Of a stretch of DNA of 64,000 nucleotides, positions 1 to 64,000 are shown piece by piece. Each line of letters begins with the position of its first letter. The stretch's first letter is position 1. Origin of the DNA: Paucibacter sp. DJ2R-2 (GTDB lineage Bacteria > Pseudomonadota > Gammaproteobacteria > Burkholderiales > Burkholderiaceae_C); assembly GCF_025717675.1 (NCBI RefSeq), contig NZ_JAJIRT010000001.1, forward strand, positions 744,001 through 808,000, written 5' to 3'. Under the pieces are notes generated by a model that did no database searches, was not told the DNA's origin, and saw only the letters and a program-made list of their open reading frames with translations. Both the position numbers and the translations under genes were made by a program.

Positions 1-2
1 AC

Positions 3-341
3 GAGTTACTGCGCGTGGCAGTGGAGCCGCCGCTGAAGGACGGCGCCGAACGCGGTTTCATCGGCAGTCGCAACGAGCAAAACATCCGCCGCGCTTATGT
101 GATCGAGAACCTGCATCGCCAGCCCGTCCTGCTGCAGCTGATCGAGCCCTCGCCGGTGGCCCAGCATGAGGACATCAAGGTGCAGACCCAGTTCAGCCCA
201 CAGCCCAGCCAGCTGCGTTGGAAACAACTGCCCGGCGTGATCGCCTGGCAACTGCCGCTCGCAGCCGGCCAGAGCCAGCGCTTCACGGCCGAATACCTGA
301 TCAGCGCACCCAAGGATGCGCGCGTCAGCGGCTTGCGTTGA
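3..341 (+). CDS. DUF4139 domain-containing protein, C-terminal fragment
   Basis: The reading frame is open from the window edge, so only the last 112 residues are present. They contain the pattern typical of the end of DUF4139 (MuiA-like) proteins: an IRRAYVIENLHRQPVLLQLIE strand pair, the PVAQHEDIKVQ segment and a final beta strand before the stop. Members are usually exported or envelope-associated beta-rich proteins of unknown biochemical role. The stop lies 6 bp from the convergent stop of the kinase gene. The family call rests on this tail only. Confidence 0.7.
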   Translation, partial: ELLRVAVEPPLKDGAERGFIGSRNEQNIRRAYVIENLHRQPVLLQLIEPSPVAQHEDIKVQTQFSPQPSQLRWKQLPGVIAWQLPLAAGQSQRFTAEYLISAPKDARVSGLR

Positions 342-347
342 CGCGAC

Positions 348-3176
348 TCAGAACCAGCCCCCCAGATCCGGCCGGATCTCGGGCGCATGGGCGGCGCCAC
401 GCCGCAGGGCCATATGCAGCGCCGCACGGGCCTGCCGAATGGCGGCGGTTTCTCCGGCTGGAGCTTCAAGCTGCGCCTGCATGAGCGCCTGCAGCGCATC
501 GAATGGATGTCCCGCCGGCATCTCGGGTGGCCGGGCCTGCTGGGCGGCGGCCAGCGCCGCAGCGGCGTCGGGCGCACCCATCATCACCAGGGTCAGGGCC
601 AGATCCAGCCGGGCCTGCCAGAGCGGCGGCACCTGGCGATCCGGGCTGGTTTCCAGCAAGGCCACACGGCGCTCCAGCAGGCGGCGGCTTCCTGCCAGAT
701 CGCCACGGGCGCGCAGCAGCGCGCCCTCGACCTGCGCGACGCGACTCTCCAACCACAGATCGCGCTCCAGATGCAGGTCGGCATCGCCGCGCAGGCGGCT
801 GATGGCGTCGGCCGCCAGAACCAAGTCACCCAGCACCAGGCTGCTGCGCGCCAGGGCCAGCCAGGCTTCGGCCCGGCTCACGCCCATCTGCGCCCGGGTC
901 GACTCAATCTCTTCCAGCAACTCAAAAGCCTCGCTGCGCAAGCTCGCCGCCGGCGCCGCGCCCGCCTGTGCGCGAGCCAGCAAGAGCGAGGCCTTGGCGG
1001 CCGTCCGGGCATTGAAGGGCGCGCCATTGCCCAGGGTGTTGAAAGCCTGGCGGGCCGCCAGGGCCTGGGCATACTCGGCGCGGTCGCTGTGATAACGGGC
1101 AATCTCCGGGTACATGAAAGCACGCATGGAGTTGCCGCGGCCATGCAGACGGTCCATCTCCTCGCCCAGCGCTTGGGCACGCGCCTGGGCACCCTCGTAC
1201 TTCCCTGCGCGGATATCCATGGTCAGGATGTTGCGACGGATGGCCAAGGCATGACGTAAGTTTTCCTTGGGCGGGTTCTGCAGCGCCGGCTCGGTCAGGC
1301 GCAGCTGCTCCCTGGCCTCGCCGATGCGCCCCTCGCCGGCCAGGCGCACCGCCTCGACCATGTGATGGAAGGTTCGGTAGAAATGACCCTCGGGGTAGAG
1401 CAGGCGCACCAGCTCGCCTGCTTGATCCAAGGCCGCTTTCGCCTCGGCCAGGCGACCGGTTTTCATATAGCCATTGGCCAGCGCATAGTGGATCTCGCGC
1501 ATGCGGTCGGACTTGGGGCCATGCAGGCGCGCCACGCGCTCGCGCAGCGGCTCCAGCTCGGCGACCACGAGGTCGTGCGGCCCGGTGGGCACGTAAATCT
1601 GCGCCAGCTTGATGTGCGCGTCCACCGTGCGCTCATCATCCTCACCGTAGAGCTGGGCGGTCAGAGCCACCCATTCGCGGGCCAGGGGCGCGGCCAGATC
1701 GTAGCGATCCAGCGAGGCGTAAGTCTGGGCCAGCACCGAGAGCAGACGCGCCTTGGTCGTGGGCTCGTCCTGGAACTTGCCGGCCAGCTCGCTGCGACTC
1801 TTTTCCAGCAAGGCCATCACCGTGGGTGCCTGGCCGCCGTGAACATCGGGGCTGGCACTGGCCAGCAACTCGGTCAGGTAAAGCGTCACCTGGTCGGATT
1901 CCCGGGCCGCCGCTTGCGCCCGGCGCCATTGGTCCAGGCTCACGCCCAGACCCAACAGCACCGCAAGAGCCAGGCCGCCAGACAAGGACGCCGCCAGGGC
2001 GTTGCGGCGCAGCCAAAGCCGAATCCGGTGGCGCCAATCCTCGCGGCGTGCGCTGACCGGCCGGTGGCGCAGCCAGCGCGACAGGTCCTCGATCAAGGCA
2101 CCGACAGCCGGGTAGCGATCCTCGGGCAGCTTGCGCAAGGCCTTGGCGACGATGGCCTCCAAGTCGCCCCGGGCACGCTCGGCATCGAGCGGCCGGGCGC
2201 CGACCGGTGCATCCGCATCCGGGGCCTGGGCCAGCAAGGCCCCCAGGCGCGGCGCGTCCTGGTGCAGCAGCGCATATTCAATCGCCGTGCGGCTGCTGCC
2301 GGCGCTGTAGAAGGGCAAGCGCCCTGAGATCATCTCGAACAGCAGCACGCCGAGCGAAAACACATCGGCCGCCACGCCGACCGGCGCACCACTGAGCTGC
2401 TCGGGCGAGGCATAGGACAAGGTCAGGCCACGGCCGCTGACGCGGGTCAGATGGCCCGGGTCTTCTTCATCGAGCAAGCCAGCGATGCCGAAATCCAGCA
2501 CCTTGACTTCACCCTCCTTGCTGACCATCACATTCGAGGGCTTGAGGTCGCGATGCACCACCAGCTGGGCATGGGCATGCTCGACCGCCTGCGCCACCCG
2601 AATCAGTAGCGCCACCCGCGAAGCCAGCGTGGGGCACTCGGCCCGCACATGCTCGCCCAGATTGTGGCCAGCCACATACTCCAGCACCAGATAGGGCACA
2701 CCGTCCGCGATGCCGGCATCGAGCAGACGCGCAATGCCGGGGTGCTTGAGCCGGGCCAGCACCGCCCGCTCGCGCGCAAAGCGCTGCGACAACGGCGCCT
2801 GCTGCAGATCGCTGCGCAGCAGCTTGACCACGACCTCCTGCTCATACAAGCCATCGGCACGGCAGGCCAACCAGACCTGGCCCATGCCGCCCTCGCCGAT
2901 CTTGCGCAGCAGCTGCCAGGCCCCCATGCGCTGGCCGCTGAGCGAGGGCGCTTCCATGATTTCATCCAGCGCTGGCACCGCGCTGACGGGCAGAGCCATG
3001 GAGGCGGCGGGGAACTGGGTCTCCGCCTGCTGCATCAAGCACTGCGCCAGCTCTGCGGCCAGGCCCTCATCGCGCGCCGACAAGGCGGCCAGCCAGGGGC
3101 CACGCGCGGCTTCAGGCAGGCCTTGAGCCTGGCGCAGCAGCTCGTTCAGCTCGGTCTGGCGGGCGCTTTCGCCCAT
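348..3176 (-). CDS. membrane-anchored serine/threonine protein kinase with TPR-like C-terminal half
   Basis: A 942-residue eukaryotic-type kinase. Residues 94-101 form the Gly-rich loop (GEGGMGQV), K118 is the ATP lysine, HRDLKPSN at 208-215 is the catalytic loop and DFG is at 228-230, so all catalytic residues are present. A single hydrophobic segment near 393-413 is followed by about 530 residues of helical, TPR-like repeats, probably outside the cytoplasm. The kinase probably phosphorylates Ser/Thr on unknown partners in response to a signal sensed by the repeat half. The ATG at 3176 follows the proA stop by 2 bp; an ATG at 3215 would overlap proA by 37 bp. Neither start has a strong ribosome site, so coupling to proA translation is likely. 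Confidence 0.88.
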   Translation of the reverse strand: MGESARQTELNELLRQAQGLPEAARGPWLAALSARDEGLAAELAQCLMQQAETQFPAASMALPVSAVPALDEIMEAPSLSGQRMGAWQLLRKIGEGGMGQVWLACRADGLYEQEVVVKLLRSDLQQAPLSQRFARERAVLARLKHPGIARLLDAGIADGVPYLVLEYVAGHNLGEHVRAECPTLASRVALLIRVAQAVEHAHAQLVVHRDLKPSNVMVSKEGEVKVLDFGIAGLLDEEDPGHLTRVSGRGLTLSYASPEQLSGAPVGVAADVFSLGVLLFEMISGRLPFYSAGSSRTAIEYALLHQDAPRLGALLAQAPDADAPVGARPLDAERARGDLEAIVAKALRKLPEDRYPAVGALIEDLSRWLRHRPVSARREDWRHRIRLWLRRNALAASLSGGLALAVLLGLGVSLDQWRRAQAAARESDQVTLYLTELLASASPDVHGGQAPTVMALLEKSRSELAGKFQDEPTTKARLLSVLAQTYASLDRYDLAAPLAREWVALTAQLYGEDDERTVDAHIKLAQIYVPTGPHDLVVAELEPLRERVARLHGPKSDRMREIHYALANGYMKTGRLAEAKAALDQAGELVRLLYPEGHFYRTFHHMVEAVRLAGEGRIGEAREQLRLTEPALQNPPKENLRHALAIRRNILTMDIRAGKYEGAQARAQALGEEMDRLHGRGNSMRAFMYPEIARYHSDRAEYAQALAARQAFNTLGNGAPFNARTAAKASLLLARAQAGAAPAASLRSEAFELLEEIESTRAQMGVSRAEAWLALARSSLVLGDLVLAADAISRLRGDADLHLERDLWLESRVAQVEGALLRARGDLAGSRRLLERRVALLETSPDRQVPPLWQARLDLALTLVMMGAPDAAAALAAAQQARPPEMPAGHPFDALQALMQAQLEAPAGETAAIRQARAALHMALRRGAAHAPEIRPDLGGWF

Positions 3177-3178
3177 GT

Positions 3179-4495
3179 TCAGCGGCGGACTTCGCCCTGC
3201 CCCAGCACCACCCATTTGAGCGAGCTCAGGCCTTCCAGGCCGACCGGGCCGCGGGCATGGAGCTTGTCGGTGGAGATGCCGATCTCGGCGCCCAGACCGT
3301 ACTCGAAGCCGTCGGCAAAGCGTGTGCTGGCATTGACCATGACGCTGGCCGAATCGACTTCGCGCAGAAAGCGCATGGCATGGGCGTGATTGCTGGTCAG
3401 GATGGCGTCGGTGTGATGCGAGCCGTATCGGTTGATGTGTTCGATGGCCTCATCGAGGCTGTCCACCACCTTGATGCTGAGGATGGGCGCCAGATACTCC
3501 TCGCTCCAATCGGCCTCGGTCGCCGGCTTGATCACGGCGCCAGGGATGGGGCCCAGCAAGGCCAGGCTGCGCGAGCAGCCACGCATCTCCACGCCCTTCT
3601 CGGCCAGCAAGGCGCCGATATGGGGCAGGAAGTCCGCGGCGCTCTCGGCATGGACCAGCAGGGATTCGGTGGCATTGCAGGGGCTGTACTTCTGGGTCTT
3701 GGCGTTCATGACCACGGTCAGGGCCAGGTCGAAGTCCACCTCGGCATCGACATAGCAATGGCAGTTGCCATCGAGGTGTTTGATGACGGGCACCTTGGAC
3801 TCGGCGCTGATGCGTTCGATCAAGCCCTTGCCTCCGCGCGGGATGATCACGTCGACATGCTCTGGCGCCGTGATCAACAGGCCCACCGCAGCGCGGTCGG
3901 TGCTGGCGATCAGCTGCACACCCTCGGCCGGCAGGCCGGCTTCGCGCAGCGCTGCCGCCACCAGCTCGACCAGGGCCAGATTGGAATGAATCGCCTCGGA
4001 ACCGCCGCGCAGGATGCAGGCATTGCCGCTCTTGATGGCCAGGGAGGCGGCCTCGATAGTGACGTTGGGCCGGCTCTCGTAAATCATGCCGAACACACCC
4101 AGGGGCACGCGCATCTGGCCGACGCTGATGCCGCTGGGGCGGCGTTTGAGGCCGCTGATCTCGCCGACCGGGTCGGGCATGGCGGCAATCTGCTCGCAGC
4201 CCTGGGCCACGGTTTCGACCACATCGGGGCTCAGCTTCAGGCGGTCCAGCATGGGGCCATCGAGGCCGGCCGCGGCGGCTGCCTTCAAATCACGGGCGTT
4301 GGCGGCGGCCAAGGCCGGCCCAGCATGGCGCAGGCGCCGGGCCAGGCTCAGCAAGGCCTGGTTTTTGGCGGCAGTGGAGGCCGCAGCCATCAGGCGCGAA
4401 GCCTGACGGGCAGCCTGGCCCACGGTGTTCATATAGGCGGGCAGATCCTTGGCGGCCAAGGCGGCCAGAGGGGAAACGGTGGGTGTCGAGCTCAT
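3179..4495 (-). CDS. proA: glutamate-5-semialdehyde dehydrogenase (gamma-glutamyl phosphate reductase)
   Basis: The 438-residue product matches ProA throughout. It reduces gamma-glutamyl phosphate with NADPH to glutamate semialdehyde, the second step of proline synthesis, in the cytoplasm. The active-site Cys is in SPCNATE, and the family segments [35 protein letters not shown]-like (IKHLDGNCH) and the C-terminal [17 protein letters not shown] are all visible. The ATG at 4495 has GGAG 9 nt upstream; an earlier in-frame ATG at 4561 would add 22 atypical residues and is not chosen. The gene is followed almost immediately by the Ser/Thr kinase. No proB lies in the window. Confidence 0.97.
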
Positions 4496-4794
4496 CCGCT
4501 CATTCTCCGCGATGTGTTCGCAAGCCCCACGAAGGCGGCCTTCGACAGCCCCCCATGCCATTGCTCACGGGTTGAGAAATCGCCAGACGCACAAGGGTTG
4601 CACCCGATTGCCTAGGGCTTGAGATCGCCGCTCGTTTGACGCCACCGTTCATCCCGCTGACCTGCAGATGGTCGCTCCGATCTGGAAGTTCATCGCGGCG
4701 CGCTGTCGCTTCAGCGGCGGAATTTCTACAGTGACCCCATCGACTTTCCACCCCGTGCCGGAGTCGGCACACAGCGCAGCAAAAGGCCCACACC

Positions 4795-5148
4795 ATGAAG
4801 CACTTCAACACCGCACGCACCCTCACCGCCGCCAGCCTGCTGGCACTCGCCGCCTTCGGCGCGCAGGCCGCCGTGCCGAGCAACGAAGAGAATGGCCCGG
4901 TCCGCCAGGTCTGCCCTCAGATCGACAGCAAGATGCAGCAAGCCCTGGACCGCGGCGTTCAGAAGCTCAACAACGGCACCCTGGCCCGCGTCGAATTCAC
5001 CGTCAAGGGCGACAAGATCAGCCAGGTGCGCCAGCAGAATGTCCCGACCGAGATGCGCCGCCAGGTGTACCAAGCCATGCGCGAACTCAAATGCCAGAGC
5101 AATGGCGAACAAGCGCTGGCCTTCAATCTCAATTTGCTGCCGAACTGA
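4795..5148 (+). CDS. small secreted protein of unknown function
   Basis: The 117-residue product has a clear Sec signal peptide (KH..R start, hydrophobic TAASLLALAAFG core, cleavage near AQA-AVP), so it should be periplasmic. The mature part is about 92 residues with two Cys (VCPQ and LKCQ) that could form a disulfide, and a pattern of one helix plus beta strands. I do not recognise a family. It is divergent from proA with a 299-bp gap and ends 58 bp from the convergent SDR gene. Good signal peptide and high-G+C third positions make it a real gene. Confidence 0.75.
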   Translation: MKHFNTARTLTAASLLALAAFGAQAAVPSNEENGPVRQVCPQIDSKMQQALDRGVQKLNNGTLARVEFTVKGDKISQVRQQNVPTEMRRQVYQAMRELKCQSNGEQALAFNLNLLPN

Positions 5149-5172
5149 GCCACGGCAAATCCAAGACGCTGA

Positions 5173-5186
5173 GCTAATGAATTAGC
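5173..5186. other. short perfect inverted repeat between convergent genes
   Basis: The sequence gctaat-ga-attagc is a perfect 6-bp inverted repeat around a 2-bp centre, lying between the convergent stops of the small secreted protein and the SDR gene. It is AT-rich in a GC-rich setting. It is too small for a firm terminator call and could equally be a protein site. Confidence 0.3.
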
Positions 5187-5206
5187 CTGGCGCCTTGATC
5201 AAAACA

Positions 5207-5944
5207 CTAGAACTGGACATGGGCGGTCGAACCGCCATCGACATACCAGTTGGCGCCGGCCACAAAGCTGGCCGCCGGGCTGGAGACAAAGCAGGCCACC
5301 CGGGCGATTTCGTCCGGGCGGGCCAGCCGCTGCAGCGGGTTGCGTTGCAGCACCCGCGCATAGAGCTCGGGCTCCTGCTCCTGGACACGACCCCAGAGGC
5401 CACCTGCCACCCAGGTGTCTCCCGGCGAGACCGTGTTGACACGCACCTCCGGCAGAACGCGTGCCGATAGCGATTTCATGTAGTGCGCCAGGGCCGCCTT
5501 GGCGGCGCCATACGCCGCGGAGTTCGGTGCCGCCAGCGACCCGGCCTTGGACCCGATATAGGTGAGGGCGCCATGCTTGGAACGACGCAGCAGCGGCAGG
5601 GCGGCTTCGGCACAGCGCACGGTCGCACGCAGATCCACGTCCAGCGCTTGCGACCAGTCGCTCGACAGGGCGCTGACATTGAGCACCAGGATGTCCAGCG
5701 TGCCCAATTCTTCCAGCCAGGCCTCAAAGGCCCCGGGCTGGCAGACATCGAGTGCTCGGGCCTGCAGCGTGCCGGGCAGACCGGCCGATTGCAGCTCGGC
5801 CAGACAGGCCTGCAAACGCTCCGGCTGGCGGGCACAGAAGGCCACCTCGCAGCCCTCGGCCGCGAGGGCACGCACGATGGCGGCGCCAATACCTGCCGAT
5901 CCACCGGTCACCACGGCCCTCAAGCCTTTCAGTCCCAGATCCAT
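5207..5944 (-). CDS. short-chain dehydrogenase/reductase family oxidoreductase
   Basis: A 245-residue classical SDR, expected to be a cytoplasmic NAD(P)-dependent alcohol/ketone oxidoreductase of unknown substrate. The cofactor-binding TGGSAGIG motif is near residue 14, a catalytic Ser lies in the YIGSKAG strand, and the YGAAK (YxxxK) catalytic pair follows. LNVS replaces the usual NNAG motif, a common variation. The ATG at 5944 has GGGGAG about 6 nt upstream; a GTG at 5950 is possible. It is divergent from the BlaI-type repressor, and the repressor operator at 6064-6089 lies between them, so shared control is possible. Confidence 0.9.
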   Translation of the reverse strand: MDLGLKGLRAVVTGGSAGIGAAIVRALAAEGCEVAFCARQPERLQACLAELQSAGLPGTLQARALDVCQPGAFEAWLEELGTLDILVLNVSALSSDWSQALDVDLRATVRCAEAALPLLRRSKHGALTYIGSKAGSLAAPNSAAYGAAKAALAHYMKSLSARVLPEVRVNTVSPGDTWVAGGLWGRVQEQEPELYARVLQRNPLQRLARPDEIARVACFVSSPAASFVAGANWYVDGGSTAHVQF

Positions 5945-6063
5945 GCGCACTCCCCAGCTTCAAATGCCGCGGCATGCGGCCTGCTGGCGCCATTCTGTGC
6001 CAGGTCGCAAGCCCGCCGGTACGCGCAGCGCACCAAGCCGCTTGCGCGGTTCGCAGCACTCAA

Positions 6064-6089
6064 CTACATTTGTAGTACGACACCTGTAG
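6064..6089. promoter_or_regulatory. tandem BlaI/MecI/CopY-type operator
   Basis: CTACA-TT-TGTAG at 6064-6075 is a perfect 5+5 inverted repeat containing the TACA-N2-TGTA core known for BlaI/CopY repressors. A second copy, CGACA-CC-TGTAG at 6078-6089, has one mismatch and is centred 14 bp downstream. Both sit 15-40 bp before the repressor start, inside the gap to the divergent SDR gene. This predicts autorepression of blaI-M56 and perhaps control of the SDR gene. The assignment is by motif and position, not by experiment. Confidence 0.8.
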
Positions 6090-6103
6090 TAGAGACCAAG
6101 TCC

Positions 6104-6520
6104 ATGTCCGAAGACAAAAACGAACTGAGCCTGAGCGAGCTGCAGCTGAGCCTGATGCGCGTGCTCTGGCAGCGCGGCCAGGCCAGCACGGCCGAGGTGG
6201 CCGAAGCCTTGCGCGCCGAAGGCCGGCCCCTGGCCCACACCACCGTGGCCACCTTGCTGCAGCGCCTGGAAAAACGCGGCCTGCTGGCCTGCGATCGCGA
6301 TGCCCGCGCTTTGGTCTACCGCCCCTGCGTGTCCGAACCCGAGGTGCAGAAGTCCATGGTCAGCGGCCTGCTGTCCAGCCTGTTCGCTGGCAAGGCCAGC
6401 GCCCTGCTCAGCCATCTGCTGAAAGCCGGCGACATCGCCGACGAGGACATGGCACAAATGCGCCGCCTACTGGCCAAGGGCAGCCCGGCCAAGAACAGCA
6501 AGGATGGCGGCCATGACTGA
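6104..6520 (+). CDS. BlaI/MecI/CopY family transcriptional repressor
   Basis: The 138-residue protein has the penicillinase-repressor winged helix (residues about 8-80: LSELQLSLMRVLWQRG, then STAEVAEAL and HTTVATLLQRLEKRGLL as the recognition region) and a C-terminal dimerisation helix set with VSGLLSSLFAG. Such repressors bind TACA-N2-TGTA sites as dimers and are inactivated when the partner M56 protease is triggered. Here two matching operator copies lie just upstream and the M56 gene overlaps its 3' end, which is the classic arrangement. The final residues are Lys/Gly/Asp-rich. The start at 6104 is the first ATG in frame after the operator. Confidence 0.93.
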   Translation: MSEDKNELSLSELQLSLMRVLWQRGQASTAEVAEALRAEGRPLAHTTVATLLQRLEKRGLLACDRDARALVYRPCVSEPEVQKSMVSGLLSSLFAGKASALLSHLLKAGDIADEDMAQMRRLLAKGSPAKNSKDGGHD

Positions 6521-9077
6521 GCTCCTCAGCTTCAACGGCCCCCTGCTGCTGAGTATCCTCAGCAGCGGCCTGCTCAACTACCTGCTGCACAGCAGCCTGC
6601 TGCTGTCCGGTGCCTGGCTGATCGAGCGCAGCGCCCACCTGCGGCCGCGCCTGGCCGCGCATCGCGAAACGCTGTGGCGCCTGGCTTTTTTCGGCCCGGT
6701 GCTGACGGCCGGCCTGGCCACGCTGCTGAGTTGGAGTCCGGCGCCGACTCCGCCGGAGGCCGCGCCGTCTGCGCTTGCGAGCACACAGATCGAAGACCGA
6801 GCCCTCCTTGCTCCGCGCGAGGTGCCGTCTGCCACACCGGTACGTGAACTCGCGCCCACCGCAAACCCGGTGATTCACGTGCAGAAGCCGCCGCAAGCAC
6901 CACGCCAGCGACTGCAACTGGCCCCCGAAGCCAGCGCCGCCGTGGCTGCCCTGGCGGCGGCCTGGGCGCTGTTGGCCGGGCTGGGCCTGCTGGCCACCGG
7001 CCTGGCCTGGTGGCGGCTGCGTGTGCAGGCTCGCCGTCTGCCGCGCCTGGACGATGCCGATCTGCACGGCTGCCTGCAGACGCTGGCCCGGTCCGCTGGC
7101 CTGCCGACCCCGCCTCTGCGGCTCAGCCGCGCTGAGTGGTCCAGCCCACTGATCGCACCGGGCGGCGCCATCTGCCTGCCCGCCTGGGCCCTGCAGCTGC
7201 CTCATGCCCAACGCGAGGCCGTGCTGGCCCATGAACTGGCGCATTTGCGTCGGCGCGACCCTGCCTGGCGCCTGGCCGCCCAGTTGCTGAACCAGCTGGC
7301 CTGGCTGCAGCCCCTGAACCGCCTGGCCCTGAGCCGGCTCGATGCCCTGGCCGAACAAGCCTGCGACGCCTGGGCCACCGCCCGACCCAGCGATGCCGCC
7401 CGGGAGCAGGCGCGCCGCGCCCTGGCGGAAAGCCTGTATCGCTGTGCCCAAGAGCTGCAGCAGGCAGCGCGCCCGGCGCGGCGCCTGCAGCTGCTGAGCC
7501 GGATGGCGGCCACCGGCCGCTCGCCCCTGCTGGCCCGCATCGAAGCATTGATGAAACCTGCCCCCACCCCGCAAGGAGACCCAATCATGAGCCCCAACCC
7601 TGAGCCCTCCACCGCCCTGCCCCCACCCGAACTCTGGCGCAAGCGCCTGCTGGTCGGCGGCCTGACGCTGTGCGTCCTGGCCCTGCCCTTGCTGGGTGTG
7701 GGCCACAGCCAGCCCCTGGACTTGAGCCGCCTGCAGCACCTGGGCGAGCAATTCGAACTGCATCTGGGCGTGGGCTCGGCGTCCAGCATCCGCATCCGCA
7801 ACAGCAGCGCCTCGCAGAGTCTGGACATCCGCCTCAGCGGCCAGATGCGCTTCAACGCCGACCAGACCGAGCTCGAAAGCCTCAGCAAGGGCCGACTGGT
7901 GATCGACGAGCAGCGCAGCGGCTGGCACCGGCGCGCGATCTACGAACCCGGCGAGAACGGCGGGGCACCGCGCCTGAGCTACAGCCTGGACGGCAAGGAG
8001 CAGGCGCCGGACGCCGAAGGCCAGGCCTGGCTACGCGAACGCATGGCCCTGGCCGGCGAGAGCCTGGAAGGCAGCGACAAGCGCGTCCAGAACCTGCTGG
8101 CGCAAGGCGGGGTGGCACGCGTGCTGGCCGACATCCAGGCGCCGAACATCGAAGATCATCGCCGCCGCAGCCGCGTCCAGGCCCTGCTCAAGCAAGGCCC
8201 GCAGAGCGAGAGCACCTTGCAAGCCCTGATCCGTGTCAATGAAGGCATGGACTCGGATTTCGAACGTCGCCAGCTGCTGCAAAGCCTGATCGAGAAGCAG
8301 ACCTTGAGCCCGGCCCTGCAAGCCCAGTTGCTGCAAAGCCTGCACAACTTGAGCTCGGACTTCGAGCGCCGCCAGGTGCTAGAGACCCTGTCCGCCACGC
8401 TCAGCGCGGAGCCTGCCACGCTGCAGGCCTGGCTGCAGGCGGTGGACGGCATGGACTCGGACTTTGAAAAGCGCAGCGCCATCGTCGACATCGTCGAGCG
8501 GCAGTCGCCCGCGAGCGGCCTGCCCACCTTGGCTGCAGCCCTGCAGGCCAGCCTCGGCCTGAGTTCCGACTTCGAGCACCGCAGCGCCCTGGAGGCCGTG
8601 GCCCAGAAGCTGCCGCGTCAGACTGCGCTGGACGCGCCGGCCGAGGCGGCGCTCAAAGCCTACAGCGAATCGGCCCGCCGCATCGGCAGCGACTTCGAAC
8701 GCCGCATGGCCTTGAGCGCCCTGCTGGAAGCCGGCGTGCACCAGAAGGCCGCGCTGCTGGGCGTACTCGATGCGACACGCAGCATCGACTCCGATTTCGA
8801 CCGGGCTGAATTGCTCAGCGCCTTGGCCGCGCACCTGCCGGCCGATGCCGAGCTGGTGGCCAGTTATCGCCAGGCAGCCCGAGGCCTGAGCGAGCATGAG
8901 CGCGGCAAGGTCGAGGCCGCACTCGACCCGGTGATGGACCGCCTGGCCAAGGCCGTGCCCGCCCCCGCCGCCCCGGCCGCACTGGCCACGCCCGCCAAAG
9001 CCGCCCCAGCTGCCGCCAGCACGCACCTCAAGCCGCCCAGCCCGCCGCGCCCACCGGCCGCCCCCTCGCTGCCCTGA
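6513..9077 (+). CDS. BlaR1-like M56 membrane metallopeptidase with SDFERR repeats
   Basis: An 854-residue integral membrane peptidase. N-terminal hydrophobic segments flank a cytosolic zinc-peptidase domain with HELAH at 240-244 and a likely third ligand in AEQACD near E281. Another membrane segment near 380-398 leads to a long outer part. Instead of the penicillin-binding sensor of BlaR1 there is a DUF4097-like beta region and then six repeats centred on SDFERR-type motifs (near 579, 613, 647, 683, 724, 758), followed by a Pro/Ala-rich tail. It probably cleaves or inactivates the BlaI-type repressor encoded upstream when the outer domain senses a signal. The ATG at 6513 has AAGGA 8 nt upstream and overlaps the blaI stop by 8 bp; an ATG at 6504 is also in frame. 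Confidence 0.9.
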   Translation: MTELLSFNGPLLLSILSSGLLNYLLHSSLLLSGAWLIERSAHLRPRLAAHRETLWRLAFFGPVLTAGLATLLSWSPAPTPPEAAPSALASTQIEDRALLAPREVPSATPVRELAPTANPVIHVQKPPQAPRQRLQLAPEASAAVAALAAAWALLAGLGLLATGLAWWRLRVQARRLPRLDDADLHGCLQTLARSAGLPTPPLRLSRAEWSSPLIAPGGAICLPAWALQLPHAQREAVLAHELAHLRRRDPAWRLAAQLLNQLAWLQPLNRLALSRLDALAEQACDAWATARPSDAAREQARRALAESLYRCAQELQQAARPARRLQLLSRMAATGRSPLLARIEALMKPAPTPQGDPIMSPNPEPSTALPPPELWRKRLLVGGLTLCVLALPLLGVGHSQPLDLSRLQHLGEQFELHLGVGSASSIRIRNSSASQSLDIRLSGQMRFNADQTELESLSKGRLVIDEQRSGWHRRAIYEPGENGGAPRLSYSLDGKEQAPDAEGQAWLRERMALAGESLEGSDKRVQNLLAQGGVARVLADIQAPNIEDHRRRSRVQALLKQGPQSESTLQALIRVNEGMDSDFERRQLLQSLIEKQTLSPALQAQLLQSLHNLSSDFERRQVLETLSATLSAEPATLQAWLQAVDGMDSDFEKRSAIVDIVERQSPASGLPTLAAALQASLGLSSDFEHRSALEAVAQKLPRQTALDAPAEAALKAYSESARRIGSDFERRMALSALLEAGVHQKAALLGVLDATRSIDSDFDRAELLSALAAHLPADAELVASYRQAARGLSEHERGKVEAALDPVMDRLAKAVPAPAAPAALATPAKAAPAAASTHLKPPSPPRPPAAPSLP
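8241..8840 (+). repeat. six protein-level repeats with SDFERR core inside the M56 gene
   Basis: The motif [MLI][DSG]SDFE[RKH]R recurs with its first residue encoded at 8247, 8349, 8451, 8559, 8682 and 8784. Spacings are 34, 34, 36, 41 and 34 codons. The DNA copies have diverged, so this is an old, selected protein repeat and not a recent DNA duplication. A 34-residue period with conserved Leu/Ala helix positions suggests a helical solenoid. Confidence 0.85.
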
Positions 9078-9087
9078 AGCAGGCGCC

Positions 9088-10080
9088 TCAAACTTGGATG
9101 CGCTGCAACAGCGCCAGCCACAGCGGCGCCGTCAGCACAAAGACCAGGGTCGAGACCACCACGGCCGCGGTGGTCTCACCCTCCTGGCAGCGGTAACGCT
9201 GGGCAAAGATCAGGGCGTTGGAGCCGGTCGGCAGGGCCGCCATCATGACGATGACCCCCAGCGGCATGCCCGTCAGGCCCAGGCCCCAATGCGCGAACAC
9301 CAGCACCAGAGCCGGCAGCAGGAGCAGCTTGGCGGCCACCAGGCCGAGCACCGCGCGCCAAGTCCGTGGCCAGCCCAGATAGGCCAGGGACATGCCGATC
9401 AGGGTCAGGCACAGCGGCACCACGGCCGTGCCCAACATCTGCAGCACTTCGTCCAGCACCGCAGGCAGGCGCAGACCGAGGGCATTCCAGCCCAGGCCGG
9501 CCAGCACCGGCAGCACCACCGGATGGATAACCGTGTTGCGCACCGTGTTGAGCAGCAGCGCGCCCAGACCCGTGGGCGATTGTTGGCTGCGTGCGCGCGC
9601 CAGATCCAGTTCCACCAGCAGGGTCAGCACGGTCAAGATGCTCAGCGCATGCAGGCTGACCACCGTGATGTGAATGGCCAGGCCGGCCTCGCCGAAGACA
9701 CCGGCCGCCAGCGGCACGCCGACCTGCAAGGTGTTGCCGAAGGTGGCGGTGATGGCCTGCACGCTGGGCACGGCCGGGCCCTTCACGGCCGCACCGCGCC
9801 AGCGCTGGAAAGCATAGATCGCCACCAGCAAACCCAGCACCGGCAGGAAAAACGCCGCCAGGGTCAGCCAGGGCAGGCTGGCAAAGTCCACCCGCGCCGT
9901 GGTGCGGAACAGCAGGGCCGGCACGAAGATGTAGAAGGCGACATTCGACAGCACCCGGGCCGGGTCACCGCCGCTGCCGCCAGCGTCGGCATCGCCGAGC
10001 CAGCGCATGCGGCCGACAAACCAGCCAATGGCCACCGCGATCAAAATCGCCGCCAGCTTGTTGAAAACGATCCAGCTCAT
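9088..10080 (-). CDS. AEC family (auxin efflux carrier-type) transporter
   Basis: The 330-residue protein has about ten hydrophobic segments and the AEC family pattern: N-terminal LAAILIAVAIGWFVG helix, the SNVAFYIFVPALLFRTTA segment, the FGNTLQVGVPLA segment in the middle and the C-terminal MMAALPTGSNALIFAQRY signature. Family members export organic acids, malonate or amphipathic carboxylates across the inner membrane; the substrate here is unknown. Its stop is 10 bp from the convergent M56 stop. The ATG at 10080 fits the family N-terminus. Confidence 0.92.
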   Translation of the reverse strand: MSWIVFNKLAAILIAVAIGWFVGRMRWLGDADAGGSGGDPARVLSNVAFYIFVPALLFRTTARVDFASLPWLTLAAFFLPVLGLLVAIYAFQRWRGAAVKGPAVPSVQAITATFGNTLQVGVPLAAGVFGEAGLAIHITVVSLHALSILTVLTLLVELDLARARSQQSPTGLGALLLNTVRNTVIHPVVLPVLAGLGWNALGLRLPAVLDEVLQMLGTAVVPLCLTLIGMSLAYLGWPRTWRAVLGLVAAKLLLLPALVLVFAHWGLGLTGMPLGVIVMMAALPTGSNALIFAQRYRCQEGETTAAVVVSTLVFVLTAPLWLALLQRIQV

Positions 10081-10142
10081 GGTGGCCGAGTATGCCGCCG
10101 CTGGCCGCGGCCCCGCCCGGGCCCTTCAATCCGCGAACTCTG

Positions 10143-11999
10143 TCAGTGTGTGGTCGGCAAGACCAGCTCGAACTCGAAGACGCTGCCGCGGCCCAGCTCG
10201 CTGTGCACGCGGATCTCGCCCCCCATCTCGCGCACCAGCTGCTGACTGATGGACAGACCCAGGCCCGTGCCACCGAGGCAACGCGCGTCTTCCGCGACCT
10301 GCTCGAAGGGCTGGAACAGGCGGTCCAGCATGCGCGCGGCGATGCCGATGCCGGTGTCGTGAACGGCAAAGCCGATGCGGACGCTGTGGTCCAGCTCCGA
10401 ACGCAGGCGCACCTGCAGGCCGAAGCTGCCGGTGTCGGTGAACTTGACGGCGTTGGAGAGTAGATTCATCAGCACCTGGCGCAGGCGCTGGCCATCGACG
10501 AGCACGCGCGCGGGCAGCTGAGCGGCCACATCGACATCGAAGATCAGGCCTTTTTGCTCGGCACGCAGGCGCACGCTGTCTCCCACCATGTCCAGCAATG
10601 CGCGCAGATCCACCGAACTCGGTTGCAGGCGGACCTTGCCGGCCTCGATGCTGGCCATGTCCAGCACATCGGTGATCAGGCTCAGCAAATGCTCGCCGGC
10701 ATCGCGGATCTGCCCCACCTTGGCCAGTTGCGCGGTGCTCAGGCTGTTGTCCATCTGCAGCAACTGGCCAAAGCCGAGGATGGCGTTCAGGGGCGTGCGG
10801 AACTCATGACTCATGGTGGCCAGAAAGCGGCTCTTGCTCTGGCTGGCGCTTTCGGCGCGCAGCTTGGCCTCGCTGAGCTCACGGGTGCGCTCGGTCACCA
10901 CGTCTTCTAGATGATCGCGGTAATGGGTGAGTTCCTGTTCGGCGATGCGGCGCTGGGTGATGTCGCTGACCATGCCTTCGATGCGCAGACCCTGGCTGCC
11001 ACCACCGGGCACCACATGGATGCTCAGCTCTACCCACAGCTGGCGGCCCTCATTGGTGGCAACCAGCATGGGCACCTGCTGCAGCAGACGGTGGCGCTGC
11101 AGAGCCATGGCGATGCGCTTGAACTCCTGCGCCTCGATTTGCACCAGGCTGCGCAAGCGCCGGCCGACACTCAAAGCCTTGGCCGGCGTACTGAAACCCA
11201 GCATCTGAGCCAGGGCGCGGTTGAGGCTGAGCAAGCGGCCGCGCGCATCGGCCTGGAAAATGCCTTCGGTGGCGTTTTCGAACAAGCTGCGGAAACGTTC
11301 TTCGCTCAGCTGCAAACCCTCGGACGAGGCCTGCAGGCGCGCACTCATGAGGTTGAACTGCTCGGTCAGCAAGCCGATCTCGTCGCTCCGCTCGACCTCG
11401 GTGCTGGCGCCAAGCTGACCCTCGGCCACCTGGCGAGCCATCTGACCCAGCCTTTGCACCGGGCGTTTGACCAGGCGGTAAACCAGCACAAAGCTGGCCG
11501 CCAGGACCGCCGCCAACATGGCCGCCAGCAGACTGGCGACAAAGCGACGCATCTGCGCCACCTGGGCATGTACACGCTCGCGGCTGAGCACCAAGGTGGC
11601 CTGGGCGACCACAGTGGGCGCCACATCGGGCGCGGCTTGATAGCTGACGTCGAACTGCCGCCGCAAGGGGTCAAGCGCCGCCTCGCTGCGCTGCCGACGC
11701 ATGGGCTCGGAGTTGACGCCGACCGGGCGCAGCTCGATGGCATGAACTTCGGGGTCGGCCATCACCGCATCGAGCAGATGCTTGATGGCGATGTTGTCGA
11801 GGTTCCAGATCGGCCCGGCAAAACCCAGGGCGACCAGGCTGGCCATGCGTTCCTGGCGTTGTGCCAGGGCTTGGTTGAGTTCCTGCTCCTCGCGCGCGGT
11901 CCAGTACCAACCCAGACCCAGGGCCAGCAGCCCTGCAGCCAGCGCAATGCCCAAGACCAGCCGAGACTGGATGCCGAAGCTCACTCGCACAGGGGCCAT
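10143..11999 (-). CDS. PAS-containing membrane sensor histidine kinase
   Basis: A 618-residue kinase. A transmembrane helix near 8-28, a periplasmic region of about 130 residues, a second helix near 155-178, a HAMP linker (VKRPVQRLGQMARQVAEG), a PAS domain (FRSLFENATEGIFQADARG), a coiled linker, HisKA with MSHEFRTPLNAI (phospho-His) and HATPase with N-box NLLSNAVKFT, G1 HDTGIGI and G2 GGTGLGLS. It should autophosphorylate and pass phosphate to a response regulator that is not encoded nearby, so it is an orphan here. ATG 11999 has AGGAG 7 nt upstream, better than the TTG at 12017. It lies downstream of topB on the same strand. Confidence 0.93.
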   Translation of the reverse strand: MAPVRVSFGIQSRLVLGIALAAGLLALGLGWYWTAREEQELNQALAQRQERMASLVALGFAGPIWNLDNIAIKHLLDAVMADPEVHAIELRPVGVNSEPMRRQRSEAALDPLRRQFDVSYQAAPDVAPTVVAQATLVLSRERVHAQVAQMRRFVASLLAAMLAAVLAASFVLVYRLVKRPVQRLGQMARQVAEGQLGASTEVERSDEIGLLTEQFNLMSARLQASSEGLQLSEERFRSLFENATEGIFQADARGRLLSLNRALAQMLGFSTPAKALSVGRRLRSLVQIEAQEFKRIAMALQRHRLLQQVPMLVATNEGRQLWVELSIHVVPGGGSQGLRIEGMVSDITQRRIAEQELTHYRDHLEDVVTERTRELSEAKLRAESASQSKSRFLATMSHEFRTPLNAILGFGQLLQMDNSLSTAQLAKVGQIRDAGEHLLSLITDVLDMASIEAGKVRLQPSSVDLRALLDMVGDSVRLRAEQKGLIFDVDVAAQLPARVLVDGQRLRQVLMNLLSNAVKFTDTGSFGLQVRLRSELDHSVRIGFAVHDTGIGIAARMLDRLFQPFEQVAEDARCLGGTGLGLSISQQLVREMGGEIRVHSELGRGSVFEFELVLPTTH

Positions 12000-12123
12000 G
12001 CATTCACTCCTGACCAAGGCCGGACCAAGGCACCAAACTGCACGCTCGCAAGCGCCAGGCTGAGCCTAACTCAACTGCTCTGCGCATCAGCATAGCGCCT
12101 TTGCCCTGGCGCGCAGGAGAGGG

Positions 12124-12140
12124 GCGGCCCCAGGGGCCGC
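12124..12140 (-). terminator. GC hairpin after topB
   Basis: GCGGCCC-CAG-GGGCCGC is a perfect 7-bp stem with a 3-nt loop, 28 bp past the topB stop. Neither strand has a U-tract after it, so it is a weak intrinsic terminator candidate or a 3'-end stabilising hairpin. Confidence 0.35.
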
Positions 12141-12167
12141 ACGCACAACTTGCAGGACCCTGCCTGA

Positions 12168-14849
12168 TCAGGCGCTCTTCTTGGCCGCAGCCTTTTTGGC
12201 CGGAGCCTTCTTGGCAGCCACTTTCTTGGCCGCGACCTTCTTGGCGGGCGCGGCGGCCTCGCTGGCGGCCGGCTTGGCCGCAGCCCGGGCCGGCGCACCC
12301 GGCTTGGCGGCGCGCGGCTCGAATTCGAACATCACCTTGCCGGCCTTGGCATCAAAAGCCAGGAAGGCCTTGAACTTGCGCCGGGTCTTGTTGGAGACGA
12401 AGTTCTCGAGCAGCGCTGTCTTGCCCTCGCTGAGCAGCTTTTGCATCTGGCTGATCTCGATGGGCTGCTGCAGGATGATCTTGCCGCTCTTGAAATCGCA
12501 GGTGATGGCGGCGCCGACGGCATGCTCGCAGACGTAGTTGCTGCCATGCTCGAAGACCCGACCCTGGCACTTGGGGCAGGCGCCCAGCGAGGTCTGGGCG
12601 CTGAAGTCCACCGCCTCGCCATCGCCCTCGCCGTTCTTGCCGTCGTCGCCGAAGTCGAACTCGAGCTTCCAGTTCTGGATCTCTTCGTCGAAGACCAGGG
12701 CCAGCTCGGCCGTGAAGGGCCAGCCAGCCTTGGAGCGGAAGCCCTCCAGCGGGCCGATCTTCTTGTCGGCCAGGAACTGTTCCACCTCGTGCAACTCAAA
12801 GCTGCGGCCGCCGGGAATCTTGCCGATGGAGAAGCCGCAGCCCTCCGAGGCGCCATCCTTGCCGGTGCAGGTGAAGCGGCGGTAGTTCTCCTTGACCACG
12901 CCGCTGCACTTGGGGCAGGGCGTCTTCAGGGTGGCGTAGTCACCAGGGATGGTGTCGCGGTCGTATTCCTTGGCCTTTTGCACCACGCGCTCGGTCATGG
13001 CGGCGATCTTGGCCATGAACTCGTCGCGGTTCAGGCGACCCTTTTCCATCTCGGAGAGCTGGAACTCCCAGTCACCGGTCAGCTCGGGCTTGGTCAGGTC
13101 CTTGATGTCCAGGCCGCGCAGCAAGGTCATCAGCTGGAAAGCCTTGGCCGTGGGGATCAGCTCGCGGCCGTCGCGCAGCATGTATTTTTCGGTGAGCAGA
13201 CCTTCGATGGTGGCGGCGCGGGTCGCTGGCGTGCCCAGGCCCTTTTCGGTCATGGCCGCGCGCAGCTCTTCGTCGTCGATCAGCTTACCGGCGCCTTCCA
13301 TGGCCGAGAGCAGGGTCGCTTCGGTGTAGCGGGCCGGCGGCTTGGTGGCCAGGCTTTTCACATCGACCGACTCGGTCCGCACCACCTCGCCCGGGGCCAC
13401 GGCCACCAGATTGGCATCGTCTTCCTGCGCTTCCTTGCCGTAGACGGCCAGCCAGCCCGGCTTGACCAGCACCTTGCCATTGGTCTGGAAGTTCAGCTCC
13501 TTGCCCGCCGCCTTGACGGTGCTGATGCGGGTGGTGACCAGGAACTCGGCCGGCGGGAAGAACACGGCCAGGAAGCGCTTGACCACCAAGTCATAGAGCT
13601 TGGCTTCGATGTCGGACAAGCTCTTGGGCGCTTGCAGGGTCGGGATGATGGCGAAGTGATCCGAGACCTTGCTGTTGTCGAAGACTTTCTTGGTCGGCTT
13701 GATATAGCCCTCGTTGAGCGCCTTGCGGGCGTGGCCGGCCAGCTCGCGCAGCGGGCCGGGCAGGTCCTCGCTGGCGATCATCTCGGCGGTCTGCTTGGCC
13801 ACGGCCAGATAGTCCTCGGGCAGGAAGCGCGAGTCGGTCCGGGGGTAGGTCAGCACCTTGTGCTTTTCGTACAGGGCCTGGGCCAGGGACAGCGTGGTCT
13901 TGGCCGAAAAACCGAAGCGCGAGTTGGCCTCACGCTGCAAGGTGGTCAGGTCGTAAAGGCCGCCACAGCTGCTGGTGGTGGGCTTGCTCTCCTCGCGCAC
14001 GTTGGCCGGCTGGCCCTGTGCGGCGGCGGCGATGGCGTCGGCATCGGCGCGGTTCCAGATGCGGTCGGCGCGCGCTTCGGCGTCCTCGCCCTTCTTCCAG
14101 CTCGGGTCGAACCACTTGCCTTCGTACTGGCCGGCCTGAGCATCGAAAGTGCCGCGCACTTCCCAGTAGTCACGCGCCACATGCTTGCGGATCTTTTCTT
14201 CGCGCTCGACGACGATAGACAAGGTCGGCGTCTGCACCCGGCCCACGGTGGTCAGGAAGAAGCCACCATCGCGAGAGTTGAAGGCGGTCATGGCACGCGT
14301 GCCATTGATGCCCACCAGCCAGTCGGCCTCGGAGCGGCAGCGCGCGGCATCGGCCAGCGGCATCATCTGTGCATCGCTCTTGAGCTTGTCGAAACCATCG
14401 CGGATGGCTTGCGGCGTCATCGACTGCAGCCACAGGCGCTCGACCGGCTTGGTGATGGCGGTCTTGGCCGTGCCGGCGTATTGCACGATCAGACGGAAGA
14501 TCAGCTCACCCTCGCGGCCCGCGTCACAGGCGTTGATCAGGTGCGTCACATCCTTGCGGCGGATCAGCTTGACCAGGGCATTGAGGCGGCCCTTGACCTT
14601 GTCGATGGGGTTGAGGTCGAAATGCGGCGGGATCACGGGCAGATTGGCGAAGCTCCACTTGCCGCGCTTGACGTCGAATTCCTCCGGTGCCTTGATCTCT
14701 ACCAAGTGGCCGACCGCCGAGCTGACCACGAAGTCCTCGCTCTCGAAGTATTCATCGTGCTTGTCGAACTTCCCCGCCTTGGGGGTCAAGGCGCGGACGA
14801 TGTCCTGCGCCACGGACGGCTTCTCGGCAATGATCAGTGTCTTGCTCAT
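12168..14849 (-). CDS. topB: DNA topoisomerase III with lysine/alanine-rich tail
   Basis: The 893-residue type IA topoisomerase has the TOPRIM start LIIAEKPSVAQDIV, the acidic NACDAGREGELIFRLI motif, and the catalytic Tyr in LTYPRTDSRFLPEDY. Two zinc-ribbon-like modules (CPKCSG.. and CPKCQG..) follow the core, longer than E. coli TopB. It relaxes and decatenates single-strand-containing DNA in replication and recombination. The last 28 residues are a run of five AKK units with Ala/Val/Pro, like histone H1-type or HU-tail sequences, a probable nonspecific DNA-binding tail. It is divergent from a SET-domain lysine methyltransferase gene, 144 bp away. Confidence 0.97.
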   Translation of the reverse strand: MSKTLIIAEKPSVAQDIVRALTPKAGKFDKHDEYFESEDFVVSSAVGHLVEIKAPEEFDVKRGKWSFANLPVIPPHFDLNPIDKVKGRLNALVKLIRRKDVTHLINACDAGREGELIFRLIVQYAGTAKTAITKPVERLWLQSMTPQAIRDGFDKLKSDAQMMPLADAARCRSEADWLVGINGTRAMTAFNSRDGGFFLTTVGRVQTPTLSIVVEREEKIRKHVARDYWEVRGTFDAQAGQYEGKWFDPSWKKGEDAEARADRIWNRADADAIAAAAQGQPANVREESKPTTSSCGGLYDLTTLQREANSRFGFSAKTTLSLAQALYEKHKVLTYPRTDSRFLPEDYLAVAKQTAEMIASEDLPGPLRELAGHARKALNEGYIKPTKKVFDNSKVSDHFAIIPTLQAPKSLSDIEAKLYDLVVKRFLAVFFPPAEFLVTTRISTVKAAGKELNFQTNGKVLVKPGWLAVYGKEAQEDDANLVAVAPGEVVRTESVDVKSLATKPPARYTEATLLSAMEGAGKLIDDEELRAAMTEKGLGTPATRAATIEGLLTEKYMLRDGRELIPTAKAFQLMTLLRGLDIKDLTKPELTGDWEFQLSEMEKGRLNRDEFMAKIAAMTERVVQKAKEYDRDTIPGDYATLKTPCPKCSGVVKENYRRFTCTGKDGASEGCGFSIGKIPGGRSFELHEVEQFLADKKIGPLEGFRSKAGWPFTAELALVFDEEIQNWKLEFDFGDDGKNGEGDGEAVDFSAQTSLGACPKCQGRVFEHGSNYVCEHAVGAAITCDFKSGKIILQQPIEISQMQKLLSEGKTALLENFVSNKTRRKFKAFLAFDAKAGKVMFEFEPRAAKPGAPARAAAKPAASEAAAPAKKVAAKKVAAKKAPAKKAAAKKSA

Positions 14850-14914
14850 GATGGTGATGAAGTTCTCTACTCGTGTATTTCAACGCCGGCCGAAGCATCT
14901 GGCTCCGGCCTGCC

Positions 14915-14964
14915 TACAATCCGGCCTCGCGCACGCCCATGCACGTACATGCACGCGCGCACAC
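14915..14964. promoter_or_regulatory. topB/SET divergent promoter region with alternating purine-pyrimidine tract
   Basis: The 144-bp gap between divergent topB and the SET gene contains a TACAAT box at 14915-14920 that could be a -10 element for the SET gene, and a perfectly alternating purine/pyrimidine run of 27 bp at 14938-14964 (CATGCACGTACATGCACGCG and on). Such tracts can adopt Z-DNA under negative supercoiling. Promoter assignment is weak because no clear -35 is visible. Confidence 0.4.
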
Positions 14965-14993
14965 CCATGAATTCAATGTAACCACAACTTCCG

Positions 14994-15503
14994 ATGACGC
15001 AAGCCGCCCGCAAAAAGACTGCTCCGGCCCCGGCCGTACTTGCCAAGCCCAGCGGCAAGGGTCGGCGCATCCAGGTCAGGAATTCGGGCGTCCATGGGCG
15101 CGGAGTCTATGCGCTGGCGCCGATCGCGGCCGGCGAAACCATCATCGAGTACACCGGCGAGCTCATCAGTTGGGACGAGGCCATGGAGCGCCACCCTCAT
15201 GATCCCAAGCAGCCCAACCACACGTTTTACTTCCACATCGAGGACGGCCGCGTCATCGACGCCCTCTACGGCGGCAACAGCTCGCGCTGGATCAACCACT
15301 CCTGCGAGCCCAATTGCGAGACCGACGAAAGCAATGGCCGGGTTTTCATCAAGGCCCTGCAAGACCTGTCCCCCGGTGAAGAGTTGTTTTACGACTACGG
15401 TTTGACCATCGACGAGCGCTACACGCCGAAGCTGAAGAAAGAGTTCGCCTGCTACTGCGGCAGCCCCTTCTGCCGTGGCACCATGCTGGCGCCTAAACGC
15501 TGA
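14994..15503 (+). CDS. SET-domain protein-lysine N-methyltransferase
   Basis: The 169-residue protein is a compact SET enzyme using S-adenosylmethionine to methylate lysine side chains. After a basic N-terminal tail (QAARKKTAPAP), the SET core shows VHGRGVYALAPI, IIEYTGELI, the pseudoknot motif RWINHSCEPNC and the catalytic ELFYDYG; a post-SET zinc motif CYCGSPFCRG closes the protein. All hallmark residues are present, so it should be active. Substrates of bacterial SET proteins are mostly unknown. The divergent neighbour topB encodes a Lys-rich tail that is an obvious candidate. The next gene, birA, starts 17 bp after the stop. Confidence 0.93.
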   Translation: MTQAARKKTAPAPAVLAKPSGKGRRIQVRNSGVHGRGVYALAPIAAGETIIEYTGELISWDEAMERHPHDPKQPNHTFYFHIEDGRVIDALYGGNSSRWINHSCEPNCETDESNGRVFIKALQDLSPGEELFYDYGLTIDERYTPKLKKEFACYCGSPFCRGTMLAPKR

Positions 15504-15520
15504 GTTATGTCCCGCCGCCC

Positions 15521-16411
15521 ATGAACCCCACTGACAGCCCGCACCAAGACTGGCAAGCCGAAGCCCTCTGGCAAGCCCTGACCCCCTTGCTGCCCGGCAT
15601 CAGCATCGAAGTGCTGGCCCGCACGGCCTCGACAAACAGTGCATTGCTGGAGCGGGTGCGCCAGCAAACCCAACAAGGCAGCGAAGCGCGCTACGGCCGG
15701 CGCGCCCACGACATGCTGCCCTGCTTGCTGGTGGCCGAGCACCAGACCCATGGCCGCGGCCGCCAGGGCCGGGCCTGGCTGTCCAGCCCCGGCGCCTCGC
15801 TGACCTTCTCTCTGGGCCTGCCCATGGAGCTGAGCGACTGGTCGGGGCTGTCCCTGGCCATCGGTTGCGCCATCGCCGACGCGCTCGAGCCCGCCGCGGC
15901 CTTGGGCGGGCAAGCACTTCCGCGCCTGCAGCTGAAGTGGCCCAATGACCTCTGGCTCGATGGCCGCAAGCTCGGCGGCATCCTGATTGAAACCGTGCCG
16001 GCCGGCGCACAGCGCATGGCCATCATCGGCGTGGGCCTGAACATCCATCGCCTGGCCGCGGCCGAAGACAGCCACGGCAGCACGGCCTTCAACACCGGCT
16101 TTGCGGCGCTGGAAGAGCTGGACCCCAGCCTCGATGCGCCGGCCGTGCTGGCGCGCATCGCGCCGGCCATGGCGCGCTGTCTGGTCGATTTTCCGCAAGG
16201 CGGCTTTGCCGGCTGGCTGGCAGCCTACGCGCGGCGCGACCTGACCCTGGGCCAGGCCGTCAGCGCCGGCAGCCTCGAAGGGACTTCGCGCGGCGTGAGC
16301 GCCGACGGCTGCCTGCTGCTGGAGACCACACAAGGCCTGCAAAGCGTCAGCGCCGGCGAAGTCAGCCTGCGCCTGTCCGGCCCATCCTCCCCTTCACCCC
16401 TGACGACCTGA
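15521..16411 (+). CDS. birA: biotin--[acetyl-CoA-carboxylase] ligase
   Basis: The 296-residue enzyme activates biotin with ATP and attaches it to the biotin carboxyl carrier protein. The biotin-adenylate loop HGRGRQGRAW, the KWPNDLWLDGRKLGGILIE segment and a C-terminal small domain (GTSRGVSADGCLLLET) are all present. It lacks the N-terminal DNA-binding helix-turn-helix of E. coli BirA, so it is a monofunctional ligase and not a repressor. In many Burkholderiales coaX follows; here a SPOR-like gene follows after 21 bp. The ATG at 15521 lies 17 bp from the SET stop. Confidence 0.95.
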   Translation: MNPTDSPHQDWQAEALWQALTPLLPGISIEVLARTASTNSALLERVRQQTQQGSEARYGRRAHDMLPCLLVAEHQTHGRGRQGRAWLSSPGASLTFSLGLPMELSDWSGLSLAIGCAIADALEPAAALGGQALPRLQLKWPNDLWLDGRKLGGILIETVPAGAQRMAIIGVGLNIHRLAAAEDSHGSTAFNTGFAALEELDPSLDAPAVLARIAPAMARCLVDFPQGGFAGWLAAYARRDLTLGQAVSAGSLEGTSRGVSADGCLLLETTQGLQSVSAGEVSLRLSGPSSPSPLTT

Positions 16412-16432
16412 AGCCACACGCCTGCCCACACC

Positions 16433-17158
16433 ATGCTGCGCGCCCTGCTTGCCCTCCTGCTGATCCTGAACGCCCTGTTCTTCTCCTGGACGCGCGGCTG
16501 GCTGGACGGCGTGGTCGGCGTCAAGGCCACGGGCGATCGCGAGCCGCAGCGCCTGGCGGCGCAACAGACGCCCGAACGCATCGAGTTGCTCAGCGCGCAG
16601 GCGGCCAAGTCCTTGCAGCAGCGCGCCTGCGTCGAACTGGGGCCGCTGGACGGCGATGCGGCCCTGCTGGCCGCACAGAACGTGTTGGCCGGCGCCGGCG
16701 TGCCGGTCAGCGAATGGCAGGCCCTGCACAATGAACAAGCCGGCATCTGGGCGGTGACCACGACGCGCTTTGCCAGCAAAGACCTGCAGACCCGCAAGGA
16801 AGAAGTGCTGAAGAAGGCGAAGATCAGCTACGAACCACTGAGCGGCGTACCGGCCGAGATGCCGGCCCTGCTGCTGAGCCGTCATGCCAGCGAGAAGGCC
16901 GCCGCCCTGCAGATGGAGCGCCTGTCGCAGCGCACCATCAAAGCCTTGCAGGTCCTTCAGTTGCAGGCACCGCTAAAGCGCCACAGCCTGGTCTTTGCCC
17001 AGGCTGACGGCGCGCGCCTGGCCCAGCTGCGCAGCCTGAAGAGCCCCGCCCTGGCGGCCGGCTTCAAGAACTGCAATGCGGCCGCCCTGGCTGCGGTCAC
17101 CGCCGCTTCGGCGGCATCGGCCACCACGGTCGCTCCTGCGGCCAGCGGCGGACGCTGA
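16433..17158 (+). CDS. membrane-anchored SPOR-like domain protein
   Basis: The 241-residue protein begins with a hydrophobic segment (LRALLALLLILNALFFSW) that acts as an uncleaved anchor or signal. The middle (residues about 60-180) has the beta-alpha spacing of SPOR domains, which bind denuded glycan strands in septal peptidoglycan: CVELGPLDGD, then GIWAVTT and the Leu-rich RTIKALQVLQL. The end is Ala-rich and low complexity. The position after birA is as seen for SPOR proteins in related genomes. SPOR assignment is by pattern only; a role at the division site is inferred. Confidence 0.65.
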   Translation: MLRALLALLLILNALFFSWTRGWLDGVVGVKATGDREPQRLAAQQTPERIELLSAQAAKSLQQRACVELGPLDGDAALLAAQNVLAGAGVPVSEWQALHNEQAGIWAVTTTRFASKDLQTRKEEVLKKAKISYEPLSGVPAEMPALLLSRHASEKAAALQMERLSQRTIKALQVLQLQAPLKRHSLVFAQADGARLAQLRSLKSPALAAGFKNCNAAALAAVTAASAASATTVAPAASGGR

Positions 17159-17203
17159 GCTGAGCCAGGCCCTGCGGCCAAGCCCAATTCTCCGCTGACC
17201 TCG

Positions 17204-20011
17204 TCAGCGAGGGCGCTGCGGGCCCCCTCGCAGGGCCCAGGCGGCCAGTGCCAGCAGACCCAACCACCAGGCACTGAAGGCGCCACCGCCGCCGCCCGAA
17301 TTGCTGCTCGGGGTCGGCGTGACGACGACCGGCGCGGCGGCCACGGCAAAGCTCTGGCTGACCGGTGCGGCCGCGGCGAAGCTGCTGTTGCCGGCCTGGC
17401 TGGCCGTCAGCGTGCAGGTGCCCACCGCCAAGAGCGACACGCTGTTGCCACTGACGCTGCAGACCGCCGTGCTGCCGGAGCTGTAGCTGACGGGCAAGCC
17501 GGAACTGGCCGTGGCTGCCAAAGCCGGCGCGGCGGTGCCCAAGACCTGGTTGGCGATGGCGGGGAAGCTGAGGGTCTGCGGTGCCAGAGCCACATTGAAG
17601 CTGCGCGCCACCTCGGCGGCGGCCTGGTAGCTGCTATTGCCAGCCTGCTTGGCAAGCACCGTGCACACGCCTGAACTGAGCAAACTCAAGGCCGTGCCGC
17701 TGACCGAGCAGACGGTGGGCGTGCTGCTCTCGAAGCTGACCGCCAAACCCGAGCTGGCCGTGGCACTGAGGGCCGGCGCCGCCGTGCCCATCTGCTGGTC
17801 GGCCAGCGCCGGGAAGCTCAGGGTCTGGGCTGCAGGCCCAACCGTGAAGCTGCGGCTGAGCGAGGGCGCGGCCGCAAACACCGCATTGCCGGGCTGGCTG
17901 GCCTGCACGGTACAGCTGCCGCCGGCCAGCAAGCTCAAGCTGCTGCCACTGACCGAGCACACCGCCGGCGTGCTGCTGCTGAAACTGACCGTCAGGCCGG
18001 AGCTGGCCGTCGCCAGCAGCGAGACAGAGGGCTGACCGAACACCAGGCCGGTCGGTGCCGTGAAGCTGATCGTCTGCGCCGCGCTGCCGACCGCCGTGAC
18101 ACTGATGCTGCGCGTCAGGCTGTGGACCGTGCCGAGATCATCGATCAGCTGCACGCTCACGCTGAAGCTGCCGGCGCCGCTGGGGGTCAAGGTCACCGTC
18201 TGCGTGCTGGCGCCCGAGCTGAAGCCGCTGACGATGCCGCCGCCGGCGCTCAAGCTCCAGGCGGCGCTGGCGATGCTGCGACCGCTGCCCAGCGTGCTGC
18301 CGCTGACGCTCAGGCTTAGGGCTTGGCCGGCCAGCGGTGCGGCCGGATTGCTGCTGATCTGCAGCGCTGCACCGTTGGCGGCGCGCGCCGCGGCCAAGGC
18401 CGCGCCGGCGTCCAGCATGCCGGCACCGCAAGTGCTGGTCGTGCAATAACACTCATCCTGGGCGGTGGCGGTAGGTGCCGTGCACTGCGGTATTCCGGCC
18501 GTGCCGCCGCTGCTGACAAAGGGCCGGGCCGTGCTGCGCAAGGCGCTCAGCACCTCGGCCGGCGTCATGCTCGGCCGCACCGACAGCATCAGGGCCACCG
18601 TGCCGGCCACCACCGGGGTCGAGAAGCTCGTGCCCACCGAGGCACCGTTGTTGGTGTAGGACGCATCACCGACCACCGGCGTGGTGATGCCGCTGTTGGT
18701 GGTGCTGAACATAGGGTAAAGGCAGGCACCGCTGAGATTGACGCAGTTGCCACCCGGCGCAGCAATGCTGACCTCGGGGCCGATGCTGGAGAAGCCCACC
18801 TTGCTGCCGACATGGCGCAGGCCGGTGACCGTGATCACGCCGGGGCAGTTGCCGGGCAGACCGACGGCCAGGCCCTCGCTGTTGCCGGCCGCGACCACGA
18901 TGCTGGCGCCGCGCGCCGTGACTTGGGTGATGGCGTCGCGATAGAGCCCGCCCGTGCCCGTGCTGCCGCAGCTGCCGCTGCCGCCCAGGCTCATGTTCAA
19001 GACCTTGGCGACATTGGGATTGGCGGGCAGGCCAGGCACCGAGATGCCGGCCGACCATTTCATGGCGGCGATGATGTCGGAGTCATAGCCCCCGCATTTG
19101 CCCAGCACCCGCACCGGCAGGATCTTCACGCCCCAGGCCACGCCGGCCATGCCCACATTGTTGTTGGCCGTGGCGGCGATCAGGCCGGCCACGCGCGTGC
19201 CATGCCAGGAGCTGTTGCCGATGTCCGTGGCGTCACAGGCGCTGCCCAGGGTGCCGCCGTTGATGTCGGCCTGGCTGACCCAGTCGCCCGGGTCGGAGGC
19301 GTCGGCATCGGCGCCGTCGCCGTCATTGGCCGTCGCTGTGGCCTGGCTGGACGAGGAGCTCAGGCCCACCATGTCGTAGCCGCCGACGATTTGCCCGGCC
19401 AGCTCGGGGTGGTCTTTGCGAATGCCGGTGTCGAGTACGGCGACGATGATGCTGCTGTGGCCGGTGTTGATGTCCCAGGCGGCCGGCGCATTGATGCTGG
19501 ACACCACCTCGCCAGGCACCGAGCTCGGCGTTTTCAGATACCACTGGCCGACGCTGGGGCCGCTGGGCAGGGCGGTGCTGTAGAACGGGTCGTTGGGCAC
19601 GCGGGTGTGGCGGCGGCGCTGATCCACCACCGCCAGCTCGACTTCCGAATCCAGCGCCAGTTGCTGGGCCAACGCCGCCGAACTGATGCCGCTGGCAACA
19701 ATGACATGGGTGCGCTCATCGAGGCTGCGCAGGGCGCGCAAACCCTGGCGGGTGCGCGAATTGAGGCCGCTGCGCAGGCCCAGACCGGTGGCCCGGGTCT
19801 GCGCCACATCCTGGGCCGCTGCGCGGCTCATGGAGACCGACAGGGCCTTGGCGCGCACGCTGGCGGCGGCCGGCTTGAAGCGCACGATCACGCGCGCCTG
19901 GGCTTCATTGCTGGTGGCCGTCAAGGTCGCCGCCAGGCTTTGTGCCGGCGCGCTGGGCGCCCAGATGCCGGCCATCAAAATCAGGCTCAGGCCGAGCGTT
20001 GAGAGTTTCAT
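17204..20011 (-). CDS. secreted subtilisin-like S8 serine peptidase with GlyGly-CTERM-like tail
   Basis: A 935-residue exoprotease: signal peptide 1-24, an inhibitor-like propeptide to about 140, then the S8 domain with catalytic D194 (AVLDTGI), H270 (SSWHGTRVAG) and S462 (GTSFSTPVVAG). Cys pairs in the catalytic domain suggest disulfides. After it come a beta domain and three Ser/Ala/Val-rich repeats of about 80 residues, each starting QT[LI]SF and containing VCSVSG and a GTCT/GSCT/GVCT segment. The C-terminus has a Gly run, a hydrophobic helix with two Trp and a basic end (GGPQRPR), as in GlyGly-CTERM proteins sorted through type II secretion and rhombosortase. ATG 20011 has GGAG about 10 nt upstream; a TTG precedes it. 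Confidence 0.93.
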   Translation of the reverse strand: MKLSTLGLSLILMAGIWAPSAPAQSLAATLTATSNEAQARVIVRFKPAAASVRAKALSVSMSRAAAQDVAQTRATGLGLRSGLNSRTRQGLRALRSLDERTHVIVASGISSAALAQQLALDSEVELAVVDQRRRHTRVPNDPFYSTALPSGPSVGQWYLKTPSSVPGEVVSSINAPAAWDINTGHSSIIVAVLDTGIRKDHPELAGQIVGGYDMVGLSSSSSQATATANDGDGADADASDPGDWVSQADINGGTLGSACDATDIGNSSWHGTRVAGLIAATANNNVGMAGVAWGVKILPVRVLGKCGGYDSDIIAAMKWSAGISVPGLPANPNVAKVLNMSLGGSGSCGSTGTGGLYRDAITQVTARGASIVVAAGNSEGLAVGLPGNCPGVITVTGLRHVGSKVGFSSIGPEVSIAAPGGNCVNLSGACLYPMFSTTNSGITTPVVGDASYTNNGASVGTSFSTPVVAGTVALMLSVRPSMTPAEVLSALRSTARPFVSSGGTAGIPQCTAPTATAQDECYCTTSTCGAGMLDAGAALAAARAANGAALQISSNPAAPLAGQALSLSVSGSTLGSGRSIASAAWSLSAGGGIVSGFSSGASTQTVTLTPSGAGSFSVSVQLIDDLGTVHSLTRSISVTAVGSAAQTISFTAPTGLVFGQPSVSLLATASSGLTVSFSSSTPAVCSVSGSSLSLLAGGSCTVQASQPGNAVFAAAPSLSRSFTVGPAAQTLSFPALADQQMGTAAPALSATASSGLAVSFESSTPTVCSVSGTALSLLSSGVCTVLAKQAGNSSYQAAAEVARSFNVALAPQTLSFPAIANQVLGTAAPALAATASSGLPVSYSSGSTAVCSVSGNSVSLLAVGTCTLTASQAGNSSFAAAAPVSQSFAVAAAPVVVTPTPSSNSGGGGGAFSAWWLGLLALAAWALRGGPQRPR

Positions 20012-20164
20012 CAAGGGCTAGCTCCAAGGCCGGTGAAGTCAAATGAAGAAGGCGGGCAGCCGCCAGTTTAGGGCGGGCGGCGCGGGGCAATCGTAAAGAA
20101 TAGATCCCTGCAGCCCCGCTTGTCGACACATGGGAAAGCGGCAGTTCACGCGCCGATTAGACGC

Positions 20165-20197
20165 AAAAAAAGGGCCTTGCTGTTGGCAAGGCCCTTT
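20165..20197 (-). terminator. rho-independent terminator of gap
   Basis: AAAGGGCCTTGC at 20169-20180 and its exact complement at 20186-20197 form a 12-bp stem with a 5-nt loop. Read on the minus strand the stem is followed by a run of T (20165-20170 and the stem end), 53 bp past the gap stop. This is a textbook intrinsic terminator. Confidence 0.92.
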
Positions 20198-20249
20198 CCG
20201 CTGAGCAATAGGGGCCGCAGTGAAGCTGCAGCCCTTCGCGCTCGCTTGA

Positions 20250-21320
<1,071 letters not shown>

Positions 21321-21402
21321 TCAAACTCCCTGAAGGCGCTTGCCTAGCCAGCACTCAGGGTATGCAAATGCGCCCAACATCGCCAGATTCATGTGCCAAG
21401 CC

Positions 21403-22419
21403 TCAACCCGCCGCAGCCGCCGGCTTCAGATTCAAGTTGCCGCAAGGCACTTGAATCTGCACCGTCTGACCGAACAGCTCATTGGCCTGCTTGTCGTTGG
21501 CAAAAGCAATCTGCCGTTCCGACAGCCACTTCAAGAAGCTGATGCGGTTCGGGTCTTTCTTGTCGGAGCGGACCTCATTGGGCAGGCTCGGTCCATAAAT
21601 CGTGTAATCAACTTTGAACGGGCAGCTCATGGTTGCGAAATCGAATTCAGCCTGCAATTGCCGGACGCCGGCCGTCAGGCCGAGGAACTCAGCCAGACCA
21701 AAGACATCGCGCTTCAAGGCATAGCGTCGCTCGCCCGCAGGACTGAAACTGAACTGCTGATGCATGGATTGCGGCGGCTCGGCGCCGCTGCGGCAGGGCA
21801 TGCGGTACTTGGCCAGGCGCTCGCGCACCAAGGATTCGAAACTCTTTGAGGCTGTGGAATGGATCAGCGTCACCTCGGGGGGCTGCTGACCATCACCGGA
21901 GAAACTGGCCACGGCCACGACATGCTCGACATCGCGATCACCGATGCCAGGCCGGGGAGATTCGATGGGCTCGCGCGGCATGACGATGCAGAACTCCTGC
22001 TTGCGATCAGCCTCCACCGGCAGTGGTTCACGGTCGGTGTTCTTGAAGCTGAATTCCTGCACAGCCTTGATCGGTCCTTCGCTTGCCGAGAGGCAGGGCA
22101 AGCGATAGCCCTCGAGATAGCGGAAGGTCCGTTCCTGCATCTCTGGCGCGGCCGTGCTCACCAAAACCTCAACGCGCGGAGGCGCATCGGGTTTGCTGAA
22201 ATGCAACTGCACCCGCATAAAACCTTCAGCGCGGTCGGTCTCCAGCTGGCGCGGATAGACCGGCAGCTTCTCCTGGCGTACCAGGCACTTCAGCGACTGC
22301 GCTGCGGACAGCGGTGTCACGTCTTTGGACTGTGCATGCGCAGCGATCCCAGGCCCGCCAAGCAGGCCCAAGATCACCACCATGCGCCCAAACCCCAAAT
22401 TCTTCGATGGGTGGTTCAA
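21403..22419 (-). CDS. secreted protein of unknown function between tkt and gap
   Basis: A 338-residue protein. The TTG at 22419 is chosen because AGGAGGAG ends 3 nt before it, a near-perfect ribosome site; it yields a signal peptide (basic start, MVVILGLLGGPGIAA core, AHA-QS cleavage). An ATG at 22383 lacks a site and cuts the basic region. The mature part has two or three modules of about 90 residues, each with a YPRQLE / MRVQLHFS / YRLPC type pattern that resembles TonB C-terminal folds, and paired Cys. Periplasmic location is clear; function is unknown. Codon use is less GC-biased than in its neighbours tkt and gap. Confidence 0.75.
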   Translation of the reverse strand: MNHPSKNLGFGRMVVILGLLGGPGIAAHAQSKDVTPLSAAQSLKCLVRQEKLPVYPRQLETDRAEGFMRVQLHFSKPDAPPRVEVLVSTAAPEMQERTFRYLEGYRLPCLSASEGPIKAVQEFSFKNTDREPLPVEADRKQEFCIVMPREPIESPRPGIGDRDVEHVVAVASFSGDGQQPPEVTLIHSTASKSFESLVRERLAKYRMPCRSGAEPPQSMHQQFSFSPAGERRYALKRDVFGLAEFLGLTAGVRQLQAEFDFATMSCPFKVDYTIYGPSLPNEVRSDKKDPNRISFLKWLSERQIAFANDKQANELFGQTVQIQVPCGNLNLKPAAAAG

Positions 22420-22471
22420 GCGCTCCTCCTGTGTTGTGGTGGTGAAGAAAGGCCGTGAGATTAACCGAATC

Positions 22472-24526
22472 TCAGCGCTTCTTGCCCTTGAGCTTGGCCA
22501 CACCCAGCGCCACCTTGACCGTGTCGGCCACGTTCTCGGCGGTGAAGCCGAAGTGCTTGAACAGCACCGGGGCCGGGGCCGATTCGCCATAGGTATCGAT
22601 GCCGACGACGGCGGCGCAGCCGTACTTCCACCAACCGTCGGTCACGCCCATTTCCACGGCGATGCGCGGCAGGCCGTCCGGCAGCACGGACTTCTTGTAG
22701 GCCAGGTCTTGGCGGTCGAAGACATTGGTCGAGGGCATGGAGACCACGCGCACGCCGATGCCGTCCAGGGCCAGGATTTCCTGGGCGCGCATGGCCAGCT
22801 GCACTTCCGAGCCGGTGGCGATGATGACGGCACGAGCCTTCTTGCTCTTGATGCCGACAGTGGCCGGCTCTGCCAGCACATAGCCGCCCTTGGCGATGTC
22901 ATCGACCGCGGTCTTGGGCGCGTAGGGCAGGTTCTGGCGCGACAGTGCCAGCACGCTGGGGCGCTGGGCGTTGCCGATGGCCATGGTCCAGGCAACCACG
23001 GTTTCGGTGGTGTCGGCCGGGCGCCAGACGTCCAGGCCCGGGATCAGGCGCAGCGAGGCGACATGCTCGATCGACTGGTGGGTCGGGCCGTCTTCCCCCA
23101 GGCCGATGGAGTCGTGGGTGAAGACATGGATGACGCGCTGCTTCATCAGCGCGGCCATGCGGATGGCGTTGCGGCTGTAGTCGCTGAAGGTCAGGAAGGT
23201 GCCACCGTAGGGGATGTAGCCGCCGTGCAGGGCCACGCCGTTCATGATGGCGGCCATGCCGAACTCGCGCACGCCGTAGTTGATGTGGCGGCCGCCATTG
23301 CTGCTGCCATCGGCCTCGACGCGGAAGGCCGGGGTCGACTTGGTGTTGGTCAGGTTGGAGCCGGTCAGGTCGGCCGAGCCGCCCAGCAGCTCAGGCAAGG
23401 CGGCGGTGAAGGCTTCCAGCGCCAGCTGGCTGGCCTTGCGGCTGGCCACGGTCTCGGCCTTGCCGTGCGCCGCGACGACGGCGTCGACGGCGGTCTGGGC
23501 GAAGTTGGCGGGCAGCACGCCGGCCATGCGGCGCTGGAACTCAGCGGCCAGCTCAGGATGGGCGGTGGCGTAGGCGTCGAAACGCTCGTCCCAGCTGCTT
23601 TCCAGTGCGGCGCCTGCGGCTTTGGCATCCCAGTCGGCGTACACCTCTTGCGGGATCACGAAGGGCTCATGCGCCCAACCCAGCTGCTCGCGGGTCAGCT
23701 TGATTTCGTCGTTACCGAGCGGCTCGCCGTGGGCCTTGGCGGTGTTGGCGCGGTTCGGCGAGCCCTTGCCGATGTGAGTCTTGGCGATCACCAGGGTCGG
23801 CTTGACGCTGCTCTTCTTGGCTTCGGCGATGGCGGCGTCGACGGCGTCGACATCATGGCCATCCACCGGGCCGACCACGTTCCAGCCATAGGCTTCGAAA
23901 CGCTGGGCGGTGTTGTCGGCGAACCAGGGGGCGACCTGGCCGTCGATCGAGATGCCGTTGTCGTCGTAGATGGCGATCAGCTTGTTCAGCTTCCAGGCGC
24001 CGGCCAGCGAGGCGGCTTCGTGGCTGATGCCTTCCATCAGGCAGCCGTCACCCAGGAACACATAGGTGTGGTGGTCGACGATCTGGTGCTCGTCGATATT
24101 GAATTCCTTGGCCAGCATCTTCTCGGCCAGGGCCAGACCGACGGCATTGGTGATACCTTGGCCCAGCGGGCCGGTGGTCGTTTCCACGCCCGGGGTGATG
24201 CCCACTTCCGGATGGCCCGGGGTCTTGCTGTGCAGCTGGCGGAAGGCCTTGAGCTCTTCGATCGGCAGCGCGTAGCCCGACAGATGCAGCAGGGCGTAGA
24301 TCAGCATCGAACCGTGGCCGTTGGACAGCACGAAGCGGTCGCGGTTGGCCCATTGCGGGTTGGTCGGGTTGTGACGCAGATGGCGGCTCCACAGGGCCAC
24401 GGCGATGTCAGCCATGCCCATGGGGGCGCCCGGGTGGCCCGAGTTGGCTTGCTGCACGGCGTCCATGGCCAGTGCGCGAATGGCGTTGGCCATCAAGGTG
24501 GGGTTGCGAGCAGCGGTAGTTGCCAT
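22472..24526 (-). CDS. tkt: transketolase
   Basis: The 684-residue thiamine-diphosphate enzyme moves two-carbon units between sugar phosphates in the pentose phosphate pathway. Visible are [15 protein letters not shown] near the start, the TPP motif with [20 protein letters not shown] and [13 protein letters not shown], the [12 protein letters not shown] segment of the pyrimidine domain and a C-terminal transketolase domain. The ATG at 24526 is chosen by homology of the first helix; an upstream in-frame extension of 38 residues is atypical. It heads a probable tkt-unknown-gap transcription unit and is divergent from the hemerythrin gene. Confidence 0.97.
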
Positions 24527-24714
24527 GTGCGTGCGGAAGTGAAGTTGCGGGGTAATCCCGGATTTTACTTGGACGCTGCGCTTCGGCCGCCACGGACTGG
24601 CTTGCGGCCCCGACAAAGACCTGAGCCGGGCTTGATCCAACGCAAATCCAAGGCCCCGGAATCTGCCAGCCTAGCGCCTGCGCGGCCCCTCGCCCAGCCG
24701 CAGCAGGAGCCCCC

Positions 24715-25308
24715 ATGAAGCCGAACAGCCCGCTGACCCTTCAGGTGATTCGCGAGGAGCACCGTGCCCTGGCCGCCATGCTGCGCTCGGTGCCTTTGCT
24801 GCTGGCCGAGCTGCGCCGGCGCCAGGCCCGGCCAGACTTTGCCGCCTTGCGCGCCATGCTTTTCTACCTGGACGAGTTCCCCGAGCGCCTTCACCACCCC
24901 AAGGAGAGCGAGCTGCTCTTCCCCAAGCTACGCGCCAGGGCGCCCGAGATCCGCAGCGTGCTGGACCGGCTGGACGAAGACCACCAGCGCGGCGAGCGCG
25001 CCATCCGCGATCTGGAGCATGCCTTGCTTGGCTTCGAGCTCATGGGCGAGAGCCGGCGCGCCGCCTTCGAGCAGATGGCCGAACGCTATGTCCATGGCTA
25101 TCTGCAACACATGCAAATCGAAGAGGTGCAGGTCCTACCGCTGGCGCAGCAGATGTTTGCACCGGACGACTGGGCCGAGCTCGACGAGGCCTTTGCGCGC
25201 AACCGCGACCCGCTGGCCGGCCATGCCGTCGACGAGCCCTACCGGGCGCTGTTCCAGACCGTGCTGAATGCCCTGCCGGCGCCGCTCGGCCTGGGCCCGG
25301 CCTTGTAA
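24715..25308 (+). CDS. hemerythrin-like HHE domain protein
   Basis: The 197-residue protein is a four-helix bundle with the HHE cation-binding pattern: EEHRALAAML (H16), ERLHHPKESELLFP, DEDHQRGERA and YLQHMQIEEVQVLP carry the expected His/Glu di-iron ligands. Proteins of this type bind non-haem di-iron for oxygen or NO sensing, storage or repair. AGGAG is 6 nt before the ATG. It stands alone, divergent from tkt and followed by a hairpin and the porin gene. The specific role is not determined by sequence. Confidence 0.88.
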   Translation: MKPNSPLTLQVIREEHRALAAMLRSVPLLLAELRRRQARPDFAALRAMLFYLDEFPERLHHPKESELLFPKLRARAPEIRSVLDRLDEDHQRGERAIRDLEHALLGFELMGESRRAAFEQMAERYVHGYLQHMQIEEVQVLPLAQQMFAPDDWAELDEAFARNRDPLAGHAVDEPYRALFQTVLNALPAPLGLGPAL

Positions 25309-25318
25309 GCCTGCCGTA

Positions 25319-25335
25319 GTGCGCGCATTGCGCAC
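25319..25335. terminator. hairpin after the hemerythrin gene
   Basis: GTGCGC-GCATT-GCGCAC is a perfect 6-bp stem with a 5-nt loop, 11 bp past the hemerythrin stop. It has no U-tract, so it may be a weak terminator or an mRNA end structure. Confidence 0.35.
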
Positions 25336-25448
25336 AATTGGGCGATAAACAACGGCCTGTTCCGCCGCAAGCCACCGGGTTCAAAGGCCGATAAACGCAG
25401 CAGGCATCTCAAAGCGATGGTGCTGTTGATCCATTGGAAGGACCCAAG

Positions 25449-26600
25449 ATGCGAAAGAATGACGCACGTTCATCACTCACCCACATCAGCCGCATCGCCT
25501 TGGCGATCGGCGCGCTGTGCACCAGCGGCCTGAGCCAGGCGGTGGACTTCAGCTACTCCGGCTTCGGCAATATCACGGCCGGCAAGGTCATCAGTGCCGG
25601 CGGCATTGACATCGGCTACCCGGACGGCACGCAGTGGAACTGCCCCTGCTTGATCGCCGATTTCTCACACGGCTCGGTCTACGAGCAGAAATGGTCGCTG
25701 GCGCCCGAGTCGCGAGTCGGCATTCAAGGCAACTGGACCTTCACGCCCGATCTGTCCTTCACCGCCCAGGGCGTCGCACGCCATGCGGCACAGAAGGCCA
25801 AGGCCGACCTGGAGTGGGCCTATCTGTCCTACAACCTGACGCCGCAGCTGACCGTGCAGCTGGGCCGCAAGCGCCTGCCGCTGTTCTTCTACTCCGACTA
25901 CCAGGACGTCAGCTATGCCTACAGCTGGGTGCGTGTGCCTCCTGATGTCTATGGCTGGGCGGTCGTCAACTACAACGGCGCCAACCTGACCTACCGCGGC
26001 GATGTCGCAGGCTGGGCGGTCAAGTCCACCGTCTACGCCGGCAGCGAGCACACCAAGAAGAACCCGATCGCCAAGCTGGAAACCGCCTCGCCCTCGGACA
26101 TCAACTGGGACAGCATGTGGGGTGTGGACCTGGAGATCAACCGCGACTGGTTCACCGCCCGCCTGGCTCTGAACAAGTCCAAGCAGCAGCAATTCCGTGA
26201 TGGCGTGCAGACCTCGCCCAACCCGGCGAACGGCACACATTCACCGCAGACCTTTGCGGCCCTGTCCTTCGTCATCGACAAGGACAACTGGCTGCTGCGC
26301 AGCGAGTTGTCCTACATCGACCGCTCGCCGGCCCGCGGCAGCTACCGCGGCCGCATGTTCGGCGCTGGCTACCGCATCGACAAGTTCACACCCATGATCA
26401 CGGTCAGCCAGCTGAAGGCCTACAACTCGGCCTTCACCACCTTGGCCGAGAAAGACGCCATGACCAGCCTGAGCTTGCGCTACGACTTGACCGACACCAG
26501 TTCGATCAAGGCGCAGTACGACCGCAGCCGCTGGGACCTGCTGGACGGCACCGATGTCCGGCGCAAGCTGGTGACCGTGTCCTATGACTTTGTCTTCTGA
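25449..26600 (+). CDS. outer-membrane porin-like beta-barrel protein
   Basis: The 383-residue protein has a signal peptide ending at LSQA-VDF and then an alternating aromatic/polar pattern typical of a beta barrel, ending in Phe (VTVSYDFVF), the outer-membrane assembly signal. The barrel starts with FSYSGFGNITAG and has many short turns (Gly/Asn/Asp). An N-terminal insert holds a Cys-Pro-Cys (NCPCLI). It is followed at 13 bp by a PstS-like binding protein, which suggests a transport pair for a small anion such as phosphate. GGAAGGACCC lies just before the ATG at 25449; an ATG at 25434 is in frame but poorer. The exact porin family is not certain. Confidence 0.8.
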   Translation: MRKNDARSSLTHISRIALAIGALCTSGLSQAVDFSYSGFGNITAGKVISAGGIDIGYPDGTQWNCPCLIADFSHGSVYEQKWSLAPESRVGIQGNWTFTPDLSFTAQGVARHAAQKAKADLEWAYLSYNLTPQLTVQLGRKRLPLFFYSDYQDVSYAYSWVRVPPDVYGWAVVNYNGANLTYRGDVAGWAVKSTVYAGSEHTKKNPIAKLETASPSDINWDSMWGVDLEINRDWFTARLALNKSKQQQFRDGVQTSPNPANGTHSPQTFAALSFVIDKDNWLLRSELSYIDRSPARGSYRGRMFGAGYRIDKFTPMITVSQLKAYNSAFTTLAEKDAMTSLSLRYDLTDTSSIKAQYDRSRWDLLDGTDVRRKLVTVSYDFVF

Positions 26601-26613
26601 TCGGGGGCAAGCC

Positions 26614-27051
26614 ATGATGAACACACAACAAGCAACTCAGCGCTTCGCTCGCACTCTGTTGGCCGGACTTGCAGCCCTGGCCTTGGCCGGCGCCGCACAA
26701 GCAGACATCGCCGTCATCGTCCACCCGAGCAATGCCACGGCACTCGATGACGAGCAGATCAGCAAGATCTTCCTGGGTCAGACCAAGACTTTCTCCGGCG
26801 GCGGCGAAGCCGTGCCGGTGGACCAGAAGGAAGGCGCCACACGCGAGGACTTCGGCAACAAGGTGTTGAAGAAGAATCCGTCCCAGCTCAAGGCCTTGTG
26901 GGCGCGCCAGATCTTCACCGGCGGTGCCAAGCCGCCGCGCGAGATGGGCGGTGACGACGAGGTGCTCAAGTTCGTCGCCAGCACGCCCGGCGCCATCGGC
27001 TATGTCGATGCCGGCAAGGCCAACTCCAGCGTCAAGGTCGTCAAACGCTGA
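26614..27051 (+). CDS. small PstS-like periplasmic phosphate-binding domain protein
   Basis: The 145-residue protein has a signal peptide (FARTLLAGLAALALAGAAQA) and one lobe of a phosphate-binding (PBP-like) fold: AVIVHPSNATALDDEQISKIFLG, then PVDQKEGATREDF and the conserved end GAIGYVD. Full PstS proteins are about twice as long, so this is the short single-domain class often annotated as phosphate ABC substrate-binding protein. It overlaps no other gene, starts 13 bp after the porin stop and has GGGGG 6 nt before ATG 26614. No ABC permease or ATPase is nearby, so it may sense or scavenge instead of feeding a transporter. Confidence 0.8.
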   Translation: MMNTQQATQRFARTLLAGLAALALAGAAQADIAVIVHPSNATALDDEQISKIFLGQTKTFSGGGEAVPVDQKEGATREDFGNKVLKKNPSQLKALWARQIFTGGAKPPREMGGDDEVLKFVASTPGAIGYVDAGKANSSVKVVKR

Positions 27052-27089
27052 CTCCGCGCGCAGCCGGCCCTTGTGCCGGTTGCGCGGCC

Positions 27090-27108
27090 GGCGCCCTCCA
27101 TGGGCGCC
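27090..27108 (+). terminator. GC hairpin after the PstS-like gene
   Basis: GGCGCCC-TCCAT-GGGCGCC gives a perfect 7-bp stem 38 bp past the stop, in the gap before the response regulator. Another weaker GC stem lies just upstream. A U-tract is missing, so termination is uncertain. Confidence 0.4.
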
Positions 27109-27129
27109 TCGCCTGAATTACGCATATTT

Positions 27130-27154
27130 CACGTTTTTATCATTTTAAAACGTG
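27130..27154. promoter_or_regulatory. AT-rich inverted repeat upstream of the response regulator
   Basis: CACGTTTTTA-TCATT-TTAAAACGTG is a 25-bp inverted repeat with nine of ten paired positions, in an AT-rich patch 96 bp before the response regulator start. It could be an operator or part of an AT-rich promoter; the T-run after the stem could also act as a terminator for the plus strand. Confidence 0.45.
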
Positions 27155-27249
27155 CAGACGCCCGACTTCAGGCGCAAGCTCTCACCACGTACTGCCCCAA
27201 ACCCCAGCCCGGCGCCTGCCGAGGGGCCGCGGGGCTGAGAGGGGCAGCC

Positions 27250-28779
27250 ATGAATGACGAGGTCGCAAGCCCGCCCACCATCCTGCTGGTGGACGACGAG
27301 CCGTCCATCCTGAGCGCCCTGCGGCGTTTGTTGCGTCCGCAGGGCTACAAAATCCTGATGGCCGAAGGCGGCGCCGCCGGCCTGGCCTTGATGGCCCTGG
27401 AGCCCGTGGACCTGGTGGTCTCCGACATGCGCATGCCCGAGATGGACGGCGTGCAGTTTCTGGAGCAGGTGCGTGAAGGCTGGCCGGGGACGGTTCGCAT
27501 CCTGCTGACCGGCTACGCGGACATCAGCTCCACCATCGCGGCCATCAACCGCGGCGCCATCCACCGCTACATCTCCAAGCCCTGGGACGACAACGACATC
27601 CTGCTGGCCATCGGTGACGGCCTGCAAAGGCACAAGCTGGAACAAGAAAACCAGCGTCTGGCCCAGCTGACCCAGGTCCAGAACGAGCAGCTGCAAGACA
27701 TGAATATGCAGCTGCAGGACAGCAATGCCCAGTTGCACAGCGTCAATGATCAGCTCCAAGACGCCAACGGCCAGCTGGCCTCGGTGAACCAGGAGCTGCA
27801 AGACAGCAATGGCCAGCTCGGCAAAGCCAACGAGCAGTTGGCCGGCGTCAATGAAGAGCTCGAGAAGCGCGTGCAGGAGCGCACGCAAGAGCTCCAGCAG
27901 GCGCACGACGAGCTCAGCCGCTCCCATGCCGAGATGGCCCTGGCCCACGAGAAGCTGCAACAAGCCCATCTGCAGCTGGAAGAAAACTTCGCCCTTTCCA
28001 TCAGCGTGTTTGCCGGCTTGCTGGAGCTGCGAGACGGCAGCGTCAGCGGCCACGGCCGACGCGTCGCCACCCTGGCCGGCCGCATCGCCGAAGCCATGAA
28101 CTTGGGCCCGGCCGAAGTGCTGGACATCCACAACGCCGGCCTGCTGCACGAAGTGGGCAAGATCGGCCTGCCCGATGAACTGCTGCGCAAGACCGTGTCG
28201 CTGATGAGCGGCAGCGAGTTTGAGCTCTACAAACGCCACCCGCTGCAGGCCCAGGCGGCCTTGATGCCCTTGGCCCGCCTGCACCAAAGTGCCTTGCTGA
28301 TCCGCTCACAGCATGAACGCATCGACGGCAAGGGCTATCCCGACGGCCTGACCGGCATCGAAGTGCCGCTAGGCTCTCAGATCATCAACATCGCCAGCAC
28401 CTTCGAATCCTTGATCGCCGGCCGCCTGGCCGAGAAGGTCTTCTCCACCGATGACGCCTGCAAGGCCATTCATGAAAACGGCGAGCAGCATTACGACCCG
28501 GAAGTGCTGGCCGCCTTCGATGCGGTGCAAGCCGCGCTGGCCCTGGAGAGCGCGGCCGACCAGGAACTGAGCGCATCCGAGCTGCGCGGCGGCATGGTGC
28601 TGGCCCGCGACCTGCTCAGCCCACATGGCAGCTTGCTGCTGCCGGCCGGCCATGTCTTCAGCAGCGCCTTGATCAAGCAGGTGCAGCTGATGGACCAGCG
28701 CGAGCGCCTGAGCCTGAGCTTCTTCATCAAGAAGCCGCAGGATCCGCGCCAGGCGGCCAAGAAAGCGCAACATGCTTGA
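27250..28779 (+). CDS. response regulator with long coiled coil and degenerate HD-GYP domain
   Basis: A 509-residue protein. Residues about 10-125 are a receiver domain (ILLVDDEPSIL, phospho-Asp in VVSDMRMPEMDG, KPW). About 145-235 is a nearly perfect heptad coiled coil of QL.(D/S).N units. About 245-400 is an HD-GYP-like domain. Canonical metal-ligand positions are changed: LLHEVGKIG has Glu where Asp is usual, SQHERIDGKGYP has Gln for the first His of the HH pair, and TFESL replaces the usual D-A-L motif. It may therefore bind but not hydrolyse cyclic-di-GMP. It overlaps the next kinase gene by 8 bp, so they are a cognate pair. GAGAGGGG precedes the ATG. Confidence 0.9.
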   Translation: MNDEVASPPTILLVDDEPSILSALRRLLRPQGYKILMAEGGAAGLALMALEPVDLVVSDMRMPEMDGVQFLEQVREGWPGTVRILLTGYADISSTIAAINRGAIHRYISKPWDDNDILLAIGDGLQRHKLEQENQRLAQLTQVQNEQLQDMNMQLQDSNAQLHSVNDQLQDANGQLASVNQELQDSNGQLGKANEQLAGVNEELEKRVQERTQELQQAHDELSRSHAEMALAHEKLQQAHLQLEENFALSISVFAGLLELRDGSVSGHGRRVATLAGRIAEAMNLGPAEVLDIHNAGLLHEVGKIGLPDELLRKTVSLMSGSEFELYKRHPLQAQAALMPLARLHQSALLIRSQHERIDGKGYPDGLTGIEVPLGSQIINIASTFESLIAGRLAEKVFSTDDACKAIHENGEQHYDPEVLAAFDAVQAALALESAADQELSASELRGGMVLARDLLSPHGSLLLPAGHVFSSALIKQVQLMDQRERLSLSFFIKKPQDPRQAAKKAQHA

Positions 28780-30964
28780 ATTCGACACCCCACCGCGTGC
28801 GCCGGGCGGCCTGGCCCTGGCCTTGCAAGCCGCCATGGGTGGCGCCACCGAGCTGCCGCCGCCGCCCAACATCCTGGACCCCAGCTGCAGCGCAGCCTTG
28901 CAGGCGGTGAGCGCGCCCTTGCTGGTGCACGACGGCGTCCACATCGTCTATGCCAACGCTGCCCTGCAACGCCTGCTCGGCTACAGCCTGGCCGAACTCT
29001 GCCTGGTGCCGCACTACGCCTGGGCCAGCGAAGCCAGCATGGAACCGGTCCGGGCCTATGGCGCACGCTGCCTGGAGCTGCAGGAAGACCTGCCGGCGCT
29101 CGAATGCGAGGCGCTGACGGCCAATGGTTCGGTGCGTCATCTCGAAATCAGCGCCAGCCGCATAGCCGGCCCGCATGGCCCCTTGGCCCTGATCACCTGC
29201 ACCGACCTCAGCGATATGCGCCATGTGCAGAACAGCCTGTTCGAAGTCGGCCGGGTCATGCACCAGATCCTGGACAACAACCCGGTGGCAACCTTTGTGC
29301 TCGACGCGACGCACCAGGTCACCCACTGGAATGCCGCCTGCGTGCAGCTGACCGGCATCGAGGCCGCAACCATGGTCGGCAGCCAGACACCATGGCGCGC
29401 CTTTGTGCAGGAGCCGCGCGCGCTGCTGGTCGACCTGATCGTTGACGGTCGCATCGCCGACGAAGGCCCACGCCTGTACGGCGACACCATCCGTCCTTCG
29501 CCCCTGATTCCCGGCGCCTTCGAAATGGAGGACTTCTTCCCGCAGTTCGGCGAACACGGCCGCTGGATCTTCTGCACCGCGGCGCCGCTCTACGACACCC
29601 AAGGCAAGATCGTCGGCGCCATCGAAACCATGATGGACGTGAGCCGCCGCCATGCCGCCGAGGACGAACTCAAACGCCACCGGCAGGAGCTGGAAACCCT
29701 GGTGGCCGCCCGCAGCGCCGAGCTGCTGCGCAGTCACAAGGAGCTCGATGCCTTTCTGGAGAACGCCTCGGTCGGTATTCTCTGCACCAGCAAACGCCAG
29801 ATCCTGCGCAGCAACCGCAAGTTCGCGCAGATGTTCGAGATGGAAGGCATGAGCAATGCCGAGATGGCCCAGGCGCATTTCCTGGGCAATGCCGAGGCCT
29901 ATCGCGAGCTGCGCGCCATCGCCGTGCCGACCCTGAGCGCCGGCCAGTCGCTGACCCACGAGATGGAACTGCGCACCCACAGCGGCCAGCCCCTGTGGAT
30001 CCAGATGATCGCCTACGCTGGCAGCCCCGAGGACCCGGAGACCGGCGTCTGGTGGCTGCTGCAGGATCGCAGCGAGGTCATGCGCGCACAGCGCGAGCTG
30101 GTCAACAACTACCGCCAGATCCAGCAAGCCAATGCCCGGTTGGAAGACGCGCAGAACCAGCTGCTGCAGTCGGAAAAGATGGCCTCGATCGGCCAGTTGG
30201 CGGCCGGCGTCGCCCACGAGATCAACAACCCGGTCGGCTTTGTCGCCTCCAATCTGGGCACCTTGCGCCGCTATGTGGAGTCCTTGCTGCAGCTCAACGG
30301 CCTGTTCGAATGCGTGGACCTGCAAGCCCTGCCGGCCGACTTGCGCGAGCAGATCGCACGCTTGCGCCAGGACGCCGACTTCGAGTTCATTCACGAAGAC
30401 CTGCCTCAGCTCTTGCGCGAAAGCGACGAAGGCCTGGTGCGGGTCAAGAAGATCGTGCAGGACCTCAAGGATTTCTCGCGCGTCGACCACGCCGACTGGC
30501 AGGAGGCCGACCTCAACCAAGGCCTGGAGTCCACCCTCAATGTGGTATGGCACGAGATCAAATACAAGGTCGAGGTCGAGCGCAACTATGGCCCGCTGCC
30601 GCCGGTACGCTGCCTGGCAGCCCAACTCAACCAGGTCTTCCTGAACCTGATCGTCAATGCCGCCCACGCCATGCCCGAGCGCGGCCGCCTCAAGCTCAGC
30701 AGCACGACCACCGAGGGCTGGGTCTGCGTCAGCGTGAGCGACAACGGCAGCGGCATGAGCCCCGAGGTGCTGCGCCGCATCTTCGACCCCTTCTACACCA
30801 CCAAGCCGGTGGGCCAGGGCACGGGCCTGGGCCTGTCGCTGTCCTTCTCCATCGTCAAGAAGCATGGCGGGCGCATCGAAGTGGAATCCGAGCTGGGCGT
30901 GGGCAGCTGCTTCAAGGTGTGGATACCGGTGCAGGGGCCGAGTGAGGAGGGTGGGGGGCGCTGA
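28772..30964 (+). CDS. soluble PAS-rich sensor histidine kinase
   Basis: A 730-residue kinase without convincing membrane segments. Three PAS-type regions are visible (VSAPLLVHDGVHIVYANAAL near 45, ILDNNPVATFVLDATHQVTH near 170, and DAFLENASVGILCTSKRQIL near 325), with coiled linkers, then a HisKA-like region with AAGVAHEINNPVGFVASNLG (phospho-His) and a HATPase with NLIVNAAHAM, DNGSGM and GTGLGLSLS. The HEINNPVG type is typical of NtrB-like cytoplasmic kinases. Its start lies within the end of the response-regulator gene, so the pair is translationally coupled and likely a cognate system sensing an intracellular signal. Confidence 0.93.
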   Translation: MLEFDTPPRAPGGLALALQAAMGGATELPPPPNILDPSCSAALQAVSAPLLVHDGVHIVYANAALQRLLGYSLAELCLVPHYAWASEASMEPVRAYGARCLELQEDLPALECEALTANGSVRHLEISASRIAGPHGPLALITCTDLSDMRHVQNSLFEVGRVMHQILDNNPVATFVLDATHQVTHWNAACVQLTGIEAATMVGSQTPWRAFVQEPRALLVDLIVDGRIADEGPRLYGDTIRPSPLIPGAFEMEDFFPQFGEHGRWIFCTAAPLYDTQGKIVGAIETMMDVSRRHAAEDELKRHRQELETLVAARSAELLRSHKELDAFLENASVGILCTSKRQILRSNRKFAQMFEMEGMSNAEMAQAHFLGNAEAYRELRAIAVPTLSAGQSLTHEMELRTHSGQPLWIQMIAYAGSPEDPETGVWWLLQDRSEVMRAQRELVNNYRQIQQANARLEDAQNQLLQSEKMASIGQLAAGVAHEINNPVGFVASNLGTLRRYVESLLQLNGLFECVDLQALPADLREQIARLRQDADFEFIHEDLPQLLRESDEGLVRVKKIVQDLKDFSRVDHADWQEADLNQGLESTLNVVWHEIKYKVEVERNYGPLPPVRCLAAQLNQVFLNLIVNAAHAMPERGRLKLSSTTTEGWVCVSVSDNGSGMSPEVLRRIFDPFYTTKPVGQGTGLGLSLSFSIVKKHGGRIEVESELGVGSCFKVWIPVQGPSEEGGGR

Positions 30965-30983
30965 GGTGAGCGGGGCAAGATGA

Positions 30984-31213
30984 ATCAATGCCCGAGCTGG
31001 CCGCTGCGCGGCCAGGTCCGACACACAAGGAACCCGCTCGATCAGTGGGTGCCCGAGCTGCCTGCTGCGCGGCCAGGTCCGGCACACCAGGAACCCGCTT
31101 GATCAGTTGATGCCCGAGCTGTCCGCTTCGCGGCCAGATCCGGCACACAAGGAACCCGCTTAGTCAGTTGGTGCCCGAGCTGTCCGCTTCGCGGCCAGAT
31201 CCGGCACACAAGG
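30984..31213 (+). repeat. 61-bp tandem repeat, four copies
   Basis: The core GCCCGAGCTG begins at 30990, 31051, 31112 and 31173, a constant 61-bp period. Each unit also carries a GCGGCCAGRTCCGRCACAC block and AACCCGCT; the last copy is cut short. Because 61 is not a multiple of three it cannot encode a protein repeat. Copies 1, 3 and 4 contain CCGC-N3-GCGG, so the transcript could form small hairpins. It fills the 264-bp gap before murU. Confidence 0.93.
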
Positions 31214-31228
31214 GCATAAGATTCCCTC

Positions 31229-31945
31229 ATGCGAGCCATCATCCTCGCGGCCGGGCGCGGTGAGCGCATGCGGCCGCTGACCGACACCACCCCCAAACCG
31301 CTGCTCCTGGTCCAGGGCAAACCGCTGATCGTCTGGCATATCGAAGCCTTGGCGGCAGGCGGCGTGCGGGACATCGTCATCAACACGGCCTGGCTCAGCG
31401 AGCAGTTCCCGGCCACCTTGGGCGACGGCAGCCGCTATGGCGTGCGCCTGCATTTCAGCGATGAATCGCGCGAGCCGGGCGGCGCGCTCGAGACGGCCGG
31501 GGGCATCCGCAAGGCCCTGCCCTTGCTGCGCGACGGTGGAGCGGAGAGCTTCTGGGTCGCCTCGGCCGATGTCTTCGTGCCGGGCTTTCGATTCGACGCC
31601 GAGGCAGCGGCACGCTTCGCGGCCGACCCGCAACTCGATGGTCGCCTCTGGATGGTGGCCAACAGCCCCCACCACCCGAGCGGTGACTTCGCCATCGACG
31701 CGCAAGGTCTGGCCCTGAGCGAGCGCCACGGCGCCGCGCCGGAGCAGCCGCGCCTGACCTGGTCCTGCCTGGGGCTGTTCAAGGCGCGCCTGTTTGACGC
31801 CCTGCCCCTGGGCCAGGCCGTTCGCCTGCGCCATTGCCTGGAAGACGCCATCGGCCGCCGTGCCCTGGCGGCCGAGGCCTACCATGGCGCCTGGACCGAT
31901 GTCGGCACGCCCGAACGCCTGGCCCGGCTGAACCAGGCTCCCTGA
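31229..31945 (+). CDS. murU: nucleotidyltransferase, probable N-acetylmuramate-1-phosphate uridylyltransferase
   Basis: The 238-residue protein has the NTP-transferase signature AIILAAGRGERMRPLTDTTPKPLL at the N-terminus, the SADVF metal-binding segment and a conserved C-terminal TDVGTPERL end. The length and the WSCLGLFKARLFDALP segment fit MurU, which recycles cell-wall MurNAc into UDP-MurNAc. The kinase partner AmgK, usually adjacent, is absent here. The start is preceded directly by the 61-bp repeat array, which must hold its promoter or ribosome site. GTP/CTP specificity is not visible, so UDP use is inferred from family likeness. Confidence 0.82.
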   Translation: MRAIILAAGRGERMRPLTDTTPKPLLLVQGKPLIVWHIEALAAGGVRDIVINTAWLSEQFPATLGDGSRYGVRLHFSDESREPGGALETAGGIRKALPLLRDGGAESFWVASADVFVPGFRFDAEAAARFAADPQLDGRLWMVANSPHHPSGDFAIDAQGLALSERHGAAPEQPRLTWSCLGLFKARLFDALPLGQAVRLRHCLEDAIGRRALAAEAYHGAWTDVGTPERLARLNQAP

Positions 31946-32061
31946 ACACCCCCTGAGCGCGGCCCCTTGATTCGCGGTGGATGCGGACTTGCCCGCATCA
32001 CGCAAGCTCGGGCCTCGGTCAGAATCAGCGTGCAACTTCCGCTGAGACGCCCGTGTCCACC

Positions 32062-33969
32062 ATGCCAACAACCGGTTCGCCGGGCCGCAACACCGCCTTG
32101 ATGTTTCTGAGGTTCAGCGCCGCCGCCCTGCTGCTGGCCTTGCTCTTGCTGTTGGTGCAGGCGCCACCAACTTGGTCGGCACTGGCCGTGCTCGCCGCTC
32201 TGCTGGGCCTGCTGCCCTCACTGCGCCGCCCCCAGCACAGCGACCGCGAGCGGCAGCTGCTGGAAGCGATCGAGGCCATGCCAGCCGGCTTCGACCTCTG
32301 GGACGCCGATGACCGTCTGCTGATGTGCAACCGGCGCGTGCGCGAGGACTACCCCCAGGTGGCCGAGCATCTGGTCGAAGGCGGGCGCTTCGAAGATGTG
32401 GTGCGCCAATCCCTGCGGGCCGGCTATGTCACCGAGGCACGCGGGCGTGAAGAGGCCTGGCTGGCCGAGCGACTGGCCGGCCGCGGCCAGCAGTCGGGCC
32501 CGCGCCTGCAGCAGTTCGGCGAACGCTGGCTGCACCTCTACGAGCAGCGCACCGCCTCAGGTCTGCTGGTCTGCATACGCCTCGATGTGACCGAGCTGGT
32601 CAAGACCCAGCAGGCCCTGGCTGAGGCCCAAGCCGCCGCGCACAGCGAACGCCAGCTGCTCGAACGGGCCATTGACGCCATGCCGGCCGGCATTGAGATC
32701 TACGACGAGCAAGACCGCCTGCTCTTGGCCAACCGCCGCGTGATCGGCTGGATGCCGCACCTCGATTACGAAGCCATGCGCGGCCAGAGCTTTGCTCACA
32801 TGCTGGCGCTGAGCCGCGCGGCCGGCGCCCTGCCCCTGGAAGCCCTGGGCGACGAAGACGCTTGGATCGCCGCGCGCCTGGCCGGGCGCGGCCGCAGCGA
32901 GCAGGCCCAGCTGCAGCAGCTGGCCAGCGGCATCTGGCTGCGCGTCACCGAGACACGGACGCCCGAGGGCTATCTGGTCGCCGTGCGCCAGGACGTCAGC
33001 GACTTGCTGCTCAAGGAACGCGAACTGCAGGCCAGCCAGGCCCAGTTGCAAGCCATCATCATGACGGCCGGCGTGGCCATCGTCACCATCGACGCCCAGG
33101 GTCATATGCTCAGCTGCAACCCGGCCGTGGAGCGCCTGTTCGGCTATCGCGCCGAGGAGATGCTGGGCCAGAACATCTCCCTGTTGATGGACGAGCCCGA
33201 CCGCGGCTCCCACGACCATTACCTGCGCCGGCGCGAAGGCGCAGAGGGTGCGCGGGAGCTGACCCTGGTGGGCCGGACACGCGAGTTCAATGCCCTGCAC
33301 AAGAGCGGCCGGGCGCTGACCGTGCAGGTCTCGGTGTCCGAGGTCAAGGGCCCGCAGGGCAAGCTCTATGTCGGCGTGATCACCGACCTGACCGAGCGCA
33401 AGCAATTCGAGATCGATCTACAGCATGCCAACGAGCAGCTGCTGCGCCTGTCCACCACCGACGCGCTGACCGAGCTGGCCAACCGCCGCCTGCTGATGCA
33501 AAAGCTTGAGGAAGAATGGCGGCGCGGGCTGCGCCTGGGCACGCCGCTGAGCCTGCTGCTGATCGACGTCGACCACTTCAAGCTCTACAACGACCACTAC
33601 GGCCACCAGGCCGGCGATGCCTGCCTGATCCGCGTGGCCGAGGCCTTGCGCACCAGCGCTGGCCGACCCACCGATGTGGTGGCGCGTTATGGCGGCGAGG
33701 AGTTCGTGCTGCTGCTGGCGCAGACCGATGCGGCCGGCGCCCTGGCCGTGGCCGAGCGCTGCCGCCAGGAGATTGCTCGGGCCGCGATTGAGCACGAGGT
33801 CTCGCCGCTGGGCCCCGAGCTGACCATCAGCATCGGCGTGATCAGCGCCGTGCCCCTGCGCGGTGGCTCAGCCTCACAGTGGTTGGCACAAGCCGATCTG
33901 GCGCTCTACCAAGCCAAGGCACAGGGCCGCAACCGCGCCGTGGCTGCGCCCATGTTCAGCCCGGTCTGA
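32062..33969 (+). CDS. diguanylate cyclase with PAS domains
   Basis: A 635-residue GGDEF protein that makes cyclic-di-GMP from two GTP. Two N-terminal hydrophobic helices (FLRFSAAALLLALLLLLV and ALAVLAALLGLL) lead to two similar PAS modules beginning at LLEAIEAMPAGFDLWD and LLERAIDAMPAGIEIYD, a third PAS (IIMTAGVAIVTIDAQGHMLS) and the catalytic GGDEF domain with DALTELANRR, DVDHFK and RYGGEEF. RPTD five residues before GGEEF is a complete inhibitory I-site. The ATG at 32062 is chosen; a GTG at 32053 has a slightly better ribosome site. It overlaps tail to tail with the next gene by 14 bp. Confidence 0.92.
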   Translation: MPTTGSPGRNTALMFLRFSAAALLLALLLLLVQAPPTWSALAVLAALLGLLPSLRRPQHSDRERQLLEAIEAMPAGFDLWDADDRLLMCNRRVREDYPQVAEHLVEGGRFEDVVRQSLRAGYVTEARGREEAWLAERLAGRGQQSGPRLQQFGERWLHLYEQRTASGLLVCIRLDVTELVKTQQALAEAQAAAHSERQLLERAIDAMPAGIEIYDEQDRLLLANRRVIGWMPHLDYEAMRGQSFAHMLALSRAAGALPLEALGDEDAWIAARLAGRGRSEQAQLQQLASGIWLRVTETRTPEGYLVAVRQDVSDLLLKERELQASQAQLQAIIMTAGVAIVTIDAQGHMLSCNPAVERLFGYRAEEMLGQNISLLMDEPDRGSHDHYLRRREGAEGARELTLVGRTREFNALHKSGRALTVQVSVSEVKGPQGKLYVGVITDLTERKQFEIDLQHANEQLLRLSTTDALTELANRRLLMQKLEEEWRRGLRLGTPLSLLLIDVDHFKLYNDHYGHQAGDACLIRVAEALRTSAGRPTDVVARYGGEEFVLLLAQTDAAGALAVAERCRQEIARAAIEHEVSPLGPELTISIGVISAVPLRGGSASQWLAQADLALYQAKAQGRNRAVAAPMFSPV

Positions 33970-36900
33970 GCGCCGAGCTGACGCGCAGCACGCCCTCGTC
34001 CTGCAGCCAGTCGGCGGCCGCGCGCTCGCGCAGCTGCTGGGCCGTACCGCTGCTGGCCTGCAGCACGCCCATCCAGCCATCGCGGCCACCGCGCTTGACG
34101 GCATAGAGCATGGCATCGGCCACGTCGACGGTGCGGTTCCAGTCCAGCGCCCGCGGATGCTGCTGCGAGATCGGGAAGCAGGCGAAGCCGATAGAGCAGG
34201 TCTTGTGCAGGACCAGACCGTCCGCATCGAGCACAAACGGTTGCTCGGCCACCAGGGCGCGCATGCGCTCGGCCAGCTCCGGCGCATGGCTGCGTGGGCT
34301 GCCGCGGGCGACGATCAGGAACTCCTCGCCGCCCCAGCGCACCAGGTAATCGGTGTCGCGGAAAACCTGGCGCAGGCGGTCGCGCATCTGCTTGAGCATG
34401 CGGTCGCCGGCGGCGTGGCCGAAGCGGTCGTTGATGTCCTTGAAGTGGTCGATGTCGATCAGGAAAAAGATCAGGTCGGCATCCTCGGGCAAGGGGCCAC
34501 CCTGGCGGCTCTGGGCTTCATGGCGGCGCAAGGTCAGGGCGACATCGGCCTCGATGTGCTGGGCCAGAAAGCGCCGGTTGCGCAGGCCGGTCAGCGGGTC
34601 GGACAAGCTCAGGTCCTCCAGCGCCAGCGACTTCTCCTCCAGCGCTCGCGACTTTTCCTGCAGCGCGGCCGACAAGTCCTCGAGCTCGGCCGTGCGCTCG
34701 CGCACGCGCTGCTCCAGCCCCAGCTGGCGGCGCTCCAGATAGCCGGTGCGCCAACGCACCAGGCCATAGAGCAGGCCGGCGCCGCCCAGCGCCAGCGCCA
34801 GGCGCAACCACCAGGTCTGCCACCAGGCGGGATGGACTTGGATCGGAATGGCCAGCTCATGCGGGCTCCACACCCCGCTGCGATTGCTGGCCCGCACCCG
34901 CAGCAGGTAATGGCCAGGGCTGAGGTTGCTGTAACTGGCCAGGCGCTGGGTGGCGCTGGTGTAGATCCAGCTGCCGTCATAACCTTCCAACTGGTAGGCA
35001 TAGCGAACGCGCCCCGGGTCGCTGTAGTCCAGGGCCGCGAACTCCAGGCCAAAGCTGCGCTGCTGCGGCAGCAGCTGCAGGCCCTGCGGCGCCAGCATGC
35101 CGGCATTGACTCGCTCGCCATTGATGCGCAGCTCGCTGGCCACCACCGGCGGCTGATAGGCCCAGGCCTCAAACCGCTCCGGGTCCACCACCATCAGGCC
35201 ACGGGCAGCTCCAAACAGAAAACGGCCGTCCTGCAAACGCGCATAGGAACGGAACCAGCTTGTGCCGGCATCAGCACCGTCGGCCGGGGTCAGCTCGTAG
35301 AGATGGTCGCGGTTGGGGTCATAGACATAGTTTTGGCTCCAGACACGGCCCCGTTCGTCATCGAGCAGATTGGCACCGAAGGCTCGGCCGGCAATGCCCT
35401 TGCGCTCGCTGATGGCGTCAAAGCTGGCCTGGTGGCCGTCCCAGCTGGTCATCTGATGCAGGCCGGTGGCGGTGTCCACCCAAAGGCGCTGACGGCGGTC
35501 GATCAAGAGGCCGGTGACGATGCCATTGCGCAGGCCCTGGCCGGCCACCGTGGGCACGATCTGGAACTCGCGCGCGCCGGCCGGGCGCAGGAACAGGCCG
35601 GCCTCGCCGCCCACCCAGAGCGCGCCGTCCTCGGCCTCGACGATGGCATTGAGTTCGCCCCTGAGCGCCGCTCCGCCGGCCAGGTGATGGCGCAGCGCCG
35701 GCCCCTGGCCGCCCAGCAGCTGGTACAGACCGTCCTGGGTGCCGACCCAGAGGTCGCCGTTGCGGGCCAGCACCGTGCGACGCAAGCGCCCATGGGCCAC
35801 ATCCAGGCTCTGCAAAAGGCGCCCCTGCGCGTCGACACGCAGCAGCTGCGAGTCCACGCCCACCCAGACCGTGCCGTCCCGAGCCCGTGCCAGAGTGGAG
35901 ACCCGAACAGGCTCATCCGCCCGGCGCTTGAGCGCGCTGCGCAGATCGATCTGGCGGTGCAAGCGCAGCTGGGCATCGAGCACCCCCAAACCCTGAGCCG
36001 TGGTGCCGACCCAGACCTCGCCCCCGTCCAGCTCCAGCAAGGCGCGGGCGCTCGGGTCTTCGAAGACAGCATCGCCATGCTCGTCGAGCTTGCGCACGCC
36101 GATGCTGAGCTGGTCGGCATCGTGGCGCTGCAGGCCGCCACCAAAGCCACCGACCCACATCCAACCGCCCCGGTCGAGCAGCAGGCAGCGCACCTCGTTG
36201 CCACCGAGGCTGCTGGGGTTGCGAGGGTTGTGGCGCAGGATTTGCTGCAGGCGACCATCAGCGGCGCGCAGCTCCACACCACCGGCTCGGCCCACCCAAA
36301 TCAGGCCCGGGCTTGCCTGGGTCAGGGCATAGACCGCGCCGCGCGGGCCGTTCTGCTCCAGCACGCTGACGCGTCGGCTGCCGGGGTCCACCAGGGCCAG
36401 ATCGCCTTGCTGCGTGCCGACCCAGATCTGCCCGTCCTCGGCCTGGGCCAGTCGCAGCACGATGGGCTGGGCCGGTCTGGCACTGCCCGCGCGGGCCCGT
36501 GTTGGCAGAGGCACGGGCTCGAACTGCTCGCTGCCGGCCGCCTTGCGCGCCAGGCCACCGAGACCACCGACCCAGAGCGTGCCCTCGCGGTCCAGCAGCA
36601 GGGCTTGCACGCTGTTGTCGGGCAGACTGCCGGCCCGCCCGGGCTCGTGGCGGTAATGAACAAAGCTTTGGCGCGCCGGGTCGAAACGGCTCAGGCCATG
36701 GAGCGCCGTGCCCAGCCAGAGCTGCCCGTCGGGCGCCTCGGCCAGGGCCAGCACGGTGCCCTCGGGCACGCTGCGGTCGGGCTGCGCCGGCTGGTGGCTG
36801 TAAAGCTGGGTGCGTTCGCTGGCAGGGTCGTGAACCGCCAAGCCGCCGGAATCGCTGCCTATCCACAAGCGCCCATCGCGCCCCACCAGCAGCACCCGCA

Positions 36901-37207
36901 CAAAGCCGAGGCTGCGGCGTCCGCCCTCGGCGGCGGTGTCCAGGTGCAGCTGGCGAAAGCTGTAGCCGTCGAAACGCAAGAGTCCGGCGGCCGAGCCCAC
37001 CCACAAAAAGCCCTGACGGTCCTGCGCCAGGGCCGACAGCACATTGTTGGGAATGACGCCGTTCTGGCCGACGGCTTCGAAGCGCAGCGCCAGCTCGGCA
37101 GGCGCACGGCTGGCGGCGGCCGGCGCGGCATGCGCCAAGCCGGCCAGCAACCAGGCCAGGCCGAGCAGAAAGCAAAAGGGGCTGAAAAGGCGTGGGCGGC
37201 TTTGCAT
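33956..37207 (-). CDS. two-component-type beta-propeller diguanylate cyclase
   Basis: A 1083-residue membrane protein. A signal peptide (LLGLAWLLAGLAHA) leads to about 14 ligand-binding propeller repeats of the two-component-regulator type, each ending in a LWVG-like strand, then a Y_Y_Y-like beta domain (SFGLEFAALDYSDP, SYSNLSPGHYLLRVRA), one transmembrane helix (LRLALALGGAGLLYGLV), a coiled linker and a GGDEF domain (DPLTGLRNRR, DIDHFKDIND, RWGGEEF). RDTD five residues before GGEEF is an I-site. It should sense an external compound, perhaps a polysaccharide, and make cyclic-di-GMP. A 14-bp convergent overlap links it to the PAS cyclase. Confidence 0.92.
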   Translation of the reverse strand: MQSRPRLFSPFCFLLGLAWLLAGLAHAAPAAASRAPAELALRFEAVGQNGVIPNNVLSALAQDRQGFLWVGSAAGLLRFDGYSFRQLHLDTAAEGGRRSLGFVRVLLVGRDGRLWIGSDSGGLAVHDPASERTQLYSHQPAQPDRSVPEGTVLALAEAPDGQLWLGTALHGLSRFDPARQSFVHYRHEPGRAGSLPDNSVQALLLDREGTLWVGGLGGLARKAAGSEQFEPVPLPTRARAGSARPAQPIVLRLAQAEDGQIWVGTQQGDLALVDPGSRRVSVLEQNGPRGAVYALTQASPGLIWVGRAGGVELRAADGRLQQILRHNPRNPSSLGGNEVRCLLLDRGGWMWVGGFGGGLQRHDADQLSIGVRKLDEHGDAVFEDPSARALLELDGGEVWVGTTAQGLGVLDAQLRLHRQIDLRSALKRRADEPVRVSTLARARDGTVWVGVDSQLLRVDAQGRLLQSLDVAHGRLRRTVLARNGDLWVGTQDGLYQLLGGQGPALRHHLAGGAALRGELNAIVEAEDGALWVGGEAGLFLRPAGAREFQIVPTVAGQGLRNGIVTGLLIDRRQRLWVDTATGLHQMTSWDGHQASFDAISERKGIAGRAFGANLLDDERGRVWSQNYVYDPNRDHLYELTPADGADAGTSWFRSYARLQDGRFLFGAARGLMVVDPERFEAWAYQPPVVASELRINGERVNAGMLAPQGLQLLPQQRSFGLEFAALDYSDPGRVRYAYQLEGYDGSWIYTSATQRLASYSNLSPGHYLLRVRASNRSGVWSPHELAIPIQVHPAWWQTWWLRLALALGGAGLLYGLVRWRTGYLERRQLGLEQRVRERTAELEDLSAALQEKSRALEEKSLALEDLSLSDPLTGLRNRRFLAQHIEADVALTLRRHEAQSRQGGPLPEDADLIFFLIDIDHFKDINDRFGHAAGDRMLKQMRDRLRQVFRDTDYLVRWGGEEFLIVARGSPRSHAPELAERMRALVAEQPFVLDADGLVLHKTCSIGFACFPISQQHPRALDWNRTVDVADAMLYAVKRGGRDGWMGVLQASSGTAQQLRERAAADWLQDEGVLRVSSALRPG

Positions 37208-37274
37208 CAGGCCCGATGGTAGGCCAAGGCCGCGGGTGGCCGGGCGCGGAACAGCGCGACCCGGCCGGCGCTGA

Positions 37275-38258
37275 TCAACGCGCCAGGGGCTGGGTGATGG
37301 CGTCGATGCGCGCCAGCACCTCGGGCGTGAGCTTGGGCGTCAGCGCCAGGGCGCCCAGGTTGTCCTGAAGCTGCAGCAACTTGCTGGCGCCGAGGATGAC
37401 GGTGCTGACCTGCGGGTTGCGGTTCGCCCAGGCGATGGCCAGCTGGGCCACATTGCCGCCCAGGTCGGCCGCCACCTTCTCCAGCTCGGCCACCGCCGCG
37501 TTCTTGGCCGCGTCCTGCAGCTGCTCGCGCATCCAGGCCATGTTTTCCAGGGCACCGCGGCTGCCTTCGGGGATGCCGGCCTTGTACTTGCCGGTCAGCA
37601 GGCCCGAGGCCAGCGGGCTCCAGGTGGTCAGGCCCAGACCGATGTCCTCGTACAAGCGGGCATATTCCTGCTCGACGCGCTGGCGGTGGAAGAGGTTGTA
37701 TTGCGGCTGCTCCATCACCGGCTTGTGCAGATGGTGGCGCTCGGCGATCTCCCAGGCGGCGCGGATGTCGGCGGCCGACCATTCGCTGGTGCCCCAATAC
37801 AAGGCCTTGCCCTGGGTGATCATGTCGCTCATGGCCCGAACGGTTTCCTCGATCGGCGTGTGCGGGTCGGGGCGATGGCAGTAGATCAGGTCGATGAAAT
37901 CCAGCTGCAGGCGCTGCAGGGAGCCGTCGATGGCCTGCATCAGGTACTTGCGGTTCAGCGTGTCCTTGCGGTTGATGGTGTTGTTGCCCTCGCCTCCCAG
38001 GCCCCAGTAAAACTTGGTCGAGACCACGTACTGCAGGCGCGGCCAGTTCAAGGCCTTGAAGGCTTGGCCCATCACCACCTCGCTCTGGCCCAGGGCATAC
38101 ACCTCAGCGTTGTCGAAGAAGTTGATGCCGGCATCAAAGGCGGCCGCCAGCATCTCGGTGGCAGCCTTGGTGTCCACCTGCTTGTGGTACGTGACCCAGG
38201 AACCCAGAGACAGCTCGGAAACTTGCAGGCCGCTGCGGCCCAATCGACGGTATTGCAT
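37275..38258 (-). CDS. aldo/keto reductase, potassium channel beta-subunit type
   Basis: The 327-residue TIM-barrel oxidoreductase begins with [21 protein letters not shown] and has catalytic residues in NFFDNAEVY (Asp, Tyr), a Lys in YVVSTKFYW and His in DLIYCHRPD. Other family segments are YWGTSEW and the C-terminal [18 protein letters not shown]. Such NADPH-dependent enzymes of the YghZ/Kv-beta group reduce aldehydes such as methylglyoxal; the natural substrate here is unknown. It is divergent from phoD, with a 249-bp gap holding a 14-bp palindrome. Confidence 0.93.
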
Positions 38259-38408
38259 GGTGGTGTTCGCCTGTTTGTGTTCAATGCGGCCAAAAGTGCA
38301 GGGTAACCGAGAGCGCCACAGGCTTGCGCTTCGCTCGGCGATGCCCCCACAAGGCCGGGCCTGCCGACCAGGCGCCCGCCTGTGAGGCCCGGCCAGAGCC
38401 GCCCGCGA

Positions 38409-38422
38409 GTCGCCTAGGCGAC
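38409..38422. promoter_or_regulatory. perfect 14-bp palindrome between divergent genes
   Basis: GTCGCCTAGGCGAC is a perfect palindrome 86 bp upstream of phoD and 150 bp upstream of the divergent aldo/keto reductase start. Its position between divergent promoters suggests a regulator binding site. Other short GC hairpins in the gap could be unrelated. Confidence 0.4.
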
Positions 38423-38507
38423 AGCTCGTGTCGCACAGATGTCACCGTGCATACGCACACTGCGCCGCTTGCCCCATCTACCCTGGCCTTGAAGCCGGCG
38501 CACTTCC

Positions 38508-40283
38508 ATGAGCTCTCCCAGCAAACTGCACAACTTCTTCCACTCCGCGGCGACCCCGGCGGACGACACGGCCGATGCCGGCCGGCGCAGCTTTGTGCGC
38601 GGCTCGGTCGCACTGGCGGCTGGCGCAGCCGGCCTGGGTGCGCTGGGCCTGAGCGGCTGCGGTGGCAGCGATATGGTCGTGATTCCGGTCAGCTTCAGCC
38701 ACGGCGTGGCCAGCGGCGACCCGCAGGCCGAGCGCGTGATCCTGTGGACCCGTGTTCGCGCCAAGGACAGCGCCGATCTGCGTGACCTGGCCGTGCGCTG
38801 GGAAGTGGCCAGCGACGCCGACTTCAAGACCATCGTCGCCTCGGGCGATGCCCAGGCCGCTGCGGCCCGCGACTACACGGTCAAGGTTGACGCCACCGGC
38901 CTGCAAGCCGGCCAGAAGTATTTCTACCGTTTCAGCTGCGAGAGCCAGTACTCGCCGGTCGGTCGCACCAAGACCCTGCCCACCGGAACCACGGTCAGCC
39001 AGGTCAAGCTGGCGGTGTTCTCCTGCGCCAACTACCCGGCTGGCTACTTCAATGTCTATGCCGAGGCCGCCAAGCGCGAAGACATCGATGTGGCCGTCCA
39101 TCTGGGCGACTACATCTACGAATACGGCCGCGGCGGCTACGCCAGCGAGAAGGCCGCGGCCCTGGGCCGTGAAGTCGAACCCGCAGGCGAAATCGTCGCC
39201 TTGAACGACTACCGTCGCCGCTACGCGCAATACCGCGCCGACGCCGACCTGCAGCGCCTGCACGCCAATGTGCCCATGATCGCCATCTGGGACGACCATG
39301 AGGTCTGCAACGACTCTTGGACCGATGGCGCCGAAAACCACCAGCCCGCCACCGAGGGCGACTACGCCAAGCGCAAGGCCGCGGCCATCCAGGCCTATCA
39401 CGAGTGGATGCCGATCCGCAGCCAGCAAAGCGCCGAGCTGATCTACCGCAGCTTCGCCTTCGGCAATCTGCTGTCCCTGCACATGCTGGACACGCGCTTG
39501 ATCGGCCGCGAAGAACCGCTGGATTACGCCAAGTACACCAGCGCCAGCGGCTTCAATGCCAGCGCCTTCGGCGCAGATCTGGCCAAGCCCAACCGCCAGC
39601 TGCTGGGCGCCACCCAGACCGGCTGGCTGCAGCAGCAGCTGAGCACCTCCAGCGCCACCTGGCAGGTGCTGGGCCAGCAGGTGCTGATGGGCCGCATGAA
39701 CATTCCCGCGCCCATCCTGTTTGAAGCCAACAACCCCGGCAGCGGCGTCAGCGTCTCGGCCTACGGCGCCATCGTCGCCAAGGCTCAAAGCAACCCAGCA
39801 AGCCTGAGTGCGCAGGAGCGCGCCATCCTGGCCCAGCCCAGCATCCCCTACAACCTCGATGCCTGGGACGGCTATGCCGCCGCGCGCGAGACCGTGCTCG
39901 CCACCGCGCGCCAGCTCAACAAGAACCTGGTCGTGCTGGCCGGTGACACCCACAACGCCTGGGCCAGCGATTTGCAGGACATGGCCGGCAATCAGGTCGG
40001 TGTCGAGTTCGCCACCAGCTCGGTCACCTCGCCCGGCTTCGAGGTCTATCTGCCCAAGGAGAACCCGGCACAGCTGGCCGGCGCCCTGACCCAGCTGATC
40101 GGCCCGCTGGAATATGCCGACACCTCGCGCCGCGGCTTCATGGTCCTGACCGTCACGGCTCAAGAGTGCCGCTCGGACTGGGTCTATGTCAGCACCATCA
40201 CCAGCCGCGAGTACACGGCCAGCGTGGGCAAGTCGCTCAAGGTCTTGCCAGGCCAAGGCCAGCGCAAGTTGACGGCGGTCTGA
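38508..40283 (+). CDS. phoD: PhoD-like alkaline phosphatase D family phosphatase
   Basis: The 591-residue metallophosphatase has a twin-arginine signal (GRRSFVRGS) followed by a GLGALGLSGC segment; the Cys suggests a Tat-exported lipoprotein. A PhoD N-terminal domain (FSHGVASGDPQAERVILWTR) precedes the catalytic domain with the metal motifs FSCANY, HLGDYIYEYG, WDDHEV and GDTHNAW. PhoD enzymes release phosphate from phosphodiesters using Ca/Fe centres and are often induced by phosphate starvation. I cannot see a pho box in the 249-bp upstream gap. The ATG at 38508 starts a short Ser-rich leader typical for Tat substrates. Confidence 0.94.
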   Translation: MSSPSKLHNFFHSAATPADDTADAGRRSFVRGSVALAAGAAGLGALGLSGCGGSDMVVIPVSFSHGVASGDPQAERVILWTRVRAKDSADLRDLAVRWEVASDADFKTIVASGDAQAAAARDYTVKVDATGLQAGQKYFYRFSCESQYSPVGRTKTLPTGTTVSQVKLAVFSCANYPAGYFNVYAEAAKREDIDVAVHLGDYIYEYGRGGYASEKAAALGREVEPAGEIVALNDYRRRYAQYRADADLQRLHANVPMIAIWDDHEVCNDSWTDGAENHQPATEGDYAKRKAAAIQAYHEWMPIRSQQSAELIYRSFAFGNLLSLHMLDTRLIGREEPLDYAKYTSASGFNASAFGADLAKPNRQLLGATQTGWLQQQLSTSSATWQVLGQQVLMGRMNIPAPILFEANNPGSGVSVSAYGAIVAKAQSNPASLSAQERAILAQPSIPYNLDAWDGYAAARETVLATARQLNKNLVVLAGDTHNAWASDLQDMAGNQVGVEFATSSVTSPGFEVYLPKENPAQLAGALTQLIGPLEYADTSRRGFMVLTVTAQECRSDWVYVSTITSREYTASVGKSLKVLPGQGQRKLTAV

Positions 40284-40365
40284 GCACGGCGGCCCACTCG
40301 CAGCAGCACCCGGCTTGCTGTGAACCCACAAAGCCACGCCGTGATTCACGGCGCATGGCGGGTTT

Positions 40366-40534
40366 CGGCACAGAACCGTCGTTCGCTGAGATTTGAATAC
40401 GAACGCAGAGTGCGCGGAGGTTCGCAGAGATCGCAGAGAGAGAAGAAGAGCGAGGATTGTGTTCTCAGCGTCCTCTGCGGTCCTCTGCGAACTCTGCGTG
40501 CTGAAGCTTCTCCACGAACGACGGCTCAGTGCCG
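40366..40534. mobile_element. MITE-like inverted-repeat element A
   Basis: A 169-bp element bounded by imperfect terminal inverted repeats: CGGCACAGAACCGTCGTTCG at the left and the complement of CGGCACTGAGCCGTCGTTCG at the right, two mismatches in 20. Interior arms are CTCTGCG/CGCAGAG-rich and also largely self-complementary. A related copy in opposite orientation lies at 56586-56747. It carries no gene and shows no clear target duplication. It fills most of the 320-bp gap between phoD and the UbiH-type gene. Confidence 0.8.
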
Positions 40535-40603
40535 CTTGCTGCCGAATGCCAAGCATGGCTCGCTATAGTCCCAGCTTGACCGCTTTCGCCAGGCTCTGAC
40601 GCC

Positions 40604-41872
40604 ATGCCTTCCACCTCTCCCGACTCCGCCCCCACAGCGAGCCAAGCACCACTGCGCCTGGCCATCATCGGCGCCGGCCCGGCCGGCCTGAGCCTGGCCT
40701 TGCTGGCGGCCCAGCGCCTGCCTCATGCGCAGATCACGCTGTTTGATGCGCGGCCGCTGGACAAAGATGTGTCGGGCGACCCGCGCACCCTGGCACTGGC
40801 CCTGGGCAGCGTGCAGCTGCTGCAGCGCCTGCAGGCCTGGGATGCCGACGCGGCACAGGCAATTCTGGAAGTCAGCGTCAGCCAGGCGCCGCCCACACTG
40901 AACCACCCCTTGTTCGGCGCCAGCCAAGAGCCCGAGGTGCGGCTGAGCGCAGCCGAGCAAGGCGTCAGCCAGCTCGGCGCCGTGCTCAGCTACGGCCAGT
41001 TGGTGGCGCCGATGCAAGCACGCTGGCAGGCCCGCGTGCAGGCCGAACCTGCCCGCCTGTTCAGCCGCTTCGGCACGCCTGTGCAAGGCCTCAAGCCGCT
41101 GGCGCCCGGCGTCGAGGTCGATGCCGGCGTGGCAGAGAGTTTCGACCTGGCCGTGGTGGCCGAAGGCGGCGTGTTCGCCGAGCAGGCGCGCAAGGCCGTC
41201 TCGCACGACTACGCACAGAACGCCTGGGTCGGCAGCGTCACGCTGGCCGAAGACAGCCCGCAGGGCTTGGCCTTCGAGCGCTTCACACGCAACGGACCGC
41301 TGGCCCTGCTGCCCCTGCGTGCGCGCGAGGGCCAGCGCCGCGCAGCCTTGGTCTGGTGCATGCCCCAGGCCGACGATGACATCGCCTCACTCAGCGACGC
41401 CCAGCGCCTGGCGGTGATCCAGAGCCTGCTGCCGGCGCGCGTCGGCACGCTGCAGGGCATCAGCCCGCTCAAATGCTTTGCCCTGGGGCTCAATGCCGAG
41501 CGCAGCCTGGTCGAGGGTCAGGTCGTGCGCATCGGCAATGCCGCCCAGACCCTGCACCCGGTGGCCGGTCAGGGCCTGAACCTGGGCCTGCGCGATGCCT
41601 ATGCCTTGGTTGAGGCCCTGGTCCAGGGCCAGGTGCGATCGAGCCACCCCGATGTAGCCGCGCTCTGGGTCAGCCAGGCCTTGCGCCGGGTCGAGTGGCA
41701 GCGCGCACCCGACCGCTGGAGCATGATCGCCGCCACCGATTTCCTGGCCCGAACCTTTGCCTGGCGCTGGCCCGGCCTGCCGGCCGCGCGCGGCTTGGCT
41801 CTGGCGGCGCTGCAGATGGCGCCGCCGCTGAAGCGGGCCGTGGCGCGGCAGATGATGTTTGGGCGGCGCTGA
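40604..41872 (+). CDS. UbiH/UbiF/COQ6-type FAD-dependent hydroxylase
   Basis: The 422-residue flavoprotein monooxygenase has a dinucleotide-binding start (LAIIGAGPAGLSLALLA), and the diagnostic second FAD motif IGNAAQTLHPVAGQGLNLGLRDA. Members hydroxylate the aromatic ring during ubiquinone synthesis in the inner membrane. The exact position (UbiH, UbiF, UbiI or UbiM) cannot be told from sequence. The N-terminal 15 residues are Ser/Thr/Pro-rich. No other ubi gene is adjacent. Its upstream region is occupied by MITE-like element A. Confidence 0.88.
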   Translation: MPSTSPDSAPTASQAPLRLAIIGAGPAGLSLALLAAQRLPHAQITLFDARPLDKDVSGDPRTLALALGSVQLLQRLQAWDADAAQAILEVSVSQAPPTLNHPLFGASQEPEVRLSAAEQGVSQLGAVLSYGQLVAPMQARWQARVQAEPARLFSRFGTPVQGLKPLAPGVEVDAGVAESFDLAVVAEGGVFAEQARKAVSHDYAQNAWVGSVTLAEDSPQGLAFERFTRNGPLALLPLRAREGQRRAALVWCMPQADDDIASLSDAQRLAVIQSLLPARVGTLQGISPLKCFALGLNAERSLVEGQVVRIGNAAQTLHPVAGQGLNLGLRDAYALVEALVQGQVRSSHPDVAALWVSQALRRVEWQRAPDRWSMIAATDFLARTFAWRWPGLPAARGLALAALQMAPPLKRAVARQMMFGRR

Positions 41873-41899
41873 GCGCAGCACTTGAACCGGAACCACCCG

Positions 41900-42571
41900 A
41901 TGAGCCACACCATCACCCATGCCCGTCGCCCGCTATGGATGGGCATGGTGTTCGGCGCCCTGCTCTCAGGCACAGCCAGCGTCGGTGCGGCCGAGGCGGC
42001 CCCAACGGCCAATGCCGCGCCTGTCGTGCAAGCTGCGCCCCTGGTCGCGGCCCAGGCCCATCGTCAGTTTTTCGAGCAGCTGCGCAGCCTCTGCGGCCAG
42101 GCCTTCGAAGGGCGCGTGGTGCAGGACCAGCCCAAGAGCGGCAGCGGCTTTGAAGGCCGTTTGCTGATGCATGTGCGGCGCTGCAGTGAGCGCGAGATCC
42201 AGATCCCCTTCCATGTCGGCGACAACCATTCACGCACCTGGATCATCAGCCAGACCGGCTCAGGCCTGAGCCTCAAGCACGACCACCGCAAGGCCGACGG
42301 TCGCAGCGATGCCTCGACCATGTACGGCGGCCACACCCGCGACGCAGGCTGGCCGCAGCTGCAGTCCTTCCCGGCTGACCCCTACAGCCAAGAGCTGTTC
42401 TTGCGCCAGGGCATGGCCGCCTCGGTCGGCAACACCTGGCAGTTACTGATCAACACCGATCTCAAGAGCTTCAGCTACCGCCTGCTGCGCGAGAGCCGCG
42501 AGTTCCGGGTCGACTTCGACCTCGGCAAGCCGGTGACAGCCCCTACCGCGCCCTGGGGCTACAGCGACTGA
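41900..42571 (+). CDS. conserved secreted protein of unknown function
   Basis: The 223-residue protein has a signal peptide (RRPLWMGMVFGALLSGTASVGA) and a mature domain with well-spaced motifs: FFEQLRSLCGQAFEGRVV, LLMHVRRCSEREIQIPFHVGD, RTWIIS, LKHDHRKADG, TMYGGHT and ESREFRVDFDLGKPV. The invariant-looking Cys pair, H and GHT segments suggest an enzyme or ligand-binding fold, but I recognise only a conserved uncharacterised family. It follows the UbiH-like stop by 27 bp. The ATG at 41900 is preferred over a TTG at 41882. Confidence 0.78.
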   Translation: MSHTITHARRPLWMGMVFGALLSGTASVGAAEAAPTANAAPVVQAAPLVAAQAHRQFFEQLRSLCGQAFEGRVVQDQPKSGSGFEGRLLMHVRRCSEREIQIPFHVGDNHSRTWIISQTGSGLSLKHDHRKADGRSDASTMYGGHTRDAGWPQLQSFPADPYSQELFLRQGMAASVGNTWQLLINTDLKSFSYRLLRESREFRVDFDLGKPVTAPTAPWGYSD

Positions 42572-42600
42572 TTTGTGTCATTGGCATCCCGTCCTGTAAG

Positions 42601-42692
42601 AGCTTGCAGGCGGGTTAACGCGCAAATGCCATGGAAACCCTCAGCCGGGAGGCAAAGGGGCCTGCCGATACTTTGCGGCAGGCGCACAAGCT
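42601..42692 (+). promoter_or_regulatory. structured RNA leader upstream of the zinc peptidase, possible cyclic-di-GMP riboswitch relative
   Basis: AGCTTG at 42601-42606 pairs with CAAGCT at 42687-42692, and GCCTGCCG at 42660-42667 pairs perfectly with CGGCAGGC at 42676-42683. Between them are GCAAA, GGAAAC and GGCAAAG segments, which resemble the conserved GCAAA / GAAA / CGCAAAG order of GEMM-I riboswitches, but the inner helix does not pair as the model requires. It sits 84 bp before a secreted peptidase gene. I offer the leader as real structure with only a weak family match. Confidence 0.35.
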
Positions 42693-42775
42693 GTTGGAGT
42701 GTGCGCATCGGCGGCCCCGCCCAAAAGGCGTGGCCACTCCCTTTGTTTGCTCCTCAGCTTGTGAGAACACAGACC

Positions 42776-43342
42776 ATGCAGAAGACCACCCGCCCCCACG
42801 TTTTCGCCCTCAAGGCCTCGGCCGCCCTGGCGCTGGCCCTGAGCCTGCTGCCTGCCGGCGCCGTCACGGTGAACAGCACCTACATCCAGAACTCGGCCAA
42901 CGAGATTCGCGGCCAGCTGGGCGGCTACGCCCGACCCACGGTGTACGTGAACCAACGCGCCTGCGGCGAGCCCTCGCCCAACGCCATGGCCTGCGGCCCC
43001 TACACCATCAGCGTCGGCACCTCCTTCCTGCAAGGCCAGGAAAACAGCTACGGCAACTACGTGGCCAAGTTCATCCTGGCCCATGAGTGGGGCCACTCGA
43101 TCCAGTTCACCCGCGGCATCTACAAGCGGGCGCCCTACCAGGAGTTGCAAGCCGATTGCGTCGGCGGCACCTTTGCCAAGTACGCACAGACCACGCTGCG
43201 CTATCCCAGCTTCATCGAGTCGGCCGTGCGCTCGGCCCGCGCTGCCGCGGACTATGCAGAGCACGGCACGCCCTCGCAGCGCGACTACTACTCGCGCTAC
43301 GGCTATGCCAACGGCCTGGGCGCCTGCTTGAACAATATCTGA
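42776..43342 (+). CDS. secreted neutral zinc metallopeptidase-like protein
   Basis: The 188-residue protein has a signal peptide (ALKASAALALALSLLPAGA) and a short peptidase-like domain. HEWGHSIQ is an HExxH zinc site and YQELQADCVGG provides the downstream Glu/Asp typical of the YpfJ-like neutral zinc peptidase group. It is much shorter than YpfJ (about 280 residues), so it is a minimal version. Cys residues in NQRACGEPSPNAMACG could bridge. It is preceded by a 200-bp structured leader and its stop overlaps the next ATG (TGATG), so both are co-translated. Peptidase activity is probable but untested. Confidence 0.78.
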   Translation: MQKTTRPHVFALKASAALALALSLLPAGAVTVNSTYIQNSANEIRGQLGGYARPTVYVNQRACGEPSPNAMACGPYTISVGTSFLQGQENSYGNYVAKFILAHEWGHSIQFTRGIYKRAPYQELQADCVGGTFAKYAQTTLRYPSFIESAVRSARAAADYAEHGTPSQRDYYSRYGYANGLGACLNNI

Positions 43343-44148
43343 TGAAAACGGCCATGACCGCCACACGCTGGGGCATGGCCGTCGCCCTGCTGGCCACCGG
43401 ACTGTTCGCCTGGTGGCAGTGGGACGAGGCCGCCACCGAACAGCAACGCCTGACTGCCGAGCAGGCGAAAGAGGCCGCCGCGGCGCTGGCTGCTTCGCAG
43501 GCGGGCGATCCGGCCTACGGCTTGCGCGATCTGTTCGGCGCCGTCGACCGGCCGCTGCCGCGCGGCCCGGCGGCCAGCGGCGCGCCAGCCAGCAGCAGCA
43601 ATCCCTGGCAGCTGGCACAGGCCTCCACGGCCATGGCCGAGGCCGGCGGCAGCGCGCCCCCCGACCTGAGCCCCGAGGACAAAGCCGTGAACGAACAGCT
43701 GCGCCGCCTCGGCTACCAGATCGACGAGCGCTACTACCGCATGCCGCTGGGCCAGCTGCGCCAAGCTGCCGCCGCCAAGGATGTGCAGGCCCTGACCCAT
43801 CTGGCCGAGCGCTATCTGTTTGCCCTCGACGGCAAGCCGCAAGAGGCCGAGCATGAGCCCGGATTCCCCTACCGCGAGGCGGCACGCACAGCCCTGACCG
43901 AGGCCTTCCTGCGCGGCAATCTGCATGCGGCGGCCATGATCTCCGAGACCTTCCTGCTGGAGAAGCGGCCGCTCGACGCGGCCACCTGGAACCTGATCGC
44001 ACGCCGCTCGGGCGACCAGCTCAGCGCCGACTGGTTCCTCAAGACCCAGGACTATCTGCAACTCGGCGATGCCGGCCGCCAGCAAGCGGCCGAGAAGGCC
44101 GAGGCGCTCTGGGCGCAGCTAGAAAGCCGCAAGAAGAACGGCGCTTGA
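43342..44148 (+). CDS. membrane-anchored helical repeat protein coupled to the peptidase
   Basis: A 268-residue protein whose ATG overlaps the peptidase stop codon (TGATG). An N-terminal hydrophobic helix (GMAVALLATGLFAWWQW) anchors it, probably with the rest in the periplasm. About 80 residues are Ala/Pro/Ser-rich and disordered, then from about 115 there are helical pairs with Sel1/TPR-like spacing (LRQAAAAKDVQALTHLAERYL, RTALTEAFLRGNLHAAAMISE). I do not recognise a family. Coupling suggests a partner, anchor or regulator for the secreted peptidase. Confidence 0.7.
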   Translation: MKTAMTATRWGMAVALLATGLFAWWQWDEAATEQQRLTAEQAKEAAAALAASQAGDPAYGLRDLFGAVDRPLPRGPAASGAPASSSNPWQLAQASTAMAEAGGSAPPDLSPEDKAVNEQLRRLGYQIDERYYRMPLGQLRQAAAAKDVQALTHLAERYLFALDGKPQEAEHEPGFPYREAARTALTEAFLRGNLHAAAMISETFLLEKRPLDAATWNLIARRSGDQLSADWFLKTQDYLQLGDAGRQQAAEKAEALWAQLESRKKNGA

Positions 44149-44155
44149 GCCGTCC

Positions 44156-44602
44156 TTACCAAGAACCCGTATTCGGCATGGATGCCCAAGGCTCGGCCGG
44201 CGCCAGCGCCGCGCCGTCCTGCAGCAGCTCCACCGAGATGCCGTCGGGCGAGCGCACAAAAGCCATGCGGCCGTCGCGCGGCGGGCGCAGCACGGTCACG
44301 CCGTGGTCGGCCAGGCGCTGGCAGGCGGCGTAGATGTCGGACACGGCAAAGGCCAGGTGGCCGAAATTGCGGCCGCCGCTGTAGACCTCGCCCTGGCCGT
44401 TCGCGTCGGGCCAGTTGTAGGTCAGCTCGACCTGAGGCTGGTACTTGCCCACTTCATCGCCAGGCGCGGCCAGGTACAGCAGGGTGAAACGGCCGGCTTC
44501 GTGCTCGCTGCGGCGCATCTCGACCAGGCCCAGCGCATCGCGGTAGAACTTCAGCGAAGCGTCGAGGTCGGTGACGCGGACCATGGTGTGCAGGTATTTC
44601 AT
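44156..44602 (-). CDS. gloA: lactoylglutathione lyase (glyoxalase I)
   Basis: The 148-residue protein is a VOC-fold metalloenzyme that isomerises the methylglyoxal-glutathione hemithioacetal to lactoylglutathione. [26 protein letters not shown], the ELTYNWP stretch, [10 protein letters not shown] and DPDG-type [11 protein letters not shown] supply the paired metal-binding His/Glu positions. The ATG at 44602 is chosen by the family N-terminus; an upstream in-frame extension of 14 residues is not. It ends 7 bp from the convergent helical repeat gene and is divergent from the hybrid kinase. Confidence 0.94.
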
Positions 44603-44757
44603 CGTTCTTGCCTTCTCTTGGGGGCGGCGGGCCGGGTTCAGCACGCCATCGCCGGCAGCATATCGGCATCACCGAATCCTCGCCCGAGCACGGGAAAACT
44701 ACGCAACAATGGCCCTGCTCCGTGCACCACTGCCGAGGCTTTGAGGCCCTTCTGCTC

Positions 44758-47541
44758 ATGCGCTCCAACCCCGACGCTTCGTTTGCCCCTTCCGCAGCGC
44801 TTGAGCTTGAGGCCGCCAAGCCGGGTGCGCCCTTGGCAAGCGAGTCGAGCAGTTCGGCCCAGGAGGTCCGCCAGTTGCAGGCGGCCGTGGCCGATGCGGA
44901 AACGGTGCTGCACAAGATCAGCCGCTCGACACTGCTTGGCACCTGTGCTTTGGTGATGTTGGCCAGCCTGGCGCTGCTGCTACTGGGCCTGCCCCAATAC
45001 CTGAGCGGCCAGGCCCCCCTCGCGCACAGCGCCTTTCCTCTGGCGACGACCGTGGTGTTCGCCGTTTTGCTGATACGCCTGCGCCTGCGGGTGAAGGGCA
45101 GCCAATATGACGCCTTTCTGGTGGTCGGCTTGATCAATCTGGCGCTGGGCATGGCCTCCCTGGGCAACGGGCTTCTGCCCTTGCTGCTGGCCGGCACAGC
45201 GATCTTGCTGACCTTTGTGGTTCTGCCGCTTGTGCACGCCCGAATCTGGTCGCTTGCGCCCATGCTGCTGGTCCTCGCCACCTTCTGGCGAGGTCAGGTG
45301 GACTTCGCCGTCATGCTGCGCCTGCTGATCACCTGTGTCGCGGTGGCGCTGACCATGGACTACCTGATGCGCAGCTTTGCCCTGGTTCAGCGCACCTTCA
45401 CCCAGGCCTCCAGCTCGCTGCAGCGCTTGACTCAAGTGCTTGAGCAAGACAATGCGCGCCTGCAAGAACGCACCCGCCAGGCACAGGAGGCCAGCCAAGC
45501 CAAGTCCAGCTTTGTGGCCAATATGAGCCACGAAATACGCACACCCATGAACGCCATCCTGGGCATGCTGGCCCTGCTTCGGCGCACCGAGCTGAGTGCC
45601 AAGCAGGCCGACTATGCGGCCAAGAGCGAAGGCGCAGCGCGTGCCTTGCTCGGCCTGCTCAACGATGTGCTGGACTTCTCCAAGGTCGAGGCCGGCAAGA
45701 TGAGCCTGGAGCCACGGCCTTTCTGCTTCGAGCCGCTGCTGCGCGAACTGGGCGTCATCCTGAGCGCCAACCGGGGCAGCAAGCCCCTGCGCCTGCTCTA
45801 CGACATCGCCCCCGATCTGCCGGCCTGCTTGCTCGGCGATGCCATGCGCCTGCAGCAGGTCTTGATCAACCTGGGCGGCAATGCCATCAAGTTCACCGCG
45901 CAGGGAGATGTGCGACTGAGCATCCGCGTGCTGGAGCGCAGCGTCGACGCGGTGCAGCTGGACATTCGGATGAGTGACACCGGCATCGGCATTGCCCCCG
46001 AAAACCAGAATCGCATCTTCGAGGGCTTCACGCAGGCCGAAAACTCAACCACGCGCATCTTCGGCGGCTCCGGCCTGGGCTTGGCCATCAGCCAGCGCCT
46101 GCTGACGCTGATGGACGCGCCCCTGCAGATCGACAGCCAGGTCGGCCAGGGCAGCTGCTTCTTCTTCCAACTGCGCCTGCCCCTGGCCGAGCCCCCGGCC
46201 GCAGGACTTGAACCCGCCGTCAGCGAAGCGCCAGGCTTGCCGCAAGGCCTGGGCCTGATCATCGTCAGCCCGCATGCCGGCACGCGCGAGGTGCTGGCTG
46301 CTTACGCTGCGGCGCTGGGCCTGCAAGCCCGGCTGGCAAGCAAGGCAGAACAAACCTTGCAACAGCTGCGCCAAGAGCCGCAAACCCCGTCTGAGCCCTG
46401 CCTGCTCCTGCTTGACTGGCAGGTGCCCGAGGCGCAGCAAGTCGAGCAAGACCTGAGCCTCTGCCGGACCATGCGCGCACTGAATCCAGGCAGCCAGCTG
46501 GCTGTGCTGGCCTTGCTGGGGCAAGCCGATGCCTTGCCGGCGCCCCCTGATGAGCTGACTGACACACTGCTGGCACCCTTCACCTGCCAACAGCTGCTTG
46601 AGACCATTCAGGCCCTGTCTACCGCAGCACCCGAGACCCAAGCCCGCGGCGCACACCCGGCGGACCCGGCCGAAGCATCCACGGCAGCCGTGAACAGACC
46701 GCTGCATGGCCTGCGCATCTTGCTGGCCGAAGACAATGTCTTGAACCAACAGGTGGCTGTGGAACTTTTGAGTGACGCGGGCGCCGCGGTGCGCGTGGCC
46801 CACAACGGCCTGGAGGCGGTGCAGCTGCTGCGCGCCGAGCCCGATGGCTTTGACCTGCTGCTCAGCGATGTACAGATGCCGGTGATGGACGGCTATGCCG
46901 CCACCCGCGTCATCCGCGGTGAGCTGGGCCTGAGTCGGCTGCCGATTGTGGCCATGACGGCCGGCACCTTGCTCCGCGACCGCGAAGCCTGCCTGGCCGC
47001 CGGCATGGACGAGCATGTGGGCAAGCCCTTTGACGTCGAGCACTTGCTGCCTTTGCTCTTGCGCTTGTGCGCCAAGGCCGGCGAAGAAGAAGCCCCGAGC
47101 GAAGCTTCACTGCCCGAGCGTGTGTTTCCGACCCTGAGCCTGCCCGAAGCGCTGTGCACACGCGCCTTGGCCCAGGGCATCCTGGCGCAGGCCAGCATCG
47201 ACCGCTTTCTGGGCCGCGCGCCGCTGTATGCCAAGACCGTGAATGCCTTCACCGCCAAGGCCGCGCGCTTTCCCGAGCAACTGGACGGCTTCTTGGCCGC
47301 CGGGCAGCTGGAGGACGCCACCCAAGCGCTGCACGCCATGAAGGGCATGGCGGCCATGGTCGGCGCCGAGCGACTGGCCGGCCAGGCCGGGGAAGGCGAG
47401 GCGCTGCTGCGCGAAGGGCGCACGCCGAGCGAGGCCTGGCGCCAGGAATTCCGGCGCGAGCTGCAAGACAACAGCACCCATCTGCTTGCATTGGCCGCCG
47501 AGATCAGCCGCCTCGGCGAGCAAGCCCATCAAGTGGCTTGA
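44758..47541 (+). CDS. hybrid sensor histidine kinase with two receiver modules and Hpt domain
   Basis: A 927-residue BarA-like kinase. Five or six membrane helices occupy about 60-225, then a coil, HisKA with [12 protein letters not shown], HATPase ([25 protein letters not shown]), a degenerate receiver (about 495-610, no acidic pair at its N-terminus, [10 protein letters not shown] in place of the usual D-x-P motif), a complete receiver ([27 protein letters not shown]) and a C-terminal Hpt domain with the phosphorylatable His in [12 protein letters not shown]. It runs a His-Asp-His relay to an unknown regulator. The ATG at 44758 precedes RSNPDAS. It overlaps the acyltransferase gene by 13 bp tail to tail. 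Confidence 0.93.
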
Positions 47542-48761
47542 TGGCCTGATCGGTCGGGCGACAGAGGCTGCCGCGCCGCTCGGCCCTGAGGGGGCTCAAT
47601 CCCGAACAGCGCGCGCAGGCCGAGCAGACCTCGCAGCAGCAGATAGGCCGCCGCACAGCAGGCAAAGCTCAAGCCAATCAGCAGCAAGCCCTCGGGCAGC
47701 GGCGCGAGCTGCAAGGGCGCCAGCGCCTGGGTCAGCAGCACGATCACCGTCTGGTGCAGGATGTAGAGGCAGAACACGGCGGCGCCAAGGCGCCGGCGCC
47801 AGGCCGAATCGGCATTGAGGTGCAGGTAGGCAAAGCCGCAGGCCGCCGCCGTGGCCCACCACTGCATCAGGCCCCAGACGCCACGCATCAGCACCCGCAG
47901 GGTCTCGGGCGGTGTGGCGCCGTCGTAGGCGTCGAAGTACACCAGCAACAAGGCCCAGGCCGCCACCGCGCCGACCAGGGCCGGCCAGCGCAGCGCACTC
48001 AGGCGCGCCCAGAAGACCGAGCCGGAGTGAGAGGCCAGCATGCCCAGCAGGAAGAGGCTCAGGTATTGGGCGTGGTTGTACCAATCCCAGGTCAGGTTGT
48101 GGGTGGACGGAAACAAGCCCGCCAGCTGCCGCGCCAGCATCAGCGGCACGGCCAAGCCCAGCAACAAGCCCCAGGGGCCCAGAGCAGCCAGGCCTTGGCC
48201 GCACTGCGCCAAGACGGAGGGAGCCTGGCGCAGCAGCAGCCAGCCGATCAGGCCGTAGACCCAGAGGTAGGGCAGGAACCAGAGGTGGTTCCAGGTGGGC
48301 AGGTCCAGGCATTGCCAGCGGCCCTCTTCCATGCGGCAAAAGCCCTCGTAGCCCTGCAAATACTGCTGCATGAACTCGAAGTAACTGCCCGAGTAGGCCA
48401 GCTTCTGCACCACCTCAAAATAGCTCTGCGGCGGCACGATGACGAGCATGCCAAACACCAAGGGCAAGAGCAGACGCGCACTGCGACGGCGCAGCAAGCG
48501 GGCCGGCGTGTGGCCCTGCGCCTGCGCGCGCCCCCAGGCCTGGGCCAGGGCCGCACCGCCGATGAAGAACAGCAGGCCCAGGCGCCAGGGCGAGCTCATC
48601 AGCATCAGCGGCTCCAGCGCCGTGCTGGCGGTCGGGCTTTTGACATGCCAGCCCCAGCTCACGTAGTACATGCCCACGTGGTAGGGCACGAGCAGGCCGA
48701 AGGCGAGGATGCGCAGCCAGTCGAGGAAAAAGAGGCGGGGGTTATGTGAAGTTTGTTTCAT
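47529..48761 (-). CDS. acyltransferase family membrane protein (OpgC/acyltransferase-3 type)
   Basis: A 410-residue integral membrane protein with about ten helices. The start [24 protein letters not shown] holds the typical D-x-R and conserved His of membrane acyltransferases, followed by [16 protein letters not shown] and an [18 protein letters not shown] region. Such enzymes transfer acyl or succinyl groups to sugars, peptidoglycan, glucans or lipids across the membrane. Substrate is unknown. The ATG at 48761 begins MKQTSHNPR. Its 3' end overlaps the convergent hybrid kinase by 13 bp, and its start is 221 bp from the binding-protein gene, with the heptamer array between. Confidence 0.9.
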
Positions 48762-48846
48762 GCCGCCAGCATCGCCGCCCGCCCCACCCCGGCCAAGCAA
48801 TCTGGGGCGAACCGAGTCAGGCCCGTGGCGAAGTGGAAAGCCCCGT

Positions 48847-48888
48847 CACCATTCACCATTCACCATTCACCATTCACCATTCACCATT
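48847..48888 (+). repeat. CACCATT heptanucleotide repeat, six perfect copies
   Basis: Six exact CACCATT units occupy 48847-48888, followed by degenerate relatives (CACCTGT, TCACCTGTTCACGCC, TTCACCCATTCAC) up to about 48922. The array lies between divergent acyltransferase and binding-protein genes, 94 bp before the latter. A 7-bp unit is prone to slipped-strand changes in copy number. Confidence 0.95.
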
Positions 48889-48982
48889 CACCTGTTCACC
48901 TGTTCACGCCTTCACCCATTCACTTCTCCCCCACCCACCCACCTTTGCCACAATCCCCCCGTCAACCCGGAGACTTTCACCC

Positions 48983-50092
48983 ATGAAACTGCGTCGCCTC
49001 GCCATCGCCCTGTGCTGCAGCCTGAGCTTCACCGCTGCGGCCGTAGCCCAGATCAAGATCGGCCAGACCGCGGGCTTCAGCGGCCCAGTGGCGGCCGGGG
49101 TCAAGGAGACCACCGAGGGCGCCAAGCTCTACCTGAACGCCATCAACGCCGCCGGCGGCATCAATGGCCAGGCGATCGAGCTGATCTCGCTGGACGACAA
49201 GTTCGAACCCACGCTGGCCGCCGAGAACGCCAAGAAGCTGATCGATCAAGGCGTGCTGGCCCTGTTCCTGAATCGCGGCACGCCACACAGCCAGGCCATC
49301 CTGCCCCTGCTGGCCGAGCACAAGCTGGCCCTGGTCGCGCCCTCGACCGGCGCCATGCTGCTGCACAAACCGGTCAACCCCTACGTCTTCAATGTGCGCG
49401 CCACCTACCAGCGTGAGGCCGAGCGCTCAATCCAGCATCTGGTCGGCATGGGCATCAGCCGCATCGCCCTGGTCCAGGTGGACGACAGCTTCGGCACCGA
49501 TGCGGCCACAGGCGCGCTCAAGGGCTTGCAGACCGCCAAGTTGCAGCCCTTGGCGCATTTGAAGTTCCCGCGCGAAAAGCCGGACATGACGGCCTTGATG
49601 GCCCAGCTGGTCAAAGCCGATGCCCAGGCCCTGCTCTTCATCGGCGCCGGTGCGGCTGTGGCCGACGGCGTCAAGGCCTTGCGCGCCGCGGGCTCCGGGG
49701 CGCAAGTCGTAACCCTGTCCAACAATGCCTCTTCGGGCTTCGTCAAGCAGTTGGACACACACGGCCGCGGCATCATCGTCAGCCAGGTGTTCCCGTCCGA
49801 GCGCTCGCTGAACACGCCCATGATCCGCGAGGCTCAGGAGCTGGCCAAGGCGGCCGGACTGAAGGAACTCACGCCCTCCAATGTCGAGGGCTTCGCCGCC
49901 GCCAAGGTGCTGGTGGCCGGCCTGCGCAGGGCCGGCAAAGACCTCAATCGCGCCGGCCTGCTGCGCGCGCTCGACAGCCTCGGCAAGATCGATCTCGGCG
50001 GCCTAGAACTGCGCTTCAGCAGCAGCGATCACACGGGCATGGACTATGCCGATCTGGCCATCATCGGCCCCGACGGCAAATTCTGGCGCTAA
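48983..50092 (+). CDS. ABC transporter substrate-binding protein, branched-chain amino acid (LivJ) type
   Basis: The 369-residue periplasmic protein has a signal peptide (MKLRRLAIALCCSLSFTAAAVA) and a type I periplasmic-binding fold. IKIGQTAGFSGPVAAGVKETTEGAKLYLNAINAAGGINGQ is a textbook start, followed by APSTG, GISRIALVQVDDSFGTDA and YADLAIIG. Such proteins bind branched-chain amino acids, amides or aromatic acids. No permease or ATPase genes are adjacent, so it may serve a transporter elsewhere. The ATG at 48983 is right; an upstream in-frame stretch is encoded by the heptamer array and is not a real N-terminus. Confidence 0.92.
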   Translation: MKLRRLAIALCCSLSFTAAAVAQIKIGQTAGFSGPVAAGVKETTEGAKLYLNAINAAGGINGQAIELISLDDKFEPTLAAENAKKLIDQGVLALFLNRGTPHSQAILPLLAEHKLALVAPSTGAMLLHKPVNPYVFNVRATYQREAERSIQHLVGMGISRIALVQVDDSFGTDAATGALKGLQTAKLQPLAHLKFPREKPDMTALMAQLVKADAQALLFIGAGAAVADGVKALRAAGSGAQVVTLSNNASSGFVKQLDTHGRGIIVSQVFPSERSLNTPMIREAQELAKAAGLKELTPSNVEGFAAAKVLVAGLRRAGKDLNRAGLLRALDSLGKIDLGGLELRFSSSDHTGMDYADLAIIGPDGKFWR

Positions 50093-50094
50093 GC

Positions 50095-50231
50095 GCTTGA
50101 GAGTTTTCTACTGCGCGACTGCCATGCGTCGTTGGTCCGGTGCTCGGAATCCTCACGTACAGGAAGTACGTTCCGGTTCCTCTGCTCCGTCCGCCTAGCC
50201 TGGCAGCCGCTCGCTACGAAAACTCTCAAGC
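50095..50231. repeat. 137-bp palindromic repeat element, second class
   Basis: GCTTGAGAGTTTTC at 50095-50108 is repeated exactly in inverse at 50218-50231. Inner portions pair imperfectly all the way to a central ACGTAC-AGGAA-GTACGT hairpin, so the whole element is one long palindrome. It lies between the convergent binding-protein and EamA genes, where it may also terminate both transcripts. Its sequence is unrelated to the CTCTGCG-rich elements A and B. Confidence 0.85.
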
Positions 50232-50277
50232 ACCCAACATCGCCAAACGAGACCGGCGCTCCACCAAGAGCCGCCCT

Positions 50278-51162
50278 TCACCGCCGCGCCAACCACACCC
50301 CGGCCACCGCCACCCCCATGCCGGCTAGCGCCAAGCCATGGAGGGTTTCGCCAAACAAGGCCCAGGCGAACACGGCCGTGGTGGGCGGCACCAGGTAGAA
50401 GAGGCTGGCCACATGGACGGCGCTGCCCTGGCGGATCAGCACATTGAGCAGGCTGACCGCGCCCAGCGAGAGCACCAGCACCAACCAGCCCAGGGCAAAG
50501 AAGAACTGCCCGCTCCAGTGCACCTGCAGGCTCTCGCCGCCGGCCCAAGCCGCCAGCAAGGTCAAGAACAAGCAAGGCAGGAACTGGATCAGTGAGCCGG
50601 TGCGCAGGTCAAAGGCCGGGCAGAAACGTTTTTGATAGAGCGTGCCCGCCGTGATGCCCAGCAGGGCCACAAACGCCGGCAAGAGCATGGCCAGCAAGGC
50701 GGCGCCGCCGAGACCCGCCGCCACCTTGTGCGCCAGCACCAGGCTCACGCCAATCAGGCCCAAGAGCAAACCCAGCCACTGCGCCGGCCGCACCCGCTCG
50801 CCGAGAAACAGGCCGGCACCCAGCGCCGTCAAGAGCGGCTGCAGGCCCACCAGCAAAGCCGTGATCCCCGCCGGCAAGCCATGGCCTATGGCCATGAACA
50901 CGCCGCCCAGGTAGACGCCATGGACCAGCAGGCCCGATACCGCGATATGCCCCCAAGCCCGGCTGCCACGCGCCGGCCAGGGCGCCCGCGTCCACAGCAC
51001 GATGGCGCCCATCAGCAGCAGCACCAAGGCATAGCGCAGACTCAGAAACGTCAGCGGCTGCGCATCAGGCAGGCCGTACTTGGCGCCAATGAAACCGGTG
51101 CTCCAAAGGGCGACGAAGAGCCAGGGGTAAAGCTGGGGAAAGAAGCGAGTGGCAACAGGCAT
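50278..51162 (-). CDS. EamA/DMT family transporter
   Basis: The 294-residue protein has ten transmembrane helices in two five-helix EamA halves. WLFVALWSTGFIGAKYGL at the start and HVASLFYLVPPTTAVFAWALFGETLHGLALAGMGVAVAGVWLA at the end are the family hallmarks. Members export amino acids, metabolites or drugs across the inner membrane; substrate is unknown. The start at 51162 is the first ATG. It borders the lower-G+C TPR region. Confidence 0.92.
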   Translation of the reverse strand: MPVATRFFPQLYPWLFVALWSTGFIGAKYGLPDAQPLTFLSLRYALVLLLMGAIVLWTRAPWPARGSRAWGHIAVSGLLVHGVYLGGVFMAIGHGLPAGITALLVGLQPLLTALGAGLFLGERVRPAQWLGLLLGLIGVSLVLAHKVAAGLGGAALLAMLLPAFVALLGITAGTLYQKRFCPAFDLRTGSLIQFLPCLFLTLLAAWAGGESLQVHWSGQFFFALGWLVLVLSLGAVSLLNVLIRQGSAVHVASLFYLVPPTTAVFAWALFGETLHGLALAGMGVAVAGVWLARR

Positions 51163-51804
51163 GAGGCAGTATCGCTGTCATAGGCGGAGCCGACGCGAAG
51201 CGGGCGGGCGGGCATCAAGACGCAGATCACCTCACCGCGTCCCGCATCCATGTTCTTCACACATCAACCCGCTGCTCATACCGGGACGCTGGCTTGTGCA
51301 GTTATGGGCGGCAAGCGGCGCAACATGGCGGAGGCTGGCGACCCACAGGAGGCTCTTTTGGCTGGCAGCTGACAGCAAGTAATAAGGTCCGTCGGACTTG
51401 AACAAGGTCGGTCGAGCATGGTTGGCGACGCGCCCCTTGCCTTGGGGTCGTTGTCGGCATCATTGGGTGGCAGTTCGTTCGCGCTCGCCGAAATCGCAGC
51501 GGAGCCGCCGGTCTCGATCCATTGCAGGCCCATTCGTCGCGGGCGGCAACAAAGTGCCCACAGCCGAAGTTCGCCGGCCAGCAGCAATGTGCACTTTTTG
51601 AACGGCGGCCGCGGATTGCTCAGCAGCTTTCAATCTGAGTGCGCCAGACCTGCCTCTTGCTGCCATGCCTTGGACAACAGTTCAGTTTGGGTAATTTGCA
51701 CACTCGGGTTTCGCACTGAATTTTGCAAACGACCCGATATGAACATCACCGCAAAAGTCGGCCCTCACTAGAATGCCGAGCACTACAAGACAAGGGCCTC
51801 AGGG
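51163..51804. other. gene-free region at the edge of the TPR island
   Basis: No convincing gene, terminal repeat or RNA was recognised in this 642-bp stretch. The longest open frames have no recognisable protein pattern or codon bias. Base composition is lower in G+C than around it toward the right end. It may be a remnant of inserted DNA, but no integrase, att site or insertion sequence is visible. Confidence 0.5.
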
Positions 51805-51960
51805 ATGGGTTCACCGATATCTCCATCAGGGGCCGAACAAGTGCGAGCGCGTGCGAGGTCCGTGCTAGCCACCTTGGCACGCGGGCTTTCCCGCTTCAAA
51901 GGGCCCATTGTTGCCATTGCCGGTGTGGGTGCCGTGCTCAGTGGTTTCATGGGCTGGTAG
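51805..51960 (+). CDS. 51-residue small membrane peptide or truncated N-terminus
   Basis: The frame from ATG 51805 to TAG 51958-51960 encodes a peptide with an Arg-rich start (QVRARARSVLATLARGLSRF) and one hydrophobic segment, GPIVAIAGVGAVLSGFMGW. It ends 40 bp before the TPR protein start, in another frame. It may be a real small protein, or the original N-terminal membrane segment of the TPR protein separated by a frameshift. GGG but no clear ribosome site lies upstream. Confidence 0.4.
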   Translation: MGSPISPSGAEQVRARARSVLATLARGLSRFKGPIVAIAGVGAVLSGFMGW

Positions 51961-51992
51961 TGGCAATAATGCGTTATATAAACCTACCAGCC
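51952..51992 (+). promoter_or_regulatory. 9-bp inverted repeat before the TPR gene
   Basis: GGCTGGTAG at 51952-51960 and CTACCAGCC at 51984-51992 are exact complements around a 23-nt AT-rich loop, ending 8 bp before the TPR start codon. The hairpin covers where a ribosome site would be, and no Shine-Dalgarno is visible, so it may restrict translation. Confidence 0.5.
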
Positions 51993-52000
51993 ACCATCAC

Positions 52001-53974
52001 ATGACCTCACCTATCCAGGGCGACACTGCGCCATCAAATGCGCCAGCGGATGGCGCAGACCAGGCGCCAGCAGAAGCGCCGACGCTACTGGCGCCGTCGA
52101 CTGGAGTGCGTCCCGCACAAGGTGAAGCGTCAGGCCCAAGCCCAACAGTGCGCGTCGAGGGCCTCGCGGAAACGCTTCATGATGTACGACACGAACTCCA
52201 CCTCCTCTCGCACGCGACCAAATACAACTGGATCAACGCGCGCCTCATCCTGCTGCGTAACGCGCTGATTGCCCTCAGTGTGCTGGCAGTTGTCGTAGTG
52301 ACAGCCGTCGCGTGTGTCCGAGAAGCGTACCGCCAAACTCTCACCATTGCGGCCTTTGATGTTCCGGAAAATTTAGCTGAGCGCGGCATCACCGGACAGG
52401 TGGTTGCCAAAGCCTTGTTCGATGAACTCCTCAAGCGCCGTGAATTGGTGACCACGTTGGAATCCGGTGAGCTCAAAGGGGCATGGGCGGAGCACCGCGC
52501 TGATGTTGCGATACCAGAAGCCAAGTTCACACTGCAATCGGTTTTCAGATACCTGCGTTACATGACAGGTAATGAAATTGCGATTGACGGCGAGATCATT
52601 CTTGATGGAGACGATGCGACCCTGAAGGTGCGCGTCGCGGGCAAGTCACCGACGATAGTCAAAGGCAAGCTCGCGGCGTGGGAGTCGCTGGTCGGTGAGT
52701 TAGCCGTCGGCGTGCTCGATGTCACGCAACCTGCGGTGCTGGCGGCTTACCTGGGCCTGCAGGCGAAGACGCCCGATGATCTGACAGCCCTCTCAAAACA
52801 CCTGCGAAAAATGGAGGAGGCGAACCCCAAGCCGAGCGGTGCCGTGATGTCGGTTGCCTATGACGCCTACGGCAATGCACTCTATCGCGCGGGCAAGTTC
52901 GAAGATGCGCTGTTGGCTTTTGCTGAGGCCATGGCGCTGGACAGCAGCAACGGCGTGGCCGTGGTCAACTCGGCGGGCGCGCAGTATCGATTGCGCAATT
53001 TCGTCGAATCCGCAATGCTCGACAAACGCGCGCAGACAATGAAGCTGCCGGTTGAAGTGAAGATTCGTGCCCTGGGGCGCAGGGTGTCTGCCGCAACCAA
53101 CACCGGTGACTGTGATGGTTCGGCCAAGGCCTTGCGAGAGGCCAAGGCTTCGCCGCTGTACGACGCCCGGCGTTTTGTGACGGTTGAGGCTATCCACCTT
53201 GCACAGTGCGAATTTGAAGAGGCGCGCGCCGTGGCACTTGTGTCCAGGTATTACACCTTGCATCCGGCGGACGTGAGTTACGCCAACACGCTCCTCATAC
53301 TGCAATCGATGTTGCGCCCGGAGGGCCGCTACCGCGAAGAAGGCTTCAAAGTCGCCCGCGATGCCATTGCTGCGGGCGTGGACGATTCCTACATTTACGT
53401 TAACTTCTCAAACAAATTGGCCGAGACTGGCCGCTTCGACGAGGCGTTTGAAGTTCGCAAGCGTCTGGAGAATTTGATTCTTGATCCCGTCATCCTGGAA
53501 GTGAATCGCGACTACTTCGCGGCTAAGAAGCACTACCACCTGGGTGAATACGTCCAAGCGGATGCGATTTTCAAACGCGTGTACGCCAACGACAAGCCAA
53601 GTGAGGTTTTGGAATTTTCGGAACTGGCGCTCGTCAAACTGGGCCTGGGCCAGTACGACGCATCGGTTGCGCTTTATCAGGATGGCCTCAAACTCATACC
53701 CAAGAATTGCCAGCTCTGGCAGGAGCTGGGCAAAGCCCACGCCGCGCGCGGACGGCCCGAAGACATCGCGACCGCTTTGACTACCTTCGACAAAGGCATT
53801 GCCGCCGTGCCCAAATGCGGCCTTACATATAACGCCGCCGCGCGCTTGCTGATCCAGCAAGGCCGCCCGGCAGAGGCGCGGCAAAAGCTGGAGGCGTTGA
53901 TCAAGATTTCGCCGAAGTCGGATGGGGCAGTGATTGCGAAAGAGATTCTGGCGGGGATTAGCACTAAGTCCTGA
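52001..53974 (+). CDS. membrane-anchored tetratricopeptide repeat protein of unknown function
   Basis: A 657-residue protein. About 60 residues of Pro/Ala/Gly-rich disordered sequence precede one transmembrane helix (NALIALSVLAVVVVTAVACV, about 87-106). A conserved-looking domain follows (FDVPENLAERGITGQVVAKALFDELLKRRE, WAEHRADVAIPE, LFRYLRYMTGNEIAIDGEI-like), then from about 270 at least eight TPR-type helical pairs (YDAYGNALYRAGKFEDALLAFAEAMALD, ALVKLGLGQYDASVALYQDGLKLIP). Codon use is more AT-tolerant than in its neighbours, which suggests transfer. It has no obvious operon partner. I recognise no function; the architecture suggests a scaffold or sensor. ATG 52001 is preferred over an upstream TTG/CTG frame. 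Confidence 0.78.
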   Translation: MTSPIQGDTAPSNAPADGADQAPAEAPTLLAPSTGVRPAQGEASGPSPTVRVEGLAETLHDVRHELHLLSHATKYNWINARLILLRNALIALSVLAVVVVTAVACVREAYRQTLTIAAFDVPENLAERGITGQVVAKALFDELLKRRELVTTLESGELKGAWAEHRADVAIPEAKFTLQSVFRYLRYMTGNEIAIDGEIILDGDDATLKVRVAGKSPTIVKGKLAAWESLVGELAVGVLDVTQPAVLAAYLGLQAKTPDDLTALSKHLRKMEEANPKPSGAVMSVAYDAYGNALYRAGKFEDALLAFAEAMALDSSNGVAVVNSAGAQYRLRNFVESAMLDKRAQTMKLPVEVKIRALGRRVSAATNTGDCDGSAKALREAKASPLYDARRFVTVEAIHLAQCEFEEARAVALVSRYYTLHPADVSYANTLLILQSMLRPEGRYREEGFKVARDAIAAGVDDSYIYVNFSNKLAETGRFDEAFEVRKRLENLILDPVILEVNRDYFAAKKHYHLGEYVQADAIFKRVYANDKPSEVLEFSELALVKLGLGQYDASVALYQDGLKLIPKNCQLWQELGKAHAARGRPEDIATALTTFDKGIAAVPKCGLTYNAAARLLIQQGRPAEARQKLEALIKISPKSDGAVIAKEILAGISTKS

Positions 53975-54391
53975 TGAATGGGAAGCTATTCAACCGTATG
54001 GGAGAGCGTCATGCCGGTTTGAACGACCGGTATGAATCAGCCTAATCGCAAACTGCTCCTGCCGCTCAGGGCCTATTGCTCTAGCAGGACGAACTTCAGC
54101 TTTGGGCACTTTGCTGCCATCTAGTCTGTACTGAAGGGCCTTGCCTTGTGGCCGGGACCAGGTCCTGCCGCGGCCACGGGACGCTGCCTTCAGTCGCAAC
54201 CGCACCCGACGGACCTTACTTGTTGCCGAGGGTTCACGGTGGTCGATTCGGTGGTTTCCGACGGACTTTGCTCCGCATCGGACACCCAACAAAATCAAGC
54301 TCTTGGAAGCGCCGACTCCGACCGACCTCATGACTTGAAGTCACAGCCATGGCCTTTGGCTGGCCGGCAGGCGACGCCGATACTGCCGCCC
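53975..54391. other. 417-bp gap without recognised gene
   Basis: Between the TPR gene and the DUF885 gene I see no convincing gene. ATGCCGGT at 54011-54018 and ACCGGTAT at 54026-54033 form a near-perfect hairpin 37 bp after the TPR stop, which may be its terminator but has no U-tract. Upstream in-frame extensions of the peptidase exist but have no signal peptide pattern. Confidence 0.45.
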
Positions 54392-55825
54392 ATGCGCCTC
54401 TCCCTGCTTTCTTCCATGCCCAGCCTGCCCTCCAAGCCCTTCGTACCTGCCGCCCTGAGCCTGCTGCTGCTGTTCGGCAGCGGCAGCAATCAGGCCGCCG
54501 CCGCAGAGCCGATGCAGCCTGCCGCCGCCGCGATCGAGCCCTTCATCGCCCGCTACGGCCAGGTCCATCGCGAGCTGGGCCTGGGCGGAGAGATGGAGCT
54601 GTTCTTCCTCAAAAGCATCAGCAAGATCGACAAGGAGACGGATCTGCCCGCGCAGCGCCAGCAACTGCTGGCCTTGAACCAGGCGCAGCACGCCCTGGAC
54701 CGGCCCGCCGCCACCGCCTGCCAGCGCCTGCAGTTGGAGCAGATCGACTTTGAGTTGGACCTGCATTTGCACAAGCTCCAGGTGCTGGAGCGTTTCCGGG
54801 CGCTGGGCAGCGGCGCACAGCTGTCGGAGCAAGGACTGGCGCAGAGTGCGCTGGGCAAGGACTGGTACCGCTGGTTGCGCAAGGCCTGGTTGACGCAAGA
54901 GCGCAGCGCCTCGGACCTGATGGCCATGGGTCACGCCGAGCTGGCGCGGGCACAGGGCCGCTACCGCGCGCTGCAGGCGCGCATGGGCTATGCCGGGCGA
55001 GATGCGGATTTCGCTGCCTACCTGGCCGGCCCGGACTTCCGCTACCCCGAGGGCGCCACGCCGCAGGCCGATTACGAGGCACGCCAGGCCATCGTCGAGC
55101 GCCATATGGCCCGGCTCTTCCCCGCCACCGGCATCACCGGCCCGGCGATCAAGGCCTCCACCTTGGGCGCGGCGCTGCCGGTCGATGGCTACTACGAGCC
55201 CGACGAAGCGACCTTCTATTTCAACAAGGCACGCGAAGGCTATGGCCGCCGCAATGTCGACTGGCTGCTGCTGCACGAGAGCACGCCGGGCCACCACTAC
55301 CAAAGCCGTTATGCCCAAGCGGGGCGCGGTTGCCCGCTGGGCCTGCCCCATGGCTTTTACTCCGCGTACGCCGAAGGCTGGGGCGCTTACGTCGAAGAGT
55401 ACGGCGCCGAGCTGGGCCTGTTCCAGCAGGACGGCGACGCGCTGGGCGCGGTGGAGTGGGATCTGGTGCGCTCCATCCGCGTGGTGCTCGATGTCGGCCT
55501 GAACGAGCTGGGCTGGAGCGAGGCCGAGGCGCAGGCCTATTGGCGCGAACAGCTGCCCATGCTGCCCGCCCTGGCTGAGCGCGAGATCCGGCGCGTGCGC
55601 CAGTGGCCAGCCCAGGCCATCACCTACAAGCAGGGCGCGGTGCTGCTGCGCGAGCTGCGCAGCGAAATGCAAGCGCGCGAGGGCGCACGCTTTGACATCC
55701 GCGAGTTCCACGACCGCGTGCTCAAGCATGGGCCGCTGCCCCTGTCGCTGCTGCGCGAGCGGGTGCTGGCCACACCCGAGCCCCGAGCCCAGAACCAAGC
55801 CGCGGCGCAAAATAGCGCCCCATGA
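54392..55825 (+). CDS. DUF885 family secreted metallopeptidase-like protein
   Basis: The 477-residue protein has a hydrophobic signal segment (PFVPAALSLLLLFGSGSNQAAAA) and the DUF885 domain. HESTPGHHYQ carries the HExxxxHH-type zinc site and EGWGAYVEEYG the third acidic ligand region, as in known DUF885 peptidase-like proteins. It probably acts in the periplasm; family members have been proposed as carboxypeptidase-type enzymes, but substrate is unknown here. ATG 54392 is chosen; 54416 is an alternative that also keeps the signal. Its stop overlaps the next ATG by 4 bp. Confidence 0.88.
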   Translation: MRLSLLSSMPSLPSKPFVPAALSLLLLFGSGSNQAAAAEPMQPAAAAIEPFIARYGQVHRELGLGGEMELFFLKSISKIDKETDLPAQRQQLLALNQAQHALDRPAATACQRLQLEQIDFELDLHLHKLQVLERFRALGSGAQLSEQGLAQSALGKDWYRWLRKAWLTQERSASDLMAMGHAELARAQGRYRALQARMGYAGRDADFAAYLAGPDFRYPEGATPQADYEARQAIVERHMARLFPATGITGPAIKASTLGAALPVDGYYEPDEATFYFNKAREGYGRRNVDWLLLHESTPGHHYQSRYAQAGRGCPLGLPHGFYSAYAEGWGAYVEEYGAELGLFQQDGDALGAVEWDLVRSIRVVLDVGLNELGWSEAEAQAYWREQLPMLPALAEREIRRVRQWPAQAITYKQGAVLLRELRSEMQAREGARFDIREFHDRVLKHGPLPLSLLRERVLATPEPRAQNQAAAQNSAP

Positions 55826-56565
55826 ATGACAAGCGACTGCAACAGGATCTGCAACGCCTCTACGGCAGCCACGTCACGGCCCTGAACGCGCCGCCCCGCG
55901 CGGCCGTGCTGGAGTTGGCGCGACCGGCCGATTGGAGCGCGCTGGGCGCCGTCTGGCGCGGCGTGCAAAGCGATCTGGGCTTGCCGGCTCCGGCGATTGC
56001 GGTCAACGGCCACGACGGCTTCCAGCTCTGGTTTGCACTGGCCGAAGTCGGCATGGCCACGCAGGCCGCCGAGCTCTTGCCTGCGCTGTGCCGCGCCTAT
56101 CTGCCCGAGCTGCGCCCGACGCGGCTGAGCATGTGGTCGGCCGCCATGGCCACGGCTGCCCCCGCGCTACCGCCTCAGCGGCAAGAACAACAAGTCGCTG
56201 GCGAACAGTGGTCGGCCTTTGTGGCCCCCGATCTGGCACCGGTCTTCAGCGACGAGCCCTGGCTGGACACCGAGCCCGGTCCCGAGGCGCAGGCCGAAGT
56301 GCTGGGCCGCCTCGCTTGCATCAGCCCTGCCCAACTGGCGGCGGCTTTGGAGCAGTTGGGCGCCAGGACCGGCAGCACGTCGCCCCCACAAGCGCCAAGC
56401 GCCCAGCCGGCCAGGCCTATGGCTCCCGTGGGGCTCGTGACAAACGGCGCCGATGAAACCGACCCGCGCCGTTTTCTCCTGCGCGTGATGAATGACGAAG
56501 CCGTGGCGATGGCGCTGCGCATCGAAGCGGCCAAAGCGCTGCTGTCAGCGCCCGCGAAGCCCTAG
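55822..56565 (+). CDS. conserved hypothetical cytoplasmic protein
   Basis: A 247-residue soluble protein whose ATGA start overlaps the DUF885 stop, so the two are translationally coupled. It has no signal or membrane segment. The first half (LQQDLQRLYGSH, GHDGFQLWFALAE, AELLPALCRAYL) has alternating helix/strand pattern; the last 50 residues include a Pro/Ala-rich linker and a helical end DPRRFLLRVMNDEAVAMALRIEAAKALL, reminiscent of small unannotated Burkholderiales proteins. I do not recognise a function. Confidence 0.72.
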   Translation: MNDKRLQQDLQRLYGSHVTALNAPPRAAVLELARPADWSALGAVWRGVQSDLGLPAPAIAVNGHDGFQLWFALAEVGMATQAAELLPALCRAYLPELRPTRLSMWSAAMATAAPALPPQRQEQQVAGEQWSAFVAPDLAPVFSDEPWLDTEPGPEAQAEVLGRLACISPAQLAAALEQLGARTGSTSPPQAPSAQPARPMAPVGLVTNGADETDPRRFLLRVMNDEAVAMALRIEAAKALLSAPAKP

Positions 56566-56585
56566 GCTGCTGGTTCGTCTGCGCG

Positions 56586-56747
56586 CAGCACGGAGCGGTC
56601 GTTCGCGAAGATGTTTCAGCACGCAGAGCTCGCTGAGGACCGCAGAGGACGCTGAGAAAGAACCTTGCGCCTCTCTTTGCGAGCTCTGCGGTCCTCCGCG
56701 TACTCTGCGTTCGAACTGAAACCTCCGCGAGCGACGGCCCTGTGCCG
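56586..56747. mobile_element. MITE-like inverted-repeat element B
   Basis: A 162-bp relative of element A (40366-40534) in opposite orientation. The left end CAGCACGGAGCGGTCGTTCG pairs with the complement of the right end at CGCGAGCGACGGCCCTGTGCCG, with a few mismatches. Interior GCAGAG/CTCTGCG blocks match the arms of A. It has no gene and separates the hypothetical gene from the HU terminator. Confidence 0.8.
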
Positions 56748-56766
56748 TCTGCCGCCCACTCATCCC

Positions 56767-56802
56767 AAAAGAAAAGGGCGCCGTCAAATGACGGGCGCCC
56801 TT
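56767..56802 (-). terminator. rho-independent terminator of the HU gene
   Basis: AAGGGCGCC-GTCA and TGAC-GGGCGCCCTT at 56774-56802 form a long stem with one bulge. On the minus strand it is followed by TTTTCTTTT (56767-56775). It lies 46 bp past the HU stop and is a good intrinsic terminator. Confidence 0.88.
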
Positions 56803-56847
56803 GTCTCATCGCAGGGTCCGGCCGAAGCCGGATCCTTTTTGTCTTAC

Positions 56848-57129
56848 TTACTTCTTGACGTTCACAGCGTCTTTGAGTGCCTTGCCCGGGGTGAACTTGG
56901 GCACGGTGGCAGCGGCGATTTCCAGCGCTTCACCAGTGGCGGGGTTCTTGCCGGTGCGGGCAGCGCGCTCGCTGACCTTGAAGTTGCCAAAGCCGAGGAT
57001 GGCCACGGCATCGCCGGCCACCAGGGCTTCGGTGATCGAGCCGAGCGCAGCGTCCAGGGCCGAAGCGGCTTGGGCGCGGGTCAGGCTTGCCTTGGTGGCG
57101 ATGCTTTCGATCAATTCACTTTTGTTCAT
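56848..57129 (-). CDS. HU family DNA-binding protein
   Basis: The 93-residue histone-like protein binds and bends DNA as a dimer in the nucleoid. [27 protein letters not shown] is the N-terminal helix pair, followed by the [26 protein letters not shown] beta-arm segment and the end [14 protein letters not shown]. The ATG at 57129 is preferred over a 52-residue in-frame extension that lacks HU sequence. It has its own terminator. Whether it is hupA or hupB type cannot be told. Confidence 0.95.
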
Positions 57130-57281
57130 CAGATATCCAGTGGGTACGGAAAAGAAAATCCCATTGCGGGGAGCGCGATTATCGTTGTGTCCGAGGCTGC
57201 GGCCGCCACAAGCCCCGAAAACAGGCGCTTGAGGCCTCGCAAACGCTCTCTTTGCTTGCAATTGCTGACACTTTTCCCGCC

Positions 57282-58061
57282 TCAAGCGAGCTGCGCGCGG
57301 TGGCTGCGCGAGACCCGCAGGCGCACGCCCGAGCGCATCAACAGCTCGGCTTCGCCGCGCGGCAAGGCCGTCAGGCCCAGCACATGAGCCGGGTTGATGG
57401 CATGGCTGCGATGCACGCGCAGGAAGCGACCTTGCACGTTGGCATGGGCCAGAAAGTCAGCCAGGGTGCAACGGTCGAGATGGGCAGCCGGCGGGGCGTG
57501 CAACTCGATGTAGTTGTCGGCCGCGGCCACCCATTCGACTTCGGCCAGCGGCAGCTTGAACAAGCCCGCGCCGCCCCGCTGCGGCACCAGCCAATGGCCG
57601 GGCACCGGTTGAATCTGCTGCAAGGCACTGAGCCAGGCCTGACGCGGAACTTCAGCGGACACCGGCGCCAAGGCCCGGCGTCGCTGCAGCAGGCGCTGCA
57701 CGCTCTCGGCCAAGCGCTCAGGCGTGAAGGGCTTGAGTAGATAGTCCACCGCATGCAGGTCAAAGGCACGCACGGCATGCTGATCAAAGGCAGTGCAGAA
57801 GACGCAGAGCGTGCCCTCGGGCAGATCAAGCGCCAGCTCCAGGCCGCTGCGGCCGGGCATCTGGATGTCGAGAAACACGGCATCGGGGCGCTGGGCCTGC
57901 ACCACGCTAAGGGCCGCCTCGGCATCGCCCGCCTCCTCGGCCAACAAGCTGATGCCGGGCTGGGCGGTCAGCAGGCGGCGCAGCTTGGCGCGCGCCGGCG
58001 GTTCGTCGTCGACGATCAAGACACGCAGCGGCGCCGGCCCGCCTGGCGCTTCAACGCTCAC
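57282..58061 (-). CDS. LytTR-type response regulator
   Basis: A 259-residue regulator with a receiver domain ([20 protein letters not shown], phospho-Asp in [13 protein letters not shown]) and a C-terminal LytTR DNA-binding domain ([40 protein letters not shown]). The GTG at 58061 overlaps the upstream kinase stop by 4 bp (GTGA). It is the cognate regulator of the LytS-like kinase, as in AlgR/AlgZ or LytS/LytR systems, and should bind direct repeats in target promoters. Confidence 0.94.
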
Positions 58062-59164
58062 GCCCGCTGCTCCGGCAACTCGATGTCCAACACCGTGCCG
58101 CCGGCGCCATCGGCGGCCAAGTTCACGCGCGCGGCCTCGCCGTAGAGCACACGCAGGCGTTCGCGGGTGTTGGCCAGACCGACCGAGCCCTCGCGTTCGA
58201 AGGCCGCTGGCGCCCGGCCGCTGTTGTGCACGCGCAAGCACAAGCGGCCCGCGCGCAGCTCGGCGCTGAGCCGCAGCCGCACCGGGCCGGTGCTGTGCGC
58301 CACATCATGGGTGATGGCGTTTTCGACCGGAGCGATCAGCAAAAGGCTGGGCAAGAGGCAGGCCCGCGCCGCCTCGCTGGCCTCGATCTCCACCTGCAGG
58401 CGTTCGCCAAAGCGCGCCTGCATGATGGCCAGATAAGGCTGGATCAAGTCCAACTCCTGGGCCAGGCTGTGGCGGCCGTTTTCCTGGGCGGTCAGGGCCT
58501 GGCGCAGCAGGGCCGCCAGATCGCAGACGATGCGGTCGGCACGCGCCACGTCCTCATACATCACCGAGGAAATCAGGTTCAGGGTGTTGAACAGAAAGTG
58601 TGGCTGGATCTGCTCGGCCAGGCGCGTCAGCCGGGCCTCGGCCAGCTCGGTCTGCAGGCGCAGCAGGTCTTGCTCGCGCTGGCGGCTGGCCTCGTGCAGC
58701 TGCAGGCCATGGCAGAGGCCGACGATGAAGCCATAGCTGACGACATCCTTGCCGGCCTCGTAGATCACGATATCGCCCGGGCTGCCGGGCTCATAGGCCA
58801 CGCCCGTCAGCGCGTACACGGCAAAGCGCAGGCCGAACATGCCGCCCACATGCAGGGCGGTGTAGCCGAGTGCGCCGCCCAGATGCAGCGCCAGCGCCGG
58901 CGGCCACCCGGGCAATCGCAGGCTGCGCGCATGCAGACGATAGATCAGCGGCGCCAGCAAGGCCGTGCACAGGGTCGAGCTCAGCTCCCAGAGAAATGGC
59001 TCCCAGGGGTGCTGCCCGCCATGGGCCCGGTACTGCTGCAGCTCGGACAGGCTGTGCAGCAGGCCCACGGCCAACATCACGGCGGCAAAGCCCAGGCTGA
59101 AACGGCGCTGGGCGGCGGCGGGCGAGAAGGAAAAAGAAGGAGAGGGAGAGGAGCTCAAGGGCAT
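58058..59164 (-). CDS. LytS/AlgZ-like membrane sensor histidine kinase
   Basis: The 368-residue kinase has four or five hydrophobic segments at about 20-140, then a His_kinase domain with the phospho-His in LAEQIQPHFLFNTLNLISSVMY and a GHKL ATPase region (ENAITHDV, GLANTRERLRVLYG). The ORF ends in LDIELPEQ. The gene overlaps the LytTR regulator by 4 bp, so the pair is an operon. The signal sensed is unknown; related systems respond to membrane potential, extracellular pyruvate or surface contact. Confidence 0.92.
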   Translation of the reverse strand: MPLSSSPSPSFSFSPAAAQRRFSLGFAAVMLAVGLLHSLSELQQYRAHGGQHPWEPFLWELSSTLCTALLAPLIYRLHARSLRLPGWPPALALHLGGALGYTALHVGGMFGLRFAVYALTGVAYEPGSPGDIVIYEAGKDVVSYGFIVGLCHGLQLHEASRQREQDLLRLQTELAEARLTRLAEQIQPHFLFNTLNLISSVMYEDVARADRIVCDLAALLRQALTAQENGRHSLAQELDLIQPYLAIMQARFGERLQVEIEASEAARACLLPSLLLIAPVENAITHDVAHSTGPVRLRLSAELRAGRLCLRVHNSGRAPAAFEREGSVGLANTRERLRVLYGEAARVNLAADGAGGTVLDIELPEQRA

Positions 59165-59236
59165 GGCGACACCTTAGCGCAGCCGGCCTCCGCCCAGCAC
59201 CTTCCCTGCGCCATTTCGCCCCAGCGCAGACTCAGC

Positions 59237-60475
59237 TCAGCCCAAAGCCGGCGCGACGCCCTCACCTTGCACGCCGAGCACGCCCTCGGCGACCAGGGCC
59301 TCGATGGCCGCGTCCTCATAGCCCAAGCCGCGCAAAAGCTCGCGGCTGTGCTGGCCCAGCCGCGGCGGGTCGCGGCGCAGGCCCAGGCGCTCACCGTCCA
59401 GGCTCAGGGGCAGCAAGGGCACGCGGGTGGCGCGGCCATCGGGCAGGGTCATGGGCGCCAGGCCGCCGGTGGCGAGCAGATGCGGGTCGTCCATCAGCTG
59501 CTCGGGCCGGGTGATGGGCGCAAAGGGCAGGCCGGCCGCCTCGAACACGGCCGCGATCTCGGCCGCGGCGCGCGGCTGCAGACGGCGGCGCAGCTCGGGG
59601 ATCAACCAGGCACGCTCCAGCACGCGCAGATTGTTCGTCAGCAGGCGCGGGTCGGCCTGCAGATCGGCAAAGTCAAAAGCCTGGCAAAAAGTGGCCCACT
59701 GCGTGTCGCCAACCACAGCCAGAAAGATCTGCTCGCCATCGGCCACGGCGAACACGTCGTAAATGCCCCAGGGCGAGATGCGTTCGGGCATGGGCGCGGC
59801 CGGCTTGCCGGTGACGGCAAACTGCATCATGTGCTGGGCGACCAGGAAGATGTTGTTCTCGAACAGGCTGGCCTGCACCTGCTGGCCACGCCCGGTCTGC
59901 TGACGCTGCTGCAGGGCCGCCAGCACGCCGATGGCGCCGAACATGCCGCCCATGATGTCGTTGACGCTGCTGCCGGCGCGCAGCGGGTCGCCCGGGCGGC
60001 CGGTCATATAGGCCAGGCCACCCATCATCTGCACCACCTCGTCGAGCGCCGTGCGGTGCTCGTAAGGGCCGGGCAGAAAGCCTTTGTGCGAGACATAGAT
60101 CAGGCGCGGGTTGAGGCGGCTCAGGGCCTCATAGCCCAGGCCCAGGCGTTCCATGGTGCCGCTGCGGAAGTTCTCGCTGAAGGCATCGGCGCCGGCCACC
60201 AGCTTGAGTACGATTTCCAGGCCGCGCGGGTCCTTGACGTCGAGGCTGAGGCTGAGCTTGTTGCGGTTGAACAGGGGGTAGAAGCCGGCGCCCGAGCCGA
60301 GCAGCTGGCGCGTGCTGTCGCCATCCAGGGGTTCGATCTTGATCACCTCGGCGCCCAGATCGGCCAGCACCATGCCGCAGGTCGGGCCCATGACCATATG
60401 GGTGAACTCGATCACGCGCAGGCCGGCCAGCGGCAGGCCCGGGGCATCGGACACAGAGGACGTATTGATCATCAT
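59237..60475 (-). CDS. CaiB/BaiF-type CoA transferase
   Basis: The 412-residue family III CoA transferase begins with PLAGLRVIEFTHMVMGPTCGMVLADLGAEVIKIEP, and has the segments FNRNKLSLSLDVKDPRG, AGADAFSENFRSGTMERLGLGYE and PRLIYVSHKGF that are typical. An Asp in the DPLRAGSSVNDIMGGM region is the likely catalytic residue. Such enzymes move CoA between acyl donors and acceptors, for example oxalate, carnitine or aromatic acids. Substrate is unknown. The ATG at 60475 gives the family N-terminus; 60472 is an equally good alternative. Confidence 0.9.
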   Translation of the reverse strand: MMINTSSVSDAPGLPLAGLRVIEFTHMVMGPTCGMVLADLGAEVIKIEPLDGDSTRQLLGSGAGFYPLFNRNKLSLSLDVKDPRGLEIVLKLVAGADAFSENFRSGTMERLGLGYEALSRLNPRLIYVSHKGFLPGPYEHRTALDEVVQMMGGLAYMTGRPGDPLRAGSSVNDIMGGMFGAIGVLAALQQRQQTGRGQQVQASLFENNIFLVAQHMMQFAVTGKPAAPMPERISPWGIYDVFAVADGEQIFLAVVGDTQWATFCQAFDFADLQADPRLLTNNLRVLERAWLIPELRRRLQPRAAAEIAAVFEAAGLPFAPITRPEQLMDDPHLLATGGLAPMTLPDGRATRVPLLPLSLDGERLGLRRDPPRLGQHSRELLRGLGYEDAAIEALVAEGVLGVQGEGVAPALG

Positions 60476-60686
60476 CGGCAGGCCCGGCAGAGGCGGCTGA
60501 GCAAGGGAGGCAAGAAGGAAGCAGTGGCGCGCATTGTCGCAAGCGGCCCCCTCTTCATCGCCCAGTCTGGCTTCGCGTCGCGGCAGCTGTCGATTCGTCG
60601 AATCAGGGCCAGACGCCACGGCCGCGGCCGGCACCATGGCGGCACCTCGGTTTCTTCATCTCCCACCGCCATCTAGGAGCCCCGCC

Positions 60687-61301
60687 ATGACCCCGCAACA
60701 AGACCTCAGCGCCGGACGCCGCAGCCTGGAAGTTCAGCGCGAAGAATTCAGCCGCCGCCGCGGCCTGGCCATGCCCCTGGCCGGCACCCTGGCCTGGGCG
60801 GTGATCGGCCTGGTCGGCTGGCTGGGCACGCCCTTCCAGGCGGTGATGACGCTTTACTTCGCCACCGGCTCAATCTTCTACCTGGGCATGGGCTTGTCGC
60901 GCCTGACCGGCGAGAACTTCTTCGCCAAGGGCCGGCCCAAGAACGAGTTCGACCGCCTCTTCATGTCCGGCATGCTGATGAGCTTGCTGGTCTTCACCAT
61001 CGCCCTGCCCTGGGCGGCGCAGAACCATGAATCGCTGCCGCTGACACTCGGCGTACTGGCCGGCCTGATGTGGCTGCCCTACAGCTGGATCATCCAGCAC
61101 TGGATCGGCGCCTTCCATGCCATCGCCCGCAGCCTCCTCTGCGTCGCCGCCTGGTACGCCTTCCCGGCCCAACGCTTTGTGCTGATCCCGGCGCTGATCG
61201 TGGCGGTCTATGTGATCACCATCGTGGTGCAGGAACGCCGCTGGCGGCAAGGCCAGAACGCGGCGGCCCCGTCGGACATGGGCCAGGCCTTGGCGGCCTG
61301 A
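60687..61301 (+). CDS. multi-pass membrane protein, DUF7010-like
   Basis: A 204-residue protein with about five or six hydrophobic segments: LAMPLAGTLAWAVIGLVGWLG, FQAVMTLYFATGSIFYLGMGL, FMSGMLMSLLVFTIALPWAA and others. The LEVQREEFSRRRG start and the FATGSIFYLG segment resemble a small uncharacterised membrane family. No catalytic motif is visible. It is divergent from the CoA transferase and 126 bp before the ketopantoate-reductase-like gene. Family naming is tentative. Confidence 0.7.
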   Translation: MTPQQDLSAGRRSLEVQREEFSRRRGLAMPLAGTLAWAVIGLVGWLGTPFQAVMTLYFATGSIFYLGMGLSRLTGENFFAKGRPKNEFDRLFMSGMLMSLLVFTIALPWAAQNHESLPLTLGVLAGLMWLPYSWIIQHWIGAFHAIARSLLCVAAWYAFPAQRFVLIPALIVAVYVITIVVQERRWRQGQNAAAPSDMGQALAA

Positions 61302-61378
61302 GCGGCCGGAGCGGCGCCTCCCCCCGCGCAGGAATCCGGCGCCGGCGCTGTGCGAGACTGCCTCGTTCTCGGCTCGGC

Positions 61379-61420
61379 TTCTCCGGGCCTTCCTCGGGCC
61401 TTCTCCGGGCCTTCCTCGAG
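61379..61420 (+). repeat. 22-bp direct repeat before the ketopantoate reductase-like gene
   Basis: TTCTCCGGGCCTTCCTCGGG begins at 61379 and TTCTCCGGGCCTTCCTCGAG at 61401, a 22-bp tandem duplication with one change. It ends 7 bp before the gene's ATG, where a ribosome site would be. Confidence 0.85.
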
Positions 61421-61427
61421 TTTCCTC

Positions 61428-62420
61428 ATGACCAAGAAAATTTGCATCGTCGGCGCCGGCGCCATCGGCGGCTGGTTCGCCGGCCATGTCGGCCATCAGC
61501 TGGGCGCCGACGTCGAACTCAGCGCTCTGGCCCGCGGCACCACCCTGGCCGCCCTGCGCCAATATGGCCTGCGCATGGACCTGATCGGCGGCGAGCGCAT
61601 CACCGTGCCCATTCACGCCAGCGACAAGCCCGAGGAACTGGGCCAGCCCGACCTGATCGTGCTGGCCGTCAAAGGCCCGGCTCTGGCCAGCGTGGCGCCG
61701 GCGGTGAAAGCCTTGCTGGGCCCACAGACGCGTGTGCTGGTGGCCATGAACGGCGTGCCCTGGTGGTTCTTCCAGGGCTTGACCGGCGAGGCTGAGGGAT
61801 TGCAGCTGGAATCGGTGGACCCGGGCGGTGTGGTGGCCGGCCTGATTCCGGCGGAGCGGGTGATCGGCTGCGTGGTGCACGCCAGCTGCACGACGCCCGA
61901 GCCGGGCCTGGTCCGGCATGTGATGGGCATGGGGCTCATCCTCGGCGACCCGGCCGGCGGTCAGCCGGCGCACATCAACGAGCTGGCCGCGCTGCTGGGC
62001 CGCGCGGGCTTCAACGCCACCGTGTCCGAGTGCATCCAGCGCGACATCTGGTTCAAGCTCTGGGGCAATATGACCATGAACCCGATCTCGGCCCTGACCG
62101 GCGCCACCTGCGACCGCATCCTCGACGACGAACTGGTGCGCGGCTTCGTCACGAACGTGATGCTGGAGGCCGCGGCCATCGGCGCGCGCATCGGTTGTGC
62201 CGTCGAACAGACGCCCGAGCAGCGCCACGCCGTCACACGCAAGCTCGGCGCCTTCAAGACCTCGATGCTGCAGGACGCAGAAGCCGGCCGGCCGCTGGAG
62301 CTGGACGCCCTGGTCGGCGCCGTCAGCGAGATCGGCCGCCACCTGACGCTGCCCACGCCCTTCACCGACGGCATGCTGGGCCTGACGCGCTTGATGGCGC
62401 AGACGCGCGGCTTGCTTTGA
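61428..62420 (+). CDS. ketopantoate reductase family oxidoreductase
   Basis: The 330-residue NADP-dependent dehydrogenase begins KKICIVGAGAIGGWFAGHVG, with DLIVLAVKGP and a long helical C-terminal domain with DIWFKLWGNMTMNPISALTGAT, containing the Lys of ApbA/PanE-type active sites. PanE reduces 2-dehydropantoate in pantothenate synthesis; this member may use another 2-keto acid, since family paralogues are common. The ATG at 61428 is preferred; an upstream ATG at 61350 adds 26 atypical residues and lies in the tandem repeat. No ribosome site is visible. Confidence 0.88.
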   Translation: MTKKICIVGAGAIGGWFAGHVGHQLGADVELSALARGTTLAALRQYGLRMDLIGGERITVPIHASDKPEELGQPDLIVLAVKGPALASVAPAVKALLGPQTRVLVAMNGVPWWFFQGLTGEAEGLQLESVDPGGVVAGLIPAERVIGCVVHASCTTPEPGLVRHVMGMGLILGDPAGGQPAHINELAALLGRAGFNATVSECIQRDIWFKLWGNMTMNPISALTGATCDRILDDELVRGFVTNVMLEAAAIGARIGCAVEQTPEQRHAVTRKLGAFKTSMLQDAEAGRPLELDALVGAVSEIGRHLTLPTPFTDGMLGLTRLMAQTRGLL

Positions 62421-62429
62421 GCGTGCCTG

Positions 62430-63005
62430 TCAGCGCGCCGCCGGGCGACCGTAGCGCGCGCTGAAACTGGCCGTGGCCAGCGTATTGGCGCGGATCATGT
62501 AGCCCGCCAAGGCGGCCGTGGCATCGGCCGGCAGATCCAGCTTCGCGACCTTGAGCGCATGCACGGTGAAGATGTAGCGGTGCGGGCGATCGCCCGGTGG
62601 CGGGCACATGCCGCCCCATCCGGCCACGCCGTAATCGATGCGCACCTGGCGCGCACCCGCCGGCAAGAGCGCGTCGCCCACAGCGCCGGCACCGGCCGGC
62701 AGGGATTGCGTATCGGTGGGCAGATTGACCACCGACCAATGCCACCAGCCCGAGCCGGTGGGCGCGTCGGGGTCGTAGACGGTGATGGCATAACTCTGAG
62801 TGCCGGCGGGCGCGCCCTGCCAGCTCAGGGCCGGAGACTGGTTCTCGCCCGAGCAGCCAAAGCCCTGGAACTCGAAGCGCGGGGCGATGTGGCTGTTGGC
62901 CGGGATATCGGGGCTGCGCAGCTGGAAGCTGCCGGCCTGGCTCAGGCCGGTGATGGCCAAGAGCGCAGCGGCGATCAGGAGGCGAAAGCGGGGCTGGGAA
63001 TGCAT
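62430..63005 (-). CDS. secreted YbhB/YbcL family (PEBP-like) protein
   Basis: The 191-residue protein has a signal peptide (FRLLIAAALLAITGLSQA) and a phosphatidylethanolamine-binding-like fold. SPALSWQGAPAGTQSYAITVYDPDAPTGSGWWHWSVVNLP, GGMCPPPGDRPHRYIFTVHAL and the end are the family motifs. Periplasmic YbhB-type proteins bind small ligands; function is largely unknown. It ends 10 bp from the convergent ketopantoate reductase-like stop and lies downstream of the AraC regulator on the same strand. Confidence 0.9.
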   Translation of the reverse strand: MHSQPRFRLLIAAALLAITGLSQAGSFQLRSPDIPANSHIAPRFEFQGFGCSGENQSPALSWQGAPAGTQSYAITVYDPDAPTGSGWWHWSVVNLPTDTQSLPAGAGAVGDALLPAGARQVRIDYGVAGWGGMCPPPGDRPHRYIFTVHALKVAKLDLPADATAALAGYMIRANTLATASFSARYGRPAAR

Positions 63006-63147
63006 GAGTGAAGGCCTTTCTTCTGAGAGAAGGAATGGTGAAAAGGGCAAGGCCTCATGGTCGCGCGCGCCCGAGCGGCGCGTCAGCCCGCCGGCGTCAA
63101 TCACTGTGCGCGGCACTTCAATCGCGGCTCGCTCGCCGCCAGCCCGC

Positions 63148-63933
63148 TCACGTCGGCCGCAGATGCGAGGGCGCGAATCCGTAGCGCTTACGGAATGCGG
63201 CGCTGAAACGGCTGTGGGACTGATAGCCGCAGCGCGCCGCGATCTCCGAGACGGGCAGCTCATTGCCCTGCAGCAAGGCCATGGCCAGCTCCATGCGCAG
63301 CTCGCGCAGGCAGGCACTGACCGAGCTGCCTTCCTCGGCCAGGCGCCGCTGCAAGGTGCTGGCGCTGACGTGGAAGGCGCTGGCCAACTCGGCCAAGGTC
63401 CAATCGGCCTGAGGGCGCTGGCCGACCAGGCGCTGCACGCGCTCACTCCAGCTCAGCTCACTTGCGAGCGCAAAGACCAGACCTCGCTCGGCCAGCAAGA
63501 GCAAAACCTCCAGGGCCCGGTGTTCGCGCAGCGCCTCCGAGGCCTGCTCGTCCTGCAGCGCCGCCACCGCCTGCCGAAAGCTGGCAGCCAGGGCCTCGTC
63601 TGCCCGCGTGCCGGCACAGCCCGCCAGCGCGGCCTGACCGCCAAACTGCGGGAAGCGCTGGTGGAAACGCTCGACCAGCTGCGGTGTGAACAAGAGCATG
63701 TGCGCCTGGTAGGCCGCACCGGGCGGGGCTTGGTTGACCATGTCCCACTGGGTGCCGCGTGCGATGCAGAACAGCTCGCCGGCACGGAACGGCGTCTCGC
63801 TCTGCGGCCCGACCAGACGCTTGTGGCCCGCGAGCAGCCAGCCCACCATATCGTCGCGCACGGTCACGGTTCGCACGCGGTGCGACACCGGGGTGTGGAT
63901 CAATTGCAGGCTGGCGTTTGGCATGAGTTGCAT
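63148..63933 (-). CDS. AraC family transcriptional regulator
   Basis: The 261-residue regulator has an N-terminal cupin-like sensor half (ETPFRAGELFCIARGTQWDMVN) and a C-terminal pair of helix-turn-helix motifs (WTLAELASAFHVSASTLQRRLAEEGSS and LPVSEIAARCGYQSHSRFSAAFRKRYGFAPSHLR), the AraC/XylS signature. It reads toward the YbhB-like gene, which starts 143 bp downstream and may be its target. The ATG at 63933 is used; one at 63924 is possible. Confidence 0.93.
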   Translation of the reverse strand: MQLMPNASLQLIHTPVSHRVRTVTVRDDMVGWLLAGHKRLVGPQSETPFRAGELFCIARGTQWDMVNQAPPGAAYQAHMLLFTPQLVERFHQRFPQFGGQAALAGCAGTRADEALAASFRQAVAALQDEQASEALREHRALEVLLLLAERGLVFALASELSWSERVQRLVGQRPQADWTLAELASAFHVSASTLQRRLAEEGSSVSACLRELRMELAMALLQGNELPVSEIAARCGYQSHSRFSAAFRKRYGFAPSHLRPT

Positions 63934-64000
63934 GGTCTTGGGATCTGAGCGGATAACAAGAAGGTAGCCGCGCCGATGAGGGCGCCGGGGCAGCGAAACG

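Follow-up and report, generated by a model that had tools for sequence, protein, structure and literature searches.

A BlaI-M56 operon of Paucibacter with a predicted periplasmic solenoid and strict operators at its own promoter

Proteases of the BlaR1 type are best known as sensors of beta-lactams, and a gene pair of this type whose receptor bears an array of short repeats raises the question of what the receptor senses and which genes it controls. Such a pair lies in a 64,000-nt stretch of the genome of Paucibacter sp. DJ2R-2 (GCF_025717675.1, NZ_JAJIRT010000001.1, 744,001-808,000 of the forward strand), here called the window, within which all positions are counted (Table 1). On balance, we lean towards reading the pair as an autoregulated BlaI-M56 switch in which a periplasmic beta-plus-solenoid region senses the envelope in place of a penicillin-binding domain. 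Computation establishes the pair itself, its catalytic residues, the predicted fold, the operators and the site counts.

Table 1. Features of the blaI-M56 locus (positions within the window)
Feature	Position	Strand	Basis
Probable promoter: -35 TTGCGC (6042-6047), 17-nt spacer, -10 TACATT (6065-6070) in operator 1	6042-6070	+	Conserved spacing
Operator 1, ACTACATTTGTAGT	6063-6076	+	Perfect CTACANNTGTAG palindrome, sole such site in own genome; conserved in relatives
Operator 2, ACGACACCTGTAGT, directly adjoining operator 1	6077-6090	+	ACKACANNTGTMGT match
blaI, BlaI/MecI/CopY-type repressor, 138 aa	6104-6520	+	Pfam Penicillinase_R, E 2.9e-28
M56 (BlaR1-type) peptidase, 857 aa, bearing beta domain and solenoid	6504-9077	+	Open frame; Peptidase_M56 match
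Predicted membrane helices 1-3	6537-7037 (6537-6632, 6654-6731, 6927-7037)	+	Model helices 9-40, 48-73, 139-175; membrane placement by BlaR1 analogy
Gluzincin active site: HELAH (H243, E244, H247) and ExxxD (E284, D288)	7230-7367	+	Five residues invariant in alignments
Predicted membrane helix 4	7626-7679	+	Helix 372-389, full-length model
Small five-stranded beta domain, periplasmic by BlaR1 topology	7785-7988	+	Strands within 31-98, sensor model
Alpha solenoid, two-helix units	8013-8945	+	Helices within 107-417, sensor model; block pLDDT mostly >90
Six SDFE-type motifs	8253-8807 (starts 8253, 8355, 8457, 8565, 8688, 8790)	+	Each Ser directly before helix

Both products match their Pfam profiles well above the curated cut-offs, BlaI with 98.9 bits against PF03965 (cut-off 22.6) and the M56 protein with 58.6 bits against PF05569 (Peptidase_M56; cut-off 31). 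The M56 frame opens at ATG 6504 or at ATG 6513, the start given in the original prediction, and overlaps blaI by 17 or 8 nt, respectively. HELAH occupies residues 243-247 (numbering from ATG 6504), and the HExxH and ExxxD zinc-site motifs place H243 and E284 41 residues apart, matching the zinc-site residues H201 and E242 of BlaR1, whose protease lies on the cytoplasmic side (PMC9834060). The protease half and overlapping repressor read from the sequence in the original prediction are thus borne out by the profile matches, the zinc-site motifs and the overlap. A full-length model of moderate confidence (pLDDT 75.1, pTM 0.47) predicts the layout of BlaR1, with helices at BlaR1-like places, four of them in the membrane and the protease between the third and fourth. 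Foldseek placed BlaR1 (8exp_A) at rank 16 for this model (E 0.018, probability 0.99). In a PDB profile search with ten full-length proteins, BlaR1 matched weakly over the protease part (E 0.07-0.08), and unrelated aldolase rows scored better (0.008).

Beyond the last membrane helix, the AlphaFold2 model of the sensor (pLDDT 89.3, pTM 0.81) consists of a small beta domain followed by a HEAT-like solenoid, which supports the helical solenoid that the repeat period had suggested. The sensor matches listed by Foldseek and VIA are generic alpha-solenoids; the best in VIA, Kap121 (Z 14.6, rmsd 6.8 over 273 residues), is near the level reached by generic helical repeats. Like the HEAT/ARM alpha-solenoids of importins, the PP2A A subunit and VPS35, to which it aligns, the predicted array is built of two-helix units; unlike them, it has no Pfam sequence match to such families, and the likeness may be one of general arrangement only. 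No HEAT, ARM or TPR profile was among the 23 families listed for 17 members at E <=1 in Pfam, no Pfam or NCBIfam model scored above cut-off for the solenoid module, and PDB sequence searches found no solenoid relatives. The best NCBIfam match to the sensor, BREX_BrxC, appeared in 3/17 members, reached at best E 0.0024 and 16 bits where the cut-off is 400, and was rejected as noise. No description of the solenoid domain was found in titles and abstract openings of the literature, mostly without subscription papers. The best reading is that the solenoid is an undescribed sensor-type domain within the known BlaI-M56 architecture.

The solenoid carries six SDFE-type motifs, starting at residues 584, 618, 652, 688, 729 and 763 (from 6504), that is, at spacings of 34, 34, 36, 41 and 34. 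Six repeats of 34 to 41 residues with a constant SDFE[RKH]R core had been proposed; count and spacing stand, while the core is exact in 5/6 repeats and the sixth reads SDFDRA. The count of SDF[ED] is far above chance, as 82 of 20,000 protein shuffles had one and none had more. Across a 17-sequence alignment, the first motif position is Ser or Gly in 101/102 cells and the fourth Glu or Asp in 100/102. Since the motif serine is a helix N-cap in 6/6 repeats of the sensor model, the role of the motif appears to be mainly structural. A weaker repeat unit lies at either end of the array. Amino-acid identity between repeats is 15-38% over ungapped 34-residue units and codon usage differs, which argues for old repeats rather than recent DNA duplication; an artefact or decaying repeat was dropped as an explanation in view of the motif's conservation across families and the differing codons. 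Position-matched resemblance between the window's repeats and those of relatives is weak (diagonal means 38-49%, off-diagonal 37-45%), and position-specific repeats are therefore not claimed.

Recurrence of the motif in other proteobacteria, a further expectation of the original prediction, was observed in a profile search that sampled Pseudomonadota only: the beta-solenoid M56 module was found both in Rhodanobacteraceae and in a second class that is probably alphaproteobacterial. Directly upstream stands blaI in 42/42 loci with readable upstream DNA (3 of the window's genus, two further sets of 9 and 12, and 18 probable alphaproteobacterial loci), counting L023, where the blaI match is split across two frames, and leaving out L156, the 13th locus of the 12-locus set, which is cut by a contig end. 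An M19 dipeptidase gene follows in 10/18 probable alphaproteobacterial loci and was not found in the other 8/18. The solenoid also occurs in stand-alone forms without an M56 protease, which means that it may first have had a role other than signalling. One stand-alone gene adjoins a PF00144 serine-hydrolase gene; other stand-alone neighbours, an AFG1-like ATPase, a sodium:solute symporter and an arsR-like gene, suggest no clear function. Nothing related to the window's full M56 protein turned up among viral contigs or plasmids, and a plasmid search with the relative L033 returned one record, the M56 part of a Listeria protein (28% over 20% of the query). PADLOC reported nothing for the M56 protein and weak matches only for BlaI, and a role in phage defence was dropped for want of support there.

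The upstream DNA indicates which genes the repressor may control. TTG or TTA lies exactly 17 nt ahead of TACAnn in 19/22 beta- and gammaproteobacterial loci, by a criterion picked after inspection of the sequences; a generic scan for sigma-70 promoters and terminators called neither here. TACAnnTGTA-type sequences are the known BlaI/MecI operator consensus. The 14-bp operator motif is confined in the window's genome to the two palindromes before blaI, the only 2 sites there matching ACKACANNTGTMGT; no other gene of that genome has a strict operator, although strict patterns miss weaker or half sites, which BlaI could bind elsewhere. All seven Lysobacterales genomes with a strict CTACANNTGTAG have a single site, before blaI, and among probable alphaproteobacterial genomes that have such sites, the sole closely paired ones lie at the start of blaI in 14/14. 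Extra single sites occur in 9/14 of the latter genomes, and one each in PBB2 and G837; the operator is missing at two divergent loci (L100 and L101). Judged by these sites, the repressor seems to have hardly any targets outside the blaI-M56 operon. Operators, self-only strict sites, beta domain, weaker end units, stand-alone forms and M19 neighbour are additions to the original prediction.

The proposed switch would work as follows. BlaI dimers would sit on the two adjacent palindromes, the first covering the -10 box, and silence the blaI-M56 operon. Four helices would hold the M56 protein in the inner membrane, its zinc protease turned to the cytoplasm and its beta domain and solenoid to the periplasm. 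Because polymers are the usual partners of HEAT-type solenoids, the ligand that would activate the protease from the solenoid is most likely a protein, a peptide or a cell-wall peptide. The activated protease would then cleave BlaI and relieve repression. Because strict operators were found only at the operon itself, the output would be mainly more receptor-protease, joined by the M19 dipeptidase in loci that have it. A tentative extension is a closed protease loop with no regulon beyond its own operon, in which a membrane-spanning protease with a HEAT-like capture arm in the periplasm may be sensor and effector at once; occupancy of the arm would lead the protease to destroy its repressor and so set how much envelope protease is made.

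A rather doubtful alternative holds that the solenoid is an arm that captures substrates, or serves as a scaffold, for a protease of envelope quality control, with BlaI a mere feedback gauge (an active protease cleaves BlaI and so raises its own production) and no dedicated small ligand. The paired strict operators solely at the own promoter, the stand-alone solenoids and the HEAT-like predicted fold would all suit such an arm, but the BlaR1 protease faces the cytoplasm while the solenoid would be periplasmic, and the arm has no known client.

Still less probable, though not negligible, is that peptidoglycan breakdown products are sensed, and beta-lactams thus indirectly, with the solenoid or BlaI reading cell-wall peptides that the M19 dipeptidase clears. 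In B. licheniformis, a cell-wall dipeptide frees BlaI from its operator (PMC3305447), and the M19 membrane dipeptidase genes and the serine-hydrolase neighbour described above point the same way. However, M19 was not found in 8/18 of the probable alphaproteobacterial loci, PF00144 is a very broad family, and the neighbours assigned to the window's M56 gene encode a short-chain dehydrogenase and a membrane transporter.

That a penicillin-binding domain is lacking had also been proposed, and none is recognisable: the M56 protein has no Pfam match to such a domain and scores 13.8 bits against blaR1_generic (cut-off 400), the sole SxxK (SLSK) is conserved in 1/17 aligned sequences, the window's sensor has no K[TS]G, and the fold is absent among the matches listed by Foldseek and VIA, which barely cover the beta domain alone. 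A conventional beta-lactam sensor with an overlooked binding site, for which the bla-type BlaI and M56 halves speak, is highly improbable given these results, the predicted beta-plus-solenoid fold and the absence of strict operators from all other genes of the own genome. We infer that the inducer is probably other than a beta-lactam, in line with the original prediction.

The autoregulated switch favoured here shares with BlaR1/MecR1 and BlaI/MecI of S. aureus and B. licheniformis a repressor, an M56 membrane gluzincin with equally spaced HExxH and ExxxD, a C-terminal domain past the last membrane helix and a TACAnnTGTA-type operator. It differs in having a beta domain and solenoid instead of a recognisable penicillin-binding sensor, and in that no beta-lactamase or PBP target was found, strict operators lying at its own promoter only (weaker sites are possible). 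A BlaI-like gene also adjoins other M56 peptidases with short C-termini, such as the second pair in the same genome (L001), which, unlike the window's pair, has no SDFE repeats and whose BlaI shares 35% identity with the window's over 97 residues. The solenoid-M56 group would thus keep protease and repressor and swap the sensor, with strict operators that point to its own operon. A defined promoter, an operator and a predicted ligand-binding arm make sensing by other BlaI-M56 pairs directly testable, and the M19 dipeptidase gene found beside the pair in some relatives offers a concrete lead towards peptide or cell-wall chemistry.

The M56 peptidase gene, the blaI gene that it overlaps and two palindromes before blaI make up the unit described here. 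Pfam places Peptidase_M56 on residues 112-315 of the long protein (7.7e-16), and this match, the match of blaI and the overlap of the two frames bear out the original prediction of a HELAH protease paired with an overlapping BlaI repressor. Such protease-repressor pairs are of an already known kind; what differs is the sensor module, which lies beyond the last predicted membrane helix. Residues 400-857 gave no Pfam match at E up to 1 and a sole NCBIfam match to BrxC (15.6 bits vs. a cut-off of 400), and no model of either collection exceeded its cut-off on the module. Among the papers that a literature search listed, none was seen to describe the module. The same genome holds a second BlaI-M56 pair (L001, G000:C6 near 135143), in which the C-terminus is short and SDFE repeats are absent.

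Features of the BlaI-M56 unit (positions in the window)
Feature	Position	Remark
M56 peptidase gene	ATG 6504 (or 6513) to 9077	start overlaps blaI end
blaI	6104-6520	Pfam Penicillinase_R, 2.9e-28
Candidate operator 1, palindrome	6063-6076	before blaI
Candidate operator 2, palindrome	6077-6090	before blaI

In a full-length structural model (pLDDT 75.1, pTM 0.47), long helices span residues 9-40, 48-73, 139-175 and 372-389, and the protease is predicted to lie between the third and fourth, as it does in BlaR1; BlaR1 itself (8exp_A) ranked 16th among the Foldseek matches of this model (E 0.018, probability 0.99). In all 10 aligned full-length proteins, the window's included, the fixed residues of HExxH (H, E, H) and of ExxxD (E, D) are invariant, and the first His lies 41 residues from the Glu, a zinc-site spacing equal to that from H201 to E242 reported for S. 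aureus BlaR1 (PMC9834060). The sensor of BlaR1 is described as resembling class D beta-lactamases (PMC7593790). The outer part of the window protein lacks K[TS]G and contains one SxxK (SLSK), common to 1 of 17 aligned sequences. Together with the missing Pfam match, these counts agree with the earlier claim that a penicillin-binding domain is absent. Judged from its sequence, the gene is thus a BlaR1-type M56 peptidase without the domain that defines beta-lactam sensors.

Six motif sites, spaced by 34, 34, 36, 41 and 34 residues and far above chance, confirmed the predicted number and period of the repeats; their supposed constancy did not hold, as SDFE[RKH]R is exact in five of the six and the last reads SDFDRA. 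Weaker units flank the six (EDHRRR before, SEHERG after). A model of the outer part, built from an 11-sequence alignment, was confident (pLDDT 89.3, pTM 0.81) and runs from a poorly predicted linker through five beta strands (within model residues 31-98) and one long helix to helix pairs that extend to residue 417. The matches listed by fold comparison included importin- and PP2A-like alpha-solenoids, in keeping with the helical solenoid proposed from the repeat period; the best VIA match reached Z 14.6 with an rmsd of 6.8 over 273 residues, a similarity that general arrangement alone may produce. The motif serines fall at model residues 187, 221, 255, 291, 332 and 366 and the helices start at 188, 222, 256, 292, 333 and 367, so each serine directly precedes a predicted helix. 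S-x-x-E, with Glu three places after Ser, is the textbook capping box of helices. This placement explains as structural the extreme conservation of the first motif position (Ser/Gly in 101/102 motifs of 17 aligned sequences) and the fourth (Glu/Asp in 100/102).

The whole protein was found in 2 of 58 other genomes near the window, both among 17 other members of the genus and one of them the MAG Burkholderiales bacterium PBB2, with 81-84% identity. All three genus members share an identical C-terminal tail, LKPPSPPRPPAAPSLP (window 9027-9074), and the stretch preceding it is variable. Among Pseudomonadota genomes, the sensor profile was rare in broad samples (2/274 genomes of the class and 6/398 of the phylum, own genome counted) and frequent in patches (centre genome counted in each): 21/147 in the family of genome G708, which on matching coordinates includes the Dokdonella and Tahibacter loci (Rhodanobacteraceae in NCBI taxonomy), 24/147 in the order of G617 and 15/150 in the order of G687. 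The latter two belong to another class of the phylum and are probably alphaproteobacterial, because the plasmid proteins that best match a neighbour protein of the G687 group come from Methylobacterium, Sinorhizobium and Ruegeria. A scan of genome contigs for IGSDFERR and one other pattern gave 10 loci, including Dokdonella, Tahibacter, Arenimonas and a betaproteobacterial MAG. The motif thus recurs in homologues from Rhodanobacteraceae, the probable alphaproteobacteria and other Pseudomonadota.

Two architectures carry the module. In the M56 form, blaI lay directly upstream in 42/42 loci with readable upstream DNA, namely the window and its two genus relatives, L015, L023 and L025-L031, 12 of 13 further G708-family loci (L156 ends at a contig edge) and 18 loci of the G617 order, with six of its 24 genomes outside that count. 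HExxH is present in all 24, and a Peptidase_M19 gene follows in 10 of the 18 loci; L,D-dipeptides and carbapenems are substrates of M19 enzymes. L100 and L101 share the beta domain; after roughly two SDYE units comes a short repeat of another type, its core PTEEELE-like, and the blaI matches of both loci are weak (30-32%). The blaI match of L023, a Dokdonella MAG, is divided between two frames (about 2481-2891), through either a genuine break or an assembly error. The M56-solenoid gene of L034 (G640:C2:159000-169500) is interrupted: its frame ends after the fifth repeat, and another frame holds the remaining solenoid (about 4050-4253 and 4217-6736). The stand-alone form, without HExxH, occurs in L014, L018, L024 and 14 of 15 G687-order genomes, the count being those with a recoverable frame (269-579 codons). 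An AFG1-like ATPase gene is its common neighbour in the G687 group (cluster in 9/13 loci), and in L139-L150 an arsR-like gene often lies nearby. In L024 (2100-5149) the solenoid gene, whose product is probably secreted, and a PF00144 serine-hydrolase gene are arranged head to head, near an HlyD-type gene.

The pattern ACKACANNTGTMGT was derived from the two candidate operators, so that recovery of both is unsurprising; the result is that the 5.8-Mb genome holds no further strict site (reversed control, 1). CTACANNTGTAG has one site in the own genome against 23 for its reversed control, which was not composition-matched and gives no enrichment figure. Seven of 10 named-relative genomes carry it a single time, at the own promoter; it has one further site elsewhere in PBB2, and is absent from Arenimonas, where each palindrome has one mismatch, and from the stand-alone MAG. 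The longer motif, ACKACANNTGTMGT, occurs in 7/10 genomes (own included), always at the own promoter, with one extra site in G837. In the G617 order, two copies (up to 2 mismatches, 18-24 bp apart) lie around the approximate blaI frame start in 16/18 loci; strict sites occur in 14 of 15 such genomes, closely paired only at blaI, with no other site in five and extra single sites in nine. The blaI promoters of L100 and L101 carry ACTAAAAAATTAGT instead of the usual operator. By a criterion chosen after viewing the sequences, a TTG or TTA precedes TACAnn by exactly 17 nt in 19 of the 22 loci from beta- and gammaproteobacteria (exceptions L028, L162 and L158), vs. 1.1% of positions in window 5001-7000. 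From this fixed spacing, the -10 box most likely lies within operator 1. A ACTTYCGGCCTG-like stretch just before the -35 box is seen in most of L023-L031 and L151-L163, and not in the window.

The paired genes, the intact zinc site, the predicted fold and the tandem palindromes, with no other strict site in the own genome, are computed results; the circuit that they probably form is drawn by analogy to BlaR1, which cuts BlaI directly according to PMC9834060. With the membrane topology of BlaR1, the M56 protein would be activated by a ligand and would then cleave BlaI. The signal is probably a peptide, protein or cell-wall fragment. A cell-wall peptide in particular is a serious rival as the signal, because a cell-wall dipeptide is reported to release B. 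licheniformis BlaI (PMC3305447) and an M19 gene neighbours the M56-solenoid gene in part of the G617-order loci. The output of the proposed circuit would be mostly the receptor-protease itself.
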